A stretch of 64,000 nucleotides of DNA from Burkholderia metallica (GTDB lineage: Bacteria; Pseudomonadota; Gammaproteobacteria; Burkholderiales; Burkholderiaceae). The stretch is taken from positions 1,178,001-1,242,000 of the forward strand of contig NZ_CADFDB010000001.1 of the NCBI RefSeq assembly GCF_902832845.1, read 5' to 3'. Numbering within the stretch: position 1 is the stretch's first letter; each line of letters begins with the position of its first letter. The notes under the pieces were generated by a model. The model ran no database searches and was not told the origin of the DNA. It was given only the letters and a program-made list of their open reading frames with translations. A program made the position numbers and the translations under genes. Of the stretch, positions 1 through 64,000 are shown piece after piece.

Positions 1-960
1 CGAGAAGTCAGCGTCCGGCAGGATCTTTCGAGCCTGCGTGCGCTGGTCGGGCATCTTCGCGACTGCAAGCCGACCGCGATTCATCTGCATTCGTCGAAAG
101 CCGGCGTGCTGGGACGCGTCGCCGCGAGGATCGCCGCCCCGAATGCAACGGTCTTCTACTCGCCGCACGGGCTTGCGTTCCTGCGCCGCGACATCTCGCG
201 CATGAAGCAGGCCGCCTACCTGAACTTCGAACGAATCGCGGCACGCATCGGCGGAACCATCGTCGCTTGTTCGAGCAGCGAGCTGGGCGAGATCAAGAAC
301 AATGTCCGGGCGAAATCGGCGGTCCTGGTGGAAAACGGCGTCGATGTCGCCGAGATCCTGCCCCGTCGATCGCGGGATGACGGCAAGATCGTCGTCGGCA
401 TGAGCGGCCGCGCGTCGTTCCAGAAGAACCACCAGGCATTCGTCGAACTGGCCGCCCGGCTGCGGCGCGCCGACGTCGACTTCCTGTGGATCGGCGGCGA
501 CGCGACCGAGATTGCGGATCCCCATTTGAGCGAGGCCGTCATCTGCAGCGGCTGGGTGACGCGCGCCCGTGCGCTGGCGCTCACGTCGGGACTGGACATC
601 TACGTCCAGACGTCTCGCTGGGAAGGCATGCCGGTCGCGTTGATCGAAGCGCAGGTTGCCGGCATCCCGGCCGTGGTGACGGACGTCGTCGGCAATCGCG
701 ACGTGGTCATTCATGGCGTAACCGGCTATGTCGCGTCAAGCATCGACGAGATGGCCGCGTATCTGACTGCGTTGCGTGAAGACCGGCAGCTTCGCGAAAC
801 CATGGGAGCGGCCGCGCGGGCGCGGGCGGTTCAACGATTTTCGATGAACGCGGTCTTCCGGCAATGGCACACCCTTTACGGACTGGACACCGCAGATGCC
901 CGTGCGGGCGCCCGCGGCTTCGAGCCGGTTGCACTGGATCACGTCAAAGCCCGGCCCTGA
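1..960 (+). CDS. Glycosyltransferase family 4 (5' end outside window)
   Basis: This is a GT-B-fold glycosyltransferase, expected to add one sugar from a nucleotide-sugar donor to the lipid-linked EPS repeat unit at the inner face of the cytoplasmic membrane. The frame is open from base 1, and residues before the first ATG (106) already read as family sequence (HLHSSKAGVLGR), so the gene starts upstream of the window. The C-terminal half carries the GT4 donor-binding signature EGMPVALIE (EX7E) near bases 620-650. It is followed after 12 bp by a second glycosyltransferase on the same strand, which implies co-transcription. Donor and acceptor sugars cannot be read from the sequence. Confidence 0.88.
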   Translation, partial: REVSVRQDLSSLRALVGHLRDCKPTAIHLHSSKAGVLGRVAARIAAPNATVFYSPHGLAFLRRDISRMKQAAYLNFERIAARIGGTIVACSSSELGEIKNNVRAKSAVLVENGVDVAEILPRRSRDDGKIVVGMSGRASFQKNHQAFVELAARLRRADVDFLWIGGDATEIADPHLSEAVICSGWVTRARALALTSGLDIYVQTSRWEGMPVALIEAQVAGIPAVVTDVVGNRDVVIHGVTGYVASSIDEMAAYLTALREDRQLRETMGAAARARAVQRFSMNAVFRQWHTLYGLDTADARAGARGFEPVALDHVKARP

Positions 961-972
961 GTTCGATATTCA

Positions 973-2061
973 ATGACTGACATGATCGCTTTCAAAAAAC
1001 CGAAACAGCTCGTGTACAACGGCCGATTCACCACGCAGAAGACGACCGGCGTGCAACGCGTCGCACGTGAGCTGATCGCCGCACTGATCGAGTTTCAGCC
1101 GCAGGACCCGGTAACCGTGCTCGTGCCGCCGCAGCCCGCCGTAGCGGTAAGCGGCGCACGGACCGTCAAGGTCGGCTTTTACAAGGGCGTCGTCTGGGAA
1201 CAACTGGTGCTTCCCTTTTTCGCCCGCCCCGGCCGCCTCGTCAATCTCGGCAACTCGGCGTCCATTTTCATCCGCAACCAGATCATCTACATGCACGACG
1301 CGGCCGTATTCGATACGCCCGCCCACTTTTCCCGGTCGTTTCGGGTGTGGTACCGGATCATGTTCTGGATCCTGGCGCGCACCTCCGCGCGCGTGCTGAC
1401 CAATTCCAGCTTTTCACGCGAACGTCTCGCCTACCACTGCGGCATTTCCACCGAGAAAATCAGTGTCGTTCCGCTCGGTGCGGATCATCTCGACGCACTG
1501 GCGCCCGACACGAGCGTACTCGACGCGCATTCGCTGACGCCGAACCGGTTCGTGCTCGCGGTCAGCAGCATGAATCCCACCAAGAACTTCGGCCGGCTCA
1601 TCGCGGCATTCCGGCAGCTCAACGATCCGTCGGTCGACCTCGTCATCGTCGGCATGAGGAACACGGCCGTGTTCGGAAACCAGGACCATGCCCCGGTGGA
1701 GGAGCCGAACGTCAAGTACGTCGGCTATATCAGCGACGAACAGTTGAAGGCGCTGTATCAGCATGCGGCATGCTTTCTCTATCCGTCGATTTACGAGGGG
1801 TTCGGCATCCCGCCTCTCGAGGCGATGCGCTACGGTTGCCCGACGATCGTCGGAAAATCCGCAGCGCTGCCGGAAGTCTGCGCCGAGGCGACGCTGTATT
1901 GCGATCCGTATTCGCAGGACGACATCGCGGAAAAATTGCGGCATCTGCTGGATTCGGCCGAGCTCAGGGACGAGCTCAGACGAAAGGGGCGCGCTCACGC
2001 GGCACAATATTGCTGGAGCAGAAGCGCAAGAATGATGACGGAGATATTCGACACGCTGTAG
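973..2061 (+). CDS. Glycosyltransferase family 4, mannosyltransferase-like
   Basis: A 362-residue GT4-type enzyme of normal family length. The N-terminal domain has the opening seen in WbaZ/mannosyltransferase-like proteins (residues 12-30, TTGVQRVARELI). The C-terminal donor domain has the EX7E motif EGFGIPPLE, with glutamates at residues 275 and 283, followed by a glycine-rich strand. It lies 12 bp after the preceding glycosyltransferase and is the last gene on this strand before a convergent EPS operon. An internal ATG at 982 is an alternative start. The expected role is sugar addition during EPS repeat-unit assembly; mannose as donor is an inference from overall resemblance only. Confidence 0.88.
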   Translation: MTDMIAFKKPKQLVYNGRFTTQKTTGVQRVARELIAALIEFQPQDPVTVLVPPQPAVAVSGARTVKVGFYKGVVWEQLVLPFFARPGRLVNLGNSASIFIRNQIIYMHDAAVFDTPAHFSRSFRVWYRIMFWILARTSARVLTNSSFSRERLAYHCGISTEKISVVPLGADHLDALAPDTSVLDAHSLTPNRFVLAVSSMNPTKNFGRLIAAFRQLNDPSVDLVIVGMRNTAVFGNQDHAPVEEPNVKYVGYISDEQLKALYQHAACFLYPSIYEGFGIPPLEAMRYGCPTIVGKSAALPEVCAEATLYCDPYSQDDIAEKLRHLLDSAELRDELRRKGRAHAAQYCWSRSARMMTEIFDTL

Positions 2062-2462
2062 CCGCAGGCAATCGGCACGGGCCGTCGCCCGGACGCAATC
2101 AATACCGGCAACAAAACGCGAGTCGGCATGTTCCGCCGCACTCGCCTCCCTCCGTGATCGCAATCCACCCGCGCGCTGCCGTTCGACGTCGGAATCATCG
2201 CGACGATCGGGGCGGCGCCGTCATATCGTCCCCGCCATGCTTTCCCGGGGATACGCGGCACGACGACCCTCCCGCGTCGAAATACGTCCGTTCACGACCT
2301 GCCCGGATTCGCGATGCAAGATGCGCGAATGCGCACAGGGCTCAGGCGGGTCGCTCGACCGACGACCGCGAATGAAGTATCCGACTGGAGTCGATGCCGG
2401 CGATCGCGGCGATGGCCGCCGGATCATGCGAACGGCCCTTTCGGGCTCCGCAGCGAATCGCG
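2062..2462. other. Convergent intergenic region, no gene recognised
   Basis: About 400 bp separate the stop of the second glycosyltransferase (+) from the stop of the flippase gene (-). Short open frames run through it on both strands, but none shows family-like sequence or a ribosome-binding site. No hairpin followed by a T-run was found, so termination of the two converging transcripts is not explained by an obvious intrinsic terminator. Confidence 0.6.
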
Positions 2463-3716
2463 CTACCGCGACCTCGCCGGCATCTTGATCAGCCCGACCC
2501 GTTCACGACAGATCACGTACACCAGCGCGGCCGCCACGGCCGTCTCGACCAGCAATACCGCGATGGCCGCGCCACGCGCCGCAAACAGCGACGCGAGCGG
2601 CGGCAGTATCGTCACGTTCAGCAAGCCGGACGAGATCAGGATCGTACTGAAAATGCGTTTCATGCCGAGCGGCAGCATCGTCTGAACACCAAAGAGATCC
2701 GTCATGCATGCCATGAACGGCACCAGTGCAAGACAACGCAACACGCCGACCGTCGGCTCGAACGAGCTTCCGTACAGGATCCGGACCGCGAGCGGCGCGA
2801 ACTCGTAGATCGCGACCGACATGGCCAGCACCAGCGCACCCTGCGCGACGATCAGCTTGCGCAGGAACGCGAATGCCTCGTCACGCGCGTTGTGCATCAG
2901 ATAGGTGACATGCGGATACGTGGTGGCCCGCAGCGGCTGCAACATGCCGACCGCGGCGCGGATCAGCTTGTCGCCCGCCGCAAAATAGCCTGCGGCGACG
3001 TTACCGGACACGATGCTCAGCAGCACGGTATTGGTCGACGCGTAGAACGAGATCGACGTCGACGCGAGAAAGACCTGCGTGCCGCCTTTCACCGCGTCGA
3101 CGATATCGGCGAACCGCACACGCACGCGCGAGATCTCGCGCCCCAGGAACAGATAAGCGAGCAACGTTATTCCGCAGAGCAACGGCACGGCCGCGTTGAT
3201 GGCCACCGCATGCAGGATGTCGTCCGGTGAATGAACCCACAGGAAGAAGGCGGCGACGCTGAGTGCGCGATACCCGACCACCGTCATGCTGAACACGCTC
3301 AGCTTCTGAATGCCCTGAAAGTACCAGCCCGGCGTGAGCGCGGCACCGATTACCATCCCGAATTCGATCAGCAACGCCGTGCGCTCGGCTTCGAAGTACG
3401 GAATCAGCGACGTCATCGCAACGAGCACGACGAAGCCCGCGACGGAGATCAGCCACTGTGCGCTGATCGTCGTCCAGAAGATTCTCGACCGCTCGACCTT
3501 GTCGCTTGCGAGCGCGACACGCGGTGTTGCCGTCAGGTCGAAGCTGTAATTCACCAGATTGATGAAGTACGTGGTGACGGCGAGCACGAACGACAGCCTG
3601 CCGTACTGGAGCGGGCCGAGTACACGCGTCAGCAGCGGCAACGTCACGAGCGGCACGACGTACGTCGAGATCTGCAACGCGAACAACATGGCGAAGTTTT
3701 TTCGAACAGCAGTCAT
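2463..3716 (-). CDS. Wzx-type polysaccharide flippase (MOP superfamily)
   Basis: A multi-pass membrane protein of about 417 residues, expected to flip undecaprenyl-linked EPS repeat units across the inner membrane. The opening (NFAMLFALQISTYVVPLVTL, then LLTRVLGP) is typical of polysaccharide biosynthesis/flippase proteins, and hydrophobic segments recur throughout. The open frame extends to 3824, but the start at 3716 is chosen because AGAAGG lies about 5 nt upstream and because the extra 36 N-terminal residues are arginine-rich and unlike the family. It is the last gene of the six-gene EPS operon, 38 bp after the upstream glycosyltransferase gene. Confidence 0.87.
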   Translation of the reverse strand: MTAVRKNFAMLFALQISTYVVPLVTLPLLTRVLGPLQYGRLSFVLAVTTYFINLVNYSFDLTATPRVALASDKVERSRIFWTTISAQWLISVAGFVVLVAMTSLIPYFEAERTALLIEFGMVIGAALTPGWYFQGIQKLSVFSMTVVGYRALSVAAFFLWVHSPDDILHAVAINAAVPLLCGITLLAYLFLGREISRVRVRFADIVDAVKGGTQVFLASTSISFYASTNTVLLSIVSGNVAAGYFAAGDKLIRAAVGMLQPLRATTYPHVTYLMHNARDEAFAFLRKLIVAQGALVLAMSVAIYEFAPLAVRILYGSSFEPTVGVLRCLALVPFMACMTDLFGVQTMLPLGMKRIFSTILISSGLLNVTILPPLASLFAARGAAIAVLLVETAVAAALVYVICRERVGLIKMPARSR

Positions 3717-3754
3717 CGTGCCTTCTGGGCTGAAAATGGGCGGTGCATCGACCG

Positions 3755-4945
3755 TCAACGCGCCGGCGCGCGCGATACGTGTTCGTCGATGCCGAGTGCG
3801 GCGTACAGCGACGACGCGTAACAATCGACCGTGTAGCGCGACCAGTCGTAGCGACGATTTTCGTCGCCGAGGTGCGCGCGTAGCGCGCCGATCGCGCGTG
3901 AGAAATCGTCGGCGCTATTTCGATAGAGGATCTTGTTACCGATCTCGTCGCCGAACGTCGACAGGCTTCCGATGTCGTTCACCAGCACCGGCAGGCCGAG
4001 TACCGCGGCCTCGACGATCACGAGGGGCGCGTTTTCCACCCAGACCGACGGGAGAACAAGCGCATCGTGCGTCGGCAGTTCGGCGAACAGCGCAGCATGG
4101 TCGAGACGGCCGGCGAACCGCAGCCTACCGGTTTCGACGAGGTCGGCATGGCGCTTCTCGAGCCCGCCCCGCTCCGACCCTTCGCCGTACACGGTAAGCG
4201 ATCCGATCGCATCGCCGGCGGATTCTGCCATGAGCGCGAGAAACTCGGCCAGCCCCTTGTCCGCTTCGATGCGACCAACGAACGCAAGATCCAGCCGAGC
4301 GCCCCGCGCAAGCTTCGGCGCGCGCGAAATCAGCGATGAATCGATCGGATTCGACAGAAGCGTGGCGCGCGTGCGCCCGAATCGCGCGATCAGGTCACGC
4401 ATGAACGGGCTCGGGCACAGGATCTCGTCGAACAGGCCGAGCGGGTCGAAAAGCGCATTGACCACGTGCCAATGCACCTTCTTCACGACGTCGTGGAGAA
4501 TGCCGCGCGGGCTGGCGATCGGGATCAAGCGTCGGCCGCCATGCAACCGGTCGAGCGCCAGCGGCTGCCCGCGTCCTCTCGAATAGACTTGCAGGCTCGG
4601 GTTGTGAAACACCAGGTGGTAGTCGTGCGCGGTGATGTACAGACCGCACCCCGAGCGCCGCTTGTAGCGGGCAAGCACGGGCAAAATCGCGCTCGACAGC
4701 AGGTTGTGGTAGTTGTGGACCAGAATGCGCTGCGGGCGAAACCGGTCGAGCAGCGCGACGAGCGCACGTGCGGTAGAAGGCGACCACGCGCGTGCGCGCC
4801 GAATGTTCTCGACGCCGCCGAGCGCATGCTCGTCGAACGTTTCGACCGTCACGTCGTTGCGTGCGCGCAGCACGTCGACGGACATTCGGTACACCTCCTC
4901 CGCCCCTCCCCGACGAACGAAGTCGTTGATGACCAGCACGCGCAT
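3755..4945 (-). CDS. Glycosyltransferase family 4
   Basis: A GT4-type glycosyltransferase of 396 residues. The N-terminus MRVLVINDFVRRGGAEEVY is the classic glycine-rich acceptor-domain opening. The donor domain carries ENAPLVIVE, the EX7E signature, about 90 residues from the C-terminus. The start at 4945 is preferred over the ATG at 4963 because GAGG lies upstream of it and because family proteins begin at this MRVL position. It sits between the alpha/beta hydrolase and flippase genes and should add a sugar to the EPS repeat unit. The gap of 380 bp to the hydrolase gene could hold an internal promoter. Confidence 0.87.
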   Translation of the reverse strand: MRVLVINDFVRRGGAEEVYRMSVDVLRARNDVTVETFDEHALGGVENIRRARAWSPSTARALVALLDRFRPQRILVHNYHNLLSSAILPVLARYKRRSGCGLYITAHDYHLVFHNPSLQVYSRGRGQPLALDRLHGGRRLIPIASPRGILHDVVKKVHWHVVNALFDPLGLFDEILCPSPFMRDLIARFGRTRATLLSNPIDSSLISRAPKLARGARLDLAFVGRIEADKGLAEFLALMAESAGDAIGSLTVYGEGSERGGLEKRHADLVETGRLRFAGRLDHAALFAELPTHDALVLPSVWVENAPLVIVEAAVLGLPVLVNDIGSLSTFGDEIGNKILYRNSADDFSRAIGALRAHLGDENRRYDWSRYTVDCYASSLYAALGIDEHVSRAPAR

Positions 4946-5325
4946 CACGACGAACCTCGGCATGGTCGATACCGTAAGCCCGGCGCGTTATCACCGTACT
5001 CGCGTCGCGGCGCAATCTGCGCGAGGCTGCGGGCCGTTTGCATACGGTAAAATTTGCACCGCTCCCGGCGTTCGTGGCAATTTCGTTTCATCTGCAATCC
5101 TGAGCGGAGTCACGGCGCCGCGCACGACTGACAGGCGGCATCCGTGAAACACGATGCCGCTACGATAGCGTGCCGGGAACGCCGACTCTGTTCGCATGGT
5201 CACTTAGAACCGGTTTCACGAAACCGGCCCGACGCGCCGCCGAACGTTCCCGCACCATATGAAACGCTTGCCGCGATGGCGGCAGCCGCACAGCGCCGCC
5301 CCGCCCGCAACGATACCGGTGCGAC
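4946..5325. other. Intra-operon gap between hydrolase and glycosyltransferase genes
   Basis: 380 bp without a recognisable gene. It contains one clear inverted repeat at 5210-5227 (listed separately). Frames crossing it lack ribosome-binding sites and family resemblance. The unusual length within an otherwise compact operon suggests processing, attenuation or an internal promoter for the last two genes. Confidence 0.5.
5210..5227 (-). terminator. Inverted repeat, possible attenuator or terminator
   Basis: CCGGTTT and AAACCGG arms (7 bp) enclose a CACG loop, about 100 bp past the hydrolase stop on the minus strand. There is no T-run after the stem, so a partial terminator or mRNA-stabilising hairpin is more likely than full termination. 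Confidence 0.35.
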
Positions 5326-7137
5326 CTAGAGCGTCGACTCGGTGCGCCGCTTGCGCGCATGCGATGCGGTCGCGCGTTTCGTTTTCCGGGGCGGCGCAAG
5401 CTCCGCGGGCGCTCGCCAATCGACAAGCAGTTCCGCACACCGGTCGATCACGTATTGCGCGGCGGCACTGCCGTACAGCGAATGATCGACGACTTCCTGC
5501 ACGTCGACCGATACGTTCGGGAAGCGTGAAAACGCGTGCGATGCGGGGCCGAAATGCCGGACCAGTGTGTCGACACCCGGGTCGAACGTTCCATAGACGA
5601 GATGCGTGCGGATACCGCGCGCCGACATGTCGCGCAGCAATCCGCGCGGCGTATCCTTGCCCGGGCCTCGCCCGACCCGTTCCGCGACTCGCATGACCGG
5701 CACCGACATGAAATCCGCCAGGTAGCGCAACAGCCCGCGCAGTACCGGGCGCAGATCGCGACGGCCGCGCAGCAAGCGGCGCCACTTTCCCGTACTGCGC
5801 AGCGATGCAAGATAGCCTCGCATCGAATTCGTCTGATTCTTGATCACGTTCGCGAGCGTCTCTCCGCGCGGCCATACGAACACAGGAAGATTGACCGCGA
5901 TCACGCCGGCAAATGGCCCGTTCGACGCTGCATGAAGCGACGTGTACGCACCGGAGCAAATCCCGAATGCGACGACCTTGTGATGCCCGCCGTCTTTCAG
6001 CCAGTTTGCGGCGGCCACCATGTCGGCGATCATCTGATCCGAATACGGGATGTCCCATTGATTGTCACGCGCGTGCTCGTCGCTGTCGCCGATTCCGCTC
6101 GAATCGATGCGCAGGCTGCAGATTCCCTGCGCGGCAAGCGACCGGGCGAGTCGAACCGCGAGGCGCCCGTCCGCGATGCGTGGATTGGCGGCCGTATTCG
6201 TTATCAGGAGGGTTGGCGCGCCGGCGTGCATGATGTCGTCGGTCGGCTCGCACAGCACCCCGACCAGCTGTTGCGGCCCCACGCGCACGACGCGTTCGAC
6301 GCTCCCTTTGCCCGTCAGCACGATGTCTTGGTCGGGACGGTGTGCGCACGCCTGAACGATCGAATCAGGTGCGTCGTCGATCCAGCCCGCAATCGCGTCA
6401 GGTAAACCCTCCGGCAGCCGCGACCAGAGCGGCTCTCGCATGGCGACTGCCCAGTCGGCACATGCATGGACACTTGCCGCGACACCCCGTGCCTGCAACG
6501 CGTCCGACAGGGCCGTGCCGTCGCCGTACGGTGCGTCGACGAGCAGCGCGCGTGCCGGTAATGTGCGCAGTTGACCCGCCGTCTGGCGCAGGTCGATACG
6601 CCGAAGCGCCTCGACCAGATCGTCGGGATACGTGTGGCCGAGGATGTTGAGCGGTTTCTCGTCGCGAACCGCGAGTTTCGCGGCCGGTGGCGCGTTGTCG
6701 AGCCAGTGCTGCGCGACGACGGAGAGCTCGCGCAGGTAGCTGCGACCGCGTACGACGGGCGCAACCGCGACGAACCGCGTGAGCTCGGGGATGCCGTCCG
6801 CGGCGAGGAGCGCGACGGCCGCGCCGGCACGGACGCCCACGAGCGTCAGATCGCTCAGCGTACCGCGCGCGCGCAGCACCTGCACCGCGGAGCGAACGCT
6901 CGCGAGCATCTGGTCGAAGCGGCCAGGGTCGCGTTCGTCGCCAAGCGAATCGCCACTCGCCGGATAATGAAATCGCAGCACCGGGAAACCGCGGTCCGCA
7001 AGATGCTCGGCGAGTGAACGCACGAGTTTGTGAAGCCACAGTGCTTCGTGACCGAGCGGCTCGCAAATGACGATGCCGTGTGTTCGAGTGCCCTCGTGAA
7101 GCCAGCCGACGCATCCATCAAACTGGACAGGTGTCAT
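5326..7137 (-). CDS. Tandem (two-domain) alpha/beta hydrolase of the EPS operon
   Basis: 603 residues containing two alpha/beta-hydrolase-like halves. The first half has the HYPASGDSLGD loop (58-67) and a nucleophile-elbow-like GVRAGA (101-106) in which arginine 103 replaces the nucleophile. The second half repeats the pattern with SSGIGDSDE (347-354) and a GICSGA elbow (392-397) with cysteine 394. An acidic residue in GTFDPG (Asp519) and His552 in VVDHSLYG complete a plausible Cys-Asp-His triad. The tail is lysine/arginine-rich. AAGGA sits about 9 nt before the ATG. It resembles the hydrolases that accompany exosortase/EPS loci; the substrate is unknown. Removal or transfer of an acyl group on the polysaccharide is a guess from context. 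Confidence 0.75.
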   Translation of the reverse strand: MTPVQFDGCVGWLHEGTRTHGIVICEPLGHEALWLHKLVRSLAEHLADRGFPVLRFHYPASGDSLGDERDPGRFDQMLASVRSAVQVLRARGTLSDLTLVGVRAGAAVALLAADGIPELTRFVAVAPVVRGRSYLRELSVVAQHWLDNAPPAAKLAVRDEKPLNILGHTYPDDLVEALRRIDLRQTAGQLRTLPARALLVDAPYGDGTALSDALQARGVAASVHACADWAVAMREPLWSRLPEGLPDAIAGWIDDAPDSIVQACAHRPDQDIVLTGKGSVERVVRVGPQQLVGVLCEPTDDIMHAGAPTLLITNTAANPRIADGRLAVRLARSLAAQGICSLRIDSSGIGDSDEHARDNQWDIPYSDQMIADMVAAANWLKDGGHHKVVAFGICSGAYTSLHAASNGPFAGVIAVNLPVFVWPRGETLANVIKNQTNSMRGYLASLRSTGKWRRLLRGRRDLRPVLRGLLRYLADFMSVPVMRVAERVGRGPGKDTPRGLLRDMSARGIRTHLVYGTFDPGVDTLVRHFGPASHAFSRFPNVSVDVQEVVDHSLYGSAAAQYVIDRCAELLVDWRAPAELAPPRKTKRATASHARKRRTESTL

Positions 7138-7446
7138 GGTCTTATCCTTGTTTTAATAAGCGCTAACGAAATACGGTGCAGGGACTTTTCCTCCGTCAGC
7201 CTGCCCTGCCAATCTCTTCCCGGCTCCATTCACCGGGAGGTCATGGCGAAACCCGTGTTCGGTCATGAACAGCGACACCCGATCCGGCTATTGCTATTAC
7301 CGCCGGGGCTCCACGTCCACGACCTGAAATTCTCGGTAGCTGCCGGCATCCACGGGAGAGATCGCACGCTCGTTTCCCGATCTTTCGAAACGTCGGCGTC
7401 TCGCTTTGCCGCCGGTCCGAGTCCCGATCGGACCGATCCGCACGGA
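7138..7446. other. Gap between acyltransferase and hydrolase genes
   Basis: 309 bp within the minus-strand EPS operon. Nothing gene-like beyond short frames was found. The 3' part contains the hydrolase ribosome-binding site (AAGGA). The AT-rich stretch around 7140-7175 could hold an internal promoter, but no convincing -35/-10 pair was identified. Confidence 0.45.
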
Positions 7447-8592
7447 TCAGCCATCCGCCTCGCGAGCGGCTAACACGGTACTGGTCCGACGCGCCGTGAG
7501 CGTACGCGCAAGCTGCACGAACGGCGCTTCGCACAATCGATAACCTGCCCAGGACAATGGAATCAGCGGCACGATCGGTACGATCATGTAGAGACCAAGC
7601 GGCCATCCGGTGATGTGGAAACGCTGACACAACCAGAACATCGCAAACAGCGGGAGACTATGCAGCAGGTAGATCGAATAGCTGATTTCACCAAGCCATG
7701 ACAGCACGCGAATGCGCAGCTTCAGCACGGTCGCCAGTATCGCGAACACCGTGATGCCGATGAAGTAAGCGAGCGAGGTCGGTAAGTGGTCCAGGTTGTC
7801 ATGCCGCCAGTCGCTGAGCGCTCCCATCAGCGCGATACTCGCAATCACCACCGTCACGCAGGCGACTGCCGACCGGTAAGTGATGGCCAGTCGCCCCGGC
7901 CCGCCGCTTCCCGGCCATCGAATGCGCAGCACTTGATTCGGTGTGTCGTATGCCTGACGAAAACAGGCGCCCCAAAACATGATGCCGAGGTGATACGGCA
8001 AGGTTTTGTATTCGCTGGCCATGCCGGCCGGCGCAAGTTTCAGCGCGACGATCATCGCGAACAGCCCGCTCAACCCGACGCTGACGATGCACAACCAGAC
8101 CATCCGGTGAAGTGCGCCCAGCCAGAACAGGATCAGGCACAACCCGTAGAAATACAGCTCCGTCTCCAGCGTCCAGCCATGCGGCAATATCAGGCTTGCT
8201 CCAAATGCGGCAGGGAGCATGGTCACATTGGCAATGACACCGTCGATGTCCATCCTTTTATCGAACAGATACCAGTGAACGAAATATCCCAACGGAAGCG
8301 CCAACCAGTACGCGGGGTAGAGCCGGAAGAATCGCCGAATCAGGAACCGCTTCGTTCCCGCCCCCACCTCGCCGTGCAGGCTGCTCGGAATCAGCATGCC
8401 GCTGATCGCAAAAAACACCACCACGCCGATCCGCCCGAAATTCATCGAGCGCTGCAGCGTGTCTAGCGCATGTTGGGAGCCCGCAATCGGCGCAAATCGC
8501 TCGGCGTAGTGCGTCCATATGACGAGGATCACCGCAACGGCGCGCATCGCATCGACATGGTGAAAACGCCTCGAATCATTCGATTGGGACAT
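7447..8592 (-). CDS. Acyltransferase 3 family membrane protein
   Basis: A multi-span acyltransferase-3 protein of about 381 residues, expected to O-acetylate or otherwise acylate EPS sugars. The family opening is clear: HHVDAMRAVAVILVIWTHY near the N-terminus, then FFAISGMLIPSS and RRFFRLYPAYWLAL, followed by roughly ten hydrophobic segments. The frame extends to an ATG at 8637. The start at 8592 (MSQSNDSRRF) is preferred because the acyltransferase domain then begins about 10 residues in; neither ATG has a good ribosome-binding site. It lies between the polymerase and tandem hydrolase genes, consistent with decoration of the repeat unit. Confidence 0.87.
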   Translation of the reverse strand: MSQSNDSRRFHHVDAMRAVAVILVIWTHYAERFAPIAGSQHALDTLQRSMNFGRIGVVVFFAISGMLIPSSLHGEVGAGTKRFLIRRFFRLYPAYWLALPLGYFVHWYLFDKRMDIDGVIANVTMLPAAFGASLILPHGWTLETELYFYGLCLILFWLGALHRMVWLCIVSVGLSGLFAMIVALKLAPAGMASEYKTLPYHLGIMFWGACFRQAYDTPNQVLRIRWPGSGGPGRLAITYRSAVACVTVVIASIALMGALSDWRHDNLDHLPTSLAYFIGITVFAILATVLKLRIRVLSWLGEISYSIYLLHSLPLFAMFWLCQRFHITGWPLGLYMIVPIVPLIPLSWAGYRLCEAPFVQLARTLTARRTSTVLAAREADG

Positions 8593-8745
8593 GACTGAAA
8601 GGGTAAAAAACCGAAATGTTTCGTCGCGACTCGCCATCGTTGCGATCGAAGTCGAATCCAGCGCTTTCCCGACGATCGCGAGGTGGCACCCACGCGCGAT
8701 GCATTCGCTGGAGCGGCTCCTGTCATCGGGATCGCATCGTCTGCG

Positions 8746-10167
8746 TCAACTCGAGCCCGAGTGCTTCTTGTCGATCACGTACCACCAGACCACGGCGATC
8801 AACGCATAAAAAGCGGTGCGCGAGCCGAACATCATCCAGTAATCGCCTTGCTGGACCGCAAAGGTCGCGTACGAGAATACCTTCGCCATCAGCCACAGCA
8901 TCAGCACGCCGCCGCGCATCGTGACCAGGATCTGCAACGCGGCCAGCGCGCCATACACGACGCCAGTCATCGCGACAAAGGCTGCCCCGCCGGCATAACC
9001 GAACCAGTACACGGGCACTGCCATGTTTCCCATCGTGAACGTGACGTCGTCGAATATGAACGCCTTGAGCAGCCGAGGCTCCATGTACGACATCATCAGG
9101 TCACGCAAACCGCTCGGTTCCGAATCGTCGAAAAAAGTCGGCATCGTCCAGGAAGCGAGCGAGTGCACGAAACGCCAGAACGCCTCCGCGCCGCCCAGCG
9201 CCGGCGCCGTGAACATCTGCGCATCGCCGTCCACCACGTACCAGGGCTGCCCCTGCAGCAGAAAACGCGAAGAGATCACGTCGGCCACTTCCAGACCCTG
9301 CCCGCGGTACGCATAAATGATCGAAACGGTGCCGAGCAAGAGCGCCAGCCCCGCGCCGATTCCCAGATAGCGAACGACCGGTTTGCCGTTCATCGCATGA
9401 ATCGCGATGAATGGTGCCAGCGAGCACAGGCCGATATGCAGCACCGCCATGAACTGCTCGCCATGCAGCACGTTCAGCCCGAGGTCGACTGCCATCGTGA
9501 CGATCGCCAGCCCCCGGATACGCTTGTCGGAACTGGTCGCGATGGTGCCCAGCAAAAAACCCATGAAGGTCTGATTGTTCAGGAACAGGTTGAACATCGC
9601 CCCGTTCGATGCATCGTTACGCAACGCATACCGGTTGATGCCGGAAAACATCGAGAACCCCGACGTCAGACCCGCGAGCACGCCGGTCGCGATGATTGCG
9701 GCCGCAAGCACGAAGCCCGTCGCAATGCTGATCGGTTGCAACGCGATCCGCGCTCTGACCGGCTTGTGCGACGGACGCTCGTCCAGGAGCCTGTCGAATG
9801 CGACGAGCGCACAGACGACAAAGATCAGATAGAACGTCAGGAGCCGGCTGAACGCGCCGGTCGCTTCCCCGGAGATATCGGTTTCCCGAAGGTATCCGCC
9901 GTTCTCCAGTCCGACGCCGGCGAGGAATGCGGTCAGGCCGATCGCGAGCACGTAGAGCACCGACACGGCAAACACTGGCCGATACTTGACCAGGACGACA
10001 AGCCCCAGTGTCGCCATCAGCAACGTGCACGTCGCGCTCGGCTCCGTCACGCCGAGCGACGGCAGCATCGCATTGATCAGCAACCCGAGCGCAAGCAGCG
10101 TCGCTATCGTCACGCCGCTTGCCGATAGGGCACTGACCTGTATCGCTCGCGTAGTCTTGTCCGTCAT
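8746..10167 (-). CDS. Wzy-like O-antigen/EPS polymerase membrane protein
   Basis: About 473 residues with ten or more hydrophobic segments and a long hydrophilic loop in the second half, the architecture of Wzy-type polymerases that join repeat units in the periplasm. Sequence conservation in this family is low, so the call rests on topology and on position between wzc-like and acyltransferase genes. The frame extends to 10215, but the start at 10167 (MTDKTTRAIQ) is chosen because a GGA lies about 8 nt upstream and the longer version would start 2 nt from the wzc stop with no ribosome-binding site. The gap to wzc is 49 bp. Confidence 0.72.
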   Translation of the reverse strand: MTDKTTRAIQVSALSASGVTIATLLALGLLINAMLPSLGVTEPSATCTLLMATLGLVVLVKYRPVFAVSVLYVLAIGLTAFLAGVGLENGGYLRETDISGEATGAFSRLLTFYLIFVVCALVAFDRLLDERPSHKPVRARIALQPISIATGFVLAAAIIATGVLAGLTSGFSMFSGINRYALRNDASNGAMFNLFLNNQTFMGFLLGTIATSSDKRIRGLAIVTMAVDLGLNVLHGEQFMAVLHIGLCSLAPFIAIHAMNGKPVVRYLGIGAGLALLLGTVSIIYAYRGQGLEVADVISSRFLLQGQPWYVVDGDAQMFTAPALGGAEAFWRFVHSLASWTMPTFFDDSEPSGLRDLMMSYMEPRLLKAFIFDDVTFTMGNMAVPVYWFGYAGGAAFVAMTGVVYGALAALQILVTMRGGVLMLWLMAKVFSYATFAVQQGDYWMMFGSRTAFYALIAVVWWYVIDKKHSGSS

Positions 10168-10216
10168 GCTGCAATCCGAAATTCGTTGCGCCGGTCGTGC
10201 GCCGTTCGCGCCCATC

Positions 10217-12532
10217 TCACGCGACGTTTCTCAGCAGTCCCTTTCTCAATCTGTCCCACGCCTTGAACAGAAATGCATCGGGTACGACATCGCCGGAATC
10301 CACTTGCGACCTGACTTCTTTCGTCTGCCGACGGGCATTCGCGTAATAGCTCGAATGCAACGGTGAAGGCCGGAAACCGTTGAACACCAGCCCGTCCACG
10401 TTCACGCCGACCCGGTTCAGATTCCGGATCGCTTCCGTCACGCCCGCGTAGCTGACCGCACCTTGCCGCGCTACCATCAACGTGACGTCCGCGAGCCGCG
10501 ACAACATCGCGACGTTCGCCACCGGGCGCGCCGGCGGCGCATCCACGACGATCACGTCGTATTCGCGCCGCAGCGAGGCGATCAGCGGTTCGAGCCTCTC
10601 CGCTCCGAACAGGTGCCGCCCTGGTTCGACATTCCTTCCGCCGGGCAGCACGTCGAAGTTTTCGCGGACGTGGACGATCGCGTTCCCGAGTTCCAGCGAG
10701 CCCTTCAGTACGTCGGACAAACCCTTCTGGGATTTCACCGACACGTGTCGATCGACGCTCGATCCGTCTGCGTCGGCACGAACGAGCAAGGTTTTGAGGC
10801 CGCTTTCCGAGAACAGGGAGGCCAGATTGGCGGAAATCATCGACCGACCCTGCCCCGGCTCGGGAGACGTAATCAGCACGGCTCTTGATTTACCGTCCTC
10901 GGCCGCTTTCCCGTAACGCAACAGCACGGCGAGATTGTCCAGCGCTTCGGCGAGCGGCGTATCGGGGTGCTCCCTTGCGGCGATATACGGCGTTCGTTCT
11001 CTCCGGTCGGCCTCGACCTGATGCTGCGAGATCGGGAGCACGCCCAGCATCGGCACGCCAGCTACTTCCTCCAGATGTTCCGGACTCCGAACACGCTGGA
11101 AGAACAGCGCACAGGCTTGTGCCGCAGCCACACCCAGTATCAGCCCGATCGCCGCGCCCAACACGACCACGACTGCCCGCTTCGGCTGAACCGGTTTGTC
11201 GCTGACAACGGCCGGGTCGATGACGGACGCGTTGCCGACCGTGCCGGCCTTGGCAATTTGCAGCTGCTGCGCGTTGTTCATCAACCCGATGTAGAGCTGA
11301 TTGTTGACCTCCACGTCGCGCGACAGACGCAAGTAAGTCTGTTGCTGCGACGGCAGGCGCTCAACCTTGCGTTTCAGTTCCGCCGACTGCTGGTCGAGCG
11401 TCTTCAGCTTGTTGGCGACAGCGGTAAGCTGAGGTTGCCCGGCGACATACTTCGACGCCATATCCTGATACTCGAGCCTGGCTTCGAGCCGTGACTTCTC
11501 GACAAGCGCCAGCTGGTCGATCAGTAATTGCACGTCGCCTTGCGAATCGATCGAGCCTTCCGAATTGCGAAACTCCTTCAGCGCACGCTCAGCCTGCTCC
11601 AGCCGCGCCTTCACGAGCGGCAATTGCGTGTCTAGAAATGCCAGGCTGTGCTCGGAGTCTTCCGAGCGACGCTTTGCCTTGGCATCCAGATAAGCGGCTG
11701 CAATCGCGTTGAGCAACCGTGCGGCAAACACCGGGTCGGGATCCTCGAAACTCAGCTGCATGATGCCCGACTGGCGCTTCGTTTCCGCCCCGTTCAGTTT
11801 CTTCAGGATCACCTCGAGCCGCACCGGCGTGGCGACGCGCTTCACGCGAAATTCCGTACCGGGACGCGCCACGATCCGCGCGATGTTCACCCGATAACCG
11901 TTCGCGTCACGCGGTTGACCGACTACCCCCGTCAACACCTCCTGACCGTTGCCGTCCTTCAACACGAAGCGGTTGCCGTCGAGATAATCGAGCGTCAGCT
12001 TCTTGCCGACCTGCGCATCCGGAACGTCGAATTCCTTGAATTCGATCCGCTCGCCGCCCCACGCCCAGAATGGCGTATTGAACAACGGTTCGACGAGACC
12101 ATTCGGACCTTTCGACAAGACCGAACCGAGCAAACCGCCGACGAGCGGTACGCTGTTGCGGACCGACACGTCCGCCTGCGCGACGGTAGCGTCCATCGCC
12201 TGGGTAACGACCGCGCGCGAGCGAGCGATATCGATCTCACCGACGACGGCCGAGTTCTCGATATCCAGGGCGTTCGAAATCTCCGAAAGCGAGCCCAGTG
12301 CGCTGTGCTTGTTTTCCTGAATCTGTATCAACGTGTCGACGGAGTATATCGGCGTGGCCGTCACCGCATACAGCAGCGCCAGCAGCACACATCCCAGGAA
12401 AATGGCCAGAACAACGCGCCAGTGATCCAGCACGTTTTCCAGCGACTGGACCAGCGTAAAACCAACCCCGTCGCGAGCAATACTTCCCGACCCGTCTCGA
12501 GATTGCTTCGATGAAGGCCTATCCCATGTCAT
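10217..12532 (-). CDS. Wzc-like polysaccharide copolymerase with degenerate tyrosine-kinase domain
   Basis: 771 residues in the PCP-2a layout: an N-terminal Wzz domain with a first transmembrane segment (about residues 38-55), a large periplasmic coiled-coil region, a second transmembrane segment near residue 450, and a cytoplasmic BY-kinase-like domain. The kinase motifs are altered. The Walker A region reads PEPGQGRS, with Arg563 where lysine is expected. Walker A' reads RADADGS (585-591). Walker B is normal (VIVVDAPP, Asp664). The C-terminus has one YY pair instead of a tyrosine cluster. Export and chain-length control are likely retained; autokinase activity is doubtful. GGGAG precedes the start by 8 nt. 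It heads the minus-strand EPS operon. Confidence 0.88.
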   Translation of the reverse strand: MTWDRPSSKQSRDGSGSIARDGVGFTLVQSLENVLDHWRVVLAIFLGCVLLALLYAVTATPIYSVDTLIQIQENKHSALGSLSEISNALDIENSAVVGEIDIARSRAVVTQAMDATVAQADVSVRNSVPLVGGLLGSVLSKGPNGLVEPLFNTPFWAWGGERIEFKEFDVPDAQVGKKLTLDYLDGNRFVLKDGNGQEVLTGVVGQPRDANGYRVNIARIVARPGTEFRVKRVATPVRLEVILKKLNGAETKRQSGIMQLSFEDPDPVFAARLLNAIAAAYLDAKAKRRSEDSEHSLAFLDTQLPLVKARLEQAERALKEFRNSEGSIDSQGDVQLLIDQLALVEKSRLEARLEYQDMASKYVAGQPQLTAVANKLKTLDQQSAELKRKVERLPSQQQTYLRLSRDVEVNNQLYIGLMNNAQQLQIAKAGTVGNASVIDPAVVSDKPVQPKRAVVVVLGAAIGLILGVAAAQACALFFQRVRSPEHLEEVAGVPMLGVLPISQHQVEADRRERTPYIAAREHPDTPLAEALDNLAVLLRYGKAAEDGKSRAVLITSPEPGQGRSMISANLASLFSESGLKTLLVRADADGSSVDRHVSVKSQKGLSDVLKGSLELGNAIVHVRENFDVLPGGRNVEPGRHLFGAERLEPLIASLRREYDVIVVDAPPARPVANVAMLSRLADVTLMVARQGAVSYAGVTEAIRNLNRVGVNVDGLVFNGFRPSPLHSSYYANARRQTKEVRSQVDSGDVVPDAFLFKAWDRLRKGLLRNVA

Positions 12533-13467
12533 GCATCAGCTCCCAAATTGCCATCCTGTCGAGCGTCTTGCGACAGTGCCCGCGATTGATCACACCGCTC
12601 GCGCCGCTCGCCCCCGGGCCATTCTTTCGGCACCTCACGCAAGGCATGTGTCCTGTGTCCGCCCACCGGCATGCTGTAACGCACCGCCGATTCGTTGCGC
12701 AGAAGACGCATGACCTCGCTTGTCCGGCTCACTATGCGATAGATGGGCGGTTTTCTGAGTGCGATGCCTTACATTAAGCGGCACCGGGGAAACGAATCGC
12801 CGGGTGGCCAACTCGCTCACGCCAAGCCGGAGGCCGGTTCGAAAGCGTCGCCCGACTCCCCGGAACGCGCCCGATCTGTAAGGTTTGGCCCTGTTTTCGC
12901 CGTCCTGGCCGCGCAAGCGCAAGACGAATCGGCGACAGCCCGCAAGCAACGCATCGGTTTCGCGATCCTCATCTTGGTGAACTAGCGCACATCCCTTTTC
13001 CGGTGCTTCATACAACATCGGCCATGCGGGAACGAACCTCGGCCTGCACACCGTCGTATCGAGCCGTCAATTGCCCGATAGCGTGCTCCGGATCGCAAGT
13101 CTGCCGACAAGCCCGGCGGCATGCGATGAGGTCGACGTGCCGGACGGCCGGTTGATCGACACGGCGAGCGAGTGAGGAAACACGTGAGGTCTTCGGTCGA
13201 ACGCGGGTGCGCGAGCGTCCCGTCATCTGCGGGACGTCGGCTGCTTCGCGATGCGGCAACGTATTGACGGTCAGCCCGTCTTCACGTCGCTGCGAACGGG
13301 GACAACCGGGCAAGGAATGCCGGCACGCATTCCGCGCGGCACCGCTGTCACCGTCGTTGGCTTCCGGACGCCGGAACGCGTTCCGGTGTGACAAGCACGC
13401 GATCGGCAAGACGGCCCGGACCGTGGCGAACGTCGACGCGCATCGCACCCATATTTCTCGTTTAACC
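12533..13467. other. 935-bp divergent control region between wzc-like and wza-like genes
   Basis: This region must contain the promoters of both EPS transcripts. Its short open frames have no ribosome-binding sites or family resemblance. The length is far more than two simple sigma-70 promoters need and suits enhancer-dependent or multi-input regulation. Two GG-N10-GC elements resembling sigma-54 promoters point toward wza: 12887-12900 (preceded by TTT) and 13322-13335 (with a full GGCACG). From memory, the c-di-GMP/RpoN-controlled Bep EPS locus of B. cenocepacia has a similar gene set; whether this is that locus is inference. Confidence 0.5.
13320..13336 (+). promoter_or_regulatory. Candidate sigma-54 promoter upstream of wza-like gene
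   Basis: CCGGCACGCATTCCGCG matches the -24 block of the sigma-54 consensus (GGCACG) and keeps the GG/GC pairs 10 nt apart. The -12 block is CCGC rather than TTGC. It lies about 130 bp before the wza start. GG-N10-GC is common by chance in DNA this GC-rich, so this is only a candidate. Confidence 0.25.
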
Positions 13468-14664
13468 ATGCTGAATGACGACATGAGCAGCCACCCATCA
13501 TTCGACACGTCGGTGCCGAACAAGAACAATCCCGCGGGGCGTCGAATGCGCGCCGTGTTTTGCCTGGCGCTCGCCGCGCTGCTTTCCGCGTGTGCGTTTG
13601 CGCCGGGCCAGCACATGGCGGACACGCCCGCATTGCCGGTCACGACCGACGGCAACGGCGACGTGACCAGTGACATGAAGGTGCCGGTCAGGCAGATCGA
13701 CCTGACGCTGATCAGCCAGATTCGTGCGGAGCAGAAGAGCCGCACCGCGTTGCCCGTCCCGGGCAGCCTGCTCGGCAAGCCGGACGGCTACCGGGTCGGT
13801 GCGGGCGACGTGTTGCAAATCACCGTATGGGATCACCCGGAATTCGCGACCGCGGCCGGCCAGCCGACGCCGAACACGAAATCAGCCGACGCCGCGCCCG
13901 GCTTCGTCGTCGATAGCGACGGCAACGTACAGTTCCCGTACATGACGCGACCGATCCACGTCGCCGGCAAGACCGCGGCGCAGATCCAGCGCGAAGTCAG
14001 CGCCGAACTCAGGAAGGTGTTCATCAAGCCGCAAGTGACGGTTCGCGTCGCATCGTTCCGTGCCGGACAGATCTATGTGGATGGTGAGGTGCGCGCCCCC
14101 GGTTCGCAGGCGATCAACGACATTCCGATGACGCTGGTCGAAGCCGTCAATCGCGCGGGGGGCTTTGCACCGACCGCGGATCAGAGTCGCGTGACGATCA
14201 CGCGCGATGGAACGACCTATCCGGTGAATGTCGCGCGGATGATGCAGACGGGCGGGAACCCTGCCGCCATCATGCTGAAACCGGGCGATCTGCTGCATGT
14301 GAGCGCCCGCGACGACAATCCCGTGTACGTGACGGGCGAAGTGAACAAACCGCTGGCCGTGCCGCTGCAACGCGACGGCTCGCTCTCGCTGAACGAGGCA
14401 CTCGCGCAGGCCGGCCAGCTCAATCAGCAGACGTCGAACGCCAAACAGGTTTTCGTACTGCGCAAGGCCGACGACAGCGCCCCCGTCGTCTATCGACTCG
14501 ACATGAAGTCACCGGTTTCGATGCTGCTGGCGAACCAGTTTCCGCTGGCGTCGAAGGACATCGTCTATGTCGACAACACCGGGCTCGTTCGCGCGAGCCG
14601 CGTGCTGAACCTGCTGTTGCCGGCGATCAGCGCCGGTTTGACCGGCGCGCTCGTCACGAAGTAA
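13468..14664 (+). CDS. Wza-like outer-membrane polysaccharide export lipoprotein
   Basis: 398 residues. A lipoprotein signal follows a short N-terminal extension: MRAVFCLALAALLSAC with the lipobox Leu-Ser-Ala-Cys. The mature part has the Poly_export domain (YRVGAGDVLQITVWDHPEF) followed by SLBB-type repeats (QIYVDGEVRAPGSQ, then PVYVTGEVNKPLAVPL). This is the Wza architecture, an octameric outer-membrane channel for EPS that docks to Wzc. The start is uncertain: ATGs at 13468, 13483 and 13546 are all in frame and none has a strong ribosome-binding site. Starting at 13468 puts the lipobox Cys at residue 42; starting at 13546 puts it at residue 16. Divergent from the wzc operon. Confidence 0.9.
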   Translation: MLNDDMSSHPSFDTSVPNKNNPAGRRMRAVFCLALAALLSACAFAPGQHMADTPALPVTTDGNGDVTSDMKVPVRQIDLTLISQIRAEQKSRTALPVPGSLLGKPDGYRVGAGDVLQITVWDHPEFATAAGQPTPNTKSADAAPGFVVDSDGNVQFPYMTRPIHVAGKTAAQIQREVSAELRKVFIKPQVTVRVASFRAGQIYVDGEVRAPGSQAINDIPMTLVEAVNRAGGFAPTADQSRVTITRDGTTYPVNVARMMQTGGNPAAIMLKPGDLLHVSARDDNPVYVTGEVNKPLAVPLQRDGSLSLNEALAQAGQLNQQTSNAKQVFVLRKADDSAPVVYRLDMKSPVSMLLANQFPLASKDIVYVDNTGLVRASRVLNLLLPAISAGLTGALVTK

Positions 14665-14682
14665 CCGTCGCGCATAACCGCA

Positions 14683-14716
14683 GGTCCGGTTCGGTGCGTG
14701 CGCAACGAACCGGACC
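14683..14716 (+). terminator. Hairpin after wza-like gene
   Basis: An 11-bp perfect stem, GGTCCGGTTCG (14683-14693) with CGAACCGGACC (14706-14716), starts 18 bp after the wza stop. There is no T-run, so it could terminate weakly or simply protect the transcript end. Confidence 0.5.
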
Positions 14717-14757
14717 GCGCACATCGTATTACCGCCGCGAAATCGCCCGCCTCCAGG

Positions 14758-14822
14758 GCTACATCCGATTCGACAGCGTCGGGCGGCCCGTGCGTCGCCG
14801 CCCGCGTGGTCCGGTCGAGCCC
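14758..14822. repeat. 65-bp direct repeat, copy A
   Basis: This copy matches 17792-17856 at 61 of 65 positions, in the same orientation and with no gaps; similarity stops abruptly at both ends. The copies bracket the beta-helix gene. Copy A contains a CGGGCGG...CCGCCCG hairpin that copy B weakens by one mismatch. Confidence 0.9.
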
Positions 14823-14854
14823 TTCCCGACTGCCCGTCGACATGAAGACGCGCG

Positions 14855-17284
14855 TTATTGCCCCAGTCTCGGAATCATCGTGACGGTGGGCGCGGCACTA
14901 TAGGCGACCGTCATGGCGTCGCCCGGTTTGAGATCGACCATGCCGTTCGTCAATCCGGTCGCATATGCCTGCTGCCCGTTTCGCGACACGCTGATTGACG
15001 ATACCGTACCGCCGGCGACCGACATGCTGACCGCGCTCGGGTTGTTGTTCGTAAACCTCCACGGCGAAGCACCCACTGTCGTCACAACCGGCGTCAGTTG
15101 CACGCCGAAACCGACAAAGCCGTTTTGCGCGATATTGTCTTCGCTCCACGACGTGTAGGACCATGAACTCGATGAGATCAGCGAGTCGATTGCGCGAGGA
15201 TAATTGACTGGCTGGGCCATATAGTTTCCCCGCAGCTTGAGCGATGCCCCGGCCGTGAGCGTCCCGATCGTCACAAGGCGAGCAAACCCGTTGCAGCAGC
15301 CGATATTTTCCCCAGTATTGCCGCTGACCTCGGTGAACGACGTGCAGGATCCGTCCACGTAGATCCCGTCCTTCGCGATGCCGGACAGCTGGTTCTTCGA
15401 GACGATGCACCCTCGGGTGTTGTACAGGGTGATTCCGGAAACGGCGCTCAATCCGCCGGTCCCGGTGAACGTAATCGACGCGCCACTGGCAATTCCGCTG
15501 CCCGTGAAATTATTGGACAGCGTAACGGTCGGGCCATTTCCGTTACCGGAAACCGATGTCACGTAAGTGCCGACCGGGATATTCGTTCCGGATACGCCTT
15601 GCCCCACCGCACAGCCGCGTGCCGACGGATACGGCGTAAACGTCAGCATGTTGGTTCCCGCCGCCGATGCAGCCGAAGTCGTGATCGTTTGAGACGTCAT
15701 GCAGACCATCGGAGTAAAGACGATGGAAGCACCGCTCGCCACGGTGCCGGTCGTCGCCTTGCTGAGCGTCACCGAAGTCGCCGCCACACCGGTCACGAAC
15801 GTCCCGGACGCAATGTTGACGCCGCTGACGCTCTGCCCAATCGACACACCCGTCGTTTCATTGCCAGGCGCCCCAAAGCCGTAGTTGTCGTTATAAGCGA
15901 CGCCAGTCGTCGTGGCGAACGTCAGCGACGTGGCGGCACTCGCGGCGGCAGTGGTCGTCGCGATCGTCGTCCCGAACAGGCCGACGCCGGAGAAAATCAC
16001 GGTCCCGCCACTTGGTACGGTCGCATTCTGGCTCAGCGTCACCGTCGATACGCCTGCCGACACGACCGTGCCGATCGGTACGCTCGTCGATCCGTTGAAA
16101 TACCAGGCCGTCATGCCGACGGCAACGCCCGGGGTATTGGCAAAGCTCAGTGTCGTCGACGCCGAGGTCGCACTGATCGTCGTCAACGGGAACCCGTTCT
16201 TGTTGTTCGGATCCCATGCATTGCTGATCATGTTCTGCGAAATATTGACGTGGATGTTGTTTCCGGCCGGCTGCCATAATCCGATCGGTGTTCCCGCCGC
16301 GTTCTTGATCGTGTTGTTGACGATCGTGATATTCGAATTATTAAATCCACTCGTCGCGGTCACGGCCAATGCCGCATAACCGATCGGGCCATTTGGCTCA
16401 TTAACTATCGCGCCGATGTTGGATTGCACCCCGCACGTATCCAGAATATTGTTAGCAACCGTCACGTTATCGTTGCCGTACGACTGGTAAACGCTCGTCA
16501 GCTCTGACGCGACATAAATGCCGGCCCCCATGGGGTTGTAGATCTGATTGTCAGTCACCGTGACGTCTTGAGCACCCACAATCGCTATGCCACGTGCATA
16601 TTTGGTTCCGACGACCCTGTTGTTTGCGATCGTAACGCGGCGAGGACGGACGCCCTCGTTGAAATAACCAACTACCGCGAACGCGTCGTCGCCGCCATTG
16701 ATCACTTCATTATTCGTGATGGTGATGTCCGAGCTTGCCTTGGTAACATGAATGCCGTCGTGCCAGATATTGAGCAGTGTATTGCCGAAAACCTTTCCAT
16801 TGATGCAACTTCGCATTATCGCGCCGCCGCCGGCCGAGTTATTGAACTTGCATCCCGAAATTTCGAACTGGCTGCAATCCAGCATATTGACTGAGCCGGC
16901 GTTCTCATCCGGATAATACGCGGTTGCATTTTTTGAAAAAAATTGTAGATTCCGTACTTTGAAATTACTGACGCCCTTCCAGTAAATAACCGAATTCTGG
17001 CCTTGCAGTGTAGTGCACTGCAAGATCGAGTCCCACCCGGCCCCGATGATCGAGGCTTTAGCGGTCAGCGTATTGCTATACAGGTAGGTCCCCGGTGGAA
17101 AATACAACGGGATCCCGGCATTGAGTGCTGTCTGGAGTGCCGCTGTATCGTCGGTCACACCATCGCCCATCACCCCGAACCGCTTCACACTCATCGGCAG
17201 ATCGACCAGTTCCTGGAGAAGCGTTCTTGCGGTCAGGCCCGTCGCCGTACCAACGATATATGTTGCCGGAAATTCTGCTGTCAT
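14855..17284 (-). CDS. Tailspike-like right-handed beta-helix protein (Pectate_lyase_3 type)
   Basis: 809 residues. The N-terminus has the GDGVTDDTAALQTAL / YFPPGTYLYS signature (39-70) of pectate-lyase-3/tailspike folds. Beta-helix coils rich in asparagine ladders (NITIVNNTI) run to about 355, including HDGIHV (175-180) and GGDDAFAV (197-204), which resembles the acidic site of GH28-like helices. Residues 368-608 hold three related beta-rich repeats. The helix then resumes, and a small C-terminal beta domain (735-805) follows. There is no signal peptide. AGGGG lies 8 nt before the ATG. Local base composition is much AT-richer than the neighbours (22 of 60 G/C in 16921-16980). Likely role: cleavage or binding of the EPS made here, possibly of phage origin. 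Confidence 0.75.
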   Translation of the reverse strand: MTAEFPATYIVGTATGLTARTLLQELVDLPMSVKRFGVMGDGVTDDTAALQTALNAGIPLYFPPGTYLYSNTLTAKASIIGAGWDSILQCTTLQGQNSVIYWKGVSNFKVRNLQFFSKNATAYYPDENAGSVNMLDCSQFEISGCKFNNSAGGGAIMRSCINGKVFGNTLLNIWHDGIHVTKASSDITITNNEVINGGDDAFAVVGYFNEGVRPRRVTIANNRVVGTKYARGIAIVGAQDVTVTDNQIYNPMGAGIYVASELTSVYQSYGNDNVTVANNILDTCGVQSNIGAIVNEPNGPIGYAALAVTATSGFNNSNITIVNNTIKNAAGTPIGLWQPAGNNIHVNISQNMISNAWDPNNKNGFPLTTISATSASTTLSFANTPGVAVGMTAWYFNGSTSVPIGTVVSAGVSTVTLSQNATVPSGGTVIFSGVGLFGTTIATTTAAASAATSLTFATTTGVAYNDNYGFGAPGNETTGVSIGQSVSGVNIASGTFVTGVAATSVTLSKATTGTVASGASIVFTPMVCMTSQTITTSAASAAGTNMLTFTPYPSARGCAVGQGVSGTNIPVGTYVTSVSGNGNGPTVTLSNNFTGSGIASGASITFTGTGGLSAVSGITLYNTRGCIVSKNQLSGIAKDGIYVDGSCTSFTEVSGNTGENIGCCNGFARLVTIGTLTAGASLKLRGNYMAQPVNYPRAIDSLISSSSWSYTSWSEDNIAQNGFVGFGVQLTPVVTTVGASPWRFTNNNPSAVSMSVAGGTVSSISVSRNGQQAYATGLTNGMVDLKPGDAMTVAYSAAPTVTMIPRLGQ

Positions 17285-18005
17285 CTAAGCGCCCCTGGCA
17301 TCGCAATCCATCGCGACGCAAAAAATTAAATAGCCGGATTATTGGCGATCGGCCAATCTCGTATACATCGTTTCGCGACCATGTCGCCTGCCTTCAATGC
17401 ACGCATGCTCGCGCCGAATCGCATGCGCCTTTCTTAGAGTAGAGGCGGTTTTCACGACGAAATGTACGTGGACTAACCGAATCAGACAGACGGGTCCGGA
17501 AAATCCTTGCGTGCCCGATACGACAGAAACTCGACAGGGATCGTGGCGCTCCTGCACGCACGGGATGCATATCGATGCCACGCGCAGGAACGGCAGTTCG
17601 ACCACATCTCGATGGACGACGATTTTTTCCTCGGTCGAGTACTTCTTACTCCGCACCGCCACCGCAATCGGGAACGATGACCGTCTTTTCATCGCGTCTC
17701 ACGACCGCGCCGAATAAAGATCGTATGTATCGGTAGAAACACCGATGCTGTAGTCGAACTACATTCTTACCATTAGTCGCTGCTGAGAGTCGCTACATCC
17801 GATTCGACAGCGTCGAGCGGCCCGTGCGTCGCCGCCCGCGTTGACCGATCGAGCCCAACCGGCCGTAACGATTCCCCGCCTGGCCTGGCATGCCGACGCG
17901 CAACCACCCTGCATCGCCAGCCGAATGCGTCCGGTGCGAATCCACCGGACGTGCGCAGCTCCAGACATCATTCGAACAACCGGCAATACGATCATGGAGA
18001 GCAAC
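17285..18005. other. AT-richer intergenic region between beta-helix and GH3 genes
   Basis: About 720 bp that should hold the promoters of both divergent genes. Open frames here have no ribosome-binding sites and no recognisable domains. Two small dyads are visible: ATTGGC/GCCAAT at 17341-17357 and ATCGGT/ACCGAT at 17729-17746. The AT-rich composition ends close to 17790, where copy B of the direct repeat begins, so the composition boundary and the repeat coincide. Confidence 0.55.
17792..17856. repeat. 65-bp direct repeat, copy B
   Basis: Partner of the copy at 14758-14822 (61/65 identical, spaced 3,034 bp start to start). It lies about 150 bp upstream of the GH3 start, at the edge where the sequence returns from AT-richer to the local high-GC composition. 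Confidence 0.9.
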
Positions 18006-20207
18006 ATGCGGGACAAACTCTGGCCGGCCGTCGTGCTGGCAGCGACCCTCTGCACCAATGCCTACGCAAGCAACGCCGATTTCAACTCGCAGGGCGATGC
18101 CACCGATGCGTTCGCGTCGGCTGCCGCGCAACGGCGCGCCGACCTGCTCGTGCGCAAGATGACGCTCGACGAAAAACTGCAGTTCATTCATTCGCAATAC
18201 GAAATGTCGAAGGTGCCCGGCGGCGGCGCCGGCTACATCCAGGGCGTGCCGCGGCTCGGCATTCCCGACCTGAACATGGTCGATTCGGCCACGGGGTCCG
18301 GCAGCACGTCGCAGGCCAGCACGACGTTCCCGGCGACGATCGCGGTCGCCGCGAGCTGGGATCGCCGGCTGTCGTACGACTACGGCAAGCAGGTCGCGAT
18401 CCAGTTGCGCGCGCAAGGGTTCGGCATGGGTCTCGGCGGCGGCACCAACCTCGCACGCGAGCCGCGCGGCGGCCGCCTGTTCGAGTATCTCGGCGAGGAT
18501 CCGCTGCTGGCAGGCGACCTGCTCGCCGAACGCACGCTCGCCACGCAGCGGCAGAAGGTCATCGCGACCATCAAGCACTATGCCGGCAACGAACAGGAGC
18601 ACGGCCGGATGGGCGGCAACACGCAGATCGACGAGCGCACGCTGCGCGAACTGTATCTGCTGCCGTTCGAGATCGCCGCGAAGCGCGGGCGGCCCGGCAG
18701 CGTGATGTGCAGCTACAACCGCCTGAACGGCGCGTATGCGTGCGAAAACCCTCACTTGCTGAACGACGTGCTGAAGAACGAATGGGGCTTCCAGGGCCAG
18801 GTGCAGTCCGACTGGGGCGCTACGCATAGCACCGCCGCGTCGATCAACGCCGGGCTCGACGAGGAAGAGGACGTCGGGCCGTCCGTGTACCTGACGCCCG
18901 CGGCCGTCAAGCAGGCGATCGCGAACGGCTCGGTGTCGACCGCACGACTCGACGACATGGTGCGGCGCAAGCTCGCGGTGATGATCCGCGTCGGCGTGAT
19001 GGACGATCCGGCCAAGGGCGGCGGCACGATCGATTTCGCGGCCGCGAACCGGTTCGCGCAAACCGCTTCCGAGCAATCGATCGTACTGCTGAAGAACGAC
19101 GGCAACCAGCTGCCGTTGGTCGCATCGGCGTTGTCGCGTATCGCCGTGATCGGCGGCCACGCCGACGCGGCCGTGCTGTCGGGCGGCGGCTCGGGCAACA
19201 CGCGCGACCCCGTATCGGGATCGTTCGCGGGCTGCGGCGGCCTCACGTTCGGTTCGTCGACCGGATGCAGCTGGTGGCGCAATCCGTGGCTGAAGGTCGA
19301 CGTGCCCATCGTCGCGGCGATCCGCGCGCTCGCGCCGGCCGCGCAGGTCACGTATGCGGGCAACAGCGACCAGCAGTCGCCGTTCCGCGCGTACACGCAG
19401 CAGGAGATCGACCAGGCCGCGGCACTCGCGGGCCGTTCGGACGTCGCGATCGTCGTGGTCGCGCAGCCGGCCGGCGAGGATTTCGGCGATCTCCAGAGCC
19501 TGAGCCTCGCGAACCCGTCGAACCAGGATGCGCTCGTCGAGGCCGTCGCCCGCGCGAATCCGCACACGATCGTCGTCGTCCAGAGCGGCAACCCGGTGCT
19601 GATGCCGTGGAAGGACCAGGTCTCGGCGATCGTCGAGGCGTGGTATCCGGGCGAAGCCGGCGGCAAGGCGATCGCGAACGTGCTGTTCGGCGCGGTCAAC
19701 CCGTCCGGCAAGCTGCCCGTCACGTTCCCCGCGCGCGATCAGGATTCGCCGACCTGGGGGCAAAACGGTGCGTTCGACAACGATCCCGTCTATGCGGAAA
19801 AGCTGAACATGGGCTATCGCTGGTATGACGCGCGCAACATCAAGCCGATGTTCGAGTTCGGCTACGGGCTGTCGTACACGCACTTCGCGTATTCGGGTCT
19901 GTCGGTGTCGCGGCAATGGGACGGCTCGCTGAGCGTCGCGTTTACCGTGCGCAACGACGGGCGCGTTGCGGGCGCGGAAACGCCGCAGGTCTATCTGGGC
20001 GTGCCGTACAAGGACGAACCGCCGAAGCGGCTGGTCGGCTGGGAGAAGATCCGGCTGAATCCGGGCGAGGCGCAGCGCGTGCGCGTGACCGTGTCGCCGC
20101 GGATGCAAAGCGTGTGGGATACGTCGCGTAACGGCTGGCGGATGGTGCCGGGCGGAACGGTGTATGTGGGGGCGTCATCGCGGGATATCCGGTTGCACGG
20201 TAACTGA
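18006..20207 (+). CDS. Secreted GH3 beta-glucosidase-like glycoside hydrolase
   Basis: 733 residues with an N-terminal signal peptide (MRDKLWPAVVLAATLCTNAYA). The GH3 N-domain shows LAREPRGGRLFEYLGEDP, KHYAGNEQE and the nucleophile motif VQSDWGATHS (Asp269). The C-domain and a terminal fibronectin-III-like domain (FGYGLSYTHFAY onward) complete the BglX-type layout. The start at 18006 is chosen over the ATG at 17994 because GGAGA lies 6 nt before it and the signal peptide then begins directly. The enzyme should act in the periplasm or outside the cell on beta-linked oligosaccharides. Being next to the EPS genes, it may trim the polymer or process released fragments; specificity is not readable. 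Confidence 0.9.
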   Translation: MRDKLWPAVVLAATLCTNAYASNADFNSQGDATDAFASAAAQRRADLLVRKMTLDEKLQFIHSQYEMSKVPGGGAGYIQGVPRLGIPDLNMVDSATGSGSTSQASTTFPATIAVAASWDRRLSYDYGKQVAIQLRAQGFGMGLGGGTNLAREPRGGRLFEYLGEDPLLAGDLLAERTLATQRQKVIATIKHYAGNEQEHGRMGGNTQIDERTLRELYLLPFEIAAKRGRPGSVMCSYNRLNGAYACENPHLLNDVLKNEWGFQGQVQSDWGATHSTAASINAGLDEEEDVGPSVYLTPAAVKQAIANGSVSTARLDDMVRRKLAVMIRVGVMDDPAKGGGTIDFAAANRFAQTASEQSIVLLKNDGNQLPLVASALSRIAVIGGHADAAVLSGGGSGNTRDPVSGSFAGCGGLTFGSSTGCSWWRNPWLKVDVPIVAAIRALAPAAQVTYAGNSDQQSPFRAYTQQEIDQAAALAGRSDVAIVVVAQPAGEDFGDLQSLSLANPSNQDALVEAVARANPHTIVVVQSGNPVLMPWKDQVSAIVEAWYPGEAGGKAIANVLFGAVNPSGKLPVTFPARDQDSPTWGQNGAFDNDPVYAEKLNMGYRWYDARNIKPMFEFGYGLSYTHFAYSGLSVSRQWDGSLSVAFTVRNDGRVAGAETPQVYLGVPYKDEPPKRLVGWEKIRLNPGEAQRVRVTVSPRMQSVWDTSRNGWRMVPGGTVYVGASSRDIRLHGN

Positions 20208-20223
20208 TCGCCGATGAACCAAC

Positions 20224-20258
20224 CGGGGGAGCCGCGCATGCCGTGCCCGGCTCCCCCG
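20224..20258 (+). terminator. Terminator-like hairpin after GH3 gene
   Basis: CGGGGGAGCCG and CGGCTCCCCCG form an 11-bp perfect stem with a 13-nt loop, 17 bp after the GH3 stop and followed by CGTTTG. It lies between convergent genes and may serve both strands. Confidence 0.65.
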
Positions 20259-20282
20259 CGTTTGCCCATCCGCTGACGATCT

Positions 20283-20471
20283 TTACCGGAACATCAACGC
20301 CAGCAACATCGCCAGCGCGGCGATAGCGGCTATCCCCGCCGCGATGCCGGCCAGATGCGCGGCGACCACCACGCCGGCAGGCAGGCGCATCGGCGCCGCC
20401 CTGTACGCGTTGTCCGGCGAGCGGACACGCGCTACCGGTCGGGCCCGCGATCGCGACCCGACGCCGGCCAT
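20283..20471 (-). CDS. Small single-span membrane protein coupled to DUF4865 gene
   Basis: A 62-residue frame whose ATG overlaps the stop of the DUF4865 gene as TGATG, the usual geometry for translational coupling. The N-terminal 27 residues are arginine-rich and polar. Residues 33-60 form one strongly hydrophobic alanine/leucine helix ending MLLALMFR. This gives a predicted single-span, positive-inside membrane peptide. No family is recognised. The function is unknown, but the coupling implies production in proportion to the DUF4865 protein. Confidence 0.6.
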   Translation of the reverse strand: MAGVGSRSRARPVARVRSPDNAYRAAPMRLPAGVVVAAHLAGIAAGIAAIAALAMLLALMFR

Positions 20472-21049
20472 CACGCGCCGCTCCCTTCCAGCGTATCGAG
20501 CAACGGCCTGGCCAGATGCATGACCTGGTACACCGTGCCCGCGCCACTGTCGTCCGGCTCGTGTTCCGATACGCGTATCCGCGTCAGCCGCCAGCGTAGC
20601 GGGTCGACGCTGACGGCCGCCGCGATCACGCCCTGCCGGGCGGCCGCTTCGCGATTGCGCGCGATCTCCTGTGCCAGCGTCGCGTCGAGATCGGCATCCG
20701 CCGGAATATCGACGGCCTCCAGCAGCACGAAACGCGCGGTCGACGCACTGCCCTTGCGCGCATCGAGCGCGACCTGCACGTCGATCGGCGCGCGTCCGAA
20801 GCTGTCCGTCACGACCCGGTAGCGGCCGTCCGTGACGAAGCCGGCAAATGCCTGTTCGTTGCGCCACAGATAAAGCGATGCATAGCCGTTTTCCGTCGCA
20901 CCGTAGCGGCCCGCCTCGCGCAGCAGGAACCCCTTGAACACCAGCTCAGGCGTATCGTCCCAAAGCCTGCCGCGCTCGCGCACGCGATCGCGGATGATGT
21001 CGAGGTCGTAGTCCGCCGGCAGGCGATGCACGTAGTACGCGGTCAGCAT
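20471..21049 (-). CDS. DUF4865 family protein
   Basis: 192 residues beginning MLTAYYVHRLPADYDLDIIRDRV, a pattern I associate with DUF4865 proteins (dimeric alpha/beta-barrel-like, function unknown). The frame extends to 21118, but the start at 21049 has AGGAG 7 nt upstream. It is soluble, with no signal peptide. It is transcribed divergently from a LysR-type regulator across a short promoter region with two TTCAA/TTGAA dyads, so it is probably that regulator's target. Its stop overlaps the start of a 62-residue membrane protein. Confidence 0.75.
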   Translation of the reverse strand: MLTAYYVHRLPADYDLDIIRDRVRERGRLWDDTPELVFKGFLLREAGRYGATENGYASLYLWRNEQAFAGFVTDGRYRVVTDSFGRAPIDVQVALDARKGSASTARFVLLEAVDIPADADLDATLAQEIARNREAAARQGVIAAAVSVDPLRWRLTRIRVSEHEPDDSGAGTVYQVMHLARPLLDTLEGSGA

Positions 21050-21109
21050 GATCGACTCCTGGAAACGAAACGGAAGATTCCGAACGGCTTGAACACAGCG
21101 TAGAAGCGC

Positions 21110-21161
21110 TTCAATCATTTGAAAAGACGATGGCAGAATATTTCAATGATTCGTTTTTGAA
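21110..21161. promoter_or_regulatory. Two dyads in the LysR/DUF4865 divergent promoter
   Basis: Dyad 1, TTCAA-TCAT-TTGAA, spans 21110-21123. Dyad 2, TTCAA-N10-TTGAA, spans 21142-21161. The same arms repeated with different spacing fit the recognition and activation subsites of a LysR-type regulator. Confidence 0.55.
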
Positions 21162-21176
21162 ATGGATGCGTGTACG

Positions 21177-22034
21177 ATGAAAACGCTCGATATCGAAGCC
21201 GTGCAGGCGTTCGTGCTGACCGCCGATCTCAAGAGCTTCACGCGCGCCGCCGAGGCGATGGACACCACGCAATCCGCGGTGAGCCTGAAGATCAAGCGGC
21301 TCGAGGACGGCCTCGGCCGCCGCCTGCTGGAACGCACGCCGCGCCAGGTTCGCCTGTCGGCCGACGGCACTGCGTTCCTGGAGCCCGCGCGCGAACTCGT
21401 TTCCGCTCACCAGGGTGCGGTCGACGCGTTCGGCGCCGGCCAGCGCCGGCTCGTGATCGGCGTGAGCCATCATGTCGTCGGCGCCGACCTGCCGATGCTG
21501 CTGCGGCGCATGAGCGAAGCCGAGCCGGGGCTCGTGCTGGAAATCCGGGTCGCTGCGTCGCGCGACGTGCTCGATGCGTTCGACCGCGGCCAGCTCGATG
21601 CCGCCGTCGCGCTGCAGCACGACAGCCGGCGGCTCGACGGCGAAACCATCCTGTCCGAGTCGTTCGGCTGGATGGCCGCGGCCGATTTCGAGTACCATCC
21701 GCCGCAACCGCTGCGGCTCGCGACGCAGGCCGAGCCGTGCAGCGTACGCCGCATGGCGGTCGGCGCGCTGGACGAAGCCGGCGTCGCATGGACGGAAGTG
21801 TTCGTCGGCGGCGGTGTGGCGACGATCGGCGCGGCGGTGTCCGCGGGGCTGGCCGTCGCCGCGCTCGGGCACCGCGTGGCGCCCGTCGGGACGGTCGACG
21901 TGGGCGCGCGATACGGGCTGCCGCCGTTGCCGGCGCGCGACGTGGTGCTCTACTCGAACCTGACCGATGCACGCGCGCGACAGGCGCTGCGCACGCTGGG
22001 CGCGGCGCTGCGGTCGTCGGTCGGCGTGCGGTGA
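21177..22034 (+). CDS. LysR-family transcriptional regulator
   Basis: 285 residues. The N-terminal winged helix-turn-helix is clear (LDIEAVQAFVLTADLKSFTRAAEAMDTTQSAVSLKIKRLE), followed by the LysR substrate-binding domain. An upstream ATG at 21162 is in frame but directly abuts an operator dyad; the 21177 start gives the normal LysR N-terminus. Divergent from the DUF4865 gene, with the shared 127-bp gap carrying paired TTCAA/TTGAA dyads. It likely regulates that gene and itself. The inducer is unknown. Confidence 0.87.
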   Translation: MKTLDIEAVQAFVLTADLKSFTRAAEAMDTTQSAVSLKIKRLEDGLGRRLLERTPRQVRLSADGTAFLEPARELVSAHQGAVDAFGAGQRRLVIGVSHHVVGADLPMLLRRMSEAEPGLVLEIRVAASRDVLDAFDRGQLDAAVALQHDSRRLDGETILSESFGWMAAADFEYHPPQPLRLATQAEPCSVRRMAVGALDEAGVAWTEVFVGGGVATIGAAVSAGLAVAALGHRVAPVGTVDVGARYGLPPLPARDVVLYSNLTDARARQALRTLGAALRSSVGVR

Positions 22035-22266
22035 CACCGCCGGATAGCTGCCACCGCACCCGTCACATCGCGGCAGGTTTCGTGTTTTCGTATCCGGGAC
22101 ATCTGCGGGAACGGGCCCTGCCGGCATGGAAAGGCTTCGATGCCCGCCACGGTAAAATCCTGTCTTCGTCCCGCCGAACCGCCGCCCATCCCTGCCCGGA
22201 TCGGGATCACCCACGTCGACAAGCCCTCATCACTTTGATTTCGTTACTCTTTCCCCCTCACGGCGC

Positions 22267-22854
22267 ATGAACTACTCGCTCGCCACCACCTACATCCGGG
22301 AACTCGAGATCCGCAAGAGCCGCTTCATCGGGTACGCGATTCCCGTCGACGACCGCGACGCCGCGATGCAGGCGCTGCAGCGCCTGCGCGACGAGCATCC
22401 GGCGGCCACGCACGTGTGCTGGGCGTTGCTGGCGGGCGGTCAGTCGGGCATGTCGGACGACGGCGAACCGTCGGGCACCGCGGGCCGGCCGATTCTCGAA
22501 GTGCTGCGCCATCACGATCTCGACGGCGTGCTCGGCGCGGTGGTGCGGTACTACGGTGGCGTGAAGCTCGGTGCCGGTGGTCTGGTGCGCGCTTATACCG
22601 ATGCGATCGCGTCGGCGCTGCTCGATGCCGAGCGCGTCGAACGCATCCGCTACACACGGCTCGCGATCGAGATCGGCTACCCCGAGGAAGCGCGCGTGCG
22701 CCGCTGGATCGAACAGGCCGGCTATGAACTGGTCGACAGCGCGTACGGGATGACGGTCAGGCTCGTAATCAAGCTGCCCGAGACCGCCGACGCGAATGCA
22801 CGAACCGAGCTGTTCGACCTGACGCAAGGACGATCGGGCTTTCCGGATCTGTGA
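22267..22854 (+). CDS. yigZ: IMPACT/YigZ family protein
   Basis: 195 residues matching the YigZ/IMPACT family: an N-terminal UPF0029 domain with KSRFIGYAIPV, then the hallmark SDDGEPSGTAGRPILEVL and VVRYYGGVKLGAGGLVRAY segments, and a C-terminal DUF1949-like domain. Members are associated with translation and stress-related control in bacteria and eukaryotes; the biochemical role in bacteria is not settled. It stands alone between a LysR gene and an H-NS-like gene, all on +. Length is normal for the family. Confidence 0.92.
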   Translation: MNYSLATTYIRELEIRKSRFIGYAIPVDDRDAAMQALQRLRDEHPAATHVCWALLAGGQSGMSDDGEPSGTAGRPILEVLRHHDLDGVLGAVVRYYGGVKLGAGGLVRAYTDAIASALLDAERVERIRYTRLAIEIGYPEEARVRRWIEQAGYELVDSAYGMTVRLVIKLPETADANARTELFDLTQGRSGFPDL

Positions 22855-23089
22855 CGCGTGGCCGCCGCGCGCCCGGTCGTCCCGGGCGGTCAGCAAATTG
22901 CGCGGAAAAATCAGATACGTCCGATAGAAAAACCGGGCACCGCCACTTACTCTCATCGGGTTCCCGGCGACTCGCAGCGCAAACGTTTTACCCGCAGCCG
23001 GCGCAGGCAGCATGCCATGGCCGGGCGTGCCGCCGCGCGGTTCGTCGCGCGTCGCCATAATCAAAACTCAGCTACGGGATAACGGACGC

Positions 23090-23380
23090 ATGTATCAAGT
23101 GCAGACACTGCAAGCCCAGCTTGCGGAACTCGATCGACGCATCAAGGCGGCGCGGAGCCGCGAACGCAGCGCGGCGCTCGCGCAGGTACGCGAGCTCGTC
23201 ACGAGCTACGCGCTGACCGCGCGGGAAATCTTCGGGCAGGGTTACAGCGAGCGCGCGAAGCTGTTCACGGTCGGCGTGAAGTACCGCGATCCGGCAACCG
23301 GCGCGACATGGAGCGGGCGCGGGCGCGCCCCCGCCTGGATAGTCGGGCGCGACCGCAACGCGTTCCTGATCCGGGAGTAA
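23090..23380 (+). CDS. H-NS-like nucleoid-associated protein
   Basis: 96 residues: a short N-terminal coiled-coil region (LQAQLAELDRRIKAARSRER) and the C-terminal H-NS DNA-binding core YRDPATGATWSGRGRAPAWI with the conserved GRG hook. The open frame extends upstream to 23012, but the ATG at 23090 gives the usual short Burkholderia H-NS form. It would bind the minor groove of AT-rich DNA and silence acquired genes. The AT-rich beta-helix segment at 14.9-17.8 kb would be a natural target in this window. Single-gene unit, convergent with ppk2. Confidence 0.9.
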   Translation: MYQVQTLQAQLAELDRRIKAARSRERSAALAQVRELVTSYALTAREIFGQGYSERAKLFTVGVKYRDPATGATWSGRGRAPAWIVGRDRNAFLIRE

Positions 23381-23442
23381 CGTGCGCCGCATCGCGCGGC
23401 GCCCCCTTCATCGCATCGAATCCGCCGGGGCCGCCCGGTCAC

Positions 23443-24390
23443 TCAGTAAACATCCGGCACGATCATGGTGTCCGGCACCGGCCGGCGGATGTAATCCTCG
23501 TGATGCTCGCGCGGCGGCAGGTCGATCGGTGCGTGCGGCACCTCGTGATACGGCACCTGCTGCAGCAGATGGTGAATGCAGTTCAGCCGCGCGCGCTTCT
23601 TGTCGACGGCCTGCACGACCCACCACGGCGCTTCCTCGATGTGCGTGCGCTGCAGCATCTCTTCCTTCGCGGCCGTATAGGCTTCCCAGCGGCGGCGGCT
23701 CTCGAGATCCATCGGGCTCAGCTTCCATTGCTTGAGCGGATCCTTGATCCGGCTCTGGAATCGCACTTCCTGCTCGTGATCGGTGATCGAGAACCAGTAT
23801 TTGACGATCTGGATCCCGCTGCGCACCAGCATCTTCTCGAATTCGGGCACCGAACGGAAAAACTCCTCGTATTCCTCGTCGGTACAGAAGTTCATCACGC
23901 GCTCGACGCCGGCGCGGTTGTACCAGCTGCGGTCGAACAGCACGATCTCGCCGCCGGCCGGCAGATGCGCGACATAGCGCTGGAAATACCATTGCGTGCG
24001 CTCGCGGTTGTTCGGCGCCGGCAGCGCCGCCACGCGGCACACGCGCGGATTCAGCCGCTGCGTGATGCGCTTGATCGCGCCGCCCTTGCCGGCCGCGTCG
24101 CGCCCTTCGAAAATGACCACGAGCCGGTGCCCGGTGCTCACGACCCAGTCCTGCAGCTTCACGAGTTCGCCCTGCAGCCGGAACAGTTCGCGGAAATACC
24201 GCTTGCGCGCCTCGCGGCGCTCCTGCGAAAACAGCAGCTCGTCGCTGTCGTCGAAGCGGCGATCGTCGAGCTCCATTTCGAGCTCTTCGTCGTAGGCGTC
24301 GACCAGATCTTCCTCGAAGCGGCGCTGGCGCACCTCCATCGATTCCTCGGTGCGGTCGTCGATCTCGGTACGGATATCGTTGTCGCCCAT
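23443..24390 (-). CDS. ppk2: Polyphosphate kinase 2 (PPK2 family)
   Basis: 315 residues. An acidic N-terminal region (residues 1-60) precedes the PPK2 domain with Walker A GRDAAGKGG (96-104), RLNPRVCRVAALPAPNNRE and the lid/Walker B segment LFDRSWYNRAGVERVM. The enzyme transfers phosphate between inorganic polyphosphate and nucleoside diphosphates (or monophosphates, depending on class) in the cytoplasm. Single-domain length excludes the fused type. The start at 24390 has AAGGAGG 6 nt upstream; the longer frame to 24408 does not. Direction of catalysis in vivo is not readable from sequence. Confidence 0.92.
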   Translation of the reverse strand: MGDNDIRTEIDDRTEESMEVRQRRFEEDLVDAYDEELEMELDDRRFDDSDELLFSQERREARKRYFRELFRLQGELVKLQDWVVSTGHRLVVIFEGRDAAGKGGAIKRITQRLNPRVCRVAALPAPNNRERTQWYFQRYVAHLPAGGEIVLFDRSWYNRAGVERVMNFCTDEEYEEFFRSVPEFEKMLVRSGIQIVKYWFSITDHEQEVRFQSRIKDPLKQWKLSPMDLESRRRWEAYTAAKEEMLQRTHIEEAPWWVVQAVDKKRARLNCIHHLLQQVPYHEVPHAPIDLPPREHHEDYIRRPVPDTMIVPDVY

Positions 24391-24691
24391 GGGGCCTCCT
24401 TCCATCACATTGACGCAGCCAAACGCTCACATTATCCCAGTGTCGCGCGTCAAATTCATGAAAATGGGGCCGGCCCGGCGTCCGTCCCCCGCGCGCGCGC
24501 AACGAATTCGTCCGTATTGCCGCCCGGCCGGAAACCGATCCCGTCGACGCCGGCCTGCCCGCGCAGCCCGGTGCGCCGTTTAATTTAAAAGGAGAATTCT
24601 TTCAAACCATGCGTCCATAAAAAAAGCCGCCTGATACCTTGGCGGCTTCTGCTTCGGCCGGCGCGTGGAACGCAACCGGTCGGCGCGCTGG
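24391..24691. other. Promoter region of ppk2 and 3' region of ggt
   Basis: 300 bp between ppk2 (start) and ggt (stop). It contains the ggt terminator at 24619-24647 and an AT-rich stretch (24579-24605). No gene-like frame is supported. Confidence 0.6.
24619..24647 (-). terminator. Rho-independent terminator of ggt
   Basis: On the minus strand AGCCGCC, a 9-nt loop and GGCGGCT form a 7-bp stem followed by a run of seven T. It starts 45 bp after the ggt stop. Confidence 0.9.
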
Positions 24692-26413
24692 TCAGCGGAT
24701 GATCCGCGTCACCCCCCGCCCACGCGGGTCGGCCATCGCCTCCGGCGTCTTCCCGTCGATCTTGATCACCTGGATGTCGCCACTGAAATCCTGCCCCTTC
24801 AGCGTGTAGCCGCGCGCCTCGATCTGCTTCGCGAGCTCGCCTTCGATCGGGTGGTACGGCTCCCAGAAGATCGTGTTCGGCGGCAGCAGCTGGTGATGGA
24901 AGCGCATCGCGCCGACCGCTTCCTTCAACGGCATCTTGAAGTCGTAGATGTTGTTGATCACCTGGAAGATCGACGTGAAGATGCGCGAGCCGCCCGGCGT
25001 GCCGATCACGAGCGACACCTTGCCGTCCTTGGTCATGATCGTCGGCGACATCGACGACAACGGGCGCTTCTTCGGTTCGATCGCGTTCGCGTCGCTGCCG
25101 ACCACGCCGAACATGTTCGCGACGCCCGGCTTCGCGGAGAAGTCGTCCATCTCGTCGTTCAGCACGATGCCGGTGCCGTCGGCGATCACGCCCGAGCCGA
25201 AGTAGCCGTTGATCGTGTACGTGTTCGACACCGCGTTGCCCCACTTGTCGACCACCGAGAAGTGCGTCGTTTCGGCTTTCTCCGGCATCGTCGTGCCGAG
25301 GCCCGGCTGCACGCTCTTCGTATCCGACGGCTCCTTCGGATTGACTTCACCCGCCCGCTTCGCGATGTACGCGTCGTCGGTCAACTGCGCGATCGGCACC
25401 TTGTAGAAATCGGGATCGCCGAGATACTGCGCACGATCGGCGAACACGCGCTTCTCGATTTCCGCGACGAGGTGGATGTACTGCGGCGAGTTGAGCTTCA
25501 CGCCCTCGAAGTCCTGCTTGAGGTCGGCCTTCATCTTCAGCAGCTGCACGAGGCCGATACCGCCCGAGCTCGGGGGCGGCGCGGTGATCACGTCATAGCC
25601 GTTCCACTTCGCCTGCACCGGCTGGCGCCACACCGCGCGGTACTGCGCGAGATCCTCGGTAGTGATCAGCCCGTTGCCGTCGCCGGTCTTCATCGACGCG
25701 GCGATCAGCTCGGCCGTCTTGCCCTTGTAGAAACCTTCCGCGCCGTCGTTCGCGATGCGCGTGAGCACGTCGGCGAGATCCGGCTGCTTGAAGTTCGCGC
25801 CGGCCTTCAGCCCGGAGAAATACTTGTCGAAGTTGGTCTTGCCGCCGAACTCCTTCGATGCGTCGACGCCGCGCTGCGCGAGCTGTTCGTCGACGACGAA
25901 GCCGTCGCGCGCATAGTGGATCGCCGGCGCGAGCACCTGCTTCCACTTCAGCTTGCCGAAGCGCTTCTGCGCTTCCCACATGCCCGCGACCGTGCCCGGT
26001 ACGCCGACCGCGCGCGGGCCGTACAGGCTCATGCCCTTGACGACGTTGCCGTCCTTGTCGAGATACATGTCCTTCGTCGCGGCGAGCGGCGCGCGCTCGC
26101 GGTAGTCGATGAAGTACGGCTTGCCGTCCTTGTAGATCGTCATGAACCCGCCGCCGCCGATGTTGCCGGCTTCCGGATACGTGACGGCGAGCGTGAACGC
26201 GATCGCGACGGCCGCGTCGATCGCGTTGCCGCCTTCCTTGAAGATTCGCTCAGCCGCATCCGCGCTGTACTTGTCGGCCACCGCGACAGCCGAGCTCGTC
26301 AGGACCGCCGGCTGCGGCCCCTTCGCATAGACGGGCGCGTTCGGCAGGAAGCCGATGCCGGCCACCGTCGCGAGCACGGCAGCGGATGATTTGAAGCGAT
26401 TCAGCGTAGTCAT
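24692..26413 (-). CDS. ggt: Gamma-glutamyltransferase (periplasmic)
   Basis: 573 residues with a signal peptide (MTTLNRFKSSAAVLATVAGIGFLPNAPVYA). The precursor should self-cleave before Thr382 in ETTHFSVVDKWGNAVSNTYT, giving large and small subunits; the small-subunit glycine motifs (NGYFGSG) and PLSSMSP are present. It hydrolyses or transfers the gamma-glutamyl group of glutathione and related amides in the periplasm. Single gene with its own terminator. A gsi-type importer at 42.7-48.1 kb could take up products or intact glutathione, but the loci are not linked in an operon. Confidence 0.95.
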   Translation of the reverse strand: MTTLNRFKSSAAVLATVAGIGFLPNAPVYAKGPQPAVLTSSAVAVADKYSADAAERIFKEGGNAIDAAVAIAFTLAVTYPEAGNIGGGGFMTIYKDGKPYFIDYRERAPLAATKDMYLDKDGNVVKGMSLYGPRAVGVPGTVAGMWEAQKRFGKLKWKQVLAPAIHYARDGFVVDEQLAQRGVDASKEFGGKTNFDKYFSGLKAGANFKQPDLADVLTRIANDGAEGFYKGKTAELIAASMKTGDGNGLITTEDLAQYRAVWRQPVQAKWNGYDVITAPPPSSGGIGLVQLLKMKADLKQDFEGVKLNSPQYIHLVAEIEKRVFADRAQYLGDPDFYKVPIAQLTDDAYIAKRAGEVNPKEPSDTKSVQPGLGTTMPEKAETTHFSVVDKWGNAVSNTYTINGYFGSGVIADGTGIVLNDEMDDFSAKPGVANMFGVVGSDANAIEPKKRPLSSMSPTIMTKDGKVSLVIGTPGGSRIFTSIFQVINNIYDFKMPLKEAVGAMRFHHQLLPPNTIFWEPYHPIEGELAKQIEARGYTLKGQDFSGDIQVIKIDGKTPEAMADPRGRGVTRIIR

Positions 26414-26849
26414 TGCATGTCCCCCATGTGGATCTCCTTCAGGCAGGAAAGGCGCCTGTTCCGCTCATGGCCGTCGGCGCGCCGACGGTCATCTCCGGTT
26501 TCGTAGTATAGGGGGACAAAAAGGGTCGAACACGTGGTGTGCGACGAAAGCGCATCGTTATGTGCGCGCGGTCATGCCGCGGCCTGCTCGGTTTGCAGGC
26601 GGATCGGTCGAAATTGCATGCGACACGACCCCGGTTCTTCTCCGCAAAACGCCTTCAACATACCTCATCACGCAGCGCACAAAACCGAAAGTTGCGAACC
26701 GCGCGGCACGCCACGCGGCACGCACAAAAAATTCCGCAAACATCCCTGCCGCAGCGCGGGCCGATCTGAGAAGATAGCGCCCCGCTTTCGCGCCGCATCA
26801 TTTTTACGTTCACGCTTCGCGTTTCTTCGTCTCGCTTCCGTCGCTTCCT
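26414..26849. other. Divergent intergenic region ggt / YdjM-like gene
   Basis: 436 bp containing the promoters for ggt (minus) and the following + gene. A TATACT -10-like hexamer for ggt lies near 26505. The 26620-26740 segment is less GC-rich than its surroundings. No gene or RNA could be supported. Confidence 0.5.
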
Positions 26850-27374
26850 ATGGCCTCACACAATGCGCATCATGCGTCCGGCTTCGCAGCCGGCGTCGCC
26901 GCCGCCGTCCTCGTCGCACAAACCGGGGCCACCGGCCCGTGGCATTCGGCCCTGTTCGCCGCGTTCGCGGCGGGCGTCGCTGGCGGCACCGCGCCCGACT
27001 GGCTCGAAGTGGCCTGGTGGAGCCGCAAGCGCCGCCTGTGGATCACGCATCGCACCGTCACGCACTGGGGCATCGGCTGGCTCGCGCTGCTCGCGCTCGG
27101 GTGGCACGGGCTCACCCATCATCCGCATCCGCTGTGGGCCGCGCCGCTGTTCGGCTTCGCCTGCGGCGGCGTGATGCACCTGCTCGCCGACTGGCCGAAC
27201 CCGCTCGGCGTGCCGTGGATCTGGCGGCGCCACTCGTTGAACCTGTGGAACAGCGGGCATTGCGACCTGATCATCGTGGCCGCCGCGTGGGGCGGCACGC
27301 TGTGGCTCGCGCAGTCGTTGTGCTCGCGTGCGCCGCTGCTCGAACAGTGGCTCGGCTGGCTGCATCGCGTCTAG
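26850..27374 (+). CDS. YdjM-like membrane-bound metal-dependent hydrolase (DUF457)
   Basis: 174 residues with about four hydrophobic segments. The family motif is visible: PDWLEVAWW followed by ITHRTVTHWG (two histidines) and a later LLADWPNPLGVPW with a further acidic residue, resembling the LexA-regulated YdjM family of E. coli. Family members are predicted metal-dependent hydrolases of unknown substrate in the inner membrane. No SOS-box-like sequence was seen upstream here. It is 212 bp before lhr and on the same strand. Confidence 0.75.
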   Translation: MASHNAHHASGFAAGVAAAVLVAQTGATGPWHSALFAAFAAGVAGGTAPDWLEVAWWSRKRRLWITHRTVTHWGIGWLALLALGWHGLTHHPHPLWAAPLFGFACGGVMHLLADWPNPLGVPWIWRRHSLNLWNSGHCDLIIVAAAWGGTLWLAQSLCSRAPLLEQWLGWLHRV

Positions 27375-27586
27375 TTGCAATTCGACACCATTCCCCGCGC
27401 GATCGGCACGCCGACGCGCACGCAACTTTCCGTTGGTTGAAAGTACGGTGCGGGCCCCCATCTGAAGCGAATCGCCCACCCATGTGCCCGGCGCGCACAC
27501 GCGACGTCTGGCACACTGACGATTCGATTCGTGCGCGCGCGGTTTGCGCGCTTTGCACCCCGCTCGCACCCTATTTCAACGCTCCG

Positions 27587-30500
27587 ATGGACGTCACAGC
27601 TACCCGCCCGGCCGCCCGTGCGCTCGACGTGTTCCACCCGGCCGTCGCCGCGTGGTTCCGGCGCACGTTCGACGCGCCCACCGGCGCGCAGGCGCTCGCG
27701 TGGCCGCACATCAAGGCCGGCCGCTCGACGCTGGTCGCCGCGCCCACCGGCTCCGGCAAGACGCTCACCGCGTTCCTGTGCGCGCTCGACGAACTGGTGC
27801 GTGACGCGCTCGCGCACGACGGCACGCTGCCCGACACGACGCTGGTCGTGTACGTGTCGCCGCTGAAGGCGCTGTCGAACGACATTCACGTGAACCTCGA
27901 TGCGCCGCTCGCCGGCATCGCCGAATCGCTCGCGCAACTCGGCCTGCCGGTGCCGGCGATCCGCACCGCCGTGCGCACCGGCGACACCACGCAGGCCGAG
28001 CGCGCCGCGCTGCGCAAGCGCGCGCCGCATATCCTCGTCACGACACCCGAATCGCTGTACGTGCTGCTGTCGTCCACGTCGGGGCGGCAGATGCTGTCGA
28101 ACGTGCGCTCGGTCATCGTCGACGAAATCCATGCGCTCGCGTCGTCCAAGCGCGGCAGCCATCTCGCGCTGTCGCTCGAACGCCTCGATGCGCTGGCCGG
28201 CCGTGCGCTGCCGCGCATCGGGCTGTCGGCCACGCAAAAACCGATCGACGCGGTCGCGCGCTTCCTGGTCGGCGGCCCGGCCGACGCGCCGCGCGACTGC
28301 GCGATCGTCGACACGGGCCACACGCGCGAGCGCGACCTCGCGCTCGAGTTGCCGAACGTGCCGCTCGAACCCGTGATGGCGACCGACGTGTGGGAACAGG
28401 TGTACGACCGCATCGCCGGGCTCGCGGCCGCGCATCGCACGACGCTCGTGTTCGTCAACACGCGGCGCACCGCCGAGCGCATGGCGCGCCATCTCGCCGA
28501 CCGGCTCGGCAAGGAAGCGGTCGCCGCGCATCACGGCAGTCTCGCGAAGGAGCATCGCTTCGACGCCGAACAGCGCCTGAAGCGCGGCGAACTGAAGCTG
28601 CTCGTCGCCACCGCATCGCTCGAACTCGGCATCGATATCGGCGACGTCGATCTCGTCTGCCAGGTCGGCTCGCCGCGCGGAATCGCACCGTTCCTGCAGC
28701 GCGTCGGCCGCTCCGGACACCATGTCGGCGGCATACCGAAGGGCCGGCTGTTCCCGCTGTCGCGCGACGAACTCGTCGAATGCGCGGCGCTGCTCGATTG
28801 CGTGCAACGCGGCGAGCTCGACACGCTTCGCATTCCCGATGCGCCGCTCGACGTGCTCGCGCAGCAGATCGTCGCCGAAGCGGCATGCGCGGAATGGCAA
28901 GAAGACGCGCTGTACGCGAGCTTCACGCGCGCGGCGCCGTATGCAGGGCTTGCGCGCGAGCGCTTCGACGAAGTGATGAAGATGCTCGCCGAAGGCTTTA
29001 CGAGCCGCCGCGGCGTGCGCGGCGCGTACCTGCATCGCGACGTGGTCGGCGGCACCGTGCGCGGGCGCCGCAACGCGATGATGACCGCCACCACGTCGGG
29101 CGGCACGATCCCCGACATGGCCGACTACGCGGTGCTGCTCGAACCGCAGGGCATCCAGGTCGGCACCGTCAACGAGGATTTCGCGATCGAGAGCCTCGCG
29201 GGCGACGTGTTCCAGCTGGGCAACCAGTCGTACCGGATCATTCGCGTCGAAACGGGGCGCGTGCGCGTGGAAGACGCGCAGGGCCAGTCGCCGAACATTC
29301 CGTTCTGGCTCGGCGAGGCGCCGGGGCGCAGCGACGAGCTGTCGGCGGCGGTCGGCCGGCTGCGCGCGCGGCTCGACGGTCTGTTCGCCGAAGGCGACCG
29401 GCCGGCGCGTGGCGGCAACCGCGAGCGCATCGGCGACGAGAGCGGAAGCGGGAACGGCGGCAAGTCCGCGCGCCGGACCGGCGCCCAGGCCGGCGTGAAT
29501 GCGAAACCCGAGGCTGCCACCCAGGTCGCCGCCGACGCGTCGATCGACTTGCAAAACGGCGCCGCGCTCGCCGGCACCGCCGAAAGCCGCCTCGCGCCGG
29601 CGTTGCGCTGGCTCGTCGACGACCTGCGCCTGTCGCCCGATGCCGCGCACCAGATCGTCGACTATCTCGCCCGCGCGCGCGCCGCGCTCGGCGCGCTGCC
29701 GACGCAGGACACGCTCGTGATGGAACGCTTCTTCGACGAATCGGGCGGCACGCAGCTCGTGATCCATTCGCCGTTCGGCAGCCGCATCAACCGCGCGTGG
29801 GGGCTCGCGCTGCGCAAGCGTTTCTGCCGCAATTTCAACTTCGAGCTGCAGGCGGCCGCGACCGACGACGCGATCGTCCTGTCGCTGTCGCTCGCGCACA
29901 GCTTCGCGCTCGACGAGGTGTGGCGCTACCTGCGTTCGGCCAGCGCCGAGCACGTGCTGATCCAGGCCCTGCTCGACGCGCCGATGTTCGGCGTGCGCTG
30001 GCGCTGGAACGCGACGACCTCGCTCGCGCTGCCGCGCTTTACCGGCGGCAAGCGCACCGCGCCGCAACTGCAGCGGATGAAGAGCGACGACCTGCTCGCC
30101 GCCGTGTTCCCCGATCAGGCCGCCTGCCTCGAGAACGTCGTCGGCGAGCGCGAGATTCCGCATCACCCGCTGGTCGAGCAGACGCTCGACGATTGCCTGC
30201 ACGACGCGATGGACACCGACGGCTGGCTTGCGCTGCTGCGCCGGATCGAAAGCGGCGCGATCGAGCTGGTTGCACGCGACCTGCCGGCGCCGTCGCCGCT
30301 CGCGGCCGAGATCCTGAACGCGAAACCCTACGCCTTCCTCGACGACGCACCGCTCGAAGAGCGCCGCACGCAGGCCGTGCAGTCGCGCCGCTGGAGCGAT
30401 CCCGAATCGGCCGACGATCTCGGCGCGCTCGACGCCGACGCGATCGATGCGGTACGCGACGAAGCGTGGCCGCTCGTGCGCGACGCCGACGAAATGCACG

Positions 30501-32122
30501 ACGCGCTGCTCACGCTCGCGTGCATCGCCGACAGCGAAGCACGCGAACACGAAGGCTGGCCCGACCGGCTTGCGGAACTCGTGGAGCGCCGGCGCGCGAC
30601 GAAACTCGCCGCGCCGGGCGGCGCCGCGCTGTGGGTGCCGGTCGAACGGCTCGTGTGCGTGCGCGCGCTGCACCCCGACGCGCGCATCGCGCCGGCGCTC
30701 AAGGAGCCGGCCGCCTGCGCGCAGCCGTGGGAACCCGATGCCGCACTCGTCGACGTGATCCGCGCAAGGCTCACGGGCTTCGGCCCGCTCTCACTCGACG
30801 CGATCGCGACGCCGCTCGGCCTGCCGCCTGCGTCGGTCGCGACGGCGCTCGCCGCGCTGGAGCGCGAAGGTTATGTGATGCGCGGCCGGTTCACGCCGGG
30901 CGCGGCAACGGACGAATGGTGCGAGCGCCATCTGCTTGCGCGCATTCATCGCTATACGGTCAAGCGGCTGCGCCGCGAGATCGAGCCGGTCGAGCGCGCC
31001 GATTTCATGCGCTTCCTGTTCCACTGGCAGCACCTGACGCCCGACACCCGTGGCACCGGCCGCGATGCCCTCGCGGCAGTGGTCGAACAGCTCGAAGGCT
31101 ACGAGGCCGCGGCGGGCGCGTGGGAAGACGCGCTGCTGCCCGCGCGGCTCACCGACTACACGGCGGGCGGGCTCGACGAGCTGTGCCGCTCCGGCAAGCT
31201 CGTGTGGACCCGCATTGGCGCGCCGGCGCGCGCGGCCGGCACGCCCGTGAAGACGACGCCGATCGTGCTGCTGCCGCGCCGCCACCTCTGCGCATGGCAG
31301 GCGCTGCGCGACCCCGATGCACAACCGGCGCTGTCCGCGCGGGCCGCGCAGGTGCGCGACGCCCTCGCCGCCCACGGCGCGATGTTCTTCGATGCGCTGC
31401 TCGACGACCTGCACATGCTGCCCGTCGAACTCGAACAGGCGCTCGGCGAACTCGTGTCGGCCGGCCTCGTGAATGCGGACAGCTACGCGGGCCTGCGCGC
31501 CCTGCTGAAACCGGCCGTCAAGCGCAGTGCGACCTATGCGCCGCGCACGCGGCGCGGCGGCGCGCTGATCGGCGGGATGGACGACGCGGGCCGCTGGGCG
31601 CTCGTGCAACGCCACGCGCCGCCGGACGGCGCACCGACGCCGAAACGCGGGCAGGCCGCGACCGATCCCGACGCGCTCGAACACATCGCATGGACGCTGC
31701 TGCGCCGCTATGGCGTCGTGTTCTGGCGGCTGCTCGAACGCGAAGCCGACTGGCTGCCGAGCTGGCGCGAGCTCGTGCGCGTGTTGCAGCGCCTCGAAGC
31801 GCGCGGCGAAATTCGCGGCGGGCGCTTCGTCGCCGGGCTCGCAGGCGAACAGTTCGCGCTGCCCGAAGCGATCCCAATCCTGCGCGAACTGCGGCGGCAG
31901 CCGGGCGACGGGCAGACCGTGTGCGTGACGGGCGCCGACCCGCTGAATCTTGCCGGCACGCTGCTGCCCGGCGACAAGGTGCCGGCGCTGGCCGGCAACC
32001 GCGTGCTGTTCCGCGACGGCGTGCCCGTCGCGTCGCTGGTGGCCGGCGCGTTCCATTTCGCGCCCGACCTGACTCCCGCCGCGCGCGAGGATGCGCGCCT
32101 GCGGCTCGCACGCCGCTACTGA
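27587..32122 (+). CDS. lhr: Full-length Lhr-type ATP-dependent helicase
   Basis: 1511 residues, close to E. coli Lhr and much longer than the approximately 800-residue ligase-associated Lhr core. RecA domain 1 has Walker A APTGSGKT (52-59) and box II DEIH (179-182). Domain 2 has VGRSGHH (motif VI). A DEAD-associated winged-helix region follows, interrupted by a polar, low-complexity linker (about residues 600-660), and then the long C-terminal extension. Lhr is a 3'-5' superfamily 2 helicase linked to DNA repair. An upstream in-frame extension is open to 26534 but overlaps the preceding gene; the ATG at 27587 gives the family start. Confidence 0.93.
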   Translation: MDVTATRPAARALDVFHPAVAAWFRRTFDAPTGAQALAWPHIKAGRSTLVAAPTGSGKTLTAFLCALDELVRDALAHDGTLPDTTLVVYVSPLKALSNDIHVNLDAPLAGIAESLAQLGLPVPAIRTAVRTGDTTQAERAALRKRAPHILVTTPESLYVLLSSTSGRQMLSNVRSVIVDEIHALASSKRGSHLALSLERLDALAGRALPRIGLSATQKPIDAVARFLVGGPADAPRDCAIVDTGHTRERDLALELPNVPLEPVMATDVWEQVYDRIAGLAAAHRTTLVFVNTRRTAERMARHLADRLGKEAVAAHHGSLAKEHRFDAEQRLKRGELKLLVATASLELGIDIGDVDLVCQVGSPRGIAPFLQRVGRSGHHVGGIPKGRLFPLSRDELVECAALLDCVQRGELDTLRIPDAPLDVLAQQIVAEAACAEWQEDALYASFTRAAPYAGLARERFDEVMKMLAEGFTSRRGVRGAYLHRDVVGGTVRGRRNAMMTATTSGGTIPDMADYAVLLEPQGIQVGTVNEDFAIESLAGDVFQLGNQSYRIIRVETGRVRVEDAQGQSPNIPFWLGEAPGRSDELSAAVGRLRARLDGLFAEGDRPARGGNRERIGDESGSGNGGKSARRTGAQAGVNAKPEAATQVAADASIDLQNGAALAGTAESRLAPALRWLVDDLRLSPDAAHQIVDYLARARAALGALPTQDTLVMERFFDESGGTQLVIHSPFGSRINRAWGLALRKRFCRNFNFELQAAATDDAIVLSLSLAHSFALDEVWRYLRSASAEHVLIQALLDAPMFGVRWRWNATTSLALPRFTGGKRTAPQLQRMKSDDLLAAVFPDQAACLENVVGEREIPHHPLVEQTLDDCLHDAMDTDGWLALLRRIESGAIELVARDLPAPSPLAAEILNAKPYAFLDDAPLEERRTQAVQSRRWSDPESADDLGALDADAIDAVRDEAWPLVRDADEMHDALLTLACIADSEAREHEGWPDRLAELVERRRATKLAAPGGAALWVPVERLVCVRALHPDARIAPALKEPAACAQPWEPDAALVDVIRARLTGFGPLSLDAIATPLGLPPASVATALAALEREGYVMRGRFTPGAATDEWCERHLLARIHRYTVKRLRREIEPVERADFMRFLFHWQHLTPDTRGTGRDALAAVVEQLEGYEAAAGAWEDALLPARLTDYTAGGLDELCRSGKLVWTRIGAPARAAGTPVKTTPIVLLPRRHLCAWQALRDPDAQPALSARAAQVRDALAAHGAMFFDALLDDLHMLPVELEQALGELVSAGLVNADSYAGLRALLKPAVKRSATYAPRTRRGGALIGGMDDAGRWALVQRHAPPDGAPTPKRGQAATDPDALEHIAWTLLRRYGVVFWRLLEREADWLPSWRELVRVLQRLEARGEIRGGRFVAGLAGEQFALPEAIPILRELRRQPGDGQTVCVTGADPLNLAGTLLPGDKVPALAGNRVLFRDGVPVASLVAGAFHFAPDLTPAAREDARLRLARRY

Positions 32123-32257
32123 CATCGGCTGCCACGCCGCACCGCACGGACTACTGATCGCCGGGCCGCATTGCCACCGGCGTTCGGGTAGCATCGAACG
32201 ATTTTCTGCGCGGCCGCCCGCGCGCCAACACGACAAGACTTCCGGAGACCGCTGCCC

Positions 32258-33532
32258 ATGTCCTCGCATGCCGATTCGCCCGCGACGCATCACGCGGGCT
32301 CGTTGACGATTTTCCAGGGCGCCGCGCTCTATATCGGCGCGGTGCTCGGCACCGGCGTGATCGCGCTGCCCGCGCTGGCCGCCGAAGTCGCGGGGCCGGC
32401 CTCGCTGCTCGCGTGGGCCGCGCTCGTCGTGCTGTCCGGGCCGCTCGCGGCCACCTTCGCCGCACTCGGCGCACGCTATCCCGATGCCGGCGGCGTCTCC
32501 ACCTACGCGCGGCGCGCATTCGGGCCGAAAGCCGCGGCCATCGTCGGATGGTGCTTCTACTTCGCGGTGCCGGCCGGCGCGCCGGCCGCCGCGATGTTCG
32601 GCGGTGCCTACGTCGCGGCCGTCACGGGCGGCGGGCAGACGACCGTCATCGTCACCGCGGCCGCGCTGATCGCGACCGTGTCGGCCGCGAATGCATTCGG
32701 CGTCACCGTGTCGGGCCGCATGCAGCTCGTGCTGTCGGCGCTGCTCGTCACGCTGCTGCTCGCCGCGGTGCTCGCGTCCGCGCCGCATGCGCGCACCGCG
32801 AACCTGCATCCGTTCGCGCCGCACGGCTGGCTCGCGGTCGGTCAGGCCGCCGCGCTGCTCGTGTGGAGTTTCGCCGGCTGGGAAGCGATCACGCATCTCG
32901 CGGCCGAATTCCGCCGGCCCGCGCACGACATGCCGCGCTCGGCCGGGATCGCGGTCGTGGTGGTCGGGTTCCTGTATCTGTCGGTCGCCGCCGCGAGCGT
33001 GACGGTGCTCGGCCCGTCGGCGGGCGCATCGGGTGCGCCGCTCGCCGAACTGATCGCGGGCGGCATCGGCGGTCATGCGCAGGTGCTGGCCGCCGCGGCC
33101 GCGCTGCTGCTCACGCTCGGCACGATGAACGCGTATTTCGCGGGTGCGGCCAAGCTCGGCGCGGCGCTCGGGCGCGACGGCGCGCTGCCCGCGTGGCTCG
33201 CACAAGGCAGCCAGGTGGGCGGCGTGCCGCGCCGCAGCCTCGGCGTGATCGCCGCGCTCGCGGCCGTCGCACTGGCCGCGACGACGATCTCGGACGTCGG
33301 GCCGAAACCGCTCGTGCTCGTGACGTCCGGGTGTTTCGTGATGGTGTATGGGCTCGGTGCGGCCGCCGCGCTGAAGTTGCTGCCGCGCGGCGGCATCGCT
33401 TACCGCTGCGCGTGGATATCGCTGGTCGCGGTGGCCGGGCTGTTTCTGACGACGGGCTGGTACATCCTGTGCCCGCTGCTGCTCGCGGGTGGCGCGCTGC
33501 TTTATCTGCAGGTGGCCGCGCCGCGCAAATGA
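32258..33532 (+). CDS. APC-superfamily amino acid permease/exporter, YjeH-like
   Basis: 424 residues and about 12 hydrophobic helices. The N-terminal IGAVLGTGVIALPALAAEVAGPASLLAW and GGVSTYARRAFG segments match APC transporters, most like YjeH-type neutral amino acid exporters. GGAGA precedes the ATG by 10 nt. A hairpin follows immediately after the stop. Substrate is an inference (hydrophobic amino acids); uptake rather than export cannot be excluded. It is downstream of lhr by 135 bp but probably transcribed separately. Confidence 0.82.
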   Translation: MSSHADSPATHHAGSLTIFQGAALYIGAVLGTGVIALPALAAEVAGPASLLAWAALVVLSGPLAATFAALGARYPDAGGVSTYARRAFGPKAAAIVGWCFYFAVPAGAPAAAMFGGAYVAAVTGGGQTTVIVTAAALIATVSAANAFGVTVSGRMQLVLSALLVTLLLAAVLASAPHARTANLHPFAPHGWLAVGQAAALLVWSFAGWEAITHLAAEFRRPAHDMPRSAGIAVVVVGFLYLSVAAASVTVLGPSAGASGAPLAELIAGGIGGHAQVLAAAAALLLTLGTMNAYFAGAAKLGAALGRDGALPAWLAQGSQVGGVPRRSLGVIAALAAVALAATTISDVGPKPLVLVTSGCFVMVYGLGAAAALKLLPRGGIAYRCAWISLVAVAGLFLTTGWYILCPLLLAGGALLYLQVAAPRK

Positions 33533-33551
33533 CCCGCGCTGCGTGCGCGGG
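33533..33551 (+). terminator. Hairpin at the end of the permease gene
   Basis: CCCGCGC and GCGCGGG form a 7-bp stem with a TGCGT loop directly after the stop. No T-run. Confidence 0.4.
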
Positions 33552-33632
33552 CTGACACCCGCCCGCTCACGGCGACGCGCCGGCCGATCGTTGGCCGAAT
33601 CGCGGCCCGGATCGCCGCGCGCATCGCGTCGG

Positions 33633-33929
33633 TCAGGCCGGCACGAGCTCGAAGCTGAGCCGCTTGCCGAGCGCGGCGGCCGCGCTCGCGAGCGTCGCCA
33701 GCGTGAGGCTCGTGTCGGTTTCGTCGAGCAGCCGGTTGAGTGCGGCACGACTGGTTTTCATCCGCGCGGCCATCGCGGTTTTCGTGATGTGCTGCGCCTT
33801 CATTTCGTGCCCGATCTGCCACGCGATCACGCGCTTGATCGCGGTGGCGGTGGCCGCTTCGAGATTGCCGTCCTCTTCGAGGAAGGTATCGAAGTCGCTG
33901 CCGATGTGCGGATTGTTCATGGTCGTCAT
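33633..33929 (-). CDS. higA: HigA/XRE-family antitoxin
   Basis: 98 residues. An acidic N-terminal part (DTFLEEDGNLEAA) precedes a helix-turn-helix (ITKTAMAARMKTSRAALNRLLDE) of the XRE type. It lies 72 bp downstream of a RelE/HigB-superfamily toxin gene on the same strand, the inverted toxin-first order typical of higBA. It should neutralise the toxin and repress the operon. AGGAG lies 7 nt before the start. Confidence 0.85.
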   Translation of the reverse strand: MTTMNNPHIGSDFDTFLEEDGNLEAATATAIKRVIAWQIGHEMKAQHITKTAMAARMKTSRAALNRLLDETDTSLTLATLASAAAALGKRLSFELVPA

Positions 33930-34001
33930 GTCGTACTCCTGTGCATGGCGTGGCCGGCTGCCCGACCGTCGGAAACGACGCGTTCAGGCGCAACCGGAAA
34001 T

Positions 34002-34361
34002 TCAAAGGGTGTGCGTCAGCGCCTTCAGGCGCGCGACGGTGACGTCGAGCTCGTCCGACGGCGTGGCCCGCGACTGCTTGAAGAAGCCGTGCAGCAGGAC
34101 CATCGTGTCGCCGACGACCGTGAACAGCACGCGGGCGCTCCGCCCCGGCAGCATCACGCGGATCTCCCACACATCCCGCGCCATCTTCCGGACCAGCGGC
34201 ATGCCGAGCGGCCAGCCCAGTTGCACGGTCTTGATCTCTTCGCCGATCGTCCTTCGCTCCGCCTGCCCGAGCGCCTTGAGCCATTCGCGCACCGGCTCGT
34301 TGCCTCGGGCCGTGCGAAAGAACCGCACGCCGAGCGTGACCGGGATCTGCTGTCGCACCAT
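34002..34361 (-). CDS. higB: HigB-like toxin (phage Gp49-like, RelE superfamily)
   Basis: 119 residues with the Gp49-like pattern: RFFRTARGNEPVREWLKAL, then MPLVRKMARDVWEIRV and ARVLFTVVGDTMVLLHGFFKQSR. Such toxins are ribosome-dependent mRNA endonucleases. The frame extends to 34403; the ATG at 34361 is preferred because GGTGA lies about 8 nt upstream and a dyad that could be the operator (34377-34394) lies just before it. Paired with the downstream XRE antitoxin gene. Activity was not assessed. Confidence 0.83.
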   Translation of the reverse strand: MVRQQIPVTLGVRFFRTARGNEPVREWLKALGQAERRTIGEEIKTVQLGWPLGMPLVRKMARDVWEIRVMLPGRSARVLFTVVGDTMVLLHGFFKQSRATPSDELDVTVARLKALTHTL

Positions 34362-34376
34362 CGTCTTGTCACCAAG

Positions 34377-34394
34377 CGTACCAAAAACGATACG
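34377..34394. promoter_or_regulatory. Possible higBA operator dyad
   Basis: CGTA...TACG arms enclose an A-rich centre (CCAAAAACGA) 16 bp before the toxin start, in an AT-richer patch that could also hold the -10 region. Confidence 0.3.
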
Positions 34395-34488
34395 ATATGC
34401 CAAGCACCACGATGACGGCTACTGGCCGGATGGCCGGTCCGGAAGCGCAGACAGGAACCGGGCCGGGCTTGCCGCCCGGCCCCAAGGA

Positions 34489-35475
34489 TCAGCGATTGCC
34501 GCGACCCGGCTTGCGCGCGGCGCGCGGCGTCCGGTGCGGGCGCTTGTCGCCGAACCGTGATCGTGCGATCTCGCGCACGGCGTCGATCAGCGTCCGCGCG
34601 ACCGGCGACGGCTGCGCATCGGTGCGCAGCACGAGCCCCACCGGCTCGTCGGTGCCTGCCGACGGCAGCGGCACGCGTGCCAGCGCGCCGGCCGACAGGT
34701 CGTATTCGGCCGCATAGAGCGGCACGAACCAGACCGCGTCGTTCTCGAGCGCCAACGCGCGCGCGACCGACACCGACAGCACCTCGATGAACGAATCCAG
34801 CGGCGGCGCGCCGCAGGCGCCGAGCAGTTGCTCGGCCGACTGGCGGATCAGCGTGCCGAACGGCGGCAGCACGACCGGAAAGCGTGCGAGCTCGGCGGCC
34901 GGCGCCGCGCTCGACAGCAGCGGATGCCCGGCGCGCACGACGGCGACGAGCGGCTCGTTGTACAACTGCTCGAACGCGAGGCCGATCATCCGCTCCGGCT
35001 CCGACAGCCGCCCGATCGCGCACTCGATCGCGCCGGACTTCAGGCGCTCCAGCAGATCGGCGTTCGCGGCCGTCGCGATCCGCACGACGACGCGCGGCCA
35101 GCGCTCGGCGAGCGCCTTCATCAGCGCGGGCGCGAGCGATGCCGCGACGGTCGGCAGCATGCCGATTTCCAGCGTCGCCGCGGCGGCGCCGCCCTCGCGC
35201 GCGAGCAGCCCGACGCCCTGCCGCAGCGCCAGCACGCATGCGTTCGCGTGCGGCAGGAACAACTGCGCCTCGCGGGTCGGCTGCGCGCCCTGCCGGCCGC
35301 GCTCGAACAGCTTCACGCCGAGGATCGCCTCCAGTTCGGCGATCGTCTTCGATACGGCCGGCTGCGTGATCGACAGGCTTTCCGCCGCCTTCTGCACGCC
35401 GCCCAGCTGCGCGACCGCGAGAAAGCACTGCAGGTGCCGGAACTTGACCCGGCCGTCGGCGATACGGTTATTCAT
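34489..35475 (-). CDS. pcaQ: LysR-family regulator PcaQ
   Basis: 328 residues. The N-terminal FRHLQCFLAVAQLGGVQKAAESLSITQPAVSKTIAELE is characteristic of PcaQ-type LysR activators, and the C-terminus is an arginine-rich tail. It should activate protocatechuate catabolic genes in response to a pathway intermediate (beta-carboxy-muconate-type in other species). The ATG at 35475 overlaps the end of a 54-bp element also found before pcaH. pcaHG lies 1.8 kb away, separated by two genes unrelated to aromatic degradation, which is unusual for this normally adjacent divergent pair. Confidence 0.87.
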   Translation of the reverse strand: MNNRIADGRVKFRHLQCFLAVAQLGGVQKAAESLSITQPAVSKTIAELEAILGVKLFERGRQGAQPTREAQLFLPHANACVLALRQGVGLLAREGGAAAATLEIGMLPTVAASLAPALMKALAERWPRVVVRIATAANADLLERLKSGAIECAIGRLSEPERMIGLAFEQLYNEPLVAVVRAGHPLLSSAAPAAELARFPVVLPPFGTLIRQSAEQLLGACGAPPLDSFIEVLSVSVARALALENDAVWFVPLYAAEYDLSAGALARVPLPSAGTDEPVGLVLRTDAQPSPVARTLIDAVREIARSRFGDKRPHRTPRAARKPGRGNR

Positions 35476-35526
35476 AACGAGTGGTTATGCGATGGACGAT
35501 ATAACGCCATTTTGCATAACTTTCCG
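35473..35526 (+). promoter_or_regulatory. PcaQ-type regulatory element, copy A (next to pcaQ)
   Basis: Same 54-bp layout as 37136-37189: an ATAAC-N5-GTTAT dyad followed by GCGAT (19 of 21 identical including the flanks), a diverged 14-bp spacer, and an identical 19-bp block, CATTTTGCATAACTTTCCG. On the + strand it points away from pcaQ, yet no + gene follows it. Confidence 0.8.
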
Positions 35527-35552
35527 TCTCGCCCCAAGCCCTCGACGATAAG

Positions 35553-36290
35553 TCACGCGTTGCGCCGCAGCGCGCGGAAACCGGCCGGCTCCCACATGCG
35601 CTTCGCGATCAGCAAACTCGTCCCGTGCTTCTGCGCGAGCGGCGCGGACGACGATTCCGCATGCAGCGCGGCCGCCTTGCTGCGCAACCGGCGCAGCTCC
35701 AGTTCGAGTTCGGCGTGCGCCGCCTCCGTCAGCATCCCCTGCGAGAACGTCATCGTCTCGCCTTCGCCGTCGAAGCCGCAGTCGAGGAAATCGCCGAGCG
35801 CGTGCGCATGGAAATAACGGCGGATCGGCCCGCCGGGCAGCCAGTCGAAATCGCGCGCGACGCGCACGCGAATCCGGTCGCCCGGCAACAGTGCGACGAC
35901 GTTCATCCGGTCGAGCATCAGCAGGTATTTCACGCACTCGGCCTTCGTCAGCCGATAGGCCGACACGATGTCCTGCACCGTCCAGTAGTTGATCGCGCAG
36001 ACGGCGACGAGCAGCAGTTTGTCGTCCGACACGAGCAGCGCCTCCTGCTGCTCGGTCAGCACGTGCAGCTTCGGCGCCGATACGGACGCCTCCTGCACGA
36101 GCTCGGCCAGCGTATAGCCGAGCAGCTGGGCGATCTCCACGACGCGCTCCAGCGTGAAGCGGCCGCTGGCGAACAGCCGCTTCACGCTGGTCTCGGAGAC
36201 GTCGAGCGCACGGGCGACGTCGCGGTAGGTCATGCCCTGCGCCTTCAACTGGCGCTTCAGTGTGTCGATAAGTTGGGCGGTTTCGGTCAT
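35553..36290 (-). CDS. XRE-family helix-turn-helix regulator
   Basis: 245 residues. Residues 1-65 form a lambda-repressor-like HTH (MTYRDVARALDVSETSVKRLF, then VEIAQLLGYTLAELVQEA). Residues 80-130 look like a second small winged-helix segment (VCAINYWTVQDIVSAYRLTKAECVKYLLML). The rest is charged and not recognised. Similar proteins are annotated as XRE regulators of unknown target. It is divergent from the gene at 36411 across 120 bp, a likely shared control region. It sits between pcaQ and pcaHG, on the same strand as pcaQ, but has no obvious link to aromatic catabolism. Confidence 0.8.
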   Translation of the reverse strand: MTETAQLIDTLKRQLKAQGMTYRDVARALDVSETSVKRLFASGRFTLERVVEIAQLLGYTLAELVQEASVSAPKLHVLTEQQEALLVSDDKLLLVAVCAINYWTVQDIVSAYRLTKAECVKYLLMLDRMNVVALLPGDRIRVRVARDFDWLPGGPIRRYFHAHALGDFLDCGFDGEGETMTFSQGMLTEAAHAELELELRRLRSKAAALHAESSSAPLAQKHGTSLLIAKRMWEPAGFRALRRNA

Positions 36291-36410
36291 TTTGGTATCG
36301 AAAATTGATGCTCCAGGTCGGATATTAGGCTACCCGAGCACGCAGATGAACACTTTCGGATACTTGTCTGCATAATCCGCTCCGTGCTGTCACCGAACGA
36401 CGGAGCCGAC

Positions 36411-36968
36411 ATGACCACCCGAACCGACACCGCTTGCTACGAATCGCCCCTCCCCGCGCCGCGCGATGCCCGCGACACGGATCGCACGATGCCGCTCGCC
36501 ACGGTCCGCACACTGGCCGCGAGTGCGCACGTCGGGGATCTCGTGTTCATCCGCGTACCGTCGAATGCGCCGCGCGACGCGGCAGGCGCGTGGGCCAATC
36601 GCTTCGGCATCGTCGTCGATACGTCGGGCGACGAACCCGTGATCGCCGAATCCGCGTTTGCGTGGACGAAGCTCACGCCGCTGTCGCGCTTCGTCGCCCG
36701 CACCGACGGCGGGCGCATCGCGCTGGCCCGCCGCGTCGCGGCGCCGACCGCCGATGCGCAGCGCCAGCTTCATTCGACGGCGGAGCGGCGAATCGACGCG
36801 CTGCTCGGCAAGCGCTTGAACCTGTGGGCGCGGCGCGGGTTCTGCGCGGACTACGTGACCGACATGCTCGGCGCCGACCGGAACGCGCCGCCGGCCGCAC
36901 TGCTGCGCAGCGGCACGCTGTCGCTCGAATTCGACGGGATCGTGTTCGATCCCGGCCGTCAGTCGTGA
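36411..36968 (+). CDS. YiiX/YebB-like permuted NlpC/P60 (papain-like) protein
   Basis: 185 residues, soluble, no signal peptide. The layout resembles permuted papain-like proteins: GDLVFIRV, then a GIVVD strand, then AESAFAWTKLTPLSRFVAR, and a C-terminal GFCADYVTDML with a cysteine in the position of the catalytic Cys. In family members I recall, the GIV strand is preceded by a catalytic histidine (SHVGIV); here it reads NRFGIV, so that histidine appears to be missing. GGAG lies 6 nt before the ATG at 36411, which is why the upstream ATG (36384) was not used. Substrate unknown. A strong terminator follows. Confidence 0.6.
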   Translation: MTTRTDTACYESPLPAPRDARDTDRTMPLATVRTLAASAHVGDLVFIRVPSNAPRDAAGAWANRFGIVVDTSGDEPVIAESAFAWTKLTPLSRFVARTDGGRIALARRVAAPTADAQRQLHSTAERRIDALLGKRLNLWARRGFCADYVTDMLGADRNAPPAALLRSGTLSLEFDGIVFDPGRQS

Positions 36969-37087
36969 CGGGCGCGCTCAGGGAGACCCGATAACAACAA
37001 GAACGAAAACACAAAAAAGCGGCGACGGGCTGGCTGGAGGGCCGTGCACGGGGTCGTCACCGACGACGCGAAGCCCGATCGCTTTTT

Positions 37088-37120
37088 CCGCCGGACAGGC
37101 ATCCTGTCCGGCGGAATTTT
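37088..37120 (+). terminator. Strong terminator after the papain-like gene
   Basis: A 12-bp perfect stem (CCGCCGGACAGG with CCTGTCCGGCGG), a CAT loop, then AATTTT. The other side carries five T, so it may act in both directions. It insulates the pcaHG promoter from upstream transcription. Confidence 0.85.
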
Positions 37121-37135
37121 CATGGGTGCGCCGAA

Positions 37136-37189
37136 CATAACGAACGGTTATGCGATTCGCTAAAAAAGGTCATTTTGCATAACTTTCCG
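37136..37189 (+). promoter_or_regulatory. PcaQ-type regulatory element, copy B (pcaHG promoter)
   Basis: ATAAC-GAACG-GTTAT is a perfect dyad with T-N11-A spacing, followed 19 bp on by a second ATAAC half-site in TGCATAACTTTCCG. It ends 54 bp before the pcaH start. It resembles the PcaQ box of rhizobia (ATAACC-N4-GGTTAA from memory), with the spacing one base shorter. Confidence 0.75.
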
Positions 37190-37243
37190 GATTGGTTAAA
37201 GTCGCACCATCCACTTTGCGAAAAACCTATCAGGAGACGCCCG

Positions 37244-37951
37244 ATGGATTCCCCCACGATCCTCACGCCGCGCGACTGGCCGTCGCATCCGGCCTATGTC
37301 CACCCCGAATACCGTTCGTCCGTGAAACGCGGCCCGACGCGCCCGCTGATCCCGCTGAAGGAAAAGCTGCGCGACCAGTACGCGCCCGTCTACGGCGCCG
37401 AAGATCTCGGCGCGCTCGACCATGACCTGACGAAGAACGCCGTCAAGAACGGCGAGCCGCTCGGCGAGCGGATGGTCGTCACGGGCCGCGTGCTCGACGA
37501 AGGCGGCAAGCCGGTGCGCAACACGCTCGTCGAGGTGTGGCAGGCGAATGCGGCCGGCCGCTACGTGCACAAGGTCGACCAGCACGACGCGCCGCTCGAC
37601 CCGAACTTCCTCGGTGCGGGCCGCTGCCTGACCGACGACGAAGGCCGCTACCGCTTCCTGACGATCAAGCCCGGCGCGTATCCGTGGGGCAACCATCCGA
37701 ACGCGTGGCGCCCGAATCACATCCACTTCTCGCTGTTCGGCGATTACTTCGGCTCGCGTCTCGTCACGCAGATGTACTTCCCCGGCGACCCACTGCTCGC
37801 GTACGACCCGATCTTCCAGGGCACGCCCGAGGCCGCGCGCGATCGCCTGATCTCGCGCTTCTCGATGGACATCACCGAAGAAGGCTATGCGCTCGGCTAC
37901 GAATTCGACATCGTGCTGCGCGGCCGCGACGCTACCCCGATGGAGCGCTGA
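37244..37951 (+). CDS. pcaH: Protocatechuate 3,4-dioxygenase beta subunit
   Basis: 235 residues. It catalyses intradiol cleavage of protocatechuate to 3-carboxy-cis,cis-muconate, the entry step of the beta-ketoadipate pathway, in an alpha-beta complex with PcaG. Iron ligands are visible: the tyrosines within GRYRFLTIKPGAYPWGNHP and the two histidines of RPNHIHFSL. The start at 37244 (MDSPTIL) has AGGAG 8 nt upstream; the frame extends to 37175 but that part overlaps the promoter element. pcaG begins 3 bp after the stop. Confidence 0.96.
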   Translation: MDSPTILTPRDWPSHPAYVHPEYRSSVKRGPTRPLIPLKEKLRDQYAPVYGAEDLGALDHDLTKNAVKNGEPLGERMVVTGRVLDEGGKPVRNTLVEVWQANAAGRYVHKVDQHDAPLDPNFLGAGRCLTDDEGRYRFLTIKPGAYPWGNHPNAWRPNHIHFSLFGDYFGSRLVTQMYFPGDPLLAYDPIFQGTPEAARDRLISRFSMDITEEGYALGYEFDIVLRGRDATPMER

Positions 37952-37954
37952 ACC

Positions 37955-38548
37955 ATGACGACGCTGAAGCAAACCCCTTCGCAGACGGTCGGCCCGTACT
38001 TCGCGTACGGCCTGTGCCCGCAGCAGTACGACTACGATCTGAAGAGCCTGTTCACGCCGACGATCGCCGCGCCTCACGCCGAAGGCGAGCACGTGCTGCT
38101 GGTCGGCCAGGTGTTCGACGGCGACGGCCAGGTCGTCGGCGACGCGGTGCTCGAATTCACGCAGGTGGACGGTGCGGGCCGCTATCCCGCGTCGCGCGAC
38201 GACATCGCGAAATCCGGTTTCACGGGTTTCGCGCGGGTCGGCACCGGTACCGATGCGCAGCAGCGCTTCGTCGTCGAGACGGTGAAGCCGGGCCGCATCG
38301 CCGCCGACGAAGCGCCGCACATCAACGTGACCGTGATGATGCGCGGGATCCTCACCCATGCATTCACGCGCGTGTACTTCGACGACGAAGCCGCCGCGAA
38401 CGCGGTCGACCCGGTGTTGAACGCGGTGCCGGCCGAGCGCCGTGCGACGCTCGTCGCCAGGCGCGACGCGCAGCCGGGCCGCCCGGTCGTCTACCGCTTC
38501 GACATCCGCATGCAGGGGCCGGACGAAACGGTGTTCTTCGACGTGTGA
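37955..38548 (+). CDS. pcaG: Protocatechuate 3,4-dioxygenase alpha subunit
   Basis: 197 residues, a normal PcaG length. Family sequence is clear from QTPSQTVGPYFAYGLCPQQYDYDLKSLF to the C-terminal DIRMQGPDETVFFDV. The alpha subunit shares the beta-sandwich fold but lacks the full iron ligand set and contributes to the active-site pocket. Its ATG is 3 bp past the pcaH stop, with GGAG inside the end of pcaH, so the two are co-translated. A 16-bp-stem terminator follows. Confidence 0.96.
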   Translation: MTTLKQTPSQTVGPYFAYGLCPQQYDYDLKSLFTPTIAAPHAEGEHVLLVGQVFDGDGQVVGDAVLEFTQVDGAGRYPASRDDIAKSGFTGFARVGTGTDAQQRFVVETVKPGRIAADEAPHINVTVMMRGILTHAFTRVYFDDEAAANAVDPVLNAVPAERRATLVARRDAQPGRPVVYRFDIRMQGPDETVFFDV

Positions 38549-39014
38549 CGCGTGCGCGGGCGCTTGCCGCGCCGCGCCTCGTACGCCACCGCACCGCCGT
38601 GTGGCGCGATACCGAAAGGCATCGCGCCACACGGCGTTTTTCCTGTGTCGTCGCCAACATTCGATGATGCGTCGCATCGTGGCGCACGGCGGCTGCGGAG
38701 GGTTATCGCTCGCGGCTTCCGGCCCCGATTTCAAACGATCGATTGAAACGCTTGCTGCGACTGCACATGAATCGTCGAATCAACACGATATCGTTTGCGC
38801 GTTACACGGCGTATTCTTCGTTATCGGCAACGCGCCAACAGGATTAAATCGGAATCGGAAACAATTACGCATGTAATGCGCGACACCGCCCGGCTGGCTG
38901 TGCGCGCATTTTTTTCTGACCGAGTGCCTTTGAACGCGTCTGACCGAAGTTGGCAGGCGCGTATTTTTTTGCGGCGACGGGCGCGCGGGCAGCGCGGGCA
39001 CCGACCGCTTGCGG
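38549..39014. other. Intergenic region after pcaHG
   Basis: 466 bp. The first 90 bp hold the pcaHG terminator. The segment 38735-38960 is AT-richer than its surroundings, with no supported gene. It ends at the stop of the AraC-family gene. Confidence 0.55.
38595..38640 (+). terminator. Rho-independent terminator of pcaHG
   Basis: A 16-bp perfect stem (38595-38610 with 38621-38636), a 10-nt loop centred on GAAA, and TTTTT directly after. It begins 46 bp past the pcaG stop. Confidence 0.95.
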
Positions 39015-39794
39015 TCAGCGCCGGATCTCCAGATAGCGGCTCGGCGTGTCGCCCAGGATGCGGCGAAACGCCGACGCGAATGCGCTGGCGCTCGCGTACC
39101 CGAGGTCGAGCGCGACGCGCGTCACCGGCTGCCCGTCGCTCAGGCGGGCGATCGCCGCGAGCATGCAGACCTGCTGGCGCCACGCGGCGAAACTCACGCC
39201 GGTCTGCGCACGGAACTGCCGCGTGAACGTGCGCCGGCTCACGCCGGCGTCGGCCGCCACCTGGTCGAGATCGGCCGCGATCGACGGCGATGCGAGCAGG
39301 TGCCGGCACACCTTCGCGAGCCGCGCATCGGCCGGCAGCGGCGCATGCAGCGACAGGCGCGGCATCGTCGCGATTTCCGCGACCAGCAGCGCCATCAGCT
39401 TGCCCGCGCGCCCGTCCACGTCGTACAGCGCCGGCAGGTCGATCGCATCGTCGATCAGTTGCCGCAGCAGCGCCGATACGCCATAGACGCCGCACTGGTC
39501 GGGCAGGCCCGCTTCGCGCGCGGCGTCGCCGGACACGAACGTGTTGAGCATCGTGACCGGCCCGGTCATCGTCATTTCGTGCCGCACGCCGGCCGGCACC
39601 CAGCACGCGCGCTGCGGCGGCACCAGCCAGCGCCCGTGCGGCGTCGAGACGCTGATCGTGCCGCGCGACGCGAACGCGAACTGCCCGCGCCCGTGCGCGT
39701 GCTCCGGAAACGTCGTGCCCGCCGCGTAGTCGCAGGCGATCACGACCACGCTCCGCGGAATGTTTTCGTAGGGATCTAGCAGCGTATTTCTCAC
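39015..39794 (-). CDS. AraC-family transcriptional regulator with cupin sensor domain
   Basis: About 259 residues: an N-terminal AraC-type cupin (FPEHAHGRGQFAFASRG, WLVPPQRACWVPAGVRHEM) and a C-terminal pair of helix-turn-helix motifs (QVAADAGVSRRTFTRQFRAQTG; RVALDLGYASASAFASAFRRILG). The frame extends to an ATG at 39890. A GTG at 39794 with GGA upstream is preferred because it leaves a 142-bp promoter gap to the divergent hydrolase and matches the usual family length; this choice is uncertain. It is the likely regulator of the divergent hydrolase gene. Confidence 0.85.
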   Translation of the reverse strand: MRNTLLDPYENIPRSVVVIACDYAAGTTFPEHAHGRGQFAFASRGTISVSTPHGRWLVPPQRACWVPAGVRHEMTMTGPVTMLNTFVSGDAAREAGLPDQCGVYGVSALLRQLIDDAIDLPALYDVDGRAGKLMALLVAEIATMPRLSLHAPLPADARLAKVCRHLLASPSIAADLDQVAADAGVSRRTFTRQFRAQTGVSFAAWRQQVCMLAAIARLSDGQPVTRVALDLGYASASAFASAFRRILGDTPSRYLEIRR

Positions 39795-39936
39795 GGCCCG
39801 AATTCCATCATCAATGACCCGATATCGAAGGCGGGTCGCCTTCGCGCAATCTACGATCCGCTCCACCCTTGCGCGCCCTGACGGCCGCAAGACCCGCCGG
39901 CCTGATCGGCCGGATCATCACTGCATCGGAGCGGAC

Positions 39937-40713
39937 ATGCCGAATACGTTTCATCGCGTGGGGGACGGCCCCCACCCTGTTCTTGTACTGCCCGGCTGGT
40001 TCGGCGACGCCCACGCATTCGAACCCGTCGAACCGTGGCTGTCGCGCGAGCACTTCAGTTACGTCTTCATGGACTACCGAGGTTACGGCCGCATGCGCGA
40101 TGCCGCGGGCCGCTACACGATCGACGAAATCGCCGCCGACGCGCTCGCGCTGGCCGACGCGCTCGATTTCGCGACCTTCAGCGTCGTCGGCCACTCGATG
40201 GGCGCGATGGCGGCCGAGAAAGTCGCCGTCATCGCGCCCGGACGGGTGCGCGCGCTGGTGCCGGTCACGCCCGTGCCGTGCGGCGGCCTGCCGTTCGACG
40301 CGGAGAAACGCGCACTGTTCGAGCGCGCCGCCGACCACGTCGCCGATCGCCGGACCCTCATCGATCGCAGCACCGGCGGCCGGCTACCCGCCGCGTGGGT
40401 CGAGTGGAAAGCCGCGTATTCGGCCGCCCGTTCGTCGCCGGCTGCGTTCGGCGCGTACTTCCGCGCATGGGCCGACACGGATTTCAGCGACGCCATCGTC
40501 GGCATCCATCCGGTGAAAGTGCTGATCGGCGAGCACGATCCGGCGTTCGACGCGGCGCTGATGGCGCGCACCTACCTGCGCCGCTATCCGCGCGCCACCG
40601 TCGACGTGCTGCGCAACGCGGGCCACTATCCGATGAACGAGACGCCGCTCGCGCTGGTCGCGGCGATCGAGGCGTTCCTGCTCCGCGCGACGGCGAACGC
40701 CGTCGACCGCTGA
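39937..40713 (+). CDS. Alpha/beta hydrolase
   Basis: 258 residues with the full single-domain alpha/beta-hydrolase set: VLVLPGWFGDAHAF (oxyanion region), GHSMGAM with nucleophile Ser87, Asp201 in GEHDPAF and His230 in GHYPM. Cytoplasmic, with no signal peptide. GGAG lies 6 nt before the ATG. Divergent from an AraC-family regulator. The substrate is unknown; small esters or lactones are typical. The open frame before 39937 is not used because it lacks a ribosome-binding site and overlaps the regulator's 5' region. Confidence 0.85.
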   Translation: MPNTFHRVGDGPHPVLVLPGWFGDAHAFEPVEPWLSREHFSYVFMDYRGYGRMRDAAGRYTIDEIAADALALADALDFATFSVVGHSMGAMAAEKVAVIAPGRVRALVPVTPVPCGGLPFDAEKRALFERAADHVADRRTLIDRSTGGRLPAAWVEWKAAYSAARSSPAAFGAYFRAWADTDFSDAIVGIHPVKVLIGEHDPAFDAALMARTYLRRYPRATVDVLRNAGHYPMNETPLALVAAIEAFLLRATANAVDR

Positions 40714-40719
40714 CGACGC

Positions 40720-40747
40720 GCGACACGCGACACGCGACACGCGACAC
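40720..40747. repeat. Heptanucleotide tandem repeat
   Basis: Four perfect copies of GCGACAC lie between the converging stops of the hydrolase and dppA genes. Noncoding. No hairpin is formed. Confidence 0.9.
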
Positions 40748-40771
40748 GCAAGCAGCATGGCGCACGCGCAG

Positions 40772-41599
40772 TCACCGCAACATGAAAGACATCGCCGACA
40801 GGCTGTTCAGCGTGCGCACCACATGCTCGACCGACGGCCCGTCGAAGCGCAGCGTCACCGCATCGACGCGCTCGAGCGACGGCAGCATGCAGAACAGGTC
40901 GGCCAGTGCGGCCGTCTGCACGCGCAGCGTGCAAGCGGCCGGCGCGGGTCGATGCGCGCCAGCACGCACGCCGGCCGACAGCGCCTGCGCCACCGCTTCG
41001 CGCGCCGCCGTTGCGATCCGCGCACACGATGCGGCGGGCGTGAGCGTCTCGCCGCTCGATGCGCCGCCGGCCGTCTTGACGACCTCGAAATGCGCATCGG
41101 GAAAGAGCGACCGCGTTTCGTCGGCAAACACGTCGTCGCCGGTGGCGAGCGCGACGTGCGCGCCGTATTCGCGCGCCAGCGCGCCGTACAGCCCGGCTTC
41201 GCCGAGCTCGACGCCGTTCAGCCACACCTGCGTGAACGCAAAGCTGTTGATCGTGTGCGCGAGCACGCCGTGCGTCTGCGACTTCGCGTGATAGCCGATC
41301 ATGAACACGAGATCGGGCTGCTGTTCGAGGCCCGCCATCAGCCCGAGCGTGCGCGGCTTGCCGAGCACGACGCGCGCACGCGCATCGAGCCCGTCGGGCA
41401 GCAGGTTGCGGAAACCGCCGTGCGAATCGTTGACCCACACGGCCTGCGCGCCGCCCATGAACGCGCCTTCGATCGCCGCGTTCGCCTCGGCGGTCATCCA
41501 GCGGCGCGCGCGCTCGTATTCCGGATTGCCGGCGCGCGTCTGCTCGGTCGCGAACACGCCGGCGACGCCTTCGATATCGGTCGAAATCAGGATCTTCAT
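40772..41599 (-). CDS. dppA: D-aminopeptidase DppA (M55 family)
   Basis: 275 residues. The zinc ligands of the M55 family are all visible: Asp8 and Glu10 in STDIEG, the histidines in VNDSHGG and IGYHAKS, and the glutamate in GVELGEAG. The B. subtilis enzyme is a decameric D-aminopeptidase releasing D-Ala from D-Ala-containing peptides. The start at 41599 overlaps the stop of the upstream dmpA-like gene as ATGA, so translation is coupled. It is the last gene of the rpiR-iaaA-gsiABCD-dmpA-dppA operon. Cytoplasmic. Confidence 0.93.
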   Translation of the reverse strand: MKILISTDIEGVAGVFATEQTRAGNPEYERARRWMTAEANAAIEGAFMGGAQAVWVNDSHGGFRNLLPDGLDARARVVLGKPRTLGLMAGLEQQPDLVFMIGYHAKSQTHGVLAHTINSFAFTQVWLNGVELGEAGLYGALAREYGAHVALATGDDVFADETRSLFPDAHFEVVKTAGGASSGETLTPAASCARIATAAREAVAQALSAGVRAGAHRPAPAACTLRVQTAALADLFCMLPSLERVDAVTLRFDGPSVEHVVRTLNSLSAMSFMLR

Positions 41600-42678
41600 G
41601 ACTGGGTAAGACGTCCTTCGTGGCCTTCGTTGAACAAGCGATCGAGATCGGGCACCGCATCGCGCAGCGATTGCCGCACGTGGCCATCGCGCCCGGCCAC
41701 CGTCACGGCCTGCAGCAACGCGTCGGCAATCGCGTGCTCGACGCTTTCGGCCGCCGCCAGGAACAGCGGATCGAGCGCCGCATCGGCGACGAGGGCCGGC
41801 AGCGCAATGGTCGACGCGTCGTGCGCGATCGTGTATGCGGTGGAAAATGCGAGCGCGATGTCGCCGCTGCCGTGCCCGTAGACCGAGCCGGTGCGGGCCA
41901 GGCCCGCCCCCGCGCGGCGTGCGACGCGTGACAGTTGCCGCGCATCGAGCGGCGCGTCGGTGGCCAGCAGCAGGATGATCGACCCCTGCTCGGGCGGCGC
42001 CGCATGCGCGGCGTCGGCCGCCCGCCGTTGCGCGACGATGCGCCCGAGCGCTACGCCGCCGAGCGTCAGCATCGGCAGCCGGCCGAAATTCGCGAGCACG
42101 AGCGCGCCGACCGTATACGGCCTGCCTGCCGCGACCGCGACACGCGATGCCGAACCGATCCCGCCCTTCAGGTCGAAGCACGACATCCCGCGCCCTGCGC
42201 CCACCGCGCCGCGCGCGACGTCACGCGATGCCGCGCGGCACGCGTCGTCGTAGTGCGCGGCGGTGACCGCGAACGCCTGGATGTCGTTCAGGCACCCGTC
42301 GTTGCACTCGAACACGAGCGGGTTGACGGTCGGCCAGTCGCGGCCGATCCGCGGATTCGCGGCGATCGCCGCGCGGATCTGCGCGTGCGCGACCGCGCCG
42401 ACACCGAACGTGTTGGTCAGCGCGATCGGCGTATCGAGCGTGCCGAGTTCGTCGACCTGCACGAGCCCGACGCTCTTGCCGAAGCCGTTGATCACGGCCG
42501 CCCCCGCCGGCACCTTGCTGCGGTACACGTCGCCCGGATGCGGCTTGACGACGGTCACGCCGGTCTGCACGTTGCCCGCATCGAGCGTGCAATGGCCGAC
42601 CGTCACGCCCGGCACGTCGGCGATCGTGCCGCGCGGGCCAGCCGGCAGCGTCGCCGTCCACATCGGTGCGATGCCCAT
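41596..42678 (-). CDS. dmpA: DmpA-type beta-peptidyl aminopeptidase (P1/S58 family)
   Basis: 360 residues. The family opening IADVPGVTVGHCTL and the SIILLLATDAPLD segment are clear. The precursor should cleave itself before the serine in EQGSIILLL, which becomes the N-terminal nucleophile of the beta subunit. DmpA enzymes remove L- or D-residues and beta-amino acids from peptide N-termini. The start at 42678 overlaps the gsiD stop as TGATG and its stop overlaps the dppA start as ATGA. No signal peptide; it acts on imported peptides. The frame is open further upstream (to 43515) but that part is a shadow of gsiD. Confidence 0.93.
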   Translation of the reverse strand: MGIAPMWTATLPAGPRGTIADVPGVTVGHCTLDAGNVQTGVTVVKPHPGDVYRSKVPAGAAVINGFGKSVGLVQVDELGTLDTPIALTNTFGVGAVAHAQIRAAIAANPRIGRDWPTVNPLVFECNDGCLNDIQAFAVTAAHYDDACRAASRDVARGAVGAGRGMSCFDLKGGIGSASRVAVAAGRPYTVGALVLANFGRLPMLTLGGVALGRIVAQRRAADAAHAAPPEQGSIILLLATDAPLDARQLSRVARRAGAGLARTGSVYGHGSGDIALAFSTAYTIAHDASTIALPALVADAALDPLFLAAAESVEHAIADALLQAVTVAGRDGHVRQSLRDAVPDLDRLFNEGHEGRLTQS

Positions 42679-43571
42679 CAGCGGCGCTCCAGCTTCGGAT
42701 CGAGCGCGTCGCGCAGCCCGTCGCCGAGCAGGTTGAACGCGAGCACGGTCAGGAAGATCGCGAGGCTCGGGAAAATCGCGATGTGCGGCGCCGTCACCAT
42801 GTCCGCGCGCGCTTCGTTGAGCATCGCGCCCCACTCCGGCGTCGGCGGCTGCGCGCCGAGCCCGAGGAACGACAGGCTCGCGGCCGTGATGATCGACGTG
42901 CCGATCCGCATCGTGAAGTAGACGACGACCGACGACACGGTGCCCGGCAGGATGTGCCGCATGATGATCGTCCAGTCCGACGCGCCGATGCTGCGCGCGG
43001 CCTCGACGTAGGTCATGTGCTTGAGCATCAGCGTGTTGCCGCGCACGAGCCGGGCGAACGCCGGGATGCTGAAGATCGCGACCGCGCAGATCACGTTGAT
43101 CATCCCGTTGCCGAGGATCGCGACCACGCCGATCGCGAGCAGGATGCCGGGGAACGCGAACAGCACGTCGGCCACGCGCATCGTGATGCGGTCCCACCAG
43201 CCTTCGTAGTAGCCGGCGAGCAGCCCGAAGAACGTGCCGATCACCGCGCCGAGCGCGACCGAGAAGAAGCCGGCCGCGAGCGAGATGCGCGTACCCGCGA
43301 CGATCCGGCTGAAGATGTCGCGGCCGAGCGAATCGACGCCGAACCAGTGCACGGCCGACGGCCCCGCGTTCAGCGCGTCGTAGTCGAAATAGTTCTCGGG
43401 ATCGAACGGCACGACGTGCGGGCCGACGAACGCCAGCACGACGAGCGCGAGCACGAAGCCGCCCGCGACGAGCGCAACCGTCTGCTTGCGGAACTTGCGC
43501 CAGAATTCGCGCCACGGCGTGCGGATCGCGGCGGATGCGGCCGGCGCCGCGGTCTGGACTGTCGCGTTCAT
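42678..43571 (-). CDS. gsiD: Glutathione/peptide ABC transporter permease GsiD-like
   Basis: 297 residues and about six transmembrane helices. It has an N-terminal oppC-type domain ([40 protein letters not shown]) and the permease EAA loop around [23 protein letters not shown]. It forms the inner-membrane channel with GsiC. It starts 7 bp after the gsiC stop. Gsi-type and Dpp-type permeases are similar, so dipeptides are possible substrates as well as glutathione. Confidence 0.92.
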
Positions 43572-43578
43572 GCGCGCC

Positions 43579-44499
43579 TCACTTGAACCGGATGGTCGGA
43601 TTGATGACCGCGTACAGCACGTCGACGGTCAGGTTGATCAGGATGAACTCGAGCGAAAACAGCAGCACGATCGCCTGGATCACCGGGTAATCGCGCATCG
43701 TCACCGCATCGACGAGCAGGCGGCCGAGCCCCGGCCAGTTGAACACGACCTCGACGACGATCGAGCCGCCGAGCAGAAAGCCGAACTGCAGCCCCATCAT
43801 CGTGACGACCGGGATCATCGCGTTGCGCAGGCAGTGCTTGAGCACCACCATCGGCTCGTGCACGCCCTTCGCGCGCGCGGTGCGCACGAAGTCCTCGTTC
43901 AGCACCTCGACGAACGACGCGCGCGTGAAGCGCGCCATCACGGCCGCGACCGCGGCGCCGAGCGTCAGCGACGGCAGCACGTAGCTCTTCCACGAGCCGT
44001 CCGGCACGACCGGCAGCCAGCCGAGCTTCACCGAGAAGATTTCCATCAGCAGCATGCCGAGCGCGAACGCGGGAAACGAGATGCCCGACACCGCGAGCGT
44101 CATGCCGAGGCGGTCCGGCCAGCGGTTGCGCCACACCGCCGATGCGATCCCGATCGCCATCCCGAACGCCGTCGCCCACGCCATGCTGACGAGCGTCAGC
44201 ATCAGCGTCGGCATGAAGCGCTCGCCGATCTCGGTAGAGACCGGCCGCTTGCTGCGCGTCGACAGGCCGAAATCGCCGTGCGCGATCTTCACGAAGAAGT
44301 TCGCGAACTGCGCGGGCAGCGGCCGGTCGAGGCCGAGATCGGCACGCACCAGCGCGACGGTCGCATCGTCGGCTTCGGGCCCGGCCGCGAGCCGCGCCGG
44401 ATCGCCCGGCAGCAGGTGGACGAACAGAAACACCAGCACCGCGACGATCGCGAGCGTGGGCAGCAGGCCGAACAGGCGTTTGACGAGAAAATTCAGCAT
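43579..44499 (-). CDS. gsiC: Glutathione/peptide ABC transporter permease GsiC-like
   Basis: 306 residues. The N-terminus ([25 protein letters not shown]) is diagnostic of the DppB/OppB/GsiC permease family. The EAA loop is seen in [27 protein letters not shown]. Six transmembrane segments are expected. It pairs with GsiD. An 11-bp hairpin between gsiB and this gene could lower permease expression relative to the binding protein. Confidence 0.92.
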
Positions 44500-44519
44500 G
44501 GGGCACCGATCGAATCAGC

Positions 44520-44545
44520 GTGCCGGCGGCGTGCGCCGCCGGCAC
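44520..44545 (-). terminator. Intercistronic hairpin between gsiB and gsiC
   Basis: An 11-bp perfect stem (GTGCCGGCGGC with GCCGCCGGCAC) and a GTGC loop lie 33 bp after the gsiB stop. Without a T-run it more likely stabilises the gsiB message or attenuates than fully terminates. Confidence 0.6.
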
Positions 44546-44578
44546 CGCGTGGCGGACGAGCCGCCGTCATCACCACTG

Positions 44579-46141
44579 TCACTTCAGCGAGATTTCGTCG
44601 AAGTTGAACGAGCCGTCCGGCATCACGTACGCGCCCTGCAGCCGCTTGCTGCGTGCATACACGATCTTCTCCTGCACGAGGAAGATCCACGGCGCATCGG
44701 TCCAGATCTGCTTCTGCGCATCGGCGTAGAGGTCGGCCTTCTTCGCGCGATCGACCGTCTCGAGCGCCTTCGTCAGGTCGCCGTCGACCGTGTCGTTCTT
44801 GTAGTACGCGGTGTTGACGAGCTTCGGCGGCGCCGACGCGCCGGCGAGCAGCGGCGTGATCGCCCAGTTCGCTTCACCCGTCGACGACGACCAGCCGATG
44901 TAGTACATCCGCACCGGCGCCTTCGCCGGGTCCGGCGCGCTCTCGACCTTCGCGACGCGCTCGCCGGCTTCCAGCGCCTGCACCTGCACCTTCACGCCGA
45001 CCTGCGCAAGCTGCTGCTGCACGAACTGGATCGCCTTCTGCGACGTCGAGTTGTTGTAGGCCGACCACAGCGTCGTCTCGAAGCCGTTCGGATAGCCGGC
45101 TTCCTTCAGCAGCGCGCGGGCCTTCGCCGGGTCGTACGGCCACGGGCCCAGCTTCGTCGCGTAGTCGACGCCCTGCGGCACCACGCCGGTGGACGGCGTC
45201 GCGAAGCCGGCGAATGCGACCTTCGCGAGCGCTTCCTTGTTCACCGCGTAGTTCAGCGCCTGACGCACCTTCGGGTTGTCGAACGGCTTTTGCTGCATGT
45301 TCAGCGACACGTAGCGCTGCACGATCGACGGCCGCTCGACGATGTCCACCTTCGGATTGCCCTTCAGGTCGGCCGCCTGCTCGAACGGGATGCGGAACGC
45401 GAAATCGGCTTCGCCCGTCTTGATCAGCGCCGCGCGCGTGTTGTTGTCGACCACCGGCTTCCAGTCGATCGCGTCGATCTTCGGATAGCCCTTCTTCCAG
45501 TAGCCGGCGAACTTCTTCACCTTCAGGTCGTCGGTCTGCTTCCATTCGACGAACTCGAACGGCCCGGTGCCGACCGGATGCAGCGCGATGTCTCGGCCCC
45601 ACTTCTTCAGCGCGGCCGGCGAGATCATCACGGCCGACGGGTGCGCGAGCGTATTGATCAGCGCCGAGAACGGCTCGCGCAGCGTGAGCTTCACCGTGTA
45701 CGGATCGACCACTTCGGTCTTCTCGATCACGCGGAACATGTTGTAGCGTTTCAGGTGGTTCGCGGGATCGGTCACGCGGTCGAAGTTCGCCTTCACGGCC
45801 GCCGCGTTGAAATCGGTGCCGTCGTGGAACTTCACGCCCTGGCGCAGCTTGATCGTGTAAGTCTTCGCATCCGGGCTCGCTTCGTAGCCGGTCGCCAGCA
45901 CGTTGACGAGCTTCATGTCCTTGTCGAAGCCGAACAGCCCCTGGTAGAACGACTTGACGACGGCCTGCGACACCGTGTCGTTCGCGTCGTACGGGTCCAT
46001 CGTCGTGAACGTCGAATCCACCGCCATCACCGCGGTCTGCTGCGCGAACGCGGGCACCGCGGCCGACAGCGCGAACGCGCCGGCAAGCGCGACGAAACAC
46101 GCGCGCGGACGAAACATCGGGAACGAATGCTGCTTGGTCAT
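44579..46141 (-). CDS. gsiB: Periplasmic glutathione/peptide-binding protein GsiB-like
   Basis: 520 residues with a signal peptide ending AVPAFA before QQTAVMAV. It is an SBP_bac_5 family member: [25 protein letters not shown], then [28 protein letters not shown], which is the family's hallmark block. It captures the peptide and delivers it to GsiCD. AGGAG lies 9 nt before the ATG. GsiB and DppA-type binding proteins cannot be separated reliably by eye, so glutathione as ligand is an inference. Confidence 0.93.
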
Positions 46142-46236
46142 TTTGCTGGGCTCCTAACGGTGAATCGGTGACGCCTCACGGGCGTTTCGGTTTCGACTTC
46201 CTGCAAGCTCGCGCATCGCCGCGGCGATGCATGACT

Positions 46237-48144
<1,908 letters not shown>

Positions 48145-48170
48145 CGTGGGTCCTCCTCGTGCGGTCCGGA

Positions 48171-49172
48171 TCAGGCCGTGTCGTCGTCGCGATAGATGCC
48201 GACCACCGGCGCTTCACCGACGCGCGCGTAGCCGCGGTACATTCCTTCGGTATTGAACGGCATCGCGACGTTGCCGTGCGCATCGACCGCGATGATCCCG
48301 CCGCGGCCCGCGACGCGCGGCAGCTTGTTCATCACGACGTCGTGCGCGGCGTCGGCGAGCGAGGCGCCGCGGTACGCGATCTGCGCGGCCACGTCGTGCG
48401 CGGTCGCGAGCCGGATGAACATCTCGCCGGTGCCGGTGGCCGACACCGCGCAGGTTGCGTCGTCCGCATAGCAACCCGCGCCGATGATCGGCGAATCGCC
48501 GACACGCCCCGGCTGCTTGTTCGTGATGCCGCCCGTCGACGTCGCCGCCGCGATGTGGCCGTTCAGGTCGCACGCGACCGCGCCGACCGTGCCGTGCTTG
48601 CGGTCCGGATCGAGCGGCTCGGCCGGCTGCTGCTGCGATGGCGAAGCGCCGAACGTGAACGTGGCCGCGTCGTGGTCGAGCATCGCGCCGGCCGCCGTGC
48701 GCGCCTTGACCCACTGCGCGTGACGCGCTTCGGTCGCGAAGTAGCCGGGCTCCGCGAGTTCGAGCCCCTGCGCGGCCGCGAACGCATCGGCGCCCGCCCC
48801 GGCGAACAGCACGTGTTCGCTCGCTTCCATCACGCGCCGCGCGGCGAGCACCGGGTTGCGCACGCGCGTCGCGCAGCAGATCGCGCCGGCGCCGAGCGTC
48901 GCGCCGTCCATGACCGCCGCGTCGAGTTCGTGCTTGCCTTCGGCCGTATAAACAGCGCCGCGCCCGGCGTTGAACAGCGGACAGTCCTCGAGCATCCGCA
49001 CCGCGACGGTGACCGCGTCGAGCGCACTGCCGCCATCGGCCAGCACCTGCTGCGCGGCCGTCAGGATCGCGGTCAGTTCGGCGCGGTATTGCCGTTCGGT
49101 ATCGGAATCCATCGCATCGCGCAGGATCGTGCCTGCGCCGCCGTGAATCGCAACGATCGCGGATGAAGTCAT
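48171..49172 (-). CDS. iaaA: Isoaspartyl peptidase/L-asparaginase (Ntn-hydrolase)
   Basis: 333 residues. The precursor is processed before Thr195 in [10 protein letters not shown], giving an alpha-beta heterotetramer; the downstream AAATSTGG and [13 protein letters not shown] motifs are conserved. The enzyme hydrolyses beta-aspartyl dipeptides and, weakly, asparagine. The start at 49172 overlaps the rpiR stop as ATGA. It lies immediately before gsiA, as in E. coli where iaaA (ybiK) precedes the gsi genes, which supports the Gsi naming. Confidence 0.95.
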
Positions 49173-50113
49173 GGTTTTTTCGGACGGTGAGAAGAAGGGT
49201 TGGCGACGGGCGGCGTCGCTTGCGGCTGCGTGAGCCACGGCAGCAGGAATTCGGTCATCTCGGCCGCGGATTTCGCGGACCGGTGCGTGCGCAGCGCGAC
49301 CGCGTCGATCAGCGCCTCGATCATCGCGAGCACGGCCGCCTCCGACGTGGCCGCGAAACGCCGTTCGGCCCTGACGTACAGGTTCAGCGACGCGATCGGC
49401 GCAAGCGGCGACTGCGGGCCGTCGGAAATACCGAGCACGCGCGCACCGCGAGCGGCCGCGCGGCGGGCCAGTTCGATCGTGTCCTTCACGTAGCGCGGAA
49501 ACGCGAGCGCGATCACGAGATCGCGCGAATCGGCCGTGTACAGCCGCCGCGCCGCATGCGACGGGCCGCCGAGCAGCGCGAGCGACTGCACGTTGTCGTG
49601 ACAGACGGACAGCCCGTGCTCCATCAGCCCGGCGAGAAACGCGCTCGAGCCCGCGCCGAGGATCAGCACGCGTCGCGCGCCGACGATCGCCTCGACCGCG
49701 GCCTCGACATCGGTCGCGTCCAGTTGCGCACGCGTGTTCCCGATATTCGCGACGGCCTGGTCGAACACCGCGTCGATCCACGCGGCACCGCGCACGCCCG
49801 ACTCCTGCTCCTGCGCGGAACGCAGCCGCTCGACGGGGCCGAGCGTTGCCTCGAAGCCGCGCACGAGCGCCGCGCGCATCGCCGGATAGCCGTCGAAGCC
49901 GAGCGCCTTCGCGAAGCGGTTCGCGGTCGCGATCGACGCATTCACGGCCTGCGCGAGTTCGTCGATGCGCATCGTCGCCGCACGGAACGGGTTCGCGAGC
50001 ACGAACTCGCCCATGCGCCGGTGAATCGGCGTCATCAACGGCATGGCCGACGCGATCCGCTCGGCGATCGCGGGTTCGTCGTGGCTGGCGTCGGGCGGAA
50101 CGAGTGGCGTCAT
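49169..50113 (-). CDS. RpiR-family transcriptional regulator (HTH + SIS)
   Basis: 314 residues: an N-terminal HTH_6 domain (MRIDELAQAVNASIATANRFAKALGFDGYPAMRAAL) and a C-terminal SIS sugar-isomerase-like domain (VLILGAGSSAFLA, GARVLGISD). It is the first gene of the peptide operon and overlaps iaaA by ATGA. The frame extends to 50341; the ATG at 50113 gives the normal family length, though no good ribosome-binding site precedes it. A large inverted repeat lies 24-71 bp upstream. The effector is unknown; SIS domains usually sense phosphosugars or amino sugars, which fits peptidoglycan-derived ligands. Confidence 0.85.
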   Translation of the reverse strand: MTPLVPPDASHDEPAIAERIASAMPLMTPIHRRMGEFVLANPFRAATMRIDELAQAVNASIATANRFAKALGFDGYPAMRAALVRGFEATLGPVERLRSAQEQESGVRGAAWIDAVFDQAVANIGNTRAQLDATDVEAAVEAIVGARRVLILGAGSSAFLAGLMEHGLSVCHDNVQSLALLGGPSHAARRLYTADSRDLVIALAFPRYVKDTIELARRAAARGARVLGISDGPQSPLAPIASLNLYVRAERRFAATSEAAVLAMIEALIDAVALRTHRSAKSAAEMTEFLLPWLTQPQATPPVANPSSHRPKKP

Positions 50114-50136
50114 GCGAAGGGGAGTTGCAAGGATGA

Positions 50137-50184
50137 TGAAAATTAATTTACACAATCTCGATAATGAAAAGAAATAAATTTTCA
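50137..50184. promoter_or_regulatory. Inverted repeat upstream of rpiR, probable autoregulatory operator
   Basis: TGAAAATTAATTT (50137-50149) and AAATAAATTTTCA (50172-50184) are inverted with a single mismatch, 22 bp apart, in an AT-rich patch. The spacing centre to centre is about 35 bp, suitable for a tetrameric SIS-type regulator. Confidence 0.6.
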
Positions 50185-50348
50185 TTGCGGTTGTCACACC
50201 CTCTTCCCGCACGTGTCGGTCGTCCGATCGCTCGCCCAGCCCCGCCGCACGGGCCTTCGGCGCGTGATCGCCATGCGGCGCAACGCACGCCGCCGCCCTT
50301 CGCCCATCGGGAAAACCCCGAGCAAGTTCGTTCGAATGCAATTTGGCG

Positions 50349-50384
50349 TTGACCGGATTCGAATTCGAACATAGGATGTTCGAA
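50349..50384 (+). promoter_or_regulatory. Promoter with overlapping palindromic operator for the MFS-GH31-porin operon
   Basis: TTGACC (50349-50354), a 17-bp spacer and TAGGAT (50372-50377) form a good sigma-70-type promoter. A perfect dyad, TTCGAACAT-AGG-ATGTTCGAA (50364-50384), covers the -10 region. This is a repressor-like arrangement. Confidence 0.7.
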
Positions 50385-50587
50385 AATGATCAGTCGTCAG
50401 ATAACATCACCCTTCAATGACGACAGGATGTTCGCTTGAACCCCACTCCTCCGACGTGAAACGGGGAAATTGGCGGCATTCAAGATCGGACATCGTACGA
50501 ATCAGGCGAAAAACAGGCCCTCCGAATGGTGGGTCGTCATGGATCGGGCCGGCGCCGCGCGCCGGCCCTGCCCGACAGGAGACAGCA

Positions 50588-51859
50588 GTGAAGACAGTCA
50601 AGGCGTTGCGCTGGTGGATCATCGTGCTCGTATGTCTCGGCACGATCCTCAACTACCTCGCACGGAATTCCCTCGCGGTGCTCGCCCCCGAGCTGAAGCA
50701 GGTCTTTTCGATCTCGACGCAGCAGTATTCGTACATCGTCGGCGCGTTCCAGATCGGTTATACGATCATGCAGCCCGTGTGCGGCTTCGTCGTCGACCTG
50801 ATCGGGCTGCGGCTCGGGTTCGCGCTGTTCGCGATGCTGTGGTCGGTGGTCGGCGTCGCGCACGGTTTCGCGTCGGGCTGGCTGTCGCTCGGCATCCTGC
50901 GCGGCTTCCTCGGCCTGTTCGAAGCCGCCGCGATTCCGTCGGGAATGAAGGCCGTCGCCGAATGGTTTCCCGATCGCGAGAAATCCGTCGCGGTCGGCTA
51001 CTTCAACGCGGGTACGTCGCTCGGCGCGGCGATCGCGCCGCCGCTCGTCGTGTTCATCTCGATGCGGTTCGGCTGGCAGGCCGCGTTCATGGTCACCGGC
51101 GCGCTCGGCTTCGTGTGGGCCGCGCTCTGGTACACGCAGTACCGCTCGCCCGCCGACCATCCGCGCATCACGTCGCAGGAACGCGCGCTGATCCGCGACG
51201 GCCAGGCGACGATGCCGCCCGTGTCGAAGCGCCGCATTCGCGACGTCGTCACCGCGCGGCGCTTCTGGGCGATCGCGCTGCCGCGCTTCTTCGCCGAGCC
51301 CGCGTGGCAGACCTTCAGCTTCTGGATTCCGCTGTATCTCGCGACCGAACGCCACATGGAACTCAAGCAGATCGCGATCTTCGCGTGGATGCCGTTTCTC
51401 GCGGCCGATCTCGGCGGCATCGCGGGCGGCTACCTGTCACCGTATCTCGCGACGCGCTTCAAGCTGCCGCTCGTGTGGTCGCGCGTGGCCGGCGTCGCGC
51501 TCGGCGCGGTGCTGATGCTCGGGCCCGCGATGATCGGGCTCGTATCGTCGCCGTACACGGCCATCGCGCTGTTCTGCGTCGGCGGCTTCGCGCACCAGAT
51601 GATCTCCGCGCTCGTCAACACGCTGTCGGCCGACGTGTTCGATCCCGAGGAAGTCGGCACCGCGAGCGGCTTCGCGGGGATGGCCGCGTGGATCGGCGGG
51701 CTCGGTTTCTCGCTGCTGGTCGGCGCGCTCGCCGACAAGATCGGCTATACCCCGCTGTTCGCGTGCCTCGGCCTGTTCGACCTCATCGGCGTCACGCTGC
51801 TCGCGGTGCTGATCCGCGGGCAGTCGAAGCAGGAACGCCTGCTCGCACGGCACGCCTGA
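50588..51859 (+). CDS. MFS transporter, hexuronate/sugar-acid (ACS family) type
   Basis: 423 residues and 12 transmembrane segments. The start WWIIVLVCLGTILNYLARNSLAVLAPEL and the following RGFLGLFEAAAIPSGMKAVAEWFP are typical of the anion:cation symporter family (ExuT/GudP-like). The start is GTG at 50588 with AGGAG 7 nt upstream; no ATG fits. It is followed after 27 bp by a GH31 gene and then a porin, so the three genes probably import and cleave an oligosaccharide or glycoside. The exact sugar is not readable. Confidence 0.87.
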   Translation: MKTVKALRWWIIVLVCLGTILNYLARNSLAVLAPELKQVFSISTQQYSYIVGAFQIGYTIMQPVCGFVVDLIGLRLGFALFAMLWSVVGVAHGFASGWLSLGILRGFLGLFEAAAIPSGMKAVAEWFPDREKSVAVGYFNAGTSLGAAIAPPLVVFISMRFGWQAAFMVTGALGFVWAALWYTQYRSPADHPRITSQERALIRDGQATMPPVSKRRIRDVVTARRFWAIALPRFFAEPAWQTFSFWIPLYLATERHMELKQIAIFAWMPFLAADLGGIAGGYLSPYLATRFKLPLVWSRVAGVALGAVLMLGPAMIGLVSSPYTAIALFCVGGFAHQMISALVNTLSADVFDPEEVGTASGFAGMAAWIGGLGFSLLVGALADKIGYTPLFACLGLFDLIGVTLLAVLIRGQSKQERLLARHA

Positions 51860-51886
51860 CCTTCGTTCTCACCAGGAATCGCATTC

Positions 51887-54307
51887 ATGACTTCGCTTCT
51901 TCATCCGCCCGGGTTCCGCGTCGCCGGTCAGCACGCGAACCGCGTGCTGCTCGCGTCCGATGCGGGCGCAACCATCGAGATCTTCGTGCTCGAGGACGAC
52001 ATCGTGCGCGTGCGCGTGCTGCCCGACGCGACGGCGCGCAACCCGCGCACGTGGTCGATCGCGCCCGGCCTCGACGACGTGCCGCTCGACGGGCGCGACC
52101 GCCTCGACCTCGACGGATTCGCGCTGCCCGCCTACACGCTCGACGAAGACGACGACGGCGTGTGCATCGAGACCGCGCAGATCCGGCTCGCGGTGCGCCG
52201 GCAAGGCGGCCGCTGCACGTGGTCGATGCGCGGCGCGGACGGCGTGTGGCGCGTCGCACTCGCCGACCGCGCGACGCAGGCGTACAACTTCGGGTGGTGG
52301 GACGATCGCGCGTATCACTACGTTGCGCGCGAGCACGGCGACAAGGTATTCGGCCTCGGTGAACGCGCGGGCGACCTCGACCGCACCGGCGCGCGCTTCG
52401 AGATGCGCAACATCGACGCGATGGGCTACAGCGCGAAGCACACCGATCCGCTGTACAAGCACATCCCGTTCTACATCACGTGGTCGCCCGATGCATGCCA
52501 GGGCTTCGGCCTCTTCTACGACACGCTGTCGGACTGCGCGTTCGACATGGGCCGCGAACTCGACAACTATCACGGCCCGTACCGCTATTTCGTCGCCGAA
52601 CACGGCGATCTCGACTACTACTTCATCGCGTCGCCCGATACGCCGCTCGCCGCCGCGCGGCGCTTCACGTGGCTCACCGGGCGCCCCGCGCGCACGCCGA
52701 AATGGGGGCTCGGCTATTCGGGCTCGACGATGAGCTACACGGATGCGCCGGACGCGCAGCAGCAGATGAACCGGTTCGTCGACCAGTGCGATACGCACGA
52801 CGTCCTGTGCGATTCGTTCCACCTGTCGTCGGGCTATACGTCGATCGGCGCGAAACGCTACGTGTTCAACTGGAACCGCGAGAAATTTCCCGACGCGAAG
52901 GGCTTCGTGAAGCATTACCGGGACCACGGCATCCGCCTGTGCGCGAACATCAAGCCGTGCCTGCTGCGCGACCATCCTGCGTTCGACGACGCGGCAACGC
53001 GCGGGCTGCTGATCCGCTCGGCGTCCGGCGAGCCCGCATGGGTGCAGTTCTGGGACGAAGTCGGCGCGTATCTCGACTTCACGCAGCCCGACGCGTACCG
53101 CTGGTGGTGCGAGCAGGTCACGTCGGCGCTGCTGGAATACGGGATCGAGTCGACCTGGAACGACAACAACGAGTACGAGATCTGGTCGCCTGACGCGATC
53201 GCGCACGGCTTCGGCCGGCCGTTCCCGGCGCGCGAAGCCAAGGTGCTGCAGACGATGCTGATGATGCGCGCGTCCCGCGAAGCGCAGCGCGCGCATGCGC
53301 CGGCGCGGCGGCCGTTCCTCGTGTCGCGCTCCGGCGGCGCCGGCATGCAGCGCTACGTGCAGACCTGGTCCGGCGACAACTACACGTCGTGGGAAACCTT
53401 GCGCTACAACCTGAAGATGGGCCTCGGGCTGGCGCTGTCGGGCGTGTCGAACATCGGCCACGACATCGGCGGCTTCTCCGGGCCCGCGCCGTCGCCCGAA
53501 CTGCTGCTGCGCTGGGTGCAGTTCGGCATCTTCATGCCGCGCTTCAGCATCCATTCGTGGAACGACGACGGCACCGTCAACGAACCGTGGATGTATCCGG
53601 AGATCACCGCGCAGATCGCGTCGCTGATCAAGCAGCGCTATCGGCTGCTGCCCTACCTCTATCACCTGCTGTGGCTGTCGACGACGCGCTACGAGCCGGT
53701 GCTGCGGCCGACGTTCGCCGATTTCCCCGGCGATGCGCGCTGCTACGACGAATGCGACGACATGATGCTCGGCGACGCGCTGCTCGTCGCACCGGTCGTC
53801 GATCCCGGCCTGATCGAGCGCACCGTCTACCTGCCGTCGGGCGCGCGCTGGATGTGCTGCGCGAGCGCGCGGTCGTTCGACGGCGGCGCGAGCGTGACGC
53901 TGCCCGCGCCGCTCGACACGCCGGTGATGTTGCTGCGCGAGGGCCGCGTGCTGCCGCTGAACGTCGCGCAACAGCATTTCGGCGCACGCGCCGACACGCG
54001 CGGCTTCGTCGTCGCGCCGCGCATCGAGGACGGCGTCGCGTACGGCGAATGCGTCGAGGACGACGGCGAGACGGAAGCATGGCGCGACGGCGAATACGGG
54101 CTGTGGCGCATCGAGACCGGCCGCGAGGCGTCGGGCGCGCTCGGCGTATCGGTGCGCTGGGACGGCCGCCCGGCGCGCCCGGCCGATCGCGTCGAGGTGC
54201 TGCTGCCCGCGTCGCTGCAAGGCCCGGTCGCCGTACGCGGCGCGCGCGTCGAACAGGATGCGCAGGATGGCGCGTGGCGCCGCCTCGTCGTCGCATTCGA
54301 CAACTGA
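51887..54307 (+). CDS. GH31 alpha-glycosidase, cytoplasmic
   Basis: 806 residues. GH31 catalytic residues are visible: nucleophile Asp426 in STWNDNNEYE and acid/base Asp497 in WSGDNYTSW. The N-terminal beta-sandwich includes VFGLGERAGDLDR, and C-terminal beta domains follow. No signal peptide, so it acts in the cytoplasm on an alpha-linked substrate brought in by the upstream MFS protein. The family includes alpha-glucosidases, xylosidases and sulfoquinovosidases. The WNDNNE motif argues against the typical xylosidase or sulfoquinovosidase sequences (KTDFGE, ADFGE). Second gene of the operon. Confidence 0.9.
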   Translation: MTSLLHPPGFRVAGQHANRVLLASDAGATIEIFVLEDDIVRVRVLPDATARNPRTWSIAPGLDDVPLDGRDRLDLDGFALPAYTLDEDDDGVCIETAQIRLAVRRQGGRCTWSMRGADGVWRVALADRATQAYNFGWWDDRAYHYVAREHGDKVFGLGERAGDLDRTGARFEMRNIDAMGYSAKHTDPLYKHIPFYITWSPDACQGFGLFYDTLSDCAFDMGRELDNYHGPYRYFVAEHGDLDYYFIASPDTPLAAARRFTWLTGRPARTPKWGLGYSGSTMSYTDAPDAQQQMNRFVDQCDTHDVLCDSFHLSSGYTSIGAKRYVFNWNREKFPDAKGFVKHYRDHGIRLCANIKPCLLRDHPAFDDAATRGLLIRSASGEPAWVQFWDEVGAYLDFTQPDAYRWWCEQVTSALLEYGIESTWNDNNEYEIWSPDAIAHGFGRPFPAREAKVLQTMLMMRASREAQRAHAPARRPFLVSRSGGAGMQRYVQTWSGDNYTSWETLRYNLKMGLGLALSGVSNIGHDIGGFSGPAPSPELLLRWVQFGIFMPRFSIHSWNDDGTVNEPWMYPEITAQIASLIKQRYRLLPYLYHLLWLSTTRYEPVLRPTFADFPGDARCYDECDDMMLGDALLVAPVVDPGLIERTVYLPSGARWMCCASARSFDGGASVTLPAPLDTPVMLLREGRVLPLNVAQQHFGARADTRGFVVAPRIEDGVAYGECVEDDGETEAWRDGEYGLWRIETGREASGALGVSVRWDGRPARPADRVEVLLPASLQGPVAVRGARVEQDAQDGAWRRLVVAFDN

Positions 54308-54419
54308 ACCGCGTAACCCGGGCAACGCGGGCCGTCCATGCGGCCCGCCGCCGGTCACAGAGGAGGCGACCGAGCCTCCCGTCCACCTTGAAAAGATGAA
54401 GAGATCTGGAGATTCGACG

Positions 54420-55607
54420 ATGAAAGCACCCGTCAACCGTTATGCAATCCTGATTTTATCGGCCGCGTCGCTCGGCACGACCGCCGCTCACGCGCAGAGC
54501 AGCGTGACGCTGTACGGCGTCGTCGACGATTCGCTCGCGTACGTGAACAACCAGCAGGGCCACTCGAACCTCTACCTGCGCGACGGCAACCTGTATGCGT
54601 CGAAGTTCGGGCTGCGCGGCGACGAGGATCTCGGCGGCGGCACGCATGCGATCTTCGACCTGCAGGCCGGCTTCAACCTGAACAACGGCGCGCAGGCCGC
54701 CGCCGGCACGATCTTTAATCGCCAGGCGTTCGTCGGCCTGCGCAACGATCGCTACGGCACGATGACGGCCGGCCGCCAGTACACGCCCTACTTCCTGTTC
54801 GTCGGCCCGTATGCGTCGAGCAGCTGGCTGACCGGCGCGACCGGCGCGCATCCGGGCGACATCGACGGCCTCGACACGACGATCCGCGTGAACAATTCGG
54901 TAACCTATACGTCGCCGACCGTCGGCGGGATGACGGCCAGCGCGATGTACGCATTCGGCGGCATTGCCGGCGCTACCGGCAAGGGCAACACGTTCAGCGC
55001 CGCGCTGCGTTACGCGAACGGGCCGGTCGGCGTCGCGGCCGGCTACCTGCGCATCAACAGCTCGGGCTCGTCGGCCGGCTTCCAGAATCCGGCGACCGCC
55101 GCGTCGGGCAGCTTCGCGGTATCCGTGCTGAACCAGGGCTACCTGAGCGCGAAAGCCGTCGAGCAGGTCGCGGCGGCCGGCAACTACACGCTCGGCAACC
55201 TGACGATGGGCATCAACTATTCGAACGTGAAGTACCTGCCCGGCAACGGCTCCGCGTTCACGGACACGGCCGTGTTCAATACCTACGGCGCACTCGCCGC
55301 CTACCGCTTCACGCCGGCGTTCTCGGTGGCCGGCGCGTTCGCGTACACGCTCGCGTCGAGGGCGAACGGCGTCGACAGCGCGGCCCGCTACCAGCAGTAT
55401 TCGCTGAAGGAGTCGTACAGCCTGTCGAAGCGCACGACGCTCTATGCGCTGCAGGCGTACACGCATTCGAGTGGCCGCACGCTCGGCGCGCAAAGCGCCG
55501 GCCACATCGTCGACGCGGCACCGATCGTCGGCGATTCGCAGCAGCTCACGCCGTCGACGACGCACGGCCAGTTCGTCGGCATGGCCGGCATCGCCGTCAC
55601 GTTCTGA
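54420..55607 (+). CDS. Gram-negative trimeric porin
   Basis: 395 residues with a signal peptide (MKAPVNRYAILILSAASLGTTAAHA) and the Burkholderia/Neisseria porin pattern QSSVTLYGVVDDSLAYVNN, SKFGLRGDEDLGGGTHAIFDLQ, NRQAFVGLRNDRYGTMTAGRQYTP. It ends in a strand-like VGMAGIAVTF with terminal Phe, the outer-membrane assembly signal. It should form a 16-strand outer-membrane channel. GGAG precedes the start by 8 nt. It is 112 bp after the GH31 gene and may admit that pathway's sugar. Confidence 0.93.
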   Translation: MKAPVNRYAILILSAASLGTTAAHAQSSVTLYGVVDDSLAYVNNQQGHSNLYLRDGNLYASKFGLRGDEDLGGGTHAIFDLQAGFNLNNGAQAAAGTIFNRQAFVGLRNDRYGTMTAGRQYTPYFLFVGPYASSSWLTGATGAHPGDIDGLDTTIRVNNSVTYTSPTVGGMTASAMYAFGGIAGATGKGNTFSAALRYANGPVGVAAGYLRINSSGSSAGFQNPATAASGSFAVSVLNQGYLSAKAVEQVAAAGNYTLGNLTMGINYSNVKYLPGNGSAFTDTAVFNTYGALAAYRFTPAFSVAGAFAYTLASRANGVDSAARYQQYSLKESYSLSKRTTLYALQAYTHSSGRTLGAQSAGHIVDAAPIVGDSQQLTPSTTHGQFVGMAGIAVTF

Positions 55608-55927
55608 ACACCTTCTGAACCATCGCGGCAGCGCCTTCCGCGCGCGGCCCCCCGCCGGACGACACGCGATTCGTGCACTGCGCGCACGTCGCGCGGGTCG
55701 TCCGGGTATCCGAACCGCGTCCGTCGCGCGGCATACGCCGCTCGCCGTCAACCCGCCGCGCGGGTTTTCCCGACCTCCCCAATGCCTTACAATTCGTCAG
55801 GTTTCTCCTTCTGCATGCCCCCTTCTTGCAGTTCCGACACCGCGGTACACTCGACGCACGCCGTATCAGGGTCCGACACGCGACGCGCGTGCCGGGCGGC
55901 GTCGCGCCTCGTTGCGCCCACAACCGG
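55608..55927. other. Intergenic region porin / BCCT gene
   Basis: 320 bp presumably carrying the BCCT promoter. No hairpin with a T-run and no convincing promoter hexamers were found. Frames crossing it are not gene-like. Confidence 0.45.
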
Positions 55928-57958
55928 ATGCCCACCATGACAGATTCCCGCCCCTCGCCCCGCACGACCTTCAAGCCGCAGGTCGTCCTGCCCGCGCTTG
56001 CGGTCATCGGTGCGCTGCTGGTCGTGTGCGCGCTGCTCCCGAGCGAAGCCGGCGCGCTGTTCTCCGCCGGCCAGCAATGGGTCATCGCGCGCTTCGACTG
56101 GTTCTACGTGCTCGCCGTCACCGGTTTCCTCGTGTTTCTCGTGCTGATCGCCGCGAGCGATTTCGGCAACATCCGGCTCGGCCCCGACGATGCCGAACCC
56201 GAATTCAGCTTCGTGTCGTGGACGGCGATGCTGTTCGCGGCCGGCATGGGCATCGGCCTCATGTACTTCGGCGTCGGCGAGCCGATGCAGCATTTCCTGA
56301 AGCCGCCCACCGTCGACCCCGGCACGCCCGCCGCCGCGCGCGAGGCGATGCTGATGACCTTCTTCCACTGGGGCTTCCACGCGTGGGCGATCTACGGGCT
56401 GATGGGGCTCGTGCTCGCGTATTTCGGCTTCCGCTACAACCTGCCGCTGACGCTGCGCTCCGGGCTGTATCCGGTGCTGCGCGAACGCATCAACGGCTGG
56501 ATCGGCCACACGGTCGACGCGTTCGCGCTGGTCGGCACGGTCGCCGGCATCGCGACGACGCTCGGCTACGGCGTGATGCAGCTGAGCGCGGGCCTGCATA
56601 CCGTCGCCGGCTGGGACACCGGCAGCAACGTGTTCCGCATCGGGCTCGTCGCGGTCGTCGTGATCCTCGCGGGCGTATCGGCCGCGACCGGCCTCGACAA
56701 GGGCGTGCGGCGGCTGTCCGAGCTGAACCTGCTGCTCGCGTTCCTGCTGCTCGCGTTCGTGGTGGTCGCCGGCCCGACCGCATTCCTGCTGCGCGCGCTC
56801 GGCGACAACATCGGCCAGTACCTGTCGAGCCTCGTCGACCTGTCGTTCCGCACGTACGCGTATGCACCGCCGCGCGAGGAAGGCTGGTTCGGCGGCTGGA
56901 CGATCCTCTACTGGGCATGGTGGGTATCGTGGTCGCCGTTCGTCGGCATGTTCATCGCGCGCATCTCGCGCGGCCGCACGATCCGCCAGTTCGTGATCGG
57001 CGTGCTGCTCGTGCCGACCGCGTTCAATCTCGTGTGGATGACCGTGTTCGGCAACAGCGCGATCTGGCTCGATACGCACGGCGCGGCCGGCGCGCTCGCG
57101 CAGACGGCCACCAACGTCGACGCGCTGCTGTTCCGCTTCTTCGATTTCCTGCCGCTGCCGCAACTGCTGTCGATCGTCGCGATCGTGCTGATCGCGGTGT
57201 TCTTCGTCACGTCCGCCGATTCGGGCGCGTTCGTGATCGACCAGATCGCGACGCGCGGCCACGCGCACTCGCCCGTCTGGCAACGGCTGTTCTGGGCCGC
57301 GCTGCTCGGCGTGACGGCCGCGGTGCTGCTCGTCGCGGGCGGCCTCGGCGCGTTGCAGGCGATGACGCTGATCGCCGCGCTGCCGGTCGCGATCATCATG
57401 ATCGCGCTCTGCTACGGGCTGTGGCGCGGGCTCGCGGCCGACCGCGTGCACTATTCGCAGGACCTCGCGCCCGCCGCGAGCTTCTGGACCGGCCAGCACT
57501 GGCGCCATCGCCTCACGCACATTCTTCGGCAGACGACCGAAACCGAAGCGCGCCAGTTCATCGCCGAGACGGTCGAGCCCGCGTTGCGCAAGGTCGCCGA
57601 CGAGCTGCGTACGAGCGGCGTCGATGCGAACGTGCAGCGCGACAGCGACGATGCCGTGCGCCTCACCGTGCCGACCGCCGATCATCGCGACTTCGTGTAC
57701 GGCGTGCGCGTGACGGCAAAATCCGCGGCCGCGTTCCTCGTGCGCGAGGCGGCCGAGCCGGAAGCGGAACGGGCCCACGTGTACGGGATCGTCACGTTCT
57801 TCGAGGACGGGCGGCTCGGCTACGACGTCGAATACCTGCGCGGCGACGAAGTGATCGCCGACGTGCTGCGCCAGTACGAACGCTACGTGTCGCTCGCGGC
57901 CGACAAGCGCACGCATCTGCTGAGCCGCGCGCCGGGGCACGCGACGGAAGCCGAATGA
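55928..57958 (+). CDS. BCCT-family choline/betaine transporter, BetT-like
   Basis: 676 residues. Twelve transmembrane helices carry BCCT signatures: GMGIGLMYFGVGEPMQHF, FFHWGFHAWAIYGLMGL and WWVSWSPFVGMFIARISRGRTIRQF. A C-terminal cytoplasmic extension of about 150 residues (from HYSQDLAPAASF) matches BetT-type choline transporters, where it senses osmotic stress. It imports a quaternary amine by ion symport. A second ATG at 55937 is equally possible as start. A small membrane protein gene follows 58 bp downstream. Confidence 0.9.
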   Translation: MPTMTDSRPSPRTTFKPQVVLPALAVIGALLVVCALLPSEAGALFSAGQQWVIARFDWFYVLAVTGFLVFLVLIAASDFGNIRLGPDDAEPEFSFVSWTAMLFAAGMGIGLMYFGVGEPMQHFLKPPTVDPGTPAAAREAMLMTFFHWGFHAWAIYGLMGLVLAYFGFRYNLPLTLRSGLYPVLRERINGWIGHTVDAFALVGTVAGIATTLGYGVMQLSAGLHTVAGWDTGSNVFRIGLVAVVVILAGVSAATGLDKGVRRLSELNLLLAFLLLAFVVVAGPTAFLLRALGDNIGQYLSSLVDLSFRTYAYAPPREEGWFGGWTILYWAWWVSWSPFVGMFIARISRGRTIRQFVIGVLLVPTAFNLVWMTVFGNSAIWLDTHGAAGALAQTATNVDALLFRFFDFLPLPQLLSIVAIVLIAVFFVTSADSGAFVIDQIATRGHAHSPVWQRLFWAALLGVTAAVLLVAGGLGALQAMTLIAALPVAIIMIALCYGLWRGLAADRVHYSQDLAPAASFWTGQHWRHRLTHILRQTTETEARQFIAETVEPALRKVADELRTSGVDANVQRDSDDAVRLTVPTADHRDFVYGVRVTAKSAAAFLVREAAEPEAERAHVYGIVTFFEDGRLGYDVEYLRGDEVIADVLRQYERYVSLAADKRTHLLSRAPGHATEAE

Positions 57959-58016
57959 ACCCGTGTGTCGCCTTAAACGCGCCGGGGCCGGTCGCCCTGG
58001 CCGACGGAGCCGCACG

Positions 58017-58328
58017 ATGACCGGGCTCCTGCAAAGTCGCGCGTCCGACGTCATCGCGCTCGGCACGCTTGCGGTGCTCTACTTCGGCGGAATCGGCATC
58101 GCACTGTGGCGCATCCGTGCCGCGGCGCCGCGCGGCAAGGTCTACTGGATCGTCTGCGCGGCGCTGCTCGCCGGCGGCGCCGTCGCAATGAGCATCAACC
58201 TGTCGCCGGTGCCGAACAGCGGCGAAATGCCGCCCGGGTTCGCGCTCGGCGTCGAGGCCGTCCTGCTCGGTCTCGCGATGGTCGCCGGCGGTTGCGCGTG
58301 GCTGATGCTGCGCGCGCGGCGACGCTGA
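58017..58328 (+). CDS. Small three-span membrane protein
   Basis: 103 residues with three hydrophobic segments (about 12-31, 43-61 and 77-95) separated by short polar loops, ending LMLRARRR. GGAG lies 8 nt before the ATG at 58017. It is 58 bp after the BCCT gene on the same strand, so probably co-transcribed. No family is recognised. Confidence 0.65.
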   Translation: MTGLLQSRASDVIALGTLAVLYFGGIGIALWRIRAAAPRGKVYWIVCAALLAGGAVAMSINLSPVPNSGEMPPGFALGVEAVLLGLAMVAGGCAWLMLRARRR

Positions 58329-58419
58329 CGCGCGTCCGTTGCGCGGCCCGGCTTCGTCCCGCGCGAACAACGATGCGCGGGGCGAACCGGCCACCCTTTC
58401 CGCTTCCTGACCGCGCCTG

Positions 58420-59268
58420 TCATGCGGACGGCGCGCGCGCCGTCACGAGCCAGCAACCCGCGTCGAAGCGTACATCCGCGCCGTCGACGTAAGGCTCGAA
58501 CGCGGCGCGCATCGTGTCGACCACGCGCCGCCGTGTGGCGTCGTCCACCTCCAGCAACGCAAGCCCGACCGGGCCGAGTCGCGTGATGTAGTCGTCCAGC
58601 GCGGACTCCGGCAACGCACACGGCAGATCGACCGGCTCGATCGTGATGTCTGCCCAGCCGCTATCCGACAGCACCGACGCGATCCGCCGCCGGTCGCCGA
58701 ACGCGAACTGCCCCGGCGCACCGGGGCGCCGCGCAGGCAGGTTCGGCAGCAACGGCGCGGCGGCCTGCTCGGCGACCGTCATGAACGGATTGTCGGCCGC
58801 CCCGCGCCACGCGACGAACCGCATCCGCGCATTCGGCCGCGCCGTATCCCGCAGATTCGCGAACGCCCGCACCGGATCGTCGAAGAACATCACGCCGAAG
58901 CGCGACACGATCAGGTCGACGCTCGCGGGCTCGAACACGTGCGTCTGCGCATCGGCGCACACGAAGCGGGCATGCGTGCCGCTGCGCTCGGCGCGCGCCT
59001 GCGCGACATCGATCATCGGCGCCGAGATATCGATGCCCGTGCATCGCGCGTGCGCACCGAGCCGCCGCGCGATCGCAAGCGTGACCGCGCCCGTTCCGCA
59101 GCCGACGTCGAGCACGCTGCGCGCGCCCGACGTGGCCGTCGCCTCCACGAGCAAACGCGCCAGCGGTTCGAACATCCGGTCGATCGTCGCCTGCGTATCG
59201 ACCCACGCGCGCCCGGACGGGCCGTTCCACAGCGCGGATTGCGTTTCGTTGGGCCGGCTGGATTCCAT
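58420..59268 (-). CDS. Class I SAM-dependent methyltransferase
   Basis: 282 residues. Motif I is VLDVGCGTGAVTLAIARRLG, motif II GIDISAPMIDVAQARAE, and SRFGVMFFDDPVRAF is typical of the Methyltransf_11/25 group. The start at 59268 (MESSRPNETQ) has a GGGGA-type ribosome-binding site 8 nt upstream; the longer frame to 59319 does not. Substrate unknown. Divergent from the metallophosphoesterase gene by about 200 bp. Confidence 0.87.
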   Translation of the reverse strand: MESSRPNETQSALWNGPSGRAWVDTQATIDRMFEPLARLLVEATATSGARSVLDVGCGTGAVTLAIARRLGAHARCTGIDISAPMIDVAQARAERSGTHARFVCADAQTHVFEPASVDLIVSRFGVMFFDDPVRAFANLRDTARPNARMRFVAWRGAADNPFMTVAEQAAAPLLPNLPARRPGAPGQFAFGDRRRIASVLSDSGWADITIEPVDLPCALPESALDDYITRLGPVGLALLEVDDATRRRVVDTMRAAFEPYVDGADVRFDAGCWLVTARAPSA

Positions 59269-59466
59269 CGCAATTCCCCTTCGGGTTCGTTGATCGTGCA
59301 TCGCACTGTGCTGCTTCAAGCCGGCTTGAGGTCAAGCCCTCCGGCGACTACGGACCGCCGTCGCAATAGCGGCGCCCGGCCCGCGAACGCGCGCTCGTCG
59401 CCCCGTTTTTTCACATTTCTTACATTCTCGCTGCGTATCGTTGACGACTTTCCTACGGTGCCTCCC

Positions 59467-60930
59467 ATGCGACGACTCCTCACGCGCGCGCTGCTCGTGC
59501 GCGGCGCTCCCCTTGTTGCCCTCGCCGCGCTGTCCGCGTGCTCGAACCACATCGATTCGCCGGCCGATCCGGCGAGTGCGTCGGTCAACGTCCAGGCCGC
59601 ATGGGTCGAGATCGGCGACACGAACCAGGCGATCGCGCGCGTCATCACGAACTACACGCCCGCGTCGGCCGCCGATCCGCTGTGCCCGCAACTGAGCGTC
59701 GACGGCAAGCTGTCGCGCATGTCGCTGCGCGCGGGCGCCGCAACCGTCGCCCAGCGGCCGACCGCAAGCGACCCGGCCGATTCGAAACCGTCGAGCTTCC
59801 CGGTGTCCGTCTGCGAGGCGACGCTGCCGGCGGGCGCGCTGGCGGCGAGCGTCGCGGGCCGCACGTTGCCGCTGCCGAAGGCGCAGCCGCAACGCATCGC
59901 GATCATCGCCGACACCGGCTGCCGGATGAAGAAGGCCGACAACGCATGGCAGGCGTGCAACGACGCGACGGTGTGGCCGCTCGACACGATCGCGGCCAGC
60001 GTCGCGAAGCTGTCGCCCGATCTGGTGATGCACATCGGCGACTACCACTATCGCGAGAACGCCTGCCCGCCGGACATCGCCGGCTGCAAGGACAGCCCGT
60101 GGGGCTACGGCTGGGATACGTGGCAGGCCGACCTGTTCCGCCCGGCCGCGCCGCTGCTCGCGAAGGCGCCGTGGGTCGTCGTGCGCGGCAACCACGAGGA
60201 ATGCGCGCGCGCGGGCCAGGGCTGGTTCCGCTTCCTCGATCCGCGCCCGTATTCGGCCGCGCGTTCGTGCGACGATCCGGCCAACGACAACAACGCGAAC
60301 TATTCGGAACCCTATGCGGTGTCGCTCGGCGGCGGCTCGCAGGTGATCGTGTTCGACACCGCGAAGGTCGGCCGCACGCCGCTCAAGACGACCGACGCGC
60401 AATTCGGCATCTACCAGAAGCAGTTCCAGACGGTGGCCGCGCTCGCGTCGAAAGCCGGCATGACGACGACGATCTTCACGAACCATCATCCGATCCTCGC
60501 GTTCGCGCCGATCGCGGGCAGCACGCCCGCGCCGGGCAACCTCGCGCTGCAGTCGGTGATGTCGAGCCTCAACGCGCAGGCGTACTACCCGCCCGGCGTA
60601 CACGTCGCGCTGCACGGGCACGTGCACGACTTCCAGGCGATCAACTTCTCGTCCGGGCATCCGGCGACGATCGTGTCCGGCAACGGCGGCGACAACCTCG
60701 ACGTCGCGCTGCCCGATCCGTTCCCGGCCGGCCTGACGCCCGCACCGGGCGCGGTGATCGAGCGGCTGTCGCACAACAACAGCTTCGGCTTCCTGATCAT
60801 GGAACGTCGCGCGGCCCCGGCGACGGGCTGGGTGTTCCATGCGTATTCGGCCGCCGGCAAGCTGCTCGCGTCGTGCAACCAGTCGGGCACGACGCTCGCT
60901 TGCGACAAGACGGGGTTCATCGCGCCGTGA
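59467..60930 (+). CDS. Calcineurin-like metallophosphoesterase lipoprotein (BthB-like)
   Basis: 487 residues. A lipoprotein signal (LVALAALSAC) is followed by a short linker and a metallophosphoesterase domain with DTG, HIGDYHYREN, GNHEE, TNHHP and GHVHDF, the full dinuclear-metal ligand set. It is exported and probably anchored in the outer or inner membrane. Its stop overlaps a possible GTG start of the diheme peroxidase gene as GTGA. From memory, Burkholderia bthA lies beside a predicted phosphoesterase called bthB; this pair matches that layout. Confidence 0.88.
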   Translation: MRRLLTRALLVRGAPLVALAALSACSNHIDSPADPASASVNVQAAWVEIGDTNQAIARVITNYTPASAADPLCPQLSVDGKLSRMSLRAGAATVAQRPTASDPADSKPSSFPVSVCEATLPAGALAASVAGRTLPLPKAQPQRIAIIADTGCRMKKADNAWQACNDATVWPLDTIAASVAKLSPDLVMHIGDYHYRENACPPDIAGCKDSPWGYGWDTWQADLFRPAAPLLAKAPWVVVRGNHEECARAGQGWFRFLDPRPYSAARSCDDPANDNNANYSEPYAVSLGGGSQVIVFDTAKVGRTPLKTTDAQFGIYQKQFQTVAALASKAGMTTTIFTNHHPILAFAPIAGSTPAPGNLALQSVMSSLNAQAYYPPGVHVALHGHVHDFQAINFSSGHPATIVSGNGGDNLDVALPDPFPAGLTPAPGAVIERLSHNNSFGFLIMERRAAPATGWVFHAYSAAGKLLASCNQSGTTLACDKTGFIAP

Positions 60931-60986
60931 GTGACGATGTCAGGCTGGGCAGCGGTTTGACGGGCGCGGCGGGCCGGCGCGCGACG

Positions 60987-62402
60987 ATGGCGGACATCCG
61001 TCGGCATGCGGGTTCGGTTCCGGCCGCGGGCTCCGCTGCCGCGCGCGGCGGGCGCAAGGTCCGCATGCTCGCGGCCGCGACGCTCGCCGGCCTCGCGCTC
61101 GCCGCCCACGCCGCGCCGGCCGAAACGGTCCTGCTGCCCGGCGCGCCGCCGTCGCGGGTCGTCGACACCGTCGGCAACGGCACGCCGCAGGTGACGGCCA
61201 AGATCGATGCGGCGACCGCGCGCTTCGCGCCCGACCCGACGCTCGTCGCGCTCGGCCGCCGGATCTTCTTCGATCCGCGCCTGTCCGAGCCGCGCGGCAT
61301 GTCGTGCGCGGGCTGCCACGATCCGGGCCGCGCGTTCGCGCCAACGCTGTCGGCCGCGTCGCTCGCGGGGCCCGGCGTGCCGGAGGGCAGCCGGCCCGGG
61401 CACTTCAGCCGGCGCAACGCACCGTCGCTGCTCTATGTGCGCTACGTGCCGCGCCGCCACTTCTATCAGGACGACGACGCGCCCGCGCCGTCGCCGTTCG
61501 GCGGCCTGTTCGGCGACGGCCGCGCGGATACGCTCGCCGAGCAGATCCGCGGGCCGCTGTTCGATCCGGACGAGATGAACAACCGGTCGCCGGCCGCGCT
61601 GCTGCGCAAGGTCGACGCAACCGAACTCGCGCCCGATCTTGCCGCACGCTTCGGTGCATCAGTGCGGCGCGATCCCGAGCAACTGGTGCGGGCACTGGGT
61701 GCGGCCGTCGAAGCCTATCTGCAGAGCGACGAGATGGCGCCGTTCACGTCGCGCTTCGACGCGTTCCTGCGCACGCGCAAGCCGCTCGCGCCGGCCGAGA
61801 TGCGCGGCCTCGCGCTGTTCCGGAATCCGGACAAGGGCAACTGCATGACCTGCCACACGCTGTCGGACACGTCGAGCCGCCCGGAGCGCTCGCTGTTCAC
61901 CGACTTCGGCTACGACGCGATCGCGGTGCCGCGCAACCGCGCGCTGCCGGCGAACCGCGATCCGCGCCATTTCGACAACGGACTGTGCGACACCGCGCGA
62001 CGGCTGCGCTGGCCCGAGCCGACACAATGGTGCGGCTACCTGCGCACGCCGGGGCTGCGCAACGTCGCGCTCAAGCAGACCTTCATGCACAACGGCGTGT
62101 TCACGACGCTGCGCGATGCGGTCGCGTTCTACAACACGCGGTCGACCGACCCGGGCTTCTGGTATCACGGGGCCAGAACGTTCGACGACGTGCCGGCCGC
62201 GTACCGCGGCAACATCAACGTCAATTCGACGCCGATGAACCGCCGGCCCGGTACGCCGCCCGCGCTGACCGACGCGGAAATCGACGACATCGTCGCGTTC
62301 CTCGGCACGCTGACCGACGCGCGCTATGCGGGAGCCGCCGCCCCCACGGCCCGCGCCGCGCCTGCCGCCCGGATCGCGCGGACCGCCGCGCCGGCCCGCT
62401 GA
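60987..62402 (+). CDS. bthA: Diheme cytochrome c peroxidase-family protein (BthA-like)
   Basis: 471 residues from this start. Two c-type heme motifs are present, CAGCH (107-111) and CMTCH (286-290), within the CcP/MauG fold (FFDPRLSEPRGMSCAGCHDPGRAFA; RTPGLRNVALKQTFMHNGVF). The N-terminus RRHAGS...RKVRMLAAATLAGLALAAHA is a signal peptide with a long basic n-region. The start is ambiguous: GTG 60927 (overlapping the phosphoesterase stop), ATG 60987 and ATG 61065 are in frame. Periplasmic. BthA of B. thailandensis is a diheme enzyme with a stable bis-Fe(IV) state; orthology here rests on gene pairing and motifs. Confidence 0.85.
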   Translation: MADIRRHAGSVPAAGSAAARGGRKVRMLAAATLAGLALAAHAAPAETVLLPGAPPSRVVDTVGNGTPQVTAKIDAATARFAPDPTLVALGRRIFFDPRLSEPRGMSCAGCHDPGRAFAPTLSAASLAGPGVPEGSRPGHFSRRNAPSLLYVRYVPRRHFYQDDDAPAPSPFGGLFGDGRADTLAEQIRGPLFDPDEMNNRSPAALLRKVDATELAPDLAARFGASVRRDPEQLVRALGAAVEAYLQSDEMAPFTSRFDAFLRTRKPLAPAEMRGLALFRNPDKGNCMTCHTLSDTSSRPERSLFTDFGYDAIAVPRNRALPANRDPRHFDNGLCDTARRLRWPEPTQWCGYLRTPGLRNVALKQTFMHNGVFTTLRDAVAFYNTRSTDPGFWYHGARTFDDVPAAYRGNINVNSTPMNRRPGTPPALTDAEIDDIVAFLGTLTDARYAGAAAPTARAAPAARIARTAAPAR

Positions 62403-62436
62403 CCCTGGCCGAACGGCCAATCGCGTGCGTGCCCGC

Positions 62437-62490
62437 TTGCGGTCGCCGCAAATACTGGTTATATTTACAGTACTGTATTTATGAACAGTG
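62437..62490 (+). promoter_or_regulatory. LexA (SOS) box and promoter of the following small gene
   Basis: TACTGTATTTATGAACAGTG (62471-62490) contains CTGT-N8-ACAG and matches 16 of 20 positions of the E. coli LexA consensus. Upstream, TTGCGG (62437-62442), a 16-bp spacer and TTATAT (62459-62464) form a plausible promoter, placing the box over the start of transcription. Confidence 0.8.
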
Positions 62491-62499
62491 AGGTGCGAG

Positions 62500-62775
62500 A
62501 TGGAACATCTGGTCCGTATCGTCAACGACGCCGATCGCCAAGTGCTGGCATGGCTGCGCGCCCAGGTCGGCGATGCCCGCGTCGAGCGCGCGGCGCGCCA
62601 GCTCGGGCACACGCGCAAGCCGTTTCCGTCGGCCGTGTGCCGCTATCTGGGCATGAGCGCGCCGGCCACGCTGCGTCAGGCCGAGCGGCCCCGCGCCGCG
62701 CGCGATTTCTCGGTCGGCGATCGTTATCTGTCGCTGATCCGCCAGCACCTCGCCACGCACTCGGTCGGCCGATGA
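62500..62775 (+). CDS. Small SOS-controlled protein of unknown function
   Basis: 91 residues, cytoplasmic, basic and without hydrophobic segments. The N-terminal part (DADRQVLAWLRAQVGDARVERAARQL) looks like two helices; the middle HTRKPFPSAVCRYLGMSAP could be a short DNA-binding or interaction motif. GAGG lies 7 nt before the ATG at 62500, and a near-consensus LexA box ends 10 bp upstream, inside the untranslated leader. It is a single-gene unit. I do not recognise the family. The tight coupling to the box implies induction by DNA damage. Confidence 0.8.
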   Translation: MEHLVRIVNDADRQVLAWLRAQVGDARVERAARQLGHTRKPFPSAVCRYLGMSAPATLRQAERPRAARDFSVGDRYLSLIRQHLATHSVGR

Positions 62776-62856
62776 AATGGCGGCGGCTGGCCGAGCCGGC
62801 GGCCCGGATTGCCGGCGGGCTCGCGTATTCGCAAGCCCGGCCGGCCGCCACCGCGC

Positions 62857-63145
62857 TTACCAGGCCGCCGTGGCTCCCCGCGCGAGGCGCCCGAGCGTTT
62901 CGAACGCCGCTTCGTGCGCCGCATCGAACCCGCGCGTGCAAGCGAGCCGGATGGAGCCGTCGAAGCGGTCGGAATTCGAGAAGATCGAACCGGGAGCGAT
63001 CCTGACGCCACGTGTCGGCTGTGCGCGAACTTCAGCATCCGAACTTCAGCATCTTCACGCGCGCATGCCGGCGCCCGACGCTCGTCCAGCCGAGCCGCGT
63101 CCCGGGCGCCAGCACGTTGTTGAACGACGGCCAGTAGACGTGAAC
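62857..63145 (-). pseudogene. Decayed MocR/aminotransferase-type regulator fragment
   Basis: Two pieces of a class I aminotransferase-like (MocR/PdxR) protein are readable on the minus strand in different frames. 63035-63145 encodes YWPSFNNVLAPGTRLGW and following residues (equivalent to SFSK-LAPG-RLGW, with the PLP lysine lost). 62857-63022 encodes RGVRIAPGSIFSNSDRF, then IRLACTRGFDAAHEAAF, ending in a normal stop. The roughly 80-100 residues normally between them are missing, and a 14-bp tandem duplication (63026-63053) sits at the junction. The N-terminal GntR domain is absent. The rest of 62776-63239 holds no other recognisable gene. Confidence 0.75.
63026..63053. repeat. 14-bp tandem duplication at pseudogene junction
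   Basis: CGAACTTCAGCATC occurs twice in direct succession exactly where the two aminotransferase fragments meet. Confidence 0.85.
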
Positions 63146-63239
63146 ACGCCTGATACGGCGAATCGACGCGTCACGGACGAACGTCAGGCGGCCCCCGCAT
63201 CGTCCACCGAAGATCTGGCGCGATCCGGTCTTTCCGTGC

Positions 63240-64000
63240 TCATGCGGATCGGCCAATCTCGACCGCCTCGACCGCCGCAGCCTGCGCGGCAGGCCTGCGC
63301 GCCGCCTCGGCACGCACCACGCCGAGCGCCAGCACCGCGATGCCCGCGATCACGCACGGCGCCGCAACGATGGCGAACGCGGTCGGCAACGGCACGCCCA
63401 TCGCCAGCATCGCGCCGCCCGCCATCGATCCGACGACCGAGCCACCCCGTCCGATCCCGTTCGCCCAACTCACGCCAGTGGTGCGGCACTCGGTCGGATA
63501 GAACGCGGCGGACAGCGCATTGGCACCGACCTGCGAGCCCGACACGCAGAAGCCGGCCGCGAACACGGCGAGCGCGGCGCCCCACGGCGACGCGGCAAAC
63601 ACGCCGATCGCCGCGACGAATCCGCCGGCCGCCGCATAGCTGCAGGCCAGTACGCGATGCGGGTCGAAGCGGTCCATCAGCGCGCCGAGGACTATCGCGC
63701 CGAGCGTGCCGCCGACCTGGAACATCGCGGTCACGCGCGCGGCCGTCTGCAGCGTCGCGCCGGTCGTACGCAGCAGCGTCGGCAGCCAGCTCGACAGCAG
63801 GTAGATGACGAGCAGGCTCATGAAGAACGTGAGCCACAGCAGCAGCGTGCCGCGCAGCAGATCGGCGCCGAACAGGCGCCCAAGCGGCGACCCGGCCGGC
63901 TTGCCGGCGGGCGCGATGAACGTCGCGTTCGCAAGATGCGGATCGGGCGCGATGCGACCCAGCATCGCCGCGATCCGCGCGGAAGGTGCGCGCCGATTGA
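63240..64000 (-). CDS. MFS transporter, aromatic acid:H+ symporter-like (5' end outside window)
   Basis: The frame is open to the window edge, so only the C-terminal 253 residues are present. They contain the central loop (NRRAPSARIAAMLGRIAPDPHLANATF), typical of AAHS-family transporters, and six hydrophobic segments, including GTLGAIVLGALMDRFDPHRVLA (the repeated MFS loop motif) and YPTECRTTGVSWANGIGRGGSVVGS. It probably imports an aromatic acid by proton symport; benzoate/hydroxybenzoate-type substrates are typical, and the pca genes at 37 kb would be one downstream route, but this link is inference. The pseudogene lies directly downstream on the same strand. Confidence 0.85.
   Translation of the reverse strand, partial: NRRAPSARIAAMLGRIAPDPHLANATFIAPAGKPAGSPLGRLFGADLLRGTLLLWLTFFMSLLVIYLLSSWLPTLLRTTGATLQTAARVTAMFQVGGTLGAIVLGALMDRFDPHRVLACSYAAAGGFVAAIGVFAASPWGAALAVFAAGFCVSGSQVGANALSAAFYPTECRTTGVSWANGIGRGGSVVGSMAGGAMLAMGVPLPTAFAIVAAPCVIAGIAVLALGVVRAEAARRPAAQAAAVEAVEIGRSA

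Follow-up and report, generated by a model that had tools for sequence, protein, structure and literature searches.

The 65-bp direct repeat that brackets an AT-rich beta-helix gene beside an exopolysaccharide (EPS) cluster of Burkholderia metallica is probably a recombination scar. In the reading we favor, a beta-helix cassette together with the 5' leader of a relative recombined into a wza-spacer-leader-GH3 locus, and the left 65 bp would be what remains of the recipient's own leader. The window analyzed here is the whole 64,000-nucleotide stretch of DNA, and its species is represented by one strain in all comparisons.

The repeat pair and the GH3 leader

The initial annotation had described copies at 14758-14822 and 17792-17856 (both + strand), and realignment confirmed an ungapped match at 61 of 65 positions (94%), far above the runner-up direct repeat in 12000-21000 (32 nt at 81%). 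A search of the 7.55-Mb genome, with 40 of 134 first-look candidates scored, returned these two full-length copies only (E 1.5e-27 and 3.9e-22), which rules out a dispersed element; three lesser matches covered 37-44 nt each at 82-86%. Across 65 Burkholderia genomes, with 14 first-look candidates scored in each, 40 have a near-full copy (at least 48 of the 65 query positions), and the window's own is the only one with two.

Sequence comparison places the right copy as a native part, and the most variable predicted stem-loop, of the leader of a GH3 glycoside hydrolase gene. The gene lies at 18006-20207 (+ strand), with its start suggested by GGAGAGCAACATG in an ORF open from 17841. Its leader occupies 17639-18005 (+ strand); the part from 17730 to the start codon, about 280 nt, is conserved and supports a structure. 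The left copy is a partial leader domain, as positions 63-140 of an RNA model of the leader match 14758-14835 (E 1e-16).

By cell count, the leader alignment carries compensatory changes on the transcribed strand, as looked for in a structured leader RNA. Double-change cells numbered 42, where shuffles gave 15.3 (sd 5.9) and slid controls 6-25, and pairing cells included 131 G-U versus 48 C-A. Counted as base pairs with a double change, the leader has 8, no more than expected from shuffles, 102 of 500 of which reached that value, and a slide of +1 gave 11. Rfam returned no match at E ≤ 1 in 12500-20500. The leader model also had three remote matches in group g24 (per-genome E 2e-5 to 8e-4); these precede a different gene and probably arose by chance. 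The main text of two B. cenocepacia papers on transcription starts and sRNAs (PMC4603805, PMC5688073) does not mention Bcam1328, Bcam1329, or Bcam1330 in the passages matched by these terms, which does not count as evidence of absence for the GH3 gene. Judged by titles or the openings of abstracts, no paper listed by literature searches concerns a Burkholderia leader RNA or depolymerases of the Bep locus.

Edges of the inserted DNA

The DNA between the repeats had been called AT-richer than its surroundings. GC content bears this out, at 56.9% over 14823-17638 against 64.5% in wza, 67.5% in GH3, and 66.8% in the window, so the AT-richness of the inserted DNA is real; what did not hold is its extent, as the non-backbone DNA stops at about 17638 and not at the right repeat. 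Positions 17639-17791 are backbone, common to relatives without the beta-helix gene. In 26 of 28 loci lacking the gene at this place, homology resumes at 17636-17643, some 150 bp short of the right copy; the other two resume at 17668 and 17716, and none does so at 17792. In all 36 loci compared, the leader extends leftward past the position of the copy, starting at 17639-17643 in 34, at 17668 in G025, and at 17716 in G029 (the query itself started at 17639). The comparisons thus directly support an edge near 17639. Relative to empty relatives, the cassette spans 14823-17638 (2,816 bp), with a putative left join at 14822/14823.

On the left, the wza-type polysaccharide export gene (13207-14664, + strand, ORF taken from its first possible start; Poly_export and SLBB domains) is followed by a spacer at 14665-14757 with a hairpin at 14685-14720. 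Relatives have the homologous spacer directly upstream of the GH3 leader. Aligned with their pre-leader sequences, the window's spacer matches G019 best (score 63, with 0 of 200 mononucleotide shuffles as high), followed by G056 (53), G061 (51), and G057 (48). The second-best match, G056, falls outside the recipient clade. The left copy starts at the relatives' spacer/leader junction to within one or two bases. The short segment beyond it, 14823-14854, bears only a marginal likeness to the leader 3' of the repeat (P 0.021 and 0.09) and matches the flank of the beta-helix gene in G049 at 81% over 32.

The beta-helix gene and its carriers

The cassette carries a beta-helix gene at 14855-17284 (- strand, 809 aa) with Pect-lyase_RHGA_epim, Beta_helix, and phage tail-spike matches, preceded by an upstream region (17285-17638) common to G034, G049, and G006. 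Sequence searches matched the protein to PHROG tail spikes and to preneck appendage proteins of solved structures. None of 32 matching phage records spans 80% of the protein's length, and among the 20 listed the highest coverage is 34%. An AlphaFold model was of low quality (mean pLDDT 53.5). A second beta-helix match lies just left of the window (G000:C1:1176037-1176903).

The gene is carried by 9 of 64 other Burkholderia genomes and by one Paraburkholderia, and the closest relative is in G034 (94% aa, 92-95% nt). In seven other species it likewise adjoins the GH3 leader or a leader remnant, and none of these has the left copy. Compared with the whole leader, the left flanks of the nine other carriers held no left-copy remnant beyond shuffles (0 of 9, P 0.46-0.99). 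When just the last 60 bases were compared with 17857-17930, P was 0.022 in G049 and 0.07-0.09 in G007, G018, and the window; we do not take these values as support.

Mosaic ancestry of the locus

Tree and site comparisons mark the locus as a mosaic, with GH3 grouping with one species clade and the 5' leader with another, the one that has the best beta-helix match. In a tree of GH3 18200-19340, the window groups with G019/G057/G018/G043 (support 100/98). In a tree of leader 17639-17790 it groups with G034/G031/G033, with support of 75/94 for all rows and 97/94 without the long-branch row G029. Grouping with G034/G031/G033 is rejected for the GH3 segment (p-AU 1.9e-4) and grouping with G019/G057/G018 for the leader segment (p 0.023), where even the four recipients fail to form one clade (p 0.0147); these p values are post hoc, as we chose the donor and recipient groups with the trees and similarities already in view.

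Diagnostic sites (n = 26) are donor-like at 4 of 4 positions in 17689-17789 and recipient-like at 10 of 10 in 18269-19215. The 12 sites in 17817-18130 are mixed, 7 donor-like and 5 recipient-like, and the switch in ancestry falls between 17790 and 18269. Several of the donor-like states in 17817-18130 are also present in other species. The wza-side spacer of G034 is unrelated to that of the window (score 18, P 0.245), so the exact donor appears to be missing from the genomes compared.

Origin of the left copy

From this pattern we infer a one-sided, homology-facilitated illegitimate event. The ancestral order would have been wza-spacer-leader-GH3, and the incoming DNA, donated by a relative of the G034/G031/G033 clade, would have brought the beta-helix gene with its upstream region and the leader's 5' part. 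Its right crossover would have been homologous, in the leader or within the opening ~265 bp of GH3, and its left join would have formed without homology, just 3' of the variable stem-loop in the recipient's own leader. One-sided insertion of this kind would duplicate the 5' part of the leader. The redundant left leader would later have shed its first 153 bp between the short similar sequences GTACTTC (17639) and GCTACATC (17792), so that the 65-bp stem-loop would persist as a scar where wza and the beta-helix gene converge.

The initial annotation had taken the pair as a sign of a module gained with target duplication, or of a cassette exchangeable between the repeats. The empty site that it named as supporting evidence, wza-single copy-GH3, does occur in relatives (for example, G019, G057, G061, and B. 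arboris), in line with a mobile or exchangeable module that duplicates its target or att site, and the insertion target is the probable source of the duplicated sequence. However, the insert does not run from repeat to repeat: its edge at about 17638/17639 lies 153 bp before the right repeat. This mismatch, together with the seven carriers that have the gene by a leader or leader remnant and lack the left copy, leads us to reject att or target-site duplication. Exchange between the repeats also fails, as two near-full copies occur in 1 of 65 genomes and none of the 36 loci lacks the 5' leader or otherwise presents the expected deletion product (leader minus 17639-17791). A Pfam scan of the 10 ORFs of at least 100 aa in or reaching into the cassette matched the beta-helix gene only and found no recombinase, and nothing pointed to a recombinase site or to recombination between the repeats. 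The repeat is absent from a phage collection (65-bp query) and, as an exact 19-base pattern, from viral contigs, which speaks against a phage-borne repeat. A mobile module is thus largely refuted and very improbable.

It is possible, but unlikely, that the stem-loop was instead copied within the genome from the GH3 leader into the wza/beta-helix spacer, for example by template switching at the hairpin, independently of the gene's arrival. In favor of this, the left copy ends sharply and is missing from 9 of 9 other carriers. The two copies also have A16 and G52 in common, and A16 favors this origin because it is not found in the donor and recipient relatives (G034, G031, G033, G019, G057, and G018). 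Against it, the copy would have had to land by chance within one or two bases of the relatives' spacer/leader junction, and the 4 of 65 differences between the copies equal those between each copy and the nearest other species, which argues against a recent copy and makes recent exchange between the two unlikely. Judged by eye, the left copy is recipient-like at positions 26 and 51 and donor-like at 52, and the right copy is recipient-like at 26 as well; a stretch of 65 bp is too short to assign the left copy to donor or recipient.

Compatible with either origin is retention of the left copy as a terminator stem-loop between the convergent genes, a weak proposal that we regard as doubtful. Hairpins just downstream of the gene in G034, G001, G049, and G006 reach -23.6, -27.5, -19.2, and -19.6 kcal/mol versus means of -15.8, -19.9, -11.9, and -12.7 over 12 mononucleotide shuffles per sequence, and the stem of the left copy is complete, with one mismatch in that of the right. 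The window's own hairpin, at -22.9 kcal/mol, is not beyond its shuffles (mean -20.2, sd 5.2), however; those of G018, G056, and G008 are only 1.5-3.7 kcal/mol beyond their shuffled means, and those of G007 and G037 are less stable than theirs. Folded alone, the left copy has z-scores of -1.43 (+ strand) and -0.50 (- strand), it has no T-run, a terminator scan is empty there, and the wza side already has the hairpin at 14685-14720. We retain the recombination scar as the probable origin of the left copy.

Implications and comparison with known systems

The insertion event itself is ordinary. It illustrates that a direct repeat resembling the signature of a mobile element can be the leftover of homologous exchange between species, and that the point where relatives' homology resumes is a test that separates the two. 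It also points to a variable slot by the Bep EPS cluster, one in which genes resembling phage depolymerases are taken up. The GH3 leader, conserved, seemingly structured, lacking an Rfam match, and apparently undescribed, is a more interesting by-product than the insertion. It is conceivable, if somewhat short of probable, that a structured cis-regulatory RNA not described before lies at 17730-18005 and controls a glycosidase by the Bep cluster, that the 65-bp repeat forms the fast-evolving apical domain of this RNA, and that such leaders are recurrent break points for the exchange of phage-tailspike-like genes at the edge of EPS loci.

The beta-helix protein resembles phage tailspike and depolymerase beta-helix proteins in its Pfam, PHROG tail-spike, and preneck appendage matches; in contrast to them, its gene is bacterial and recurs in other Burkholderia genomes and a Paraburkholderia. 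Mosaic capsule and EPS loci are swapped via conserved flanks. Similarly, variable EPS genes here adjoin a conserved flank, the GH3 leader, and the contents of the slot vary by species, whereas the break points in the window would lie in a putative regulatory leader, leaving a leader fragment as a scar.

In homology-facilitated illegitimate recombination (HFIR), described for three naturally competent species and for E. coli conjugation (PMC3240628), incoming DNA is joined by homology at one end and without it at the other. The window is similar at one end, where ancestry, judged by groups named post hoc, changes across what would be the homologous join; it differs in that the event is inferred from an old mosaic whose left join would have been altered by the further loss of 153 bp. 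The B. cenocepacia Bep EPS cluster comprises Bcam1330-Bcam1341 (PMC3584217), and the window's wza is a Bcam1330-like gene of such a cluster. Within its bounds, the window encodes wza, a Wzc-type kinase, a DUF6418 protein (its counterpart is a 12-TM protein in the published Bep table, PMC3584217), an acyltransferase, an alpha/beta hydrolase, a GT1, a flippase, and two further GT1 proteins, agreeing in gene content and order with Bcam1330-Bcam1338 as compared by domain and order rather than by J2315 sequence. It differs in having an extra beta-helix gene, outside the cluster on the wza side, besides the beta-helix match just left of the window.

Repeat and base composition

The initial annotation described a 65-bp direct repeat bracketing the beta-helix gene (14855-17284, minus strand; 809 aa), between wza (13207-14664, plus strand) and a GH3 glycosidase gene (18006-20207, plus strand). 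We confirmed this repeat: the left copy (14758-14822) and right copy (17792-17856) are identical at 61 of 65 positions without gaps, far above every other repeat in the 9-kb region scanned, and are the only full-length copies in this genome. The AT-richness of the insert was also borne out, with a GC content of 56.9% at 14823-17638 vs 64.5% in wza and 67.5% in the GH3 gene.

The right copy is part of the GH3 leader

We searched 65 Burkholderia genomes, including our own, with the left copy as the query, scoring 14 first-look candidates per genome. Matches at E <= 0.001 were found in 47 genomes, and in 40 (our own and 39 others) the alignment covered 48 or more positions of the 65-bp query; only our own has two copies at this near-full length. 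Flanks were compared at 36 loci (29 from the genome search plus B. arboris, B. multivorans, B. cenocepacia, B. stagnalis, G056, G037, and G001), and at all of them the place of the repeat copy lies within the region upstream of a GH3 gene, here called the leader (17639-18005 in the window). The 296 bases upstream of GH3 matched in 56 of 65 genomes (E <= 0.001), some matches being short. In 20-bp steps, conservation is 73 to 86% at 17639-17718, 92 to 98% at 17719-17798 and from 17859 onward, and about 81 to 89% in the repeat. Most of the 65 bp is deleted in B. stagnalis; in this locus (L009) and in L140 (genome G059), nearly all of the variable leader stem-loop is missing and the flanking blocks are retained. 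Genome G045 has two leader copies on separate contigs (C14:412-704 and C53:412-690), perhaps with two GH3 genes.

Across 54 aligned leaders there is support for a fold on the strand of GH3. Pairing cells make up 95.3%, G-U cells number 131 vs 48 C-A cells, and both-side changes occur in 42 cells vs 15.3 (SD 5.9) in shuffles and 6 to 25 with partners slid. Counted as pairs with a double change, the signal is not above shuffles (8 vs 6.1, 102 of 500 as high), and one slid control gave 11. Neither repeat copy folds exceptionally in isolation (z = -1.43 left, -0.25 right), which, like the pair count, weighs against a structure. Only 2 of 200 shuffles folded better than the 290-nt window leader (z = -2.68). 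The repeat starts where an enclosing helix has its last pair and spans the variable stem-loop within it. Rfam gave no match within 12500-20500. A leader model has matches in 32 of 249 genomes of the family, including 27 from the genus; of seven weaker matches fetched, four (two within the genus and two outside it, in one other genus) have GH3 directly downstream and three do not. Region 17730-18005 is the conserved part of the leader that supports a structure; its core, CCGATGCTGTAGTC-ACTACATTC, recurs ahead of GH3 in a different genus (L162, L163).

Edges of the insert

Of the 28 loci that lack a beta-helix gene in this position, 26 regain homology to the window at 17636-17643, G025 does so at 17668 and G029 at 17716, and none at 17792. 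Thus, the insert ends at about 17638 and, with its left edge inferred, spans about 14823-17638; 17639-17791 is backbone. In G019, homology on the wza side reaches 14757, and leader homology starts at the same G019 base. Recombination between the repeats would remove 17639-17791, a product found in 0 of 36 loci with a query starting at 17639. The suggestion of a mobile or exchangeable cassette is not supported; acquisition by recombination is.

The beta-helix gene and its slot

Close homologues of the beta-helix protein (77 to 94% amino acid identity) occur in 9 of 64 other genomes, the closest in G034; named relatives include B. aenigmatica, B. cenocepacia NCTC13227, B. catarinensis, B. seminalis, and Paraburkholderia ribeironis. 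The gene adjoins the leader in seven (G034, G001, G008, G007, G056, G049, and G006) and lies elsewhere in G018 and G037. No left copy or detectable leader remnant was found within 200 bp beyond the gene's stop in these nine carriers. In G001 (B. aenigmatica) the GH3 gene itself is relocated with its leader (L085), and a 79-bp leader fragment still adjoins the beta-helix gene (L070, about 9229-9307), another leader scar.

What occupies the slot next to the leader varies: across 22 loci (two from G001), it is wza directly in seven and the beta-helix gene in seven, and in others a flippase, a further protein resembling phage depolymerases, or an ORF that by eye looks like a family 2 glycosyltransferase. 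The second phage-depolymerase-like protein (MAFQLQDRVQETTTSTGTGALS near the N terminus; L008:5271-7715, L074:5208-7598, and similar in L071 and L072) occupies the slot alone or adjoining the beta-helix gene; both of the two scanned matched a PHROG pectin-lyase family, and one matched Phage_depo_C. By sequence, the beta-helix protein is similar to tailspikes and preneck appendages of phages. Its predicted structure model is poor, and no N-terminal signal sequence is obvious by eye. Nine further ORFs of at least 100 aa in or reaching into the cassette had no Pfam match. Judging from the neighborhood, we would guess at a role in exopolysaccharide degradation or modification.

Mosaic ancestry

In the GH3-region tree, the window groups with G057, G019, G018, and G043 (97/95), the recipient group; for 18200-19340 alone, this grouping reaches 100/98, and a clade with G034, G031, and G033, the donor group, is rejected (p-AU = 1.9e-4). 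The 152-bp 5' leader instead groups with the donors, at 75/94 with all rows and 97/94 without the long-branch row G029. Both groups were picked after the data were seen. Grouping of the 5' leader with G019, G057, and G018 is rejected at P = 0.023, with groups picked post hoc, and this three-row test is the only fair one. Rejection with all four recipients (P = 1.6e-4) is an unfair test, because the groups are post hoc and the leader tree does not unite the four in one clade (P = 0.0147). At 26 diagnostic sites, donors are uniform, recipients are uniform, and the two differ. All four sites through 17789 are donor-like, and three of these differ from the four other species shown; the 12 at 17817-18130 give a mixed picture (7 donor-like, 5 recipient-like), and all 10 from 18269 are recipient-like. 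On this evidence, with its post hoc groups, the locus is a mosaic.

Origin of the left copy

The spacer between wza and the left copy (14665-14757) resembles the sequence directly preceding the leader in relatives. The top match is the recipient-clade genome G019 (score 63, reached in 0 of 200 mononucleotide shuffles), followed by G056 (53), G061 (51), and G057 (48); the wza-side spacer of G034 is unrelated. The start of the left copy coincides, to one or two bases, with the point where the leader begins in the spacer-matching relatives. The simplest account is that the left copy is a remnant of the recipient's leader, with spacer and leader still adjoining and 153 bp between GTACTTC and GCTACATC lost. 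The two copies differ at 4 of 65 positions, equal to the distance of each from its nearest other species, as expected if they had been orthologues in two species before they came together. The left copy may instead have been made within this genome, an alternative favored by A16, which both copies share and which speaks against an origin of the copies in two species.

With the left copy as a recipient remnant, the right-hand crossover of the incoming DNA would have been homologous, within the leader or a little past it, and the left end would have been attached inside the recipient's leader with no homology involved. The 5' part of the leader would thereby have been duplicated. The redundant left leader would later have lost the part holding the conserved 5' block, a loss perhaps favored because this leader would have been directed into the end of the beta-helix gene. 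Such one-sided joining has been called homology-facilitated illegitimate recombination (PMC3240628). The event is ordinary in kind; the GH3 leader is a side lead worth separate study.

Exopolysaccharide context

Just left of the window (1176037-1176903 of the same contig), a distant beta-helix match (29%) lies at the place expected for a gene like Bcam1339 of the B. cenocepacia Bep exopolysaccharide cluster. The gene order in the window is wza, a Wzc-type kinase, a DUF6418 protein, an acyltransferase, a hydrolase, a glycosyltransferase, a flippase, and two glycosyltransferases. Judged by domains, this order matches Bcam1330-Bcam1338 of the Bep cluster as given in PMC3584217.
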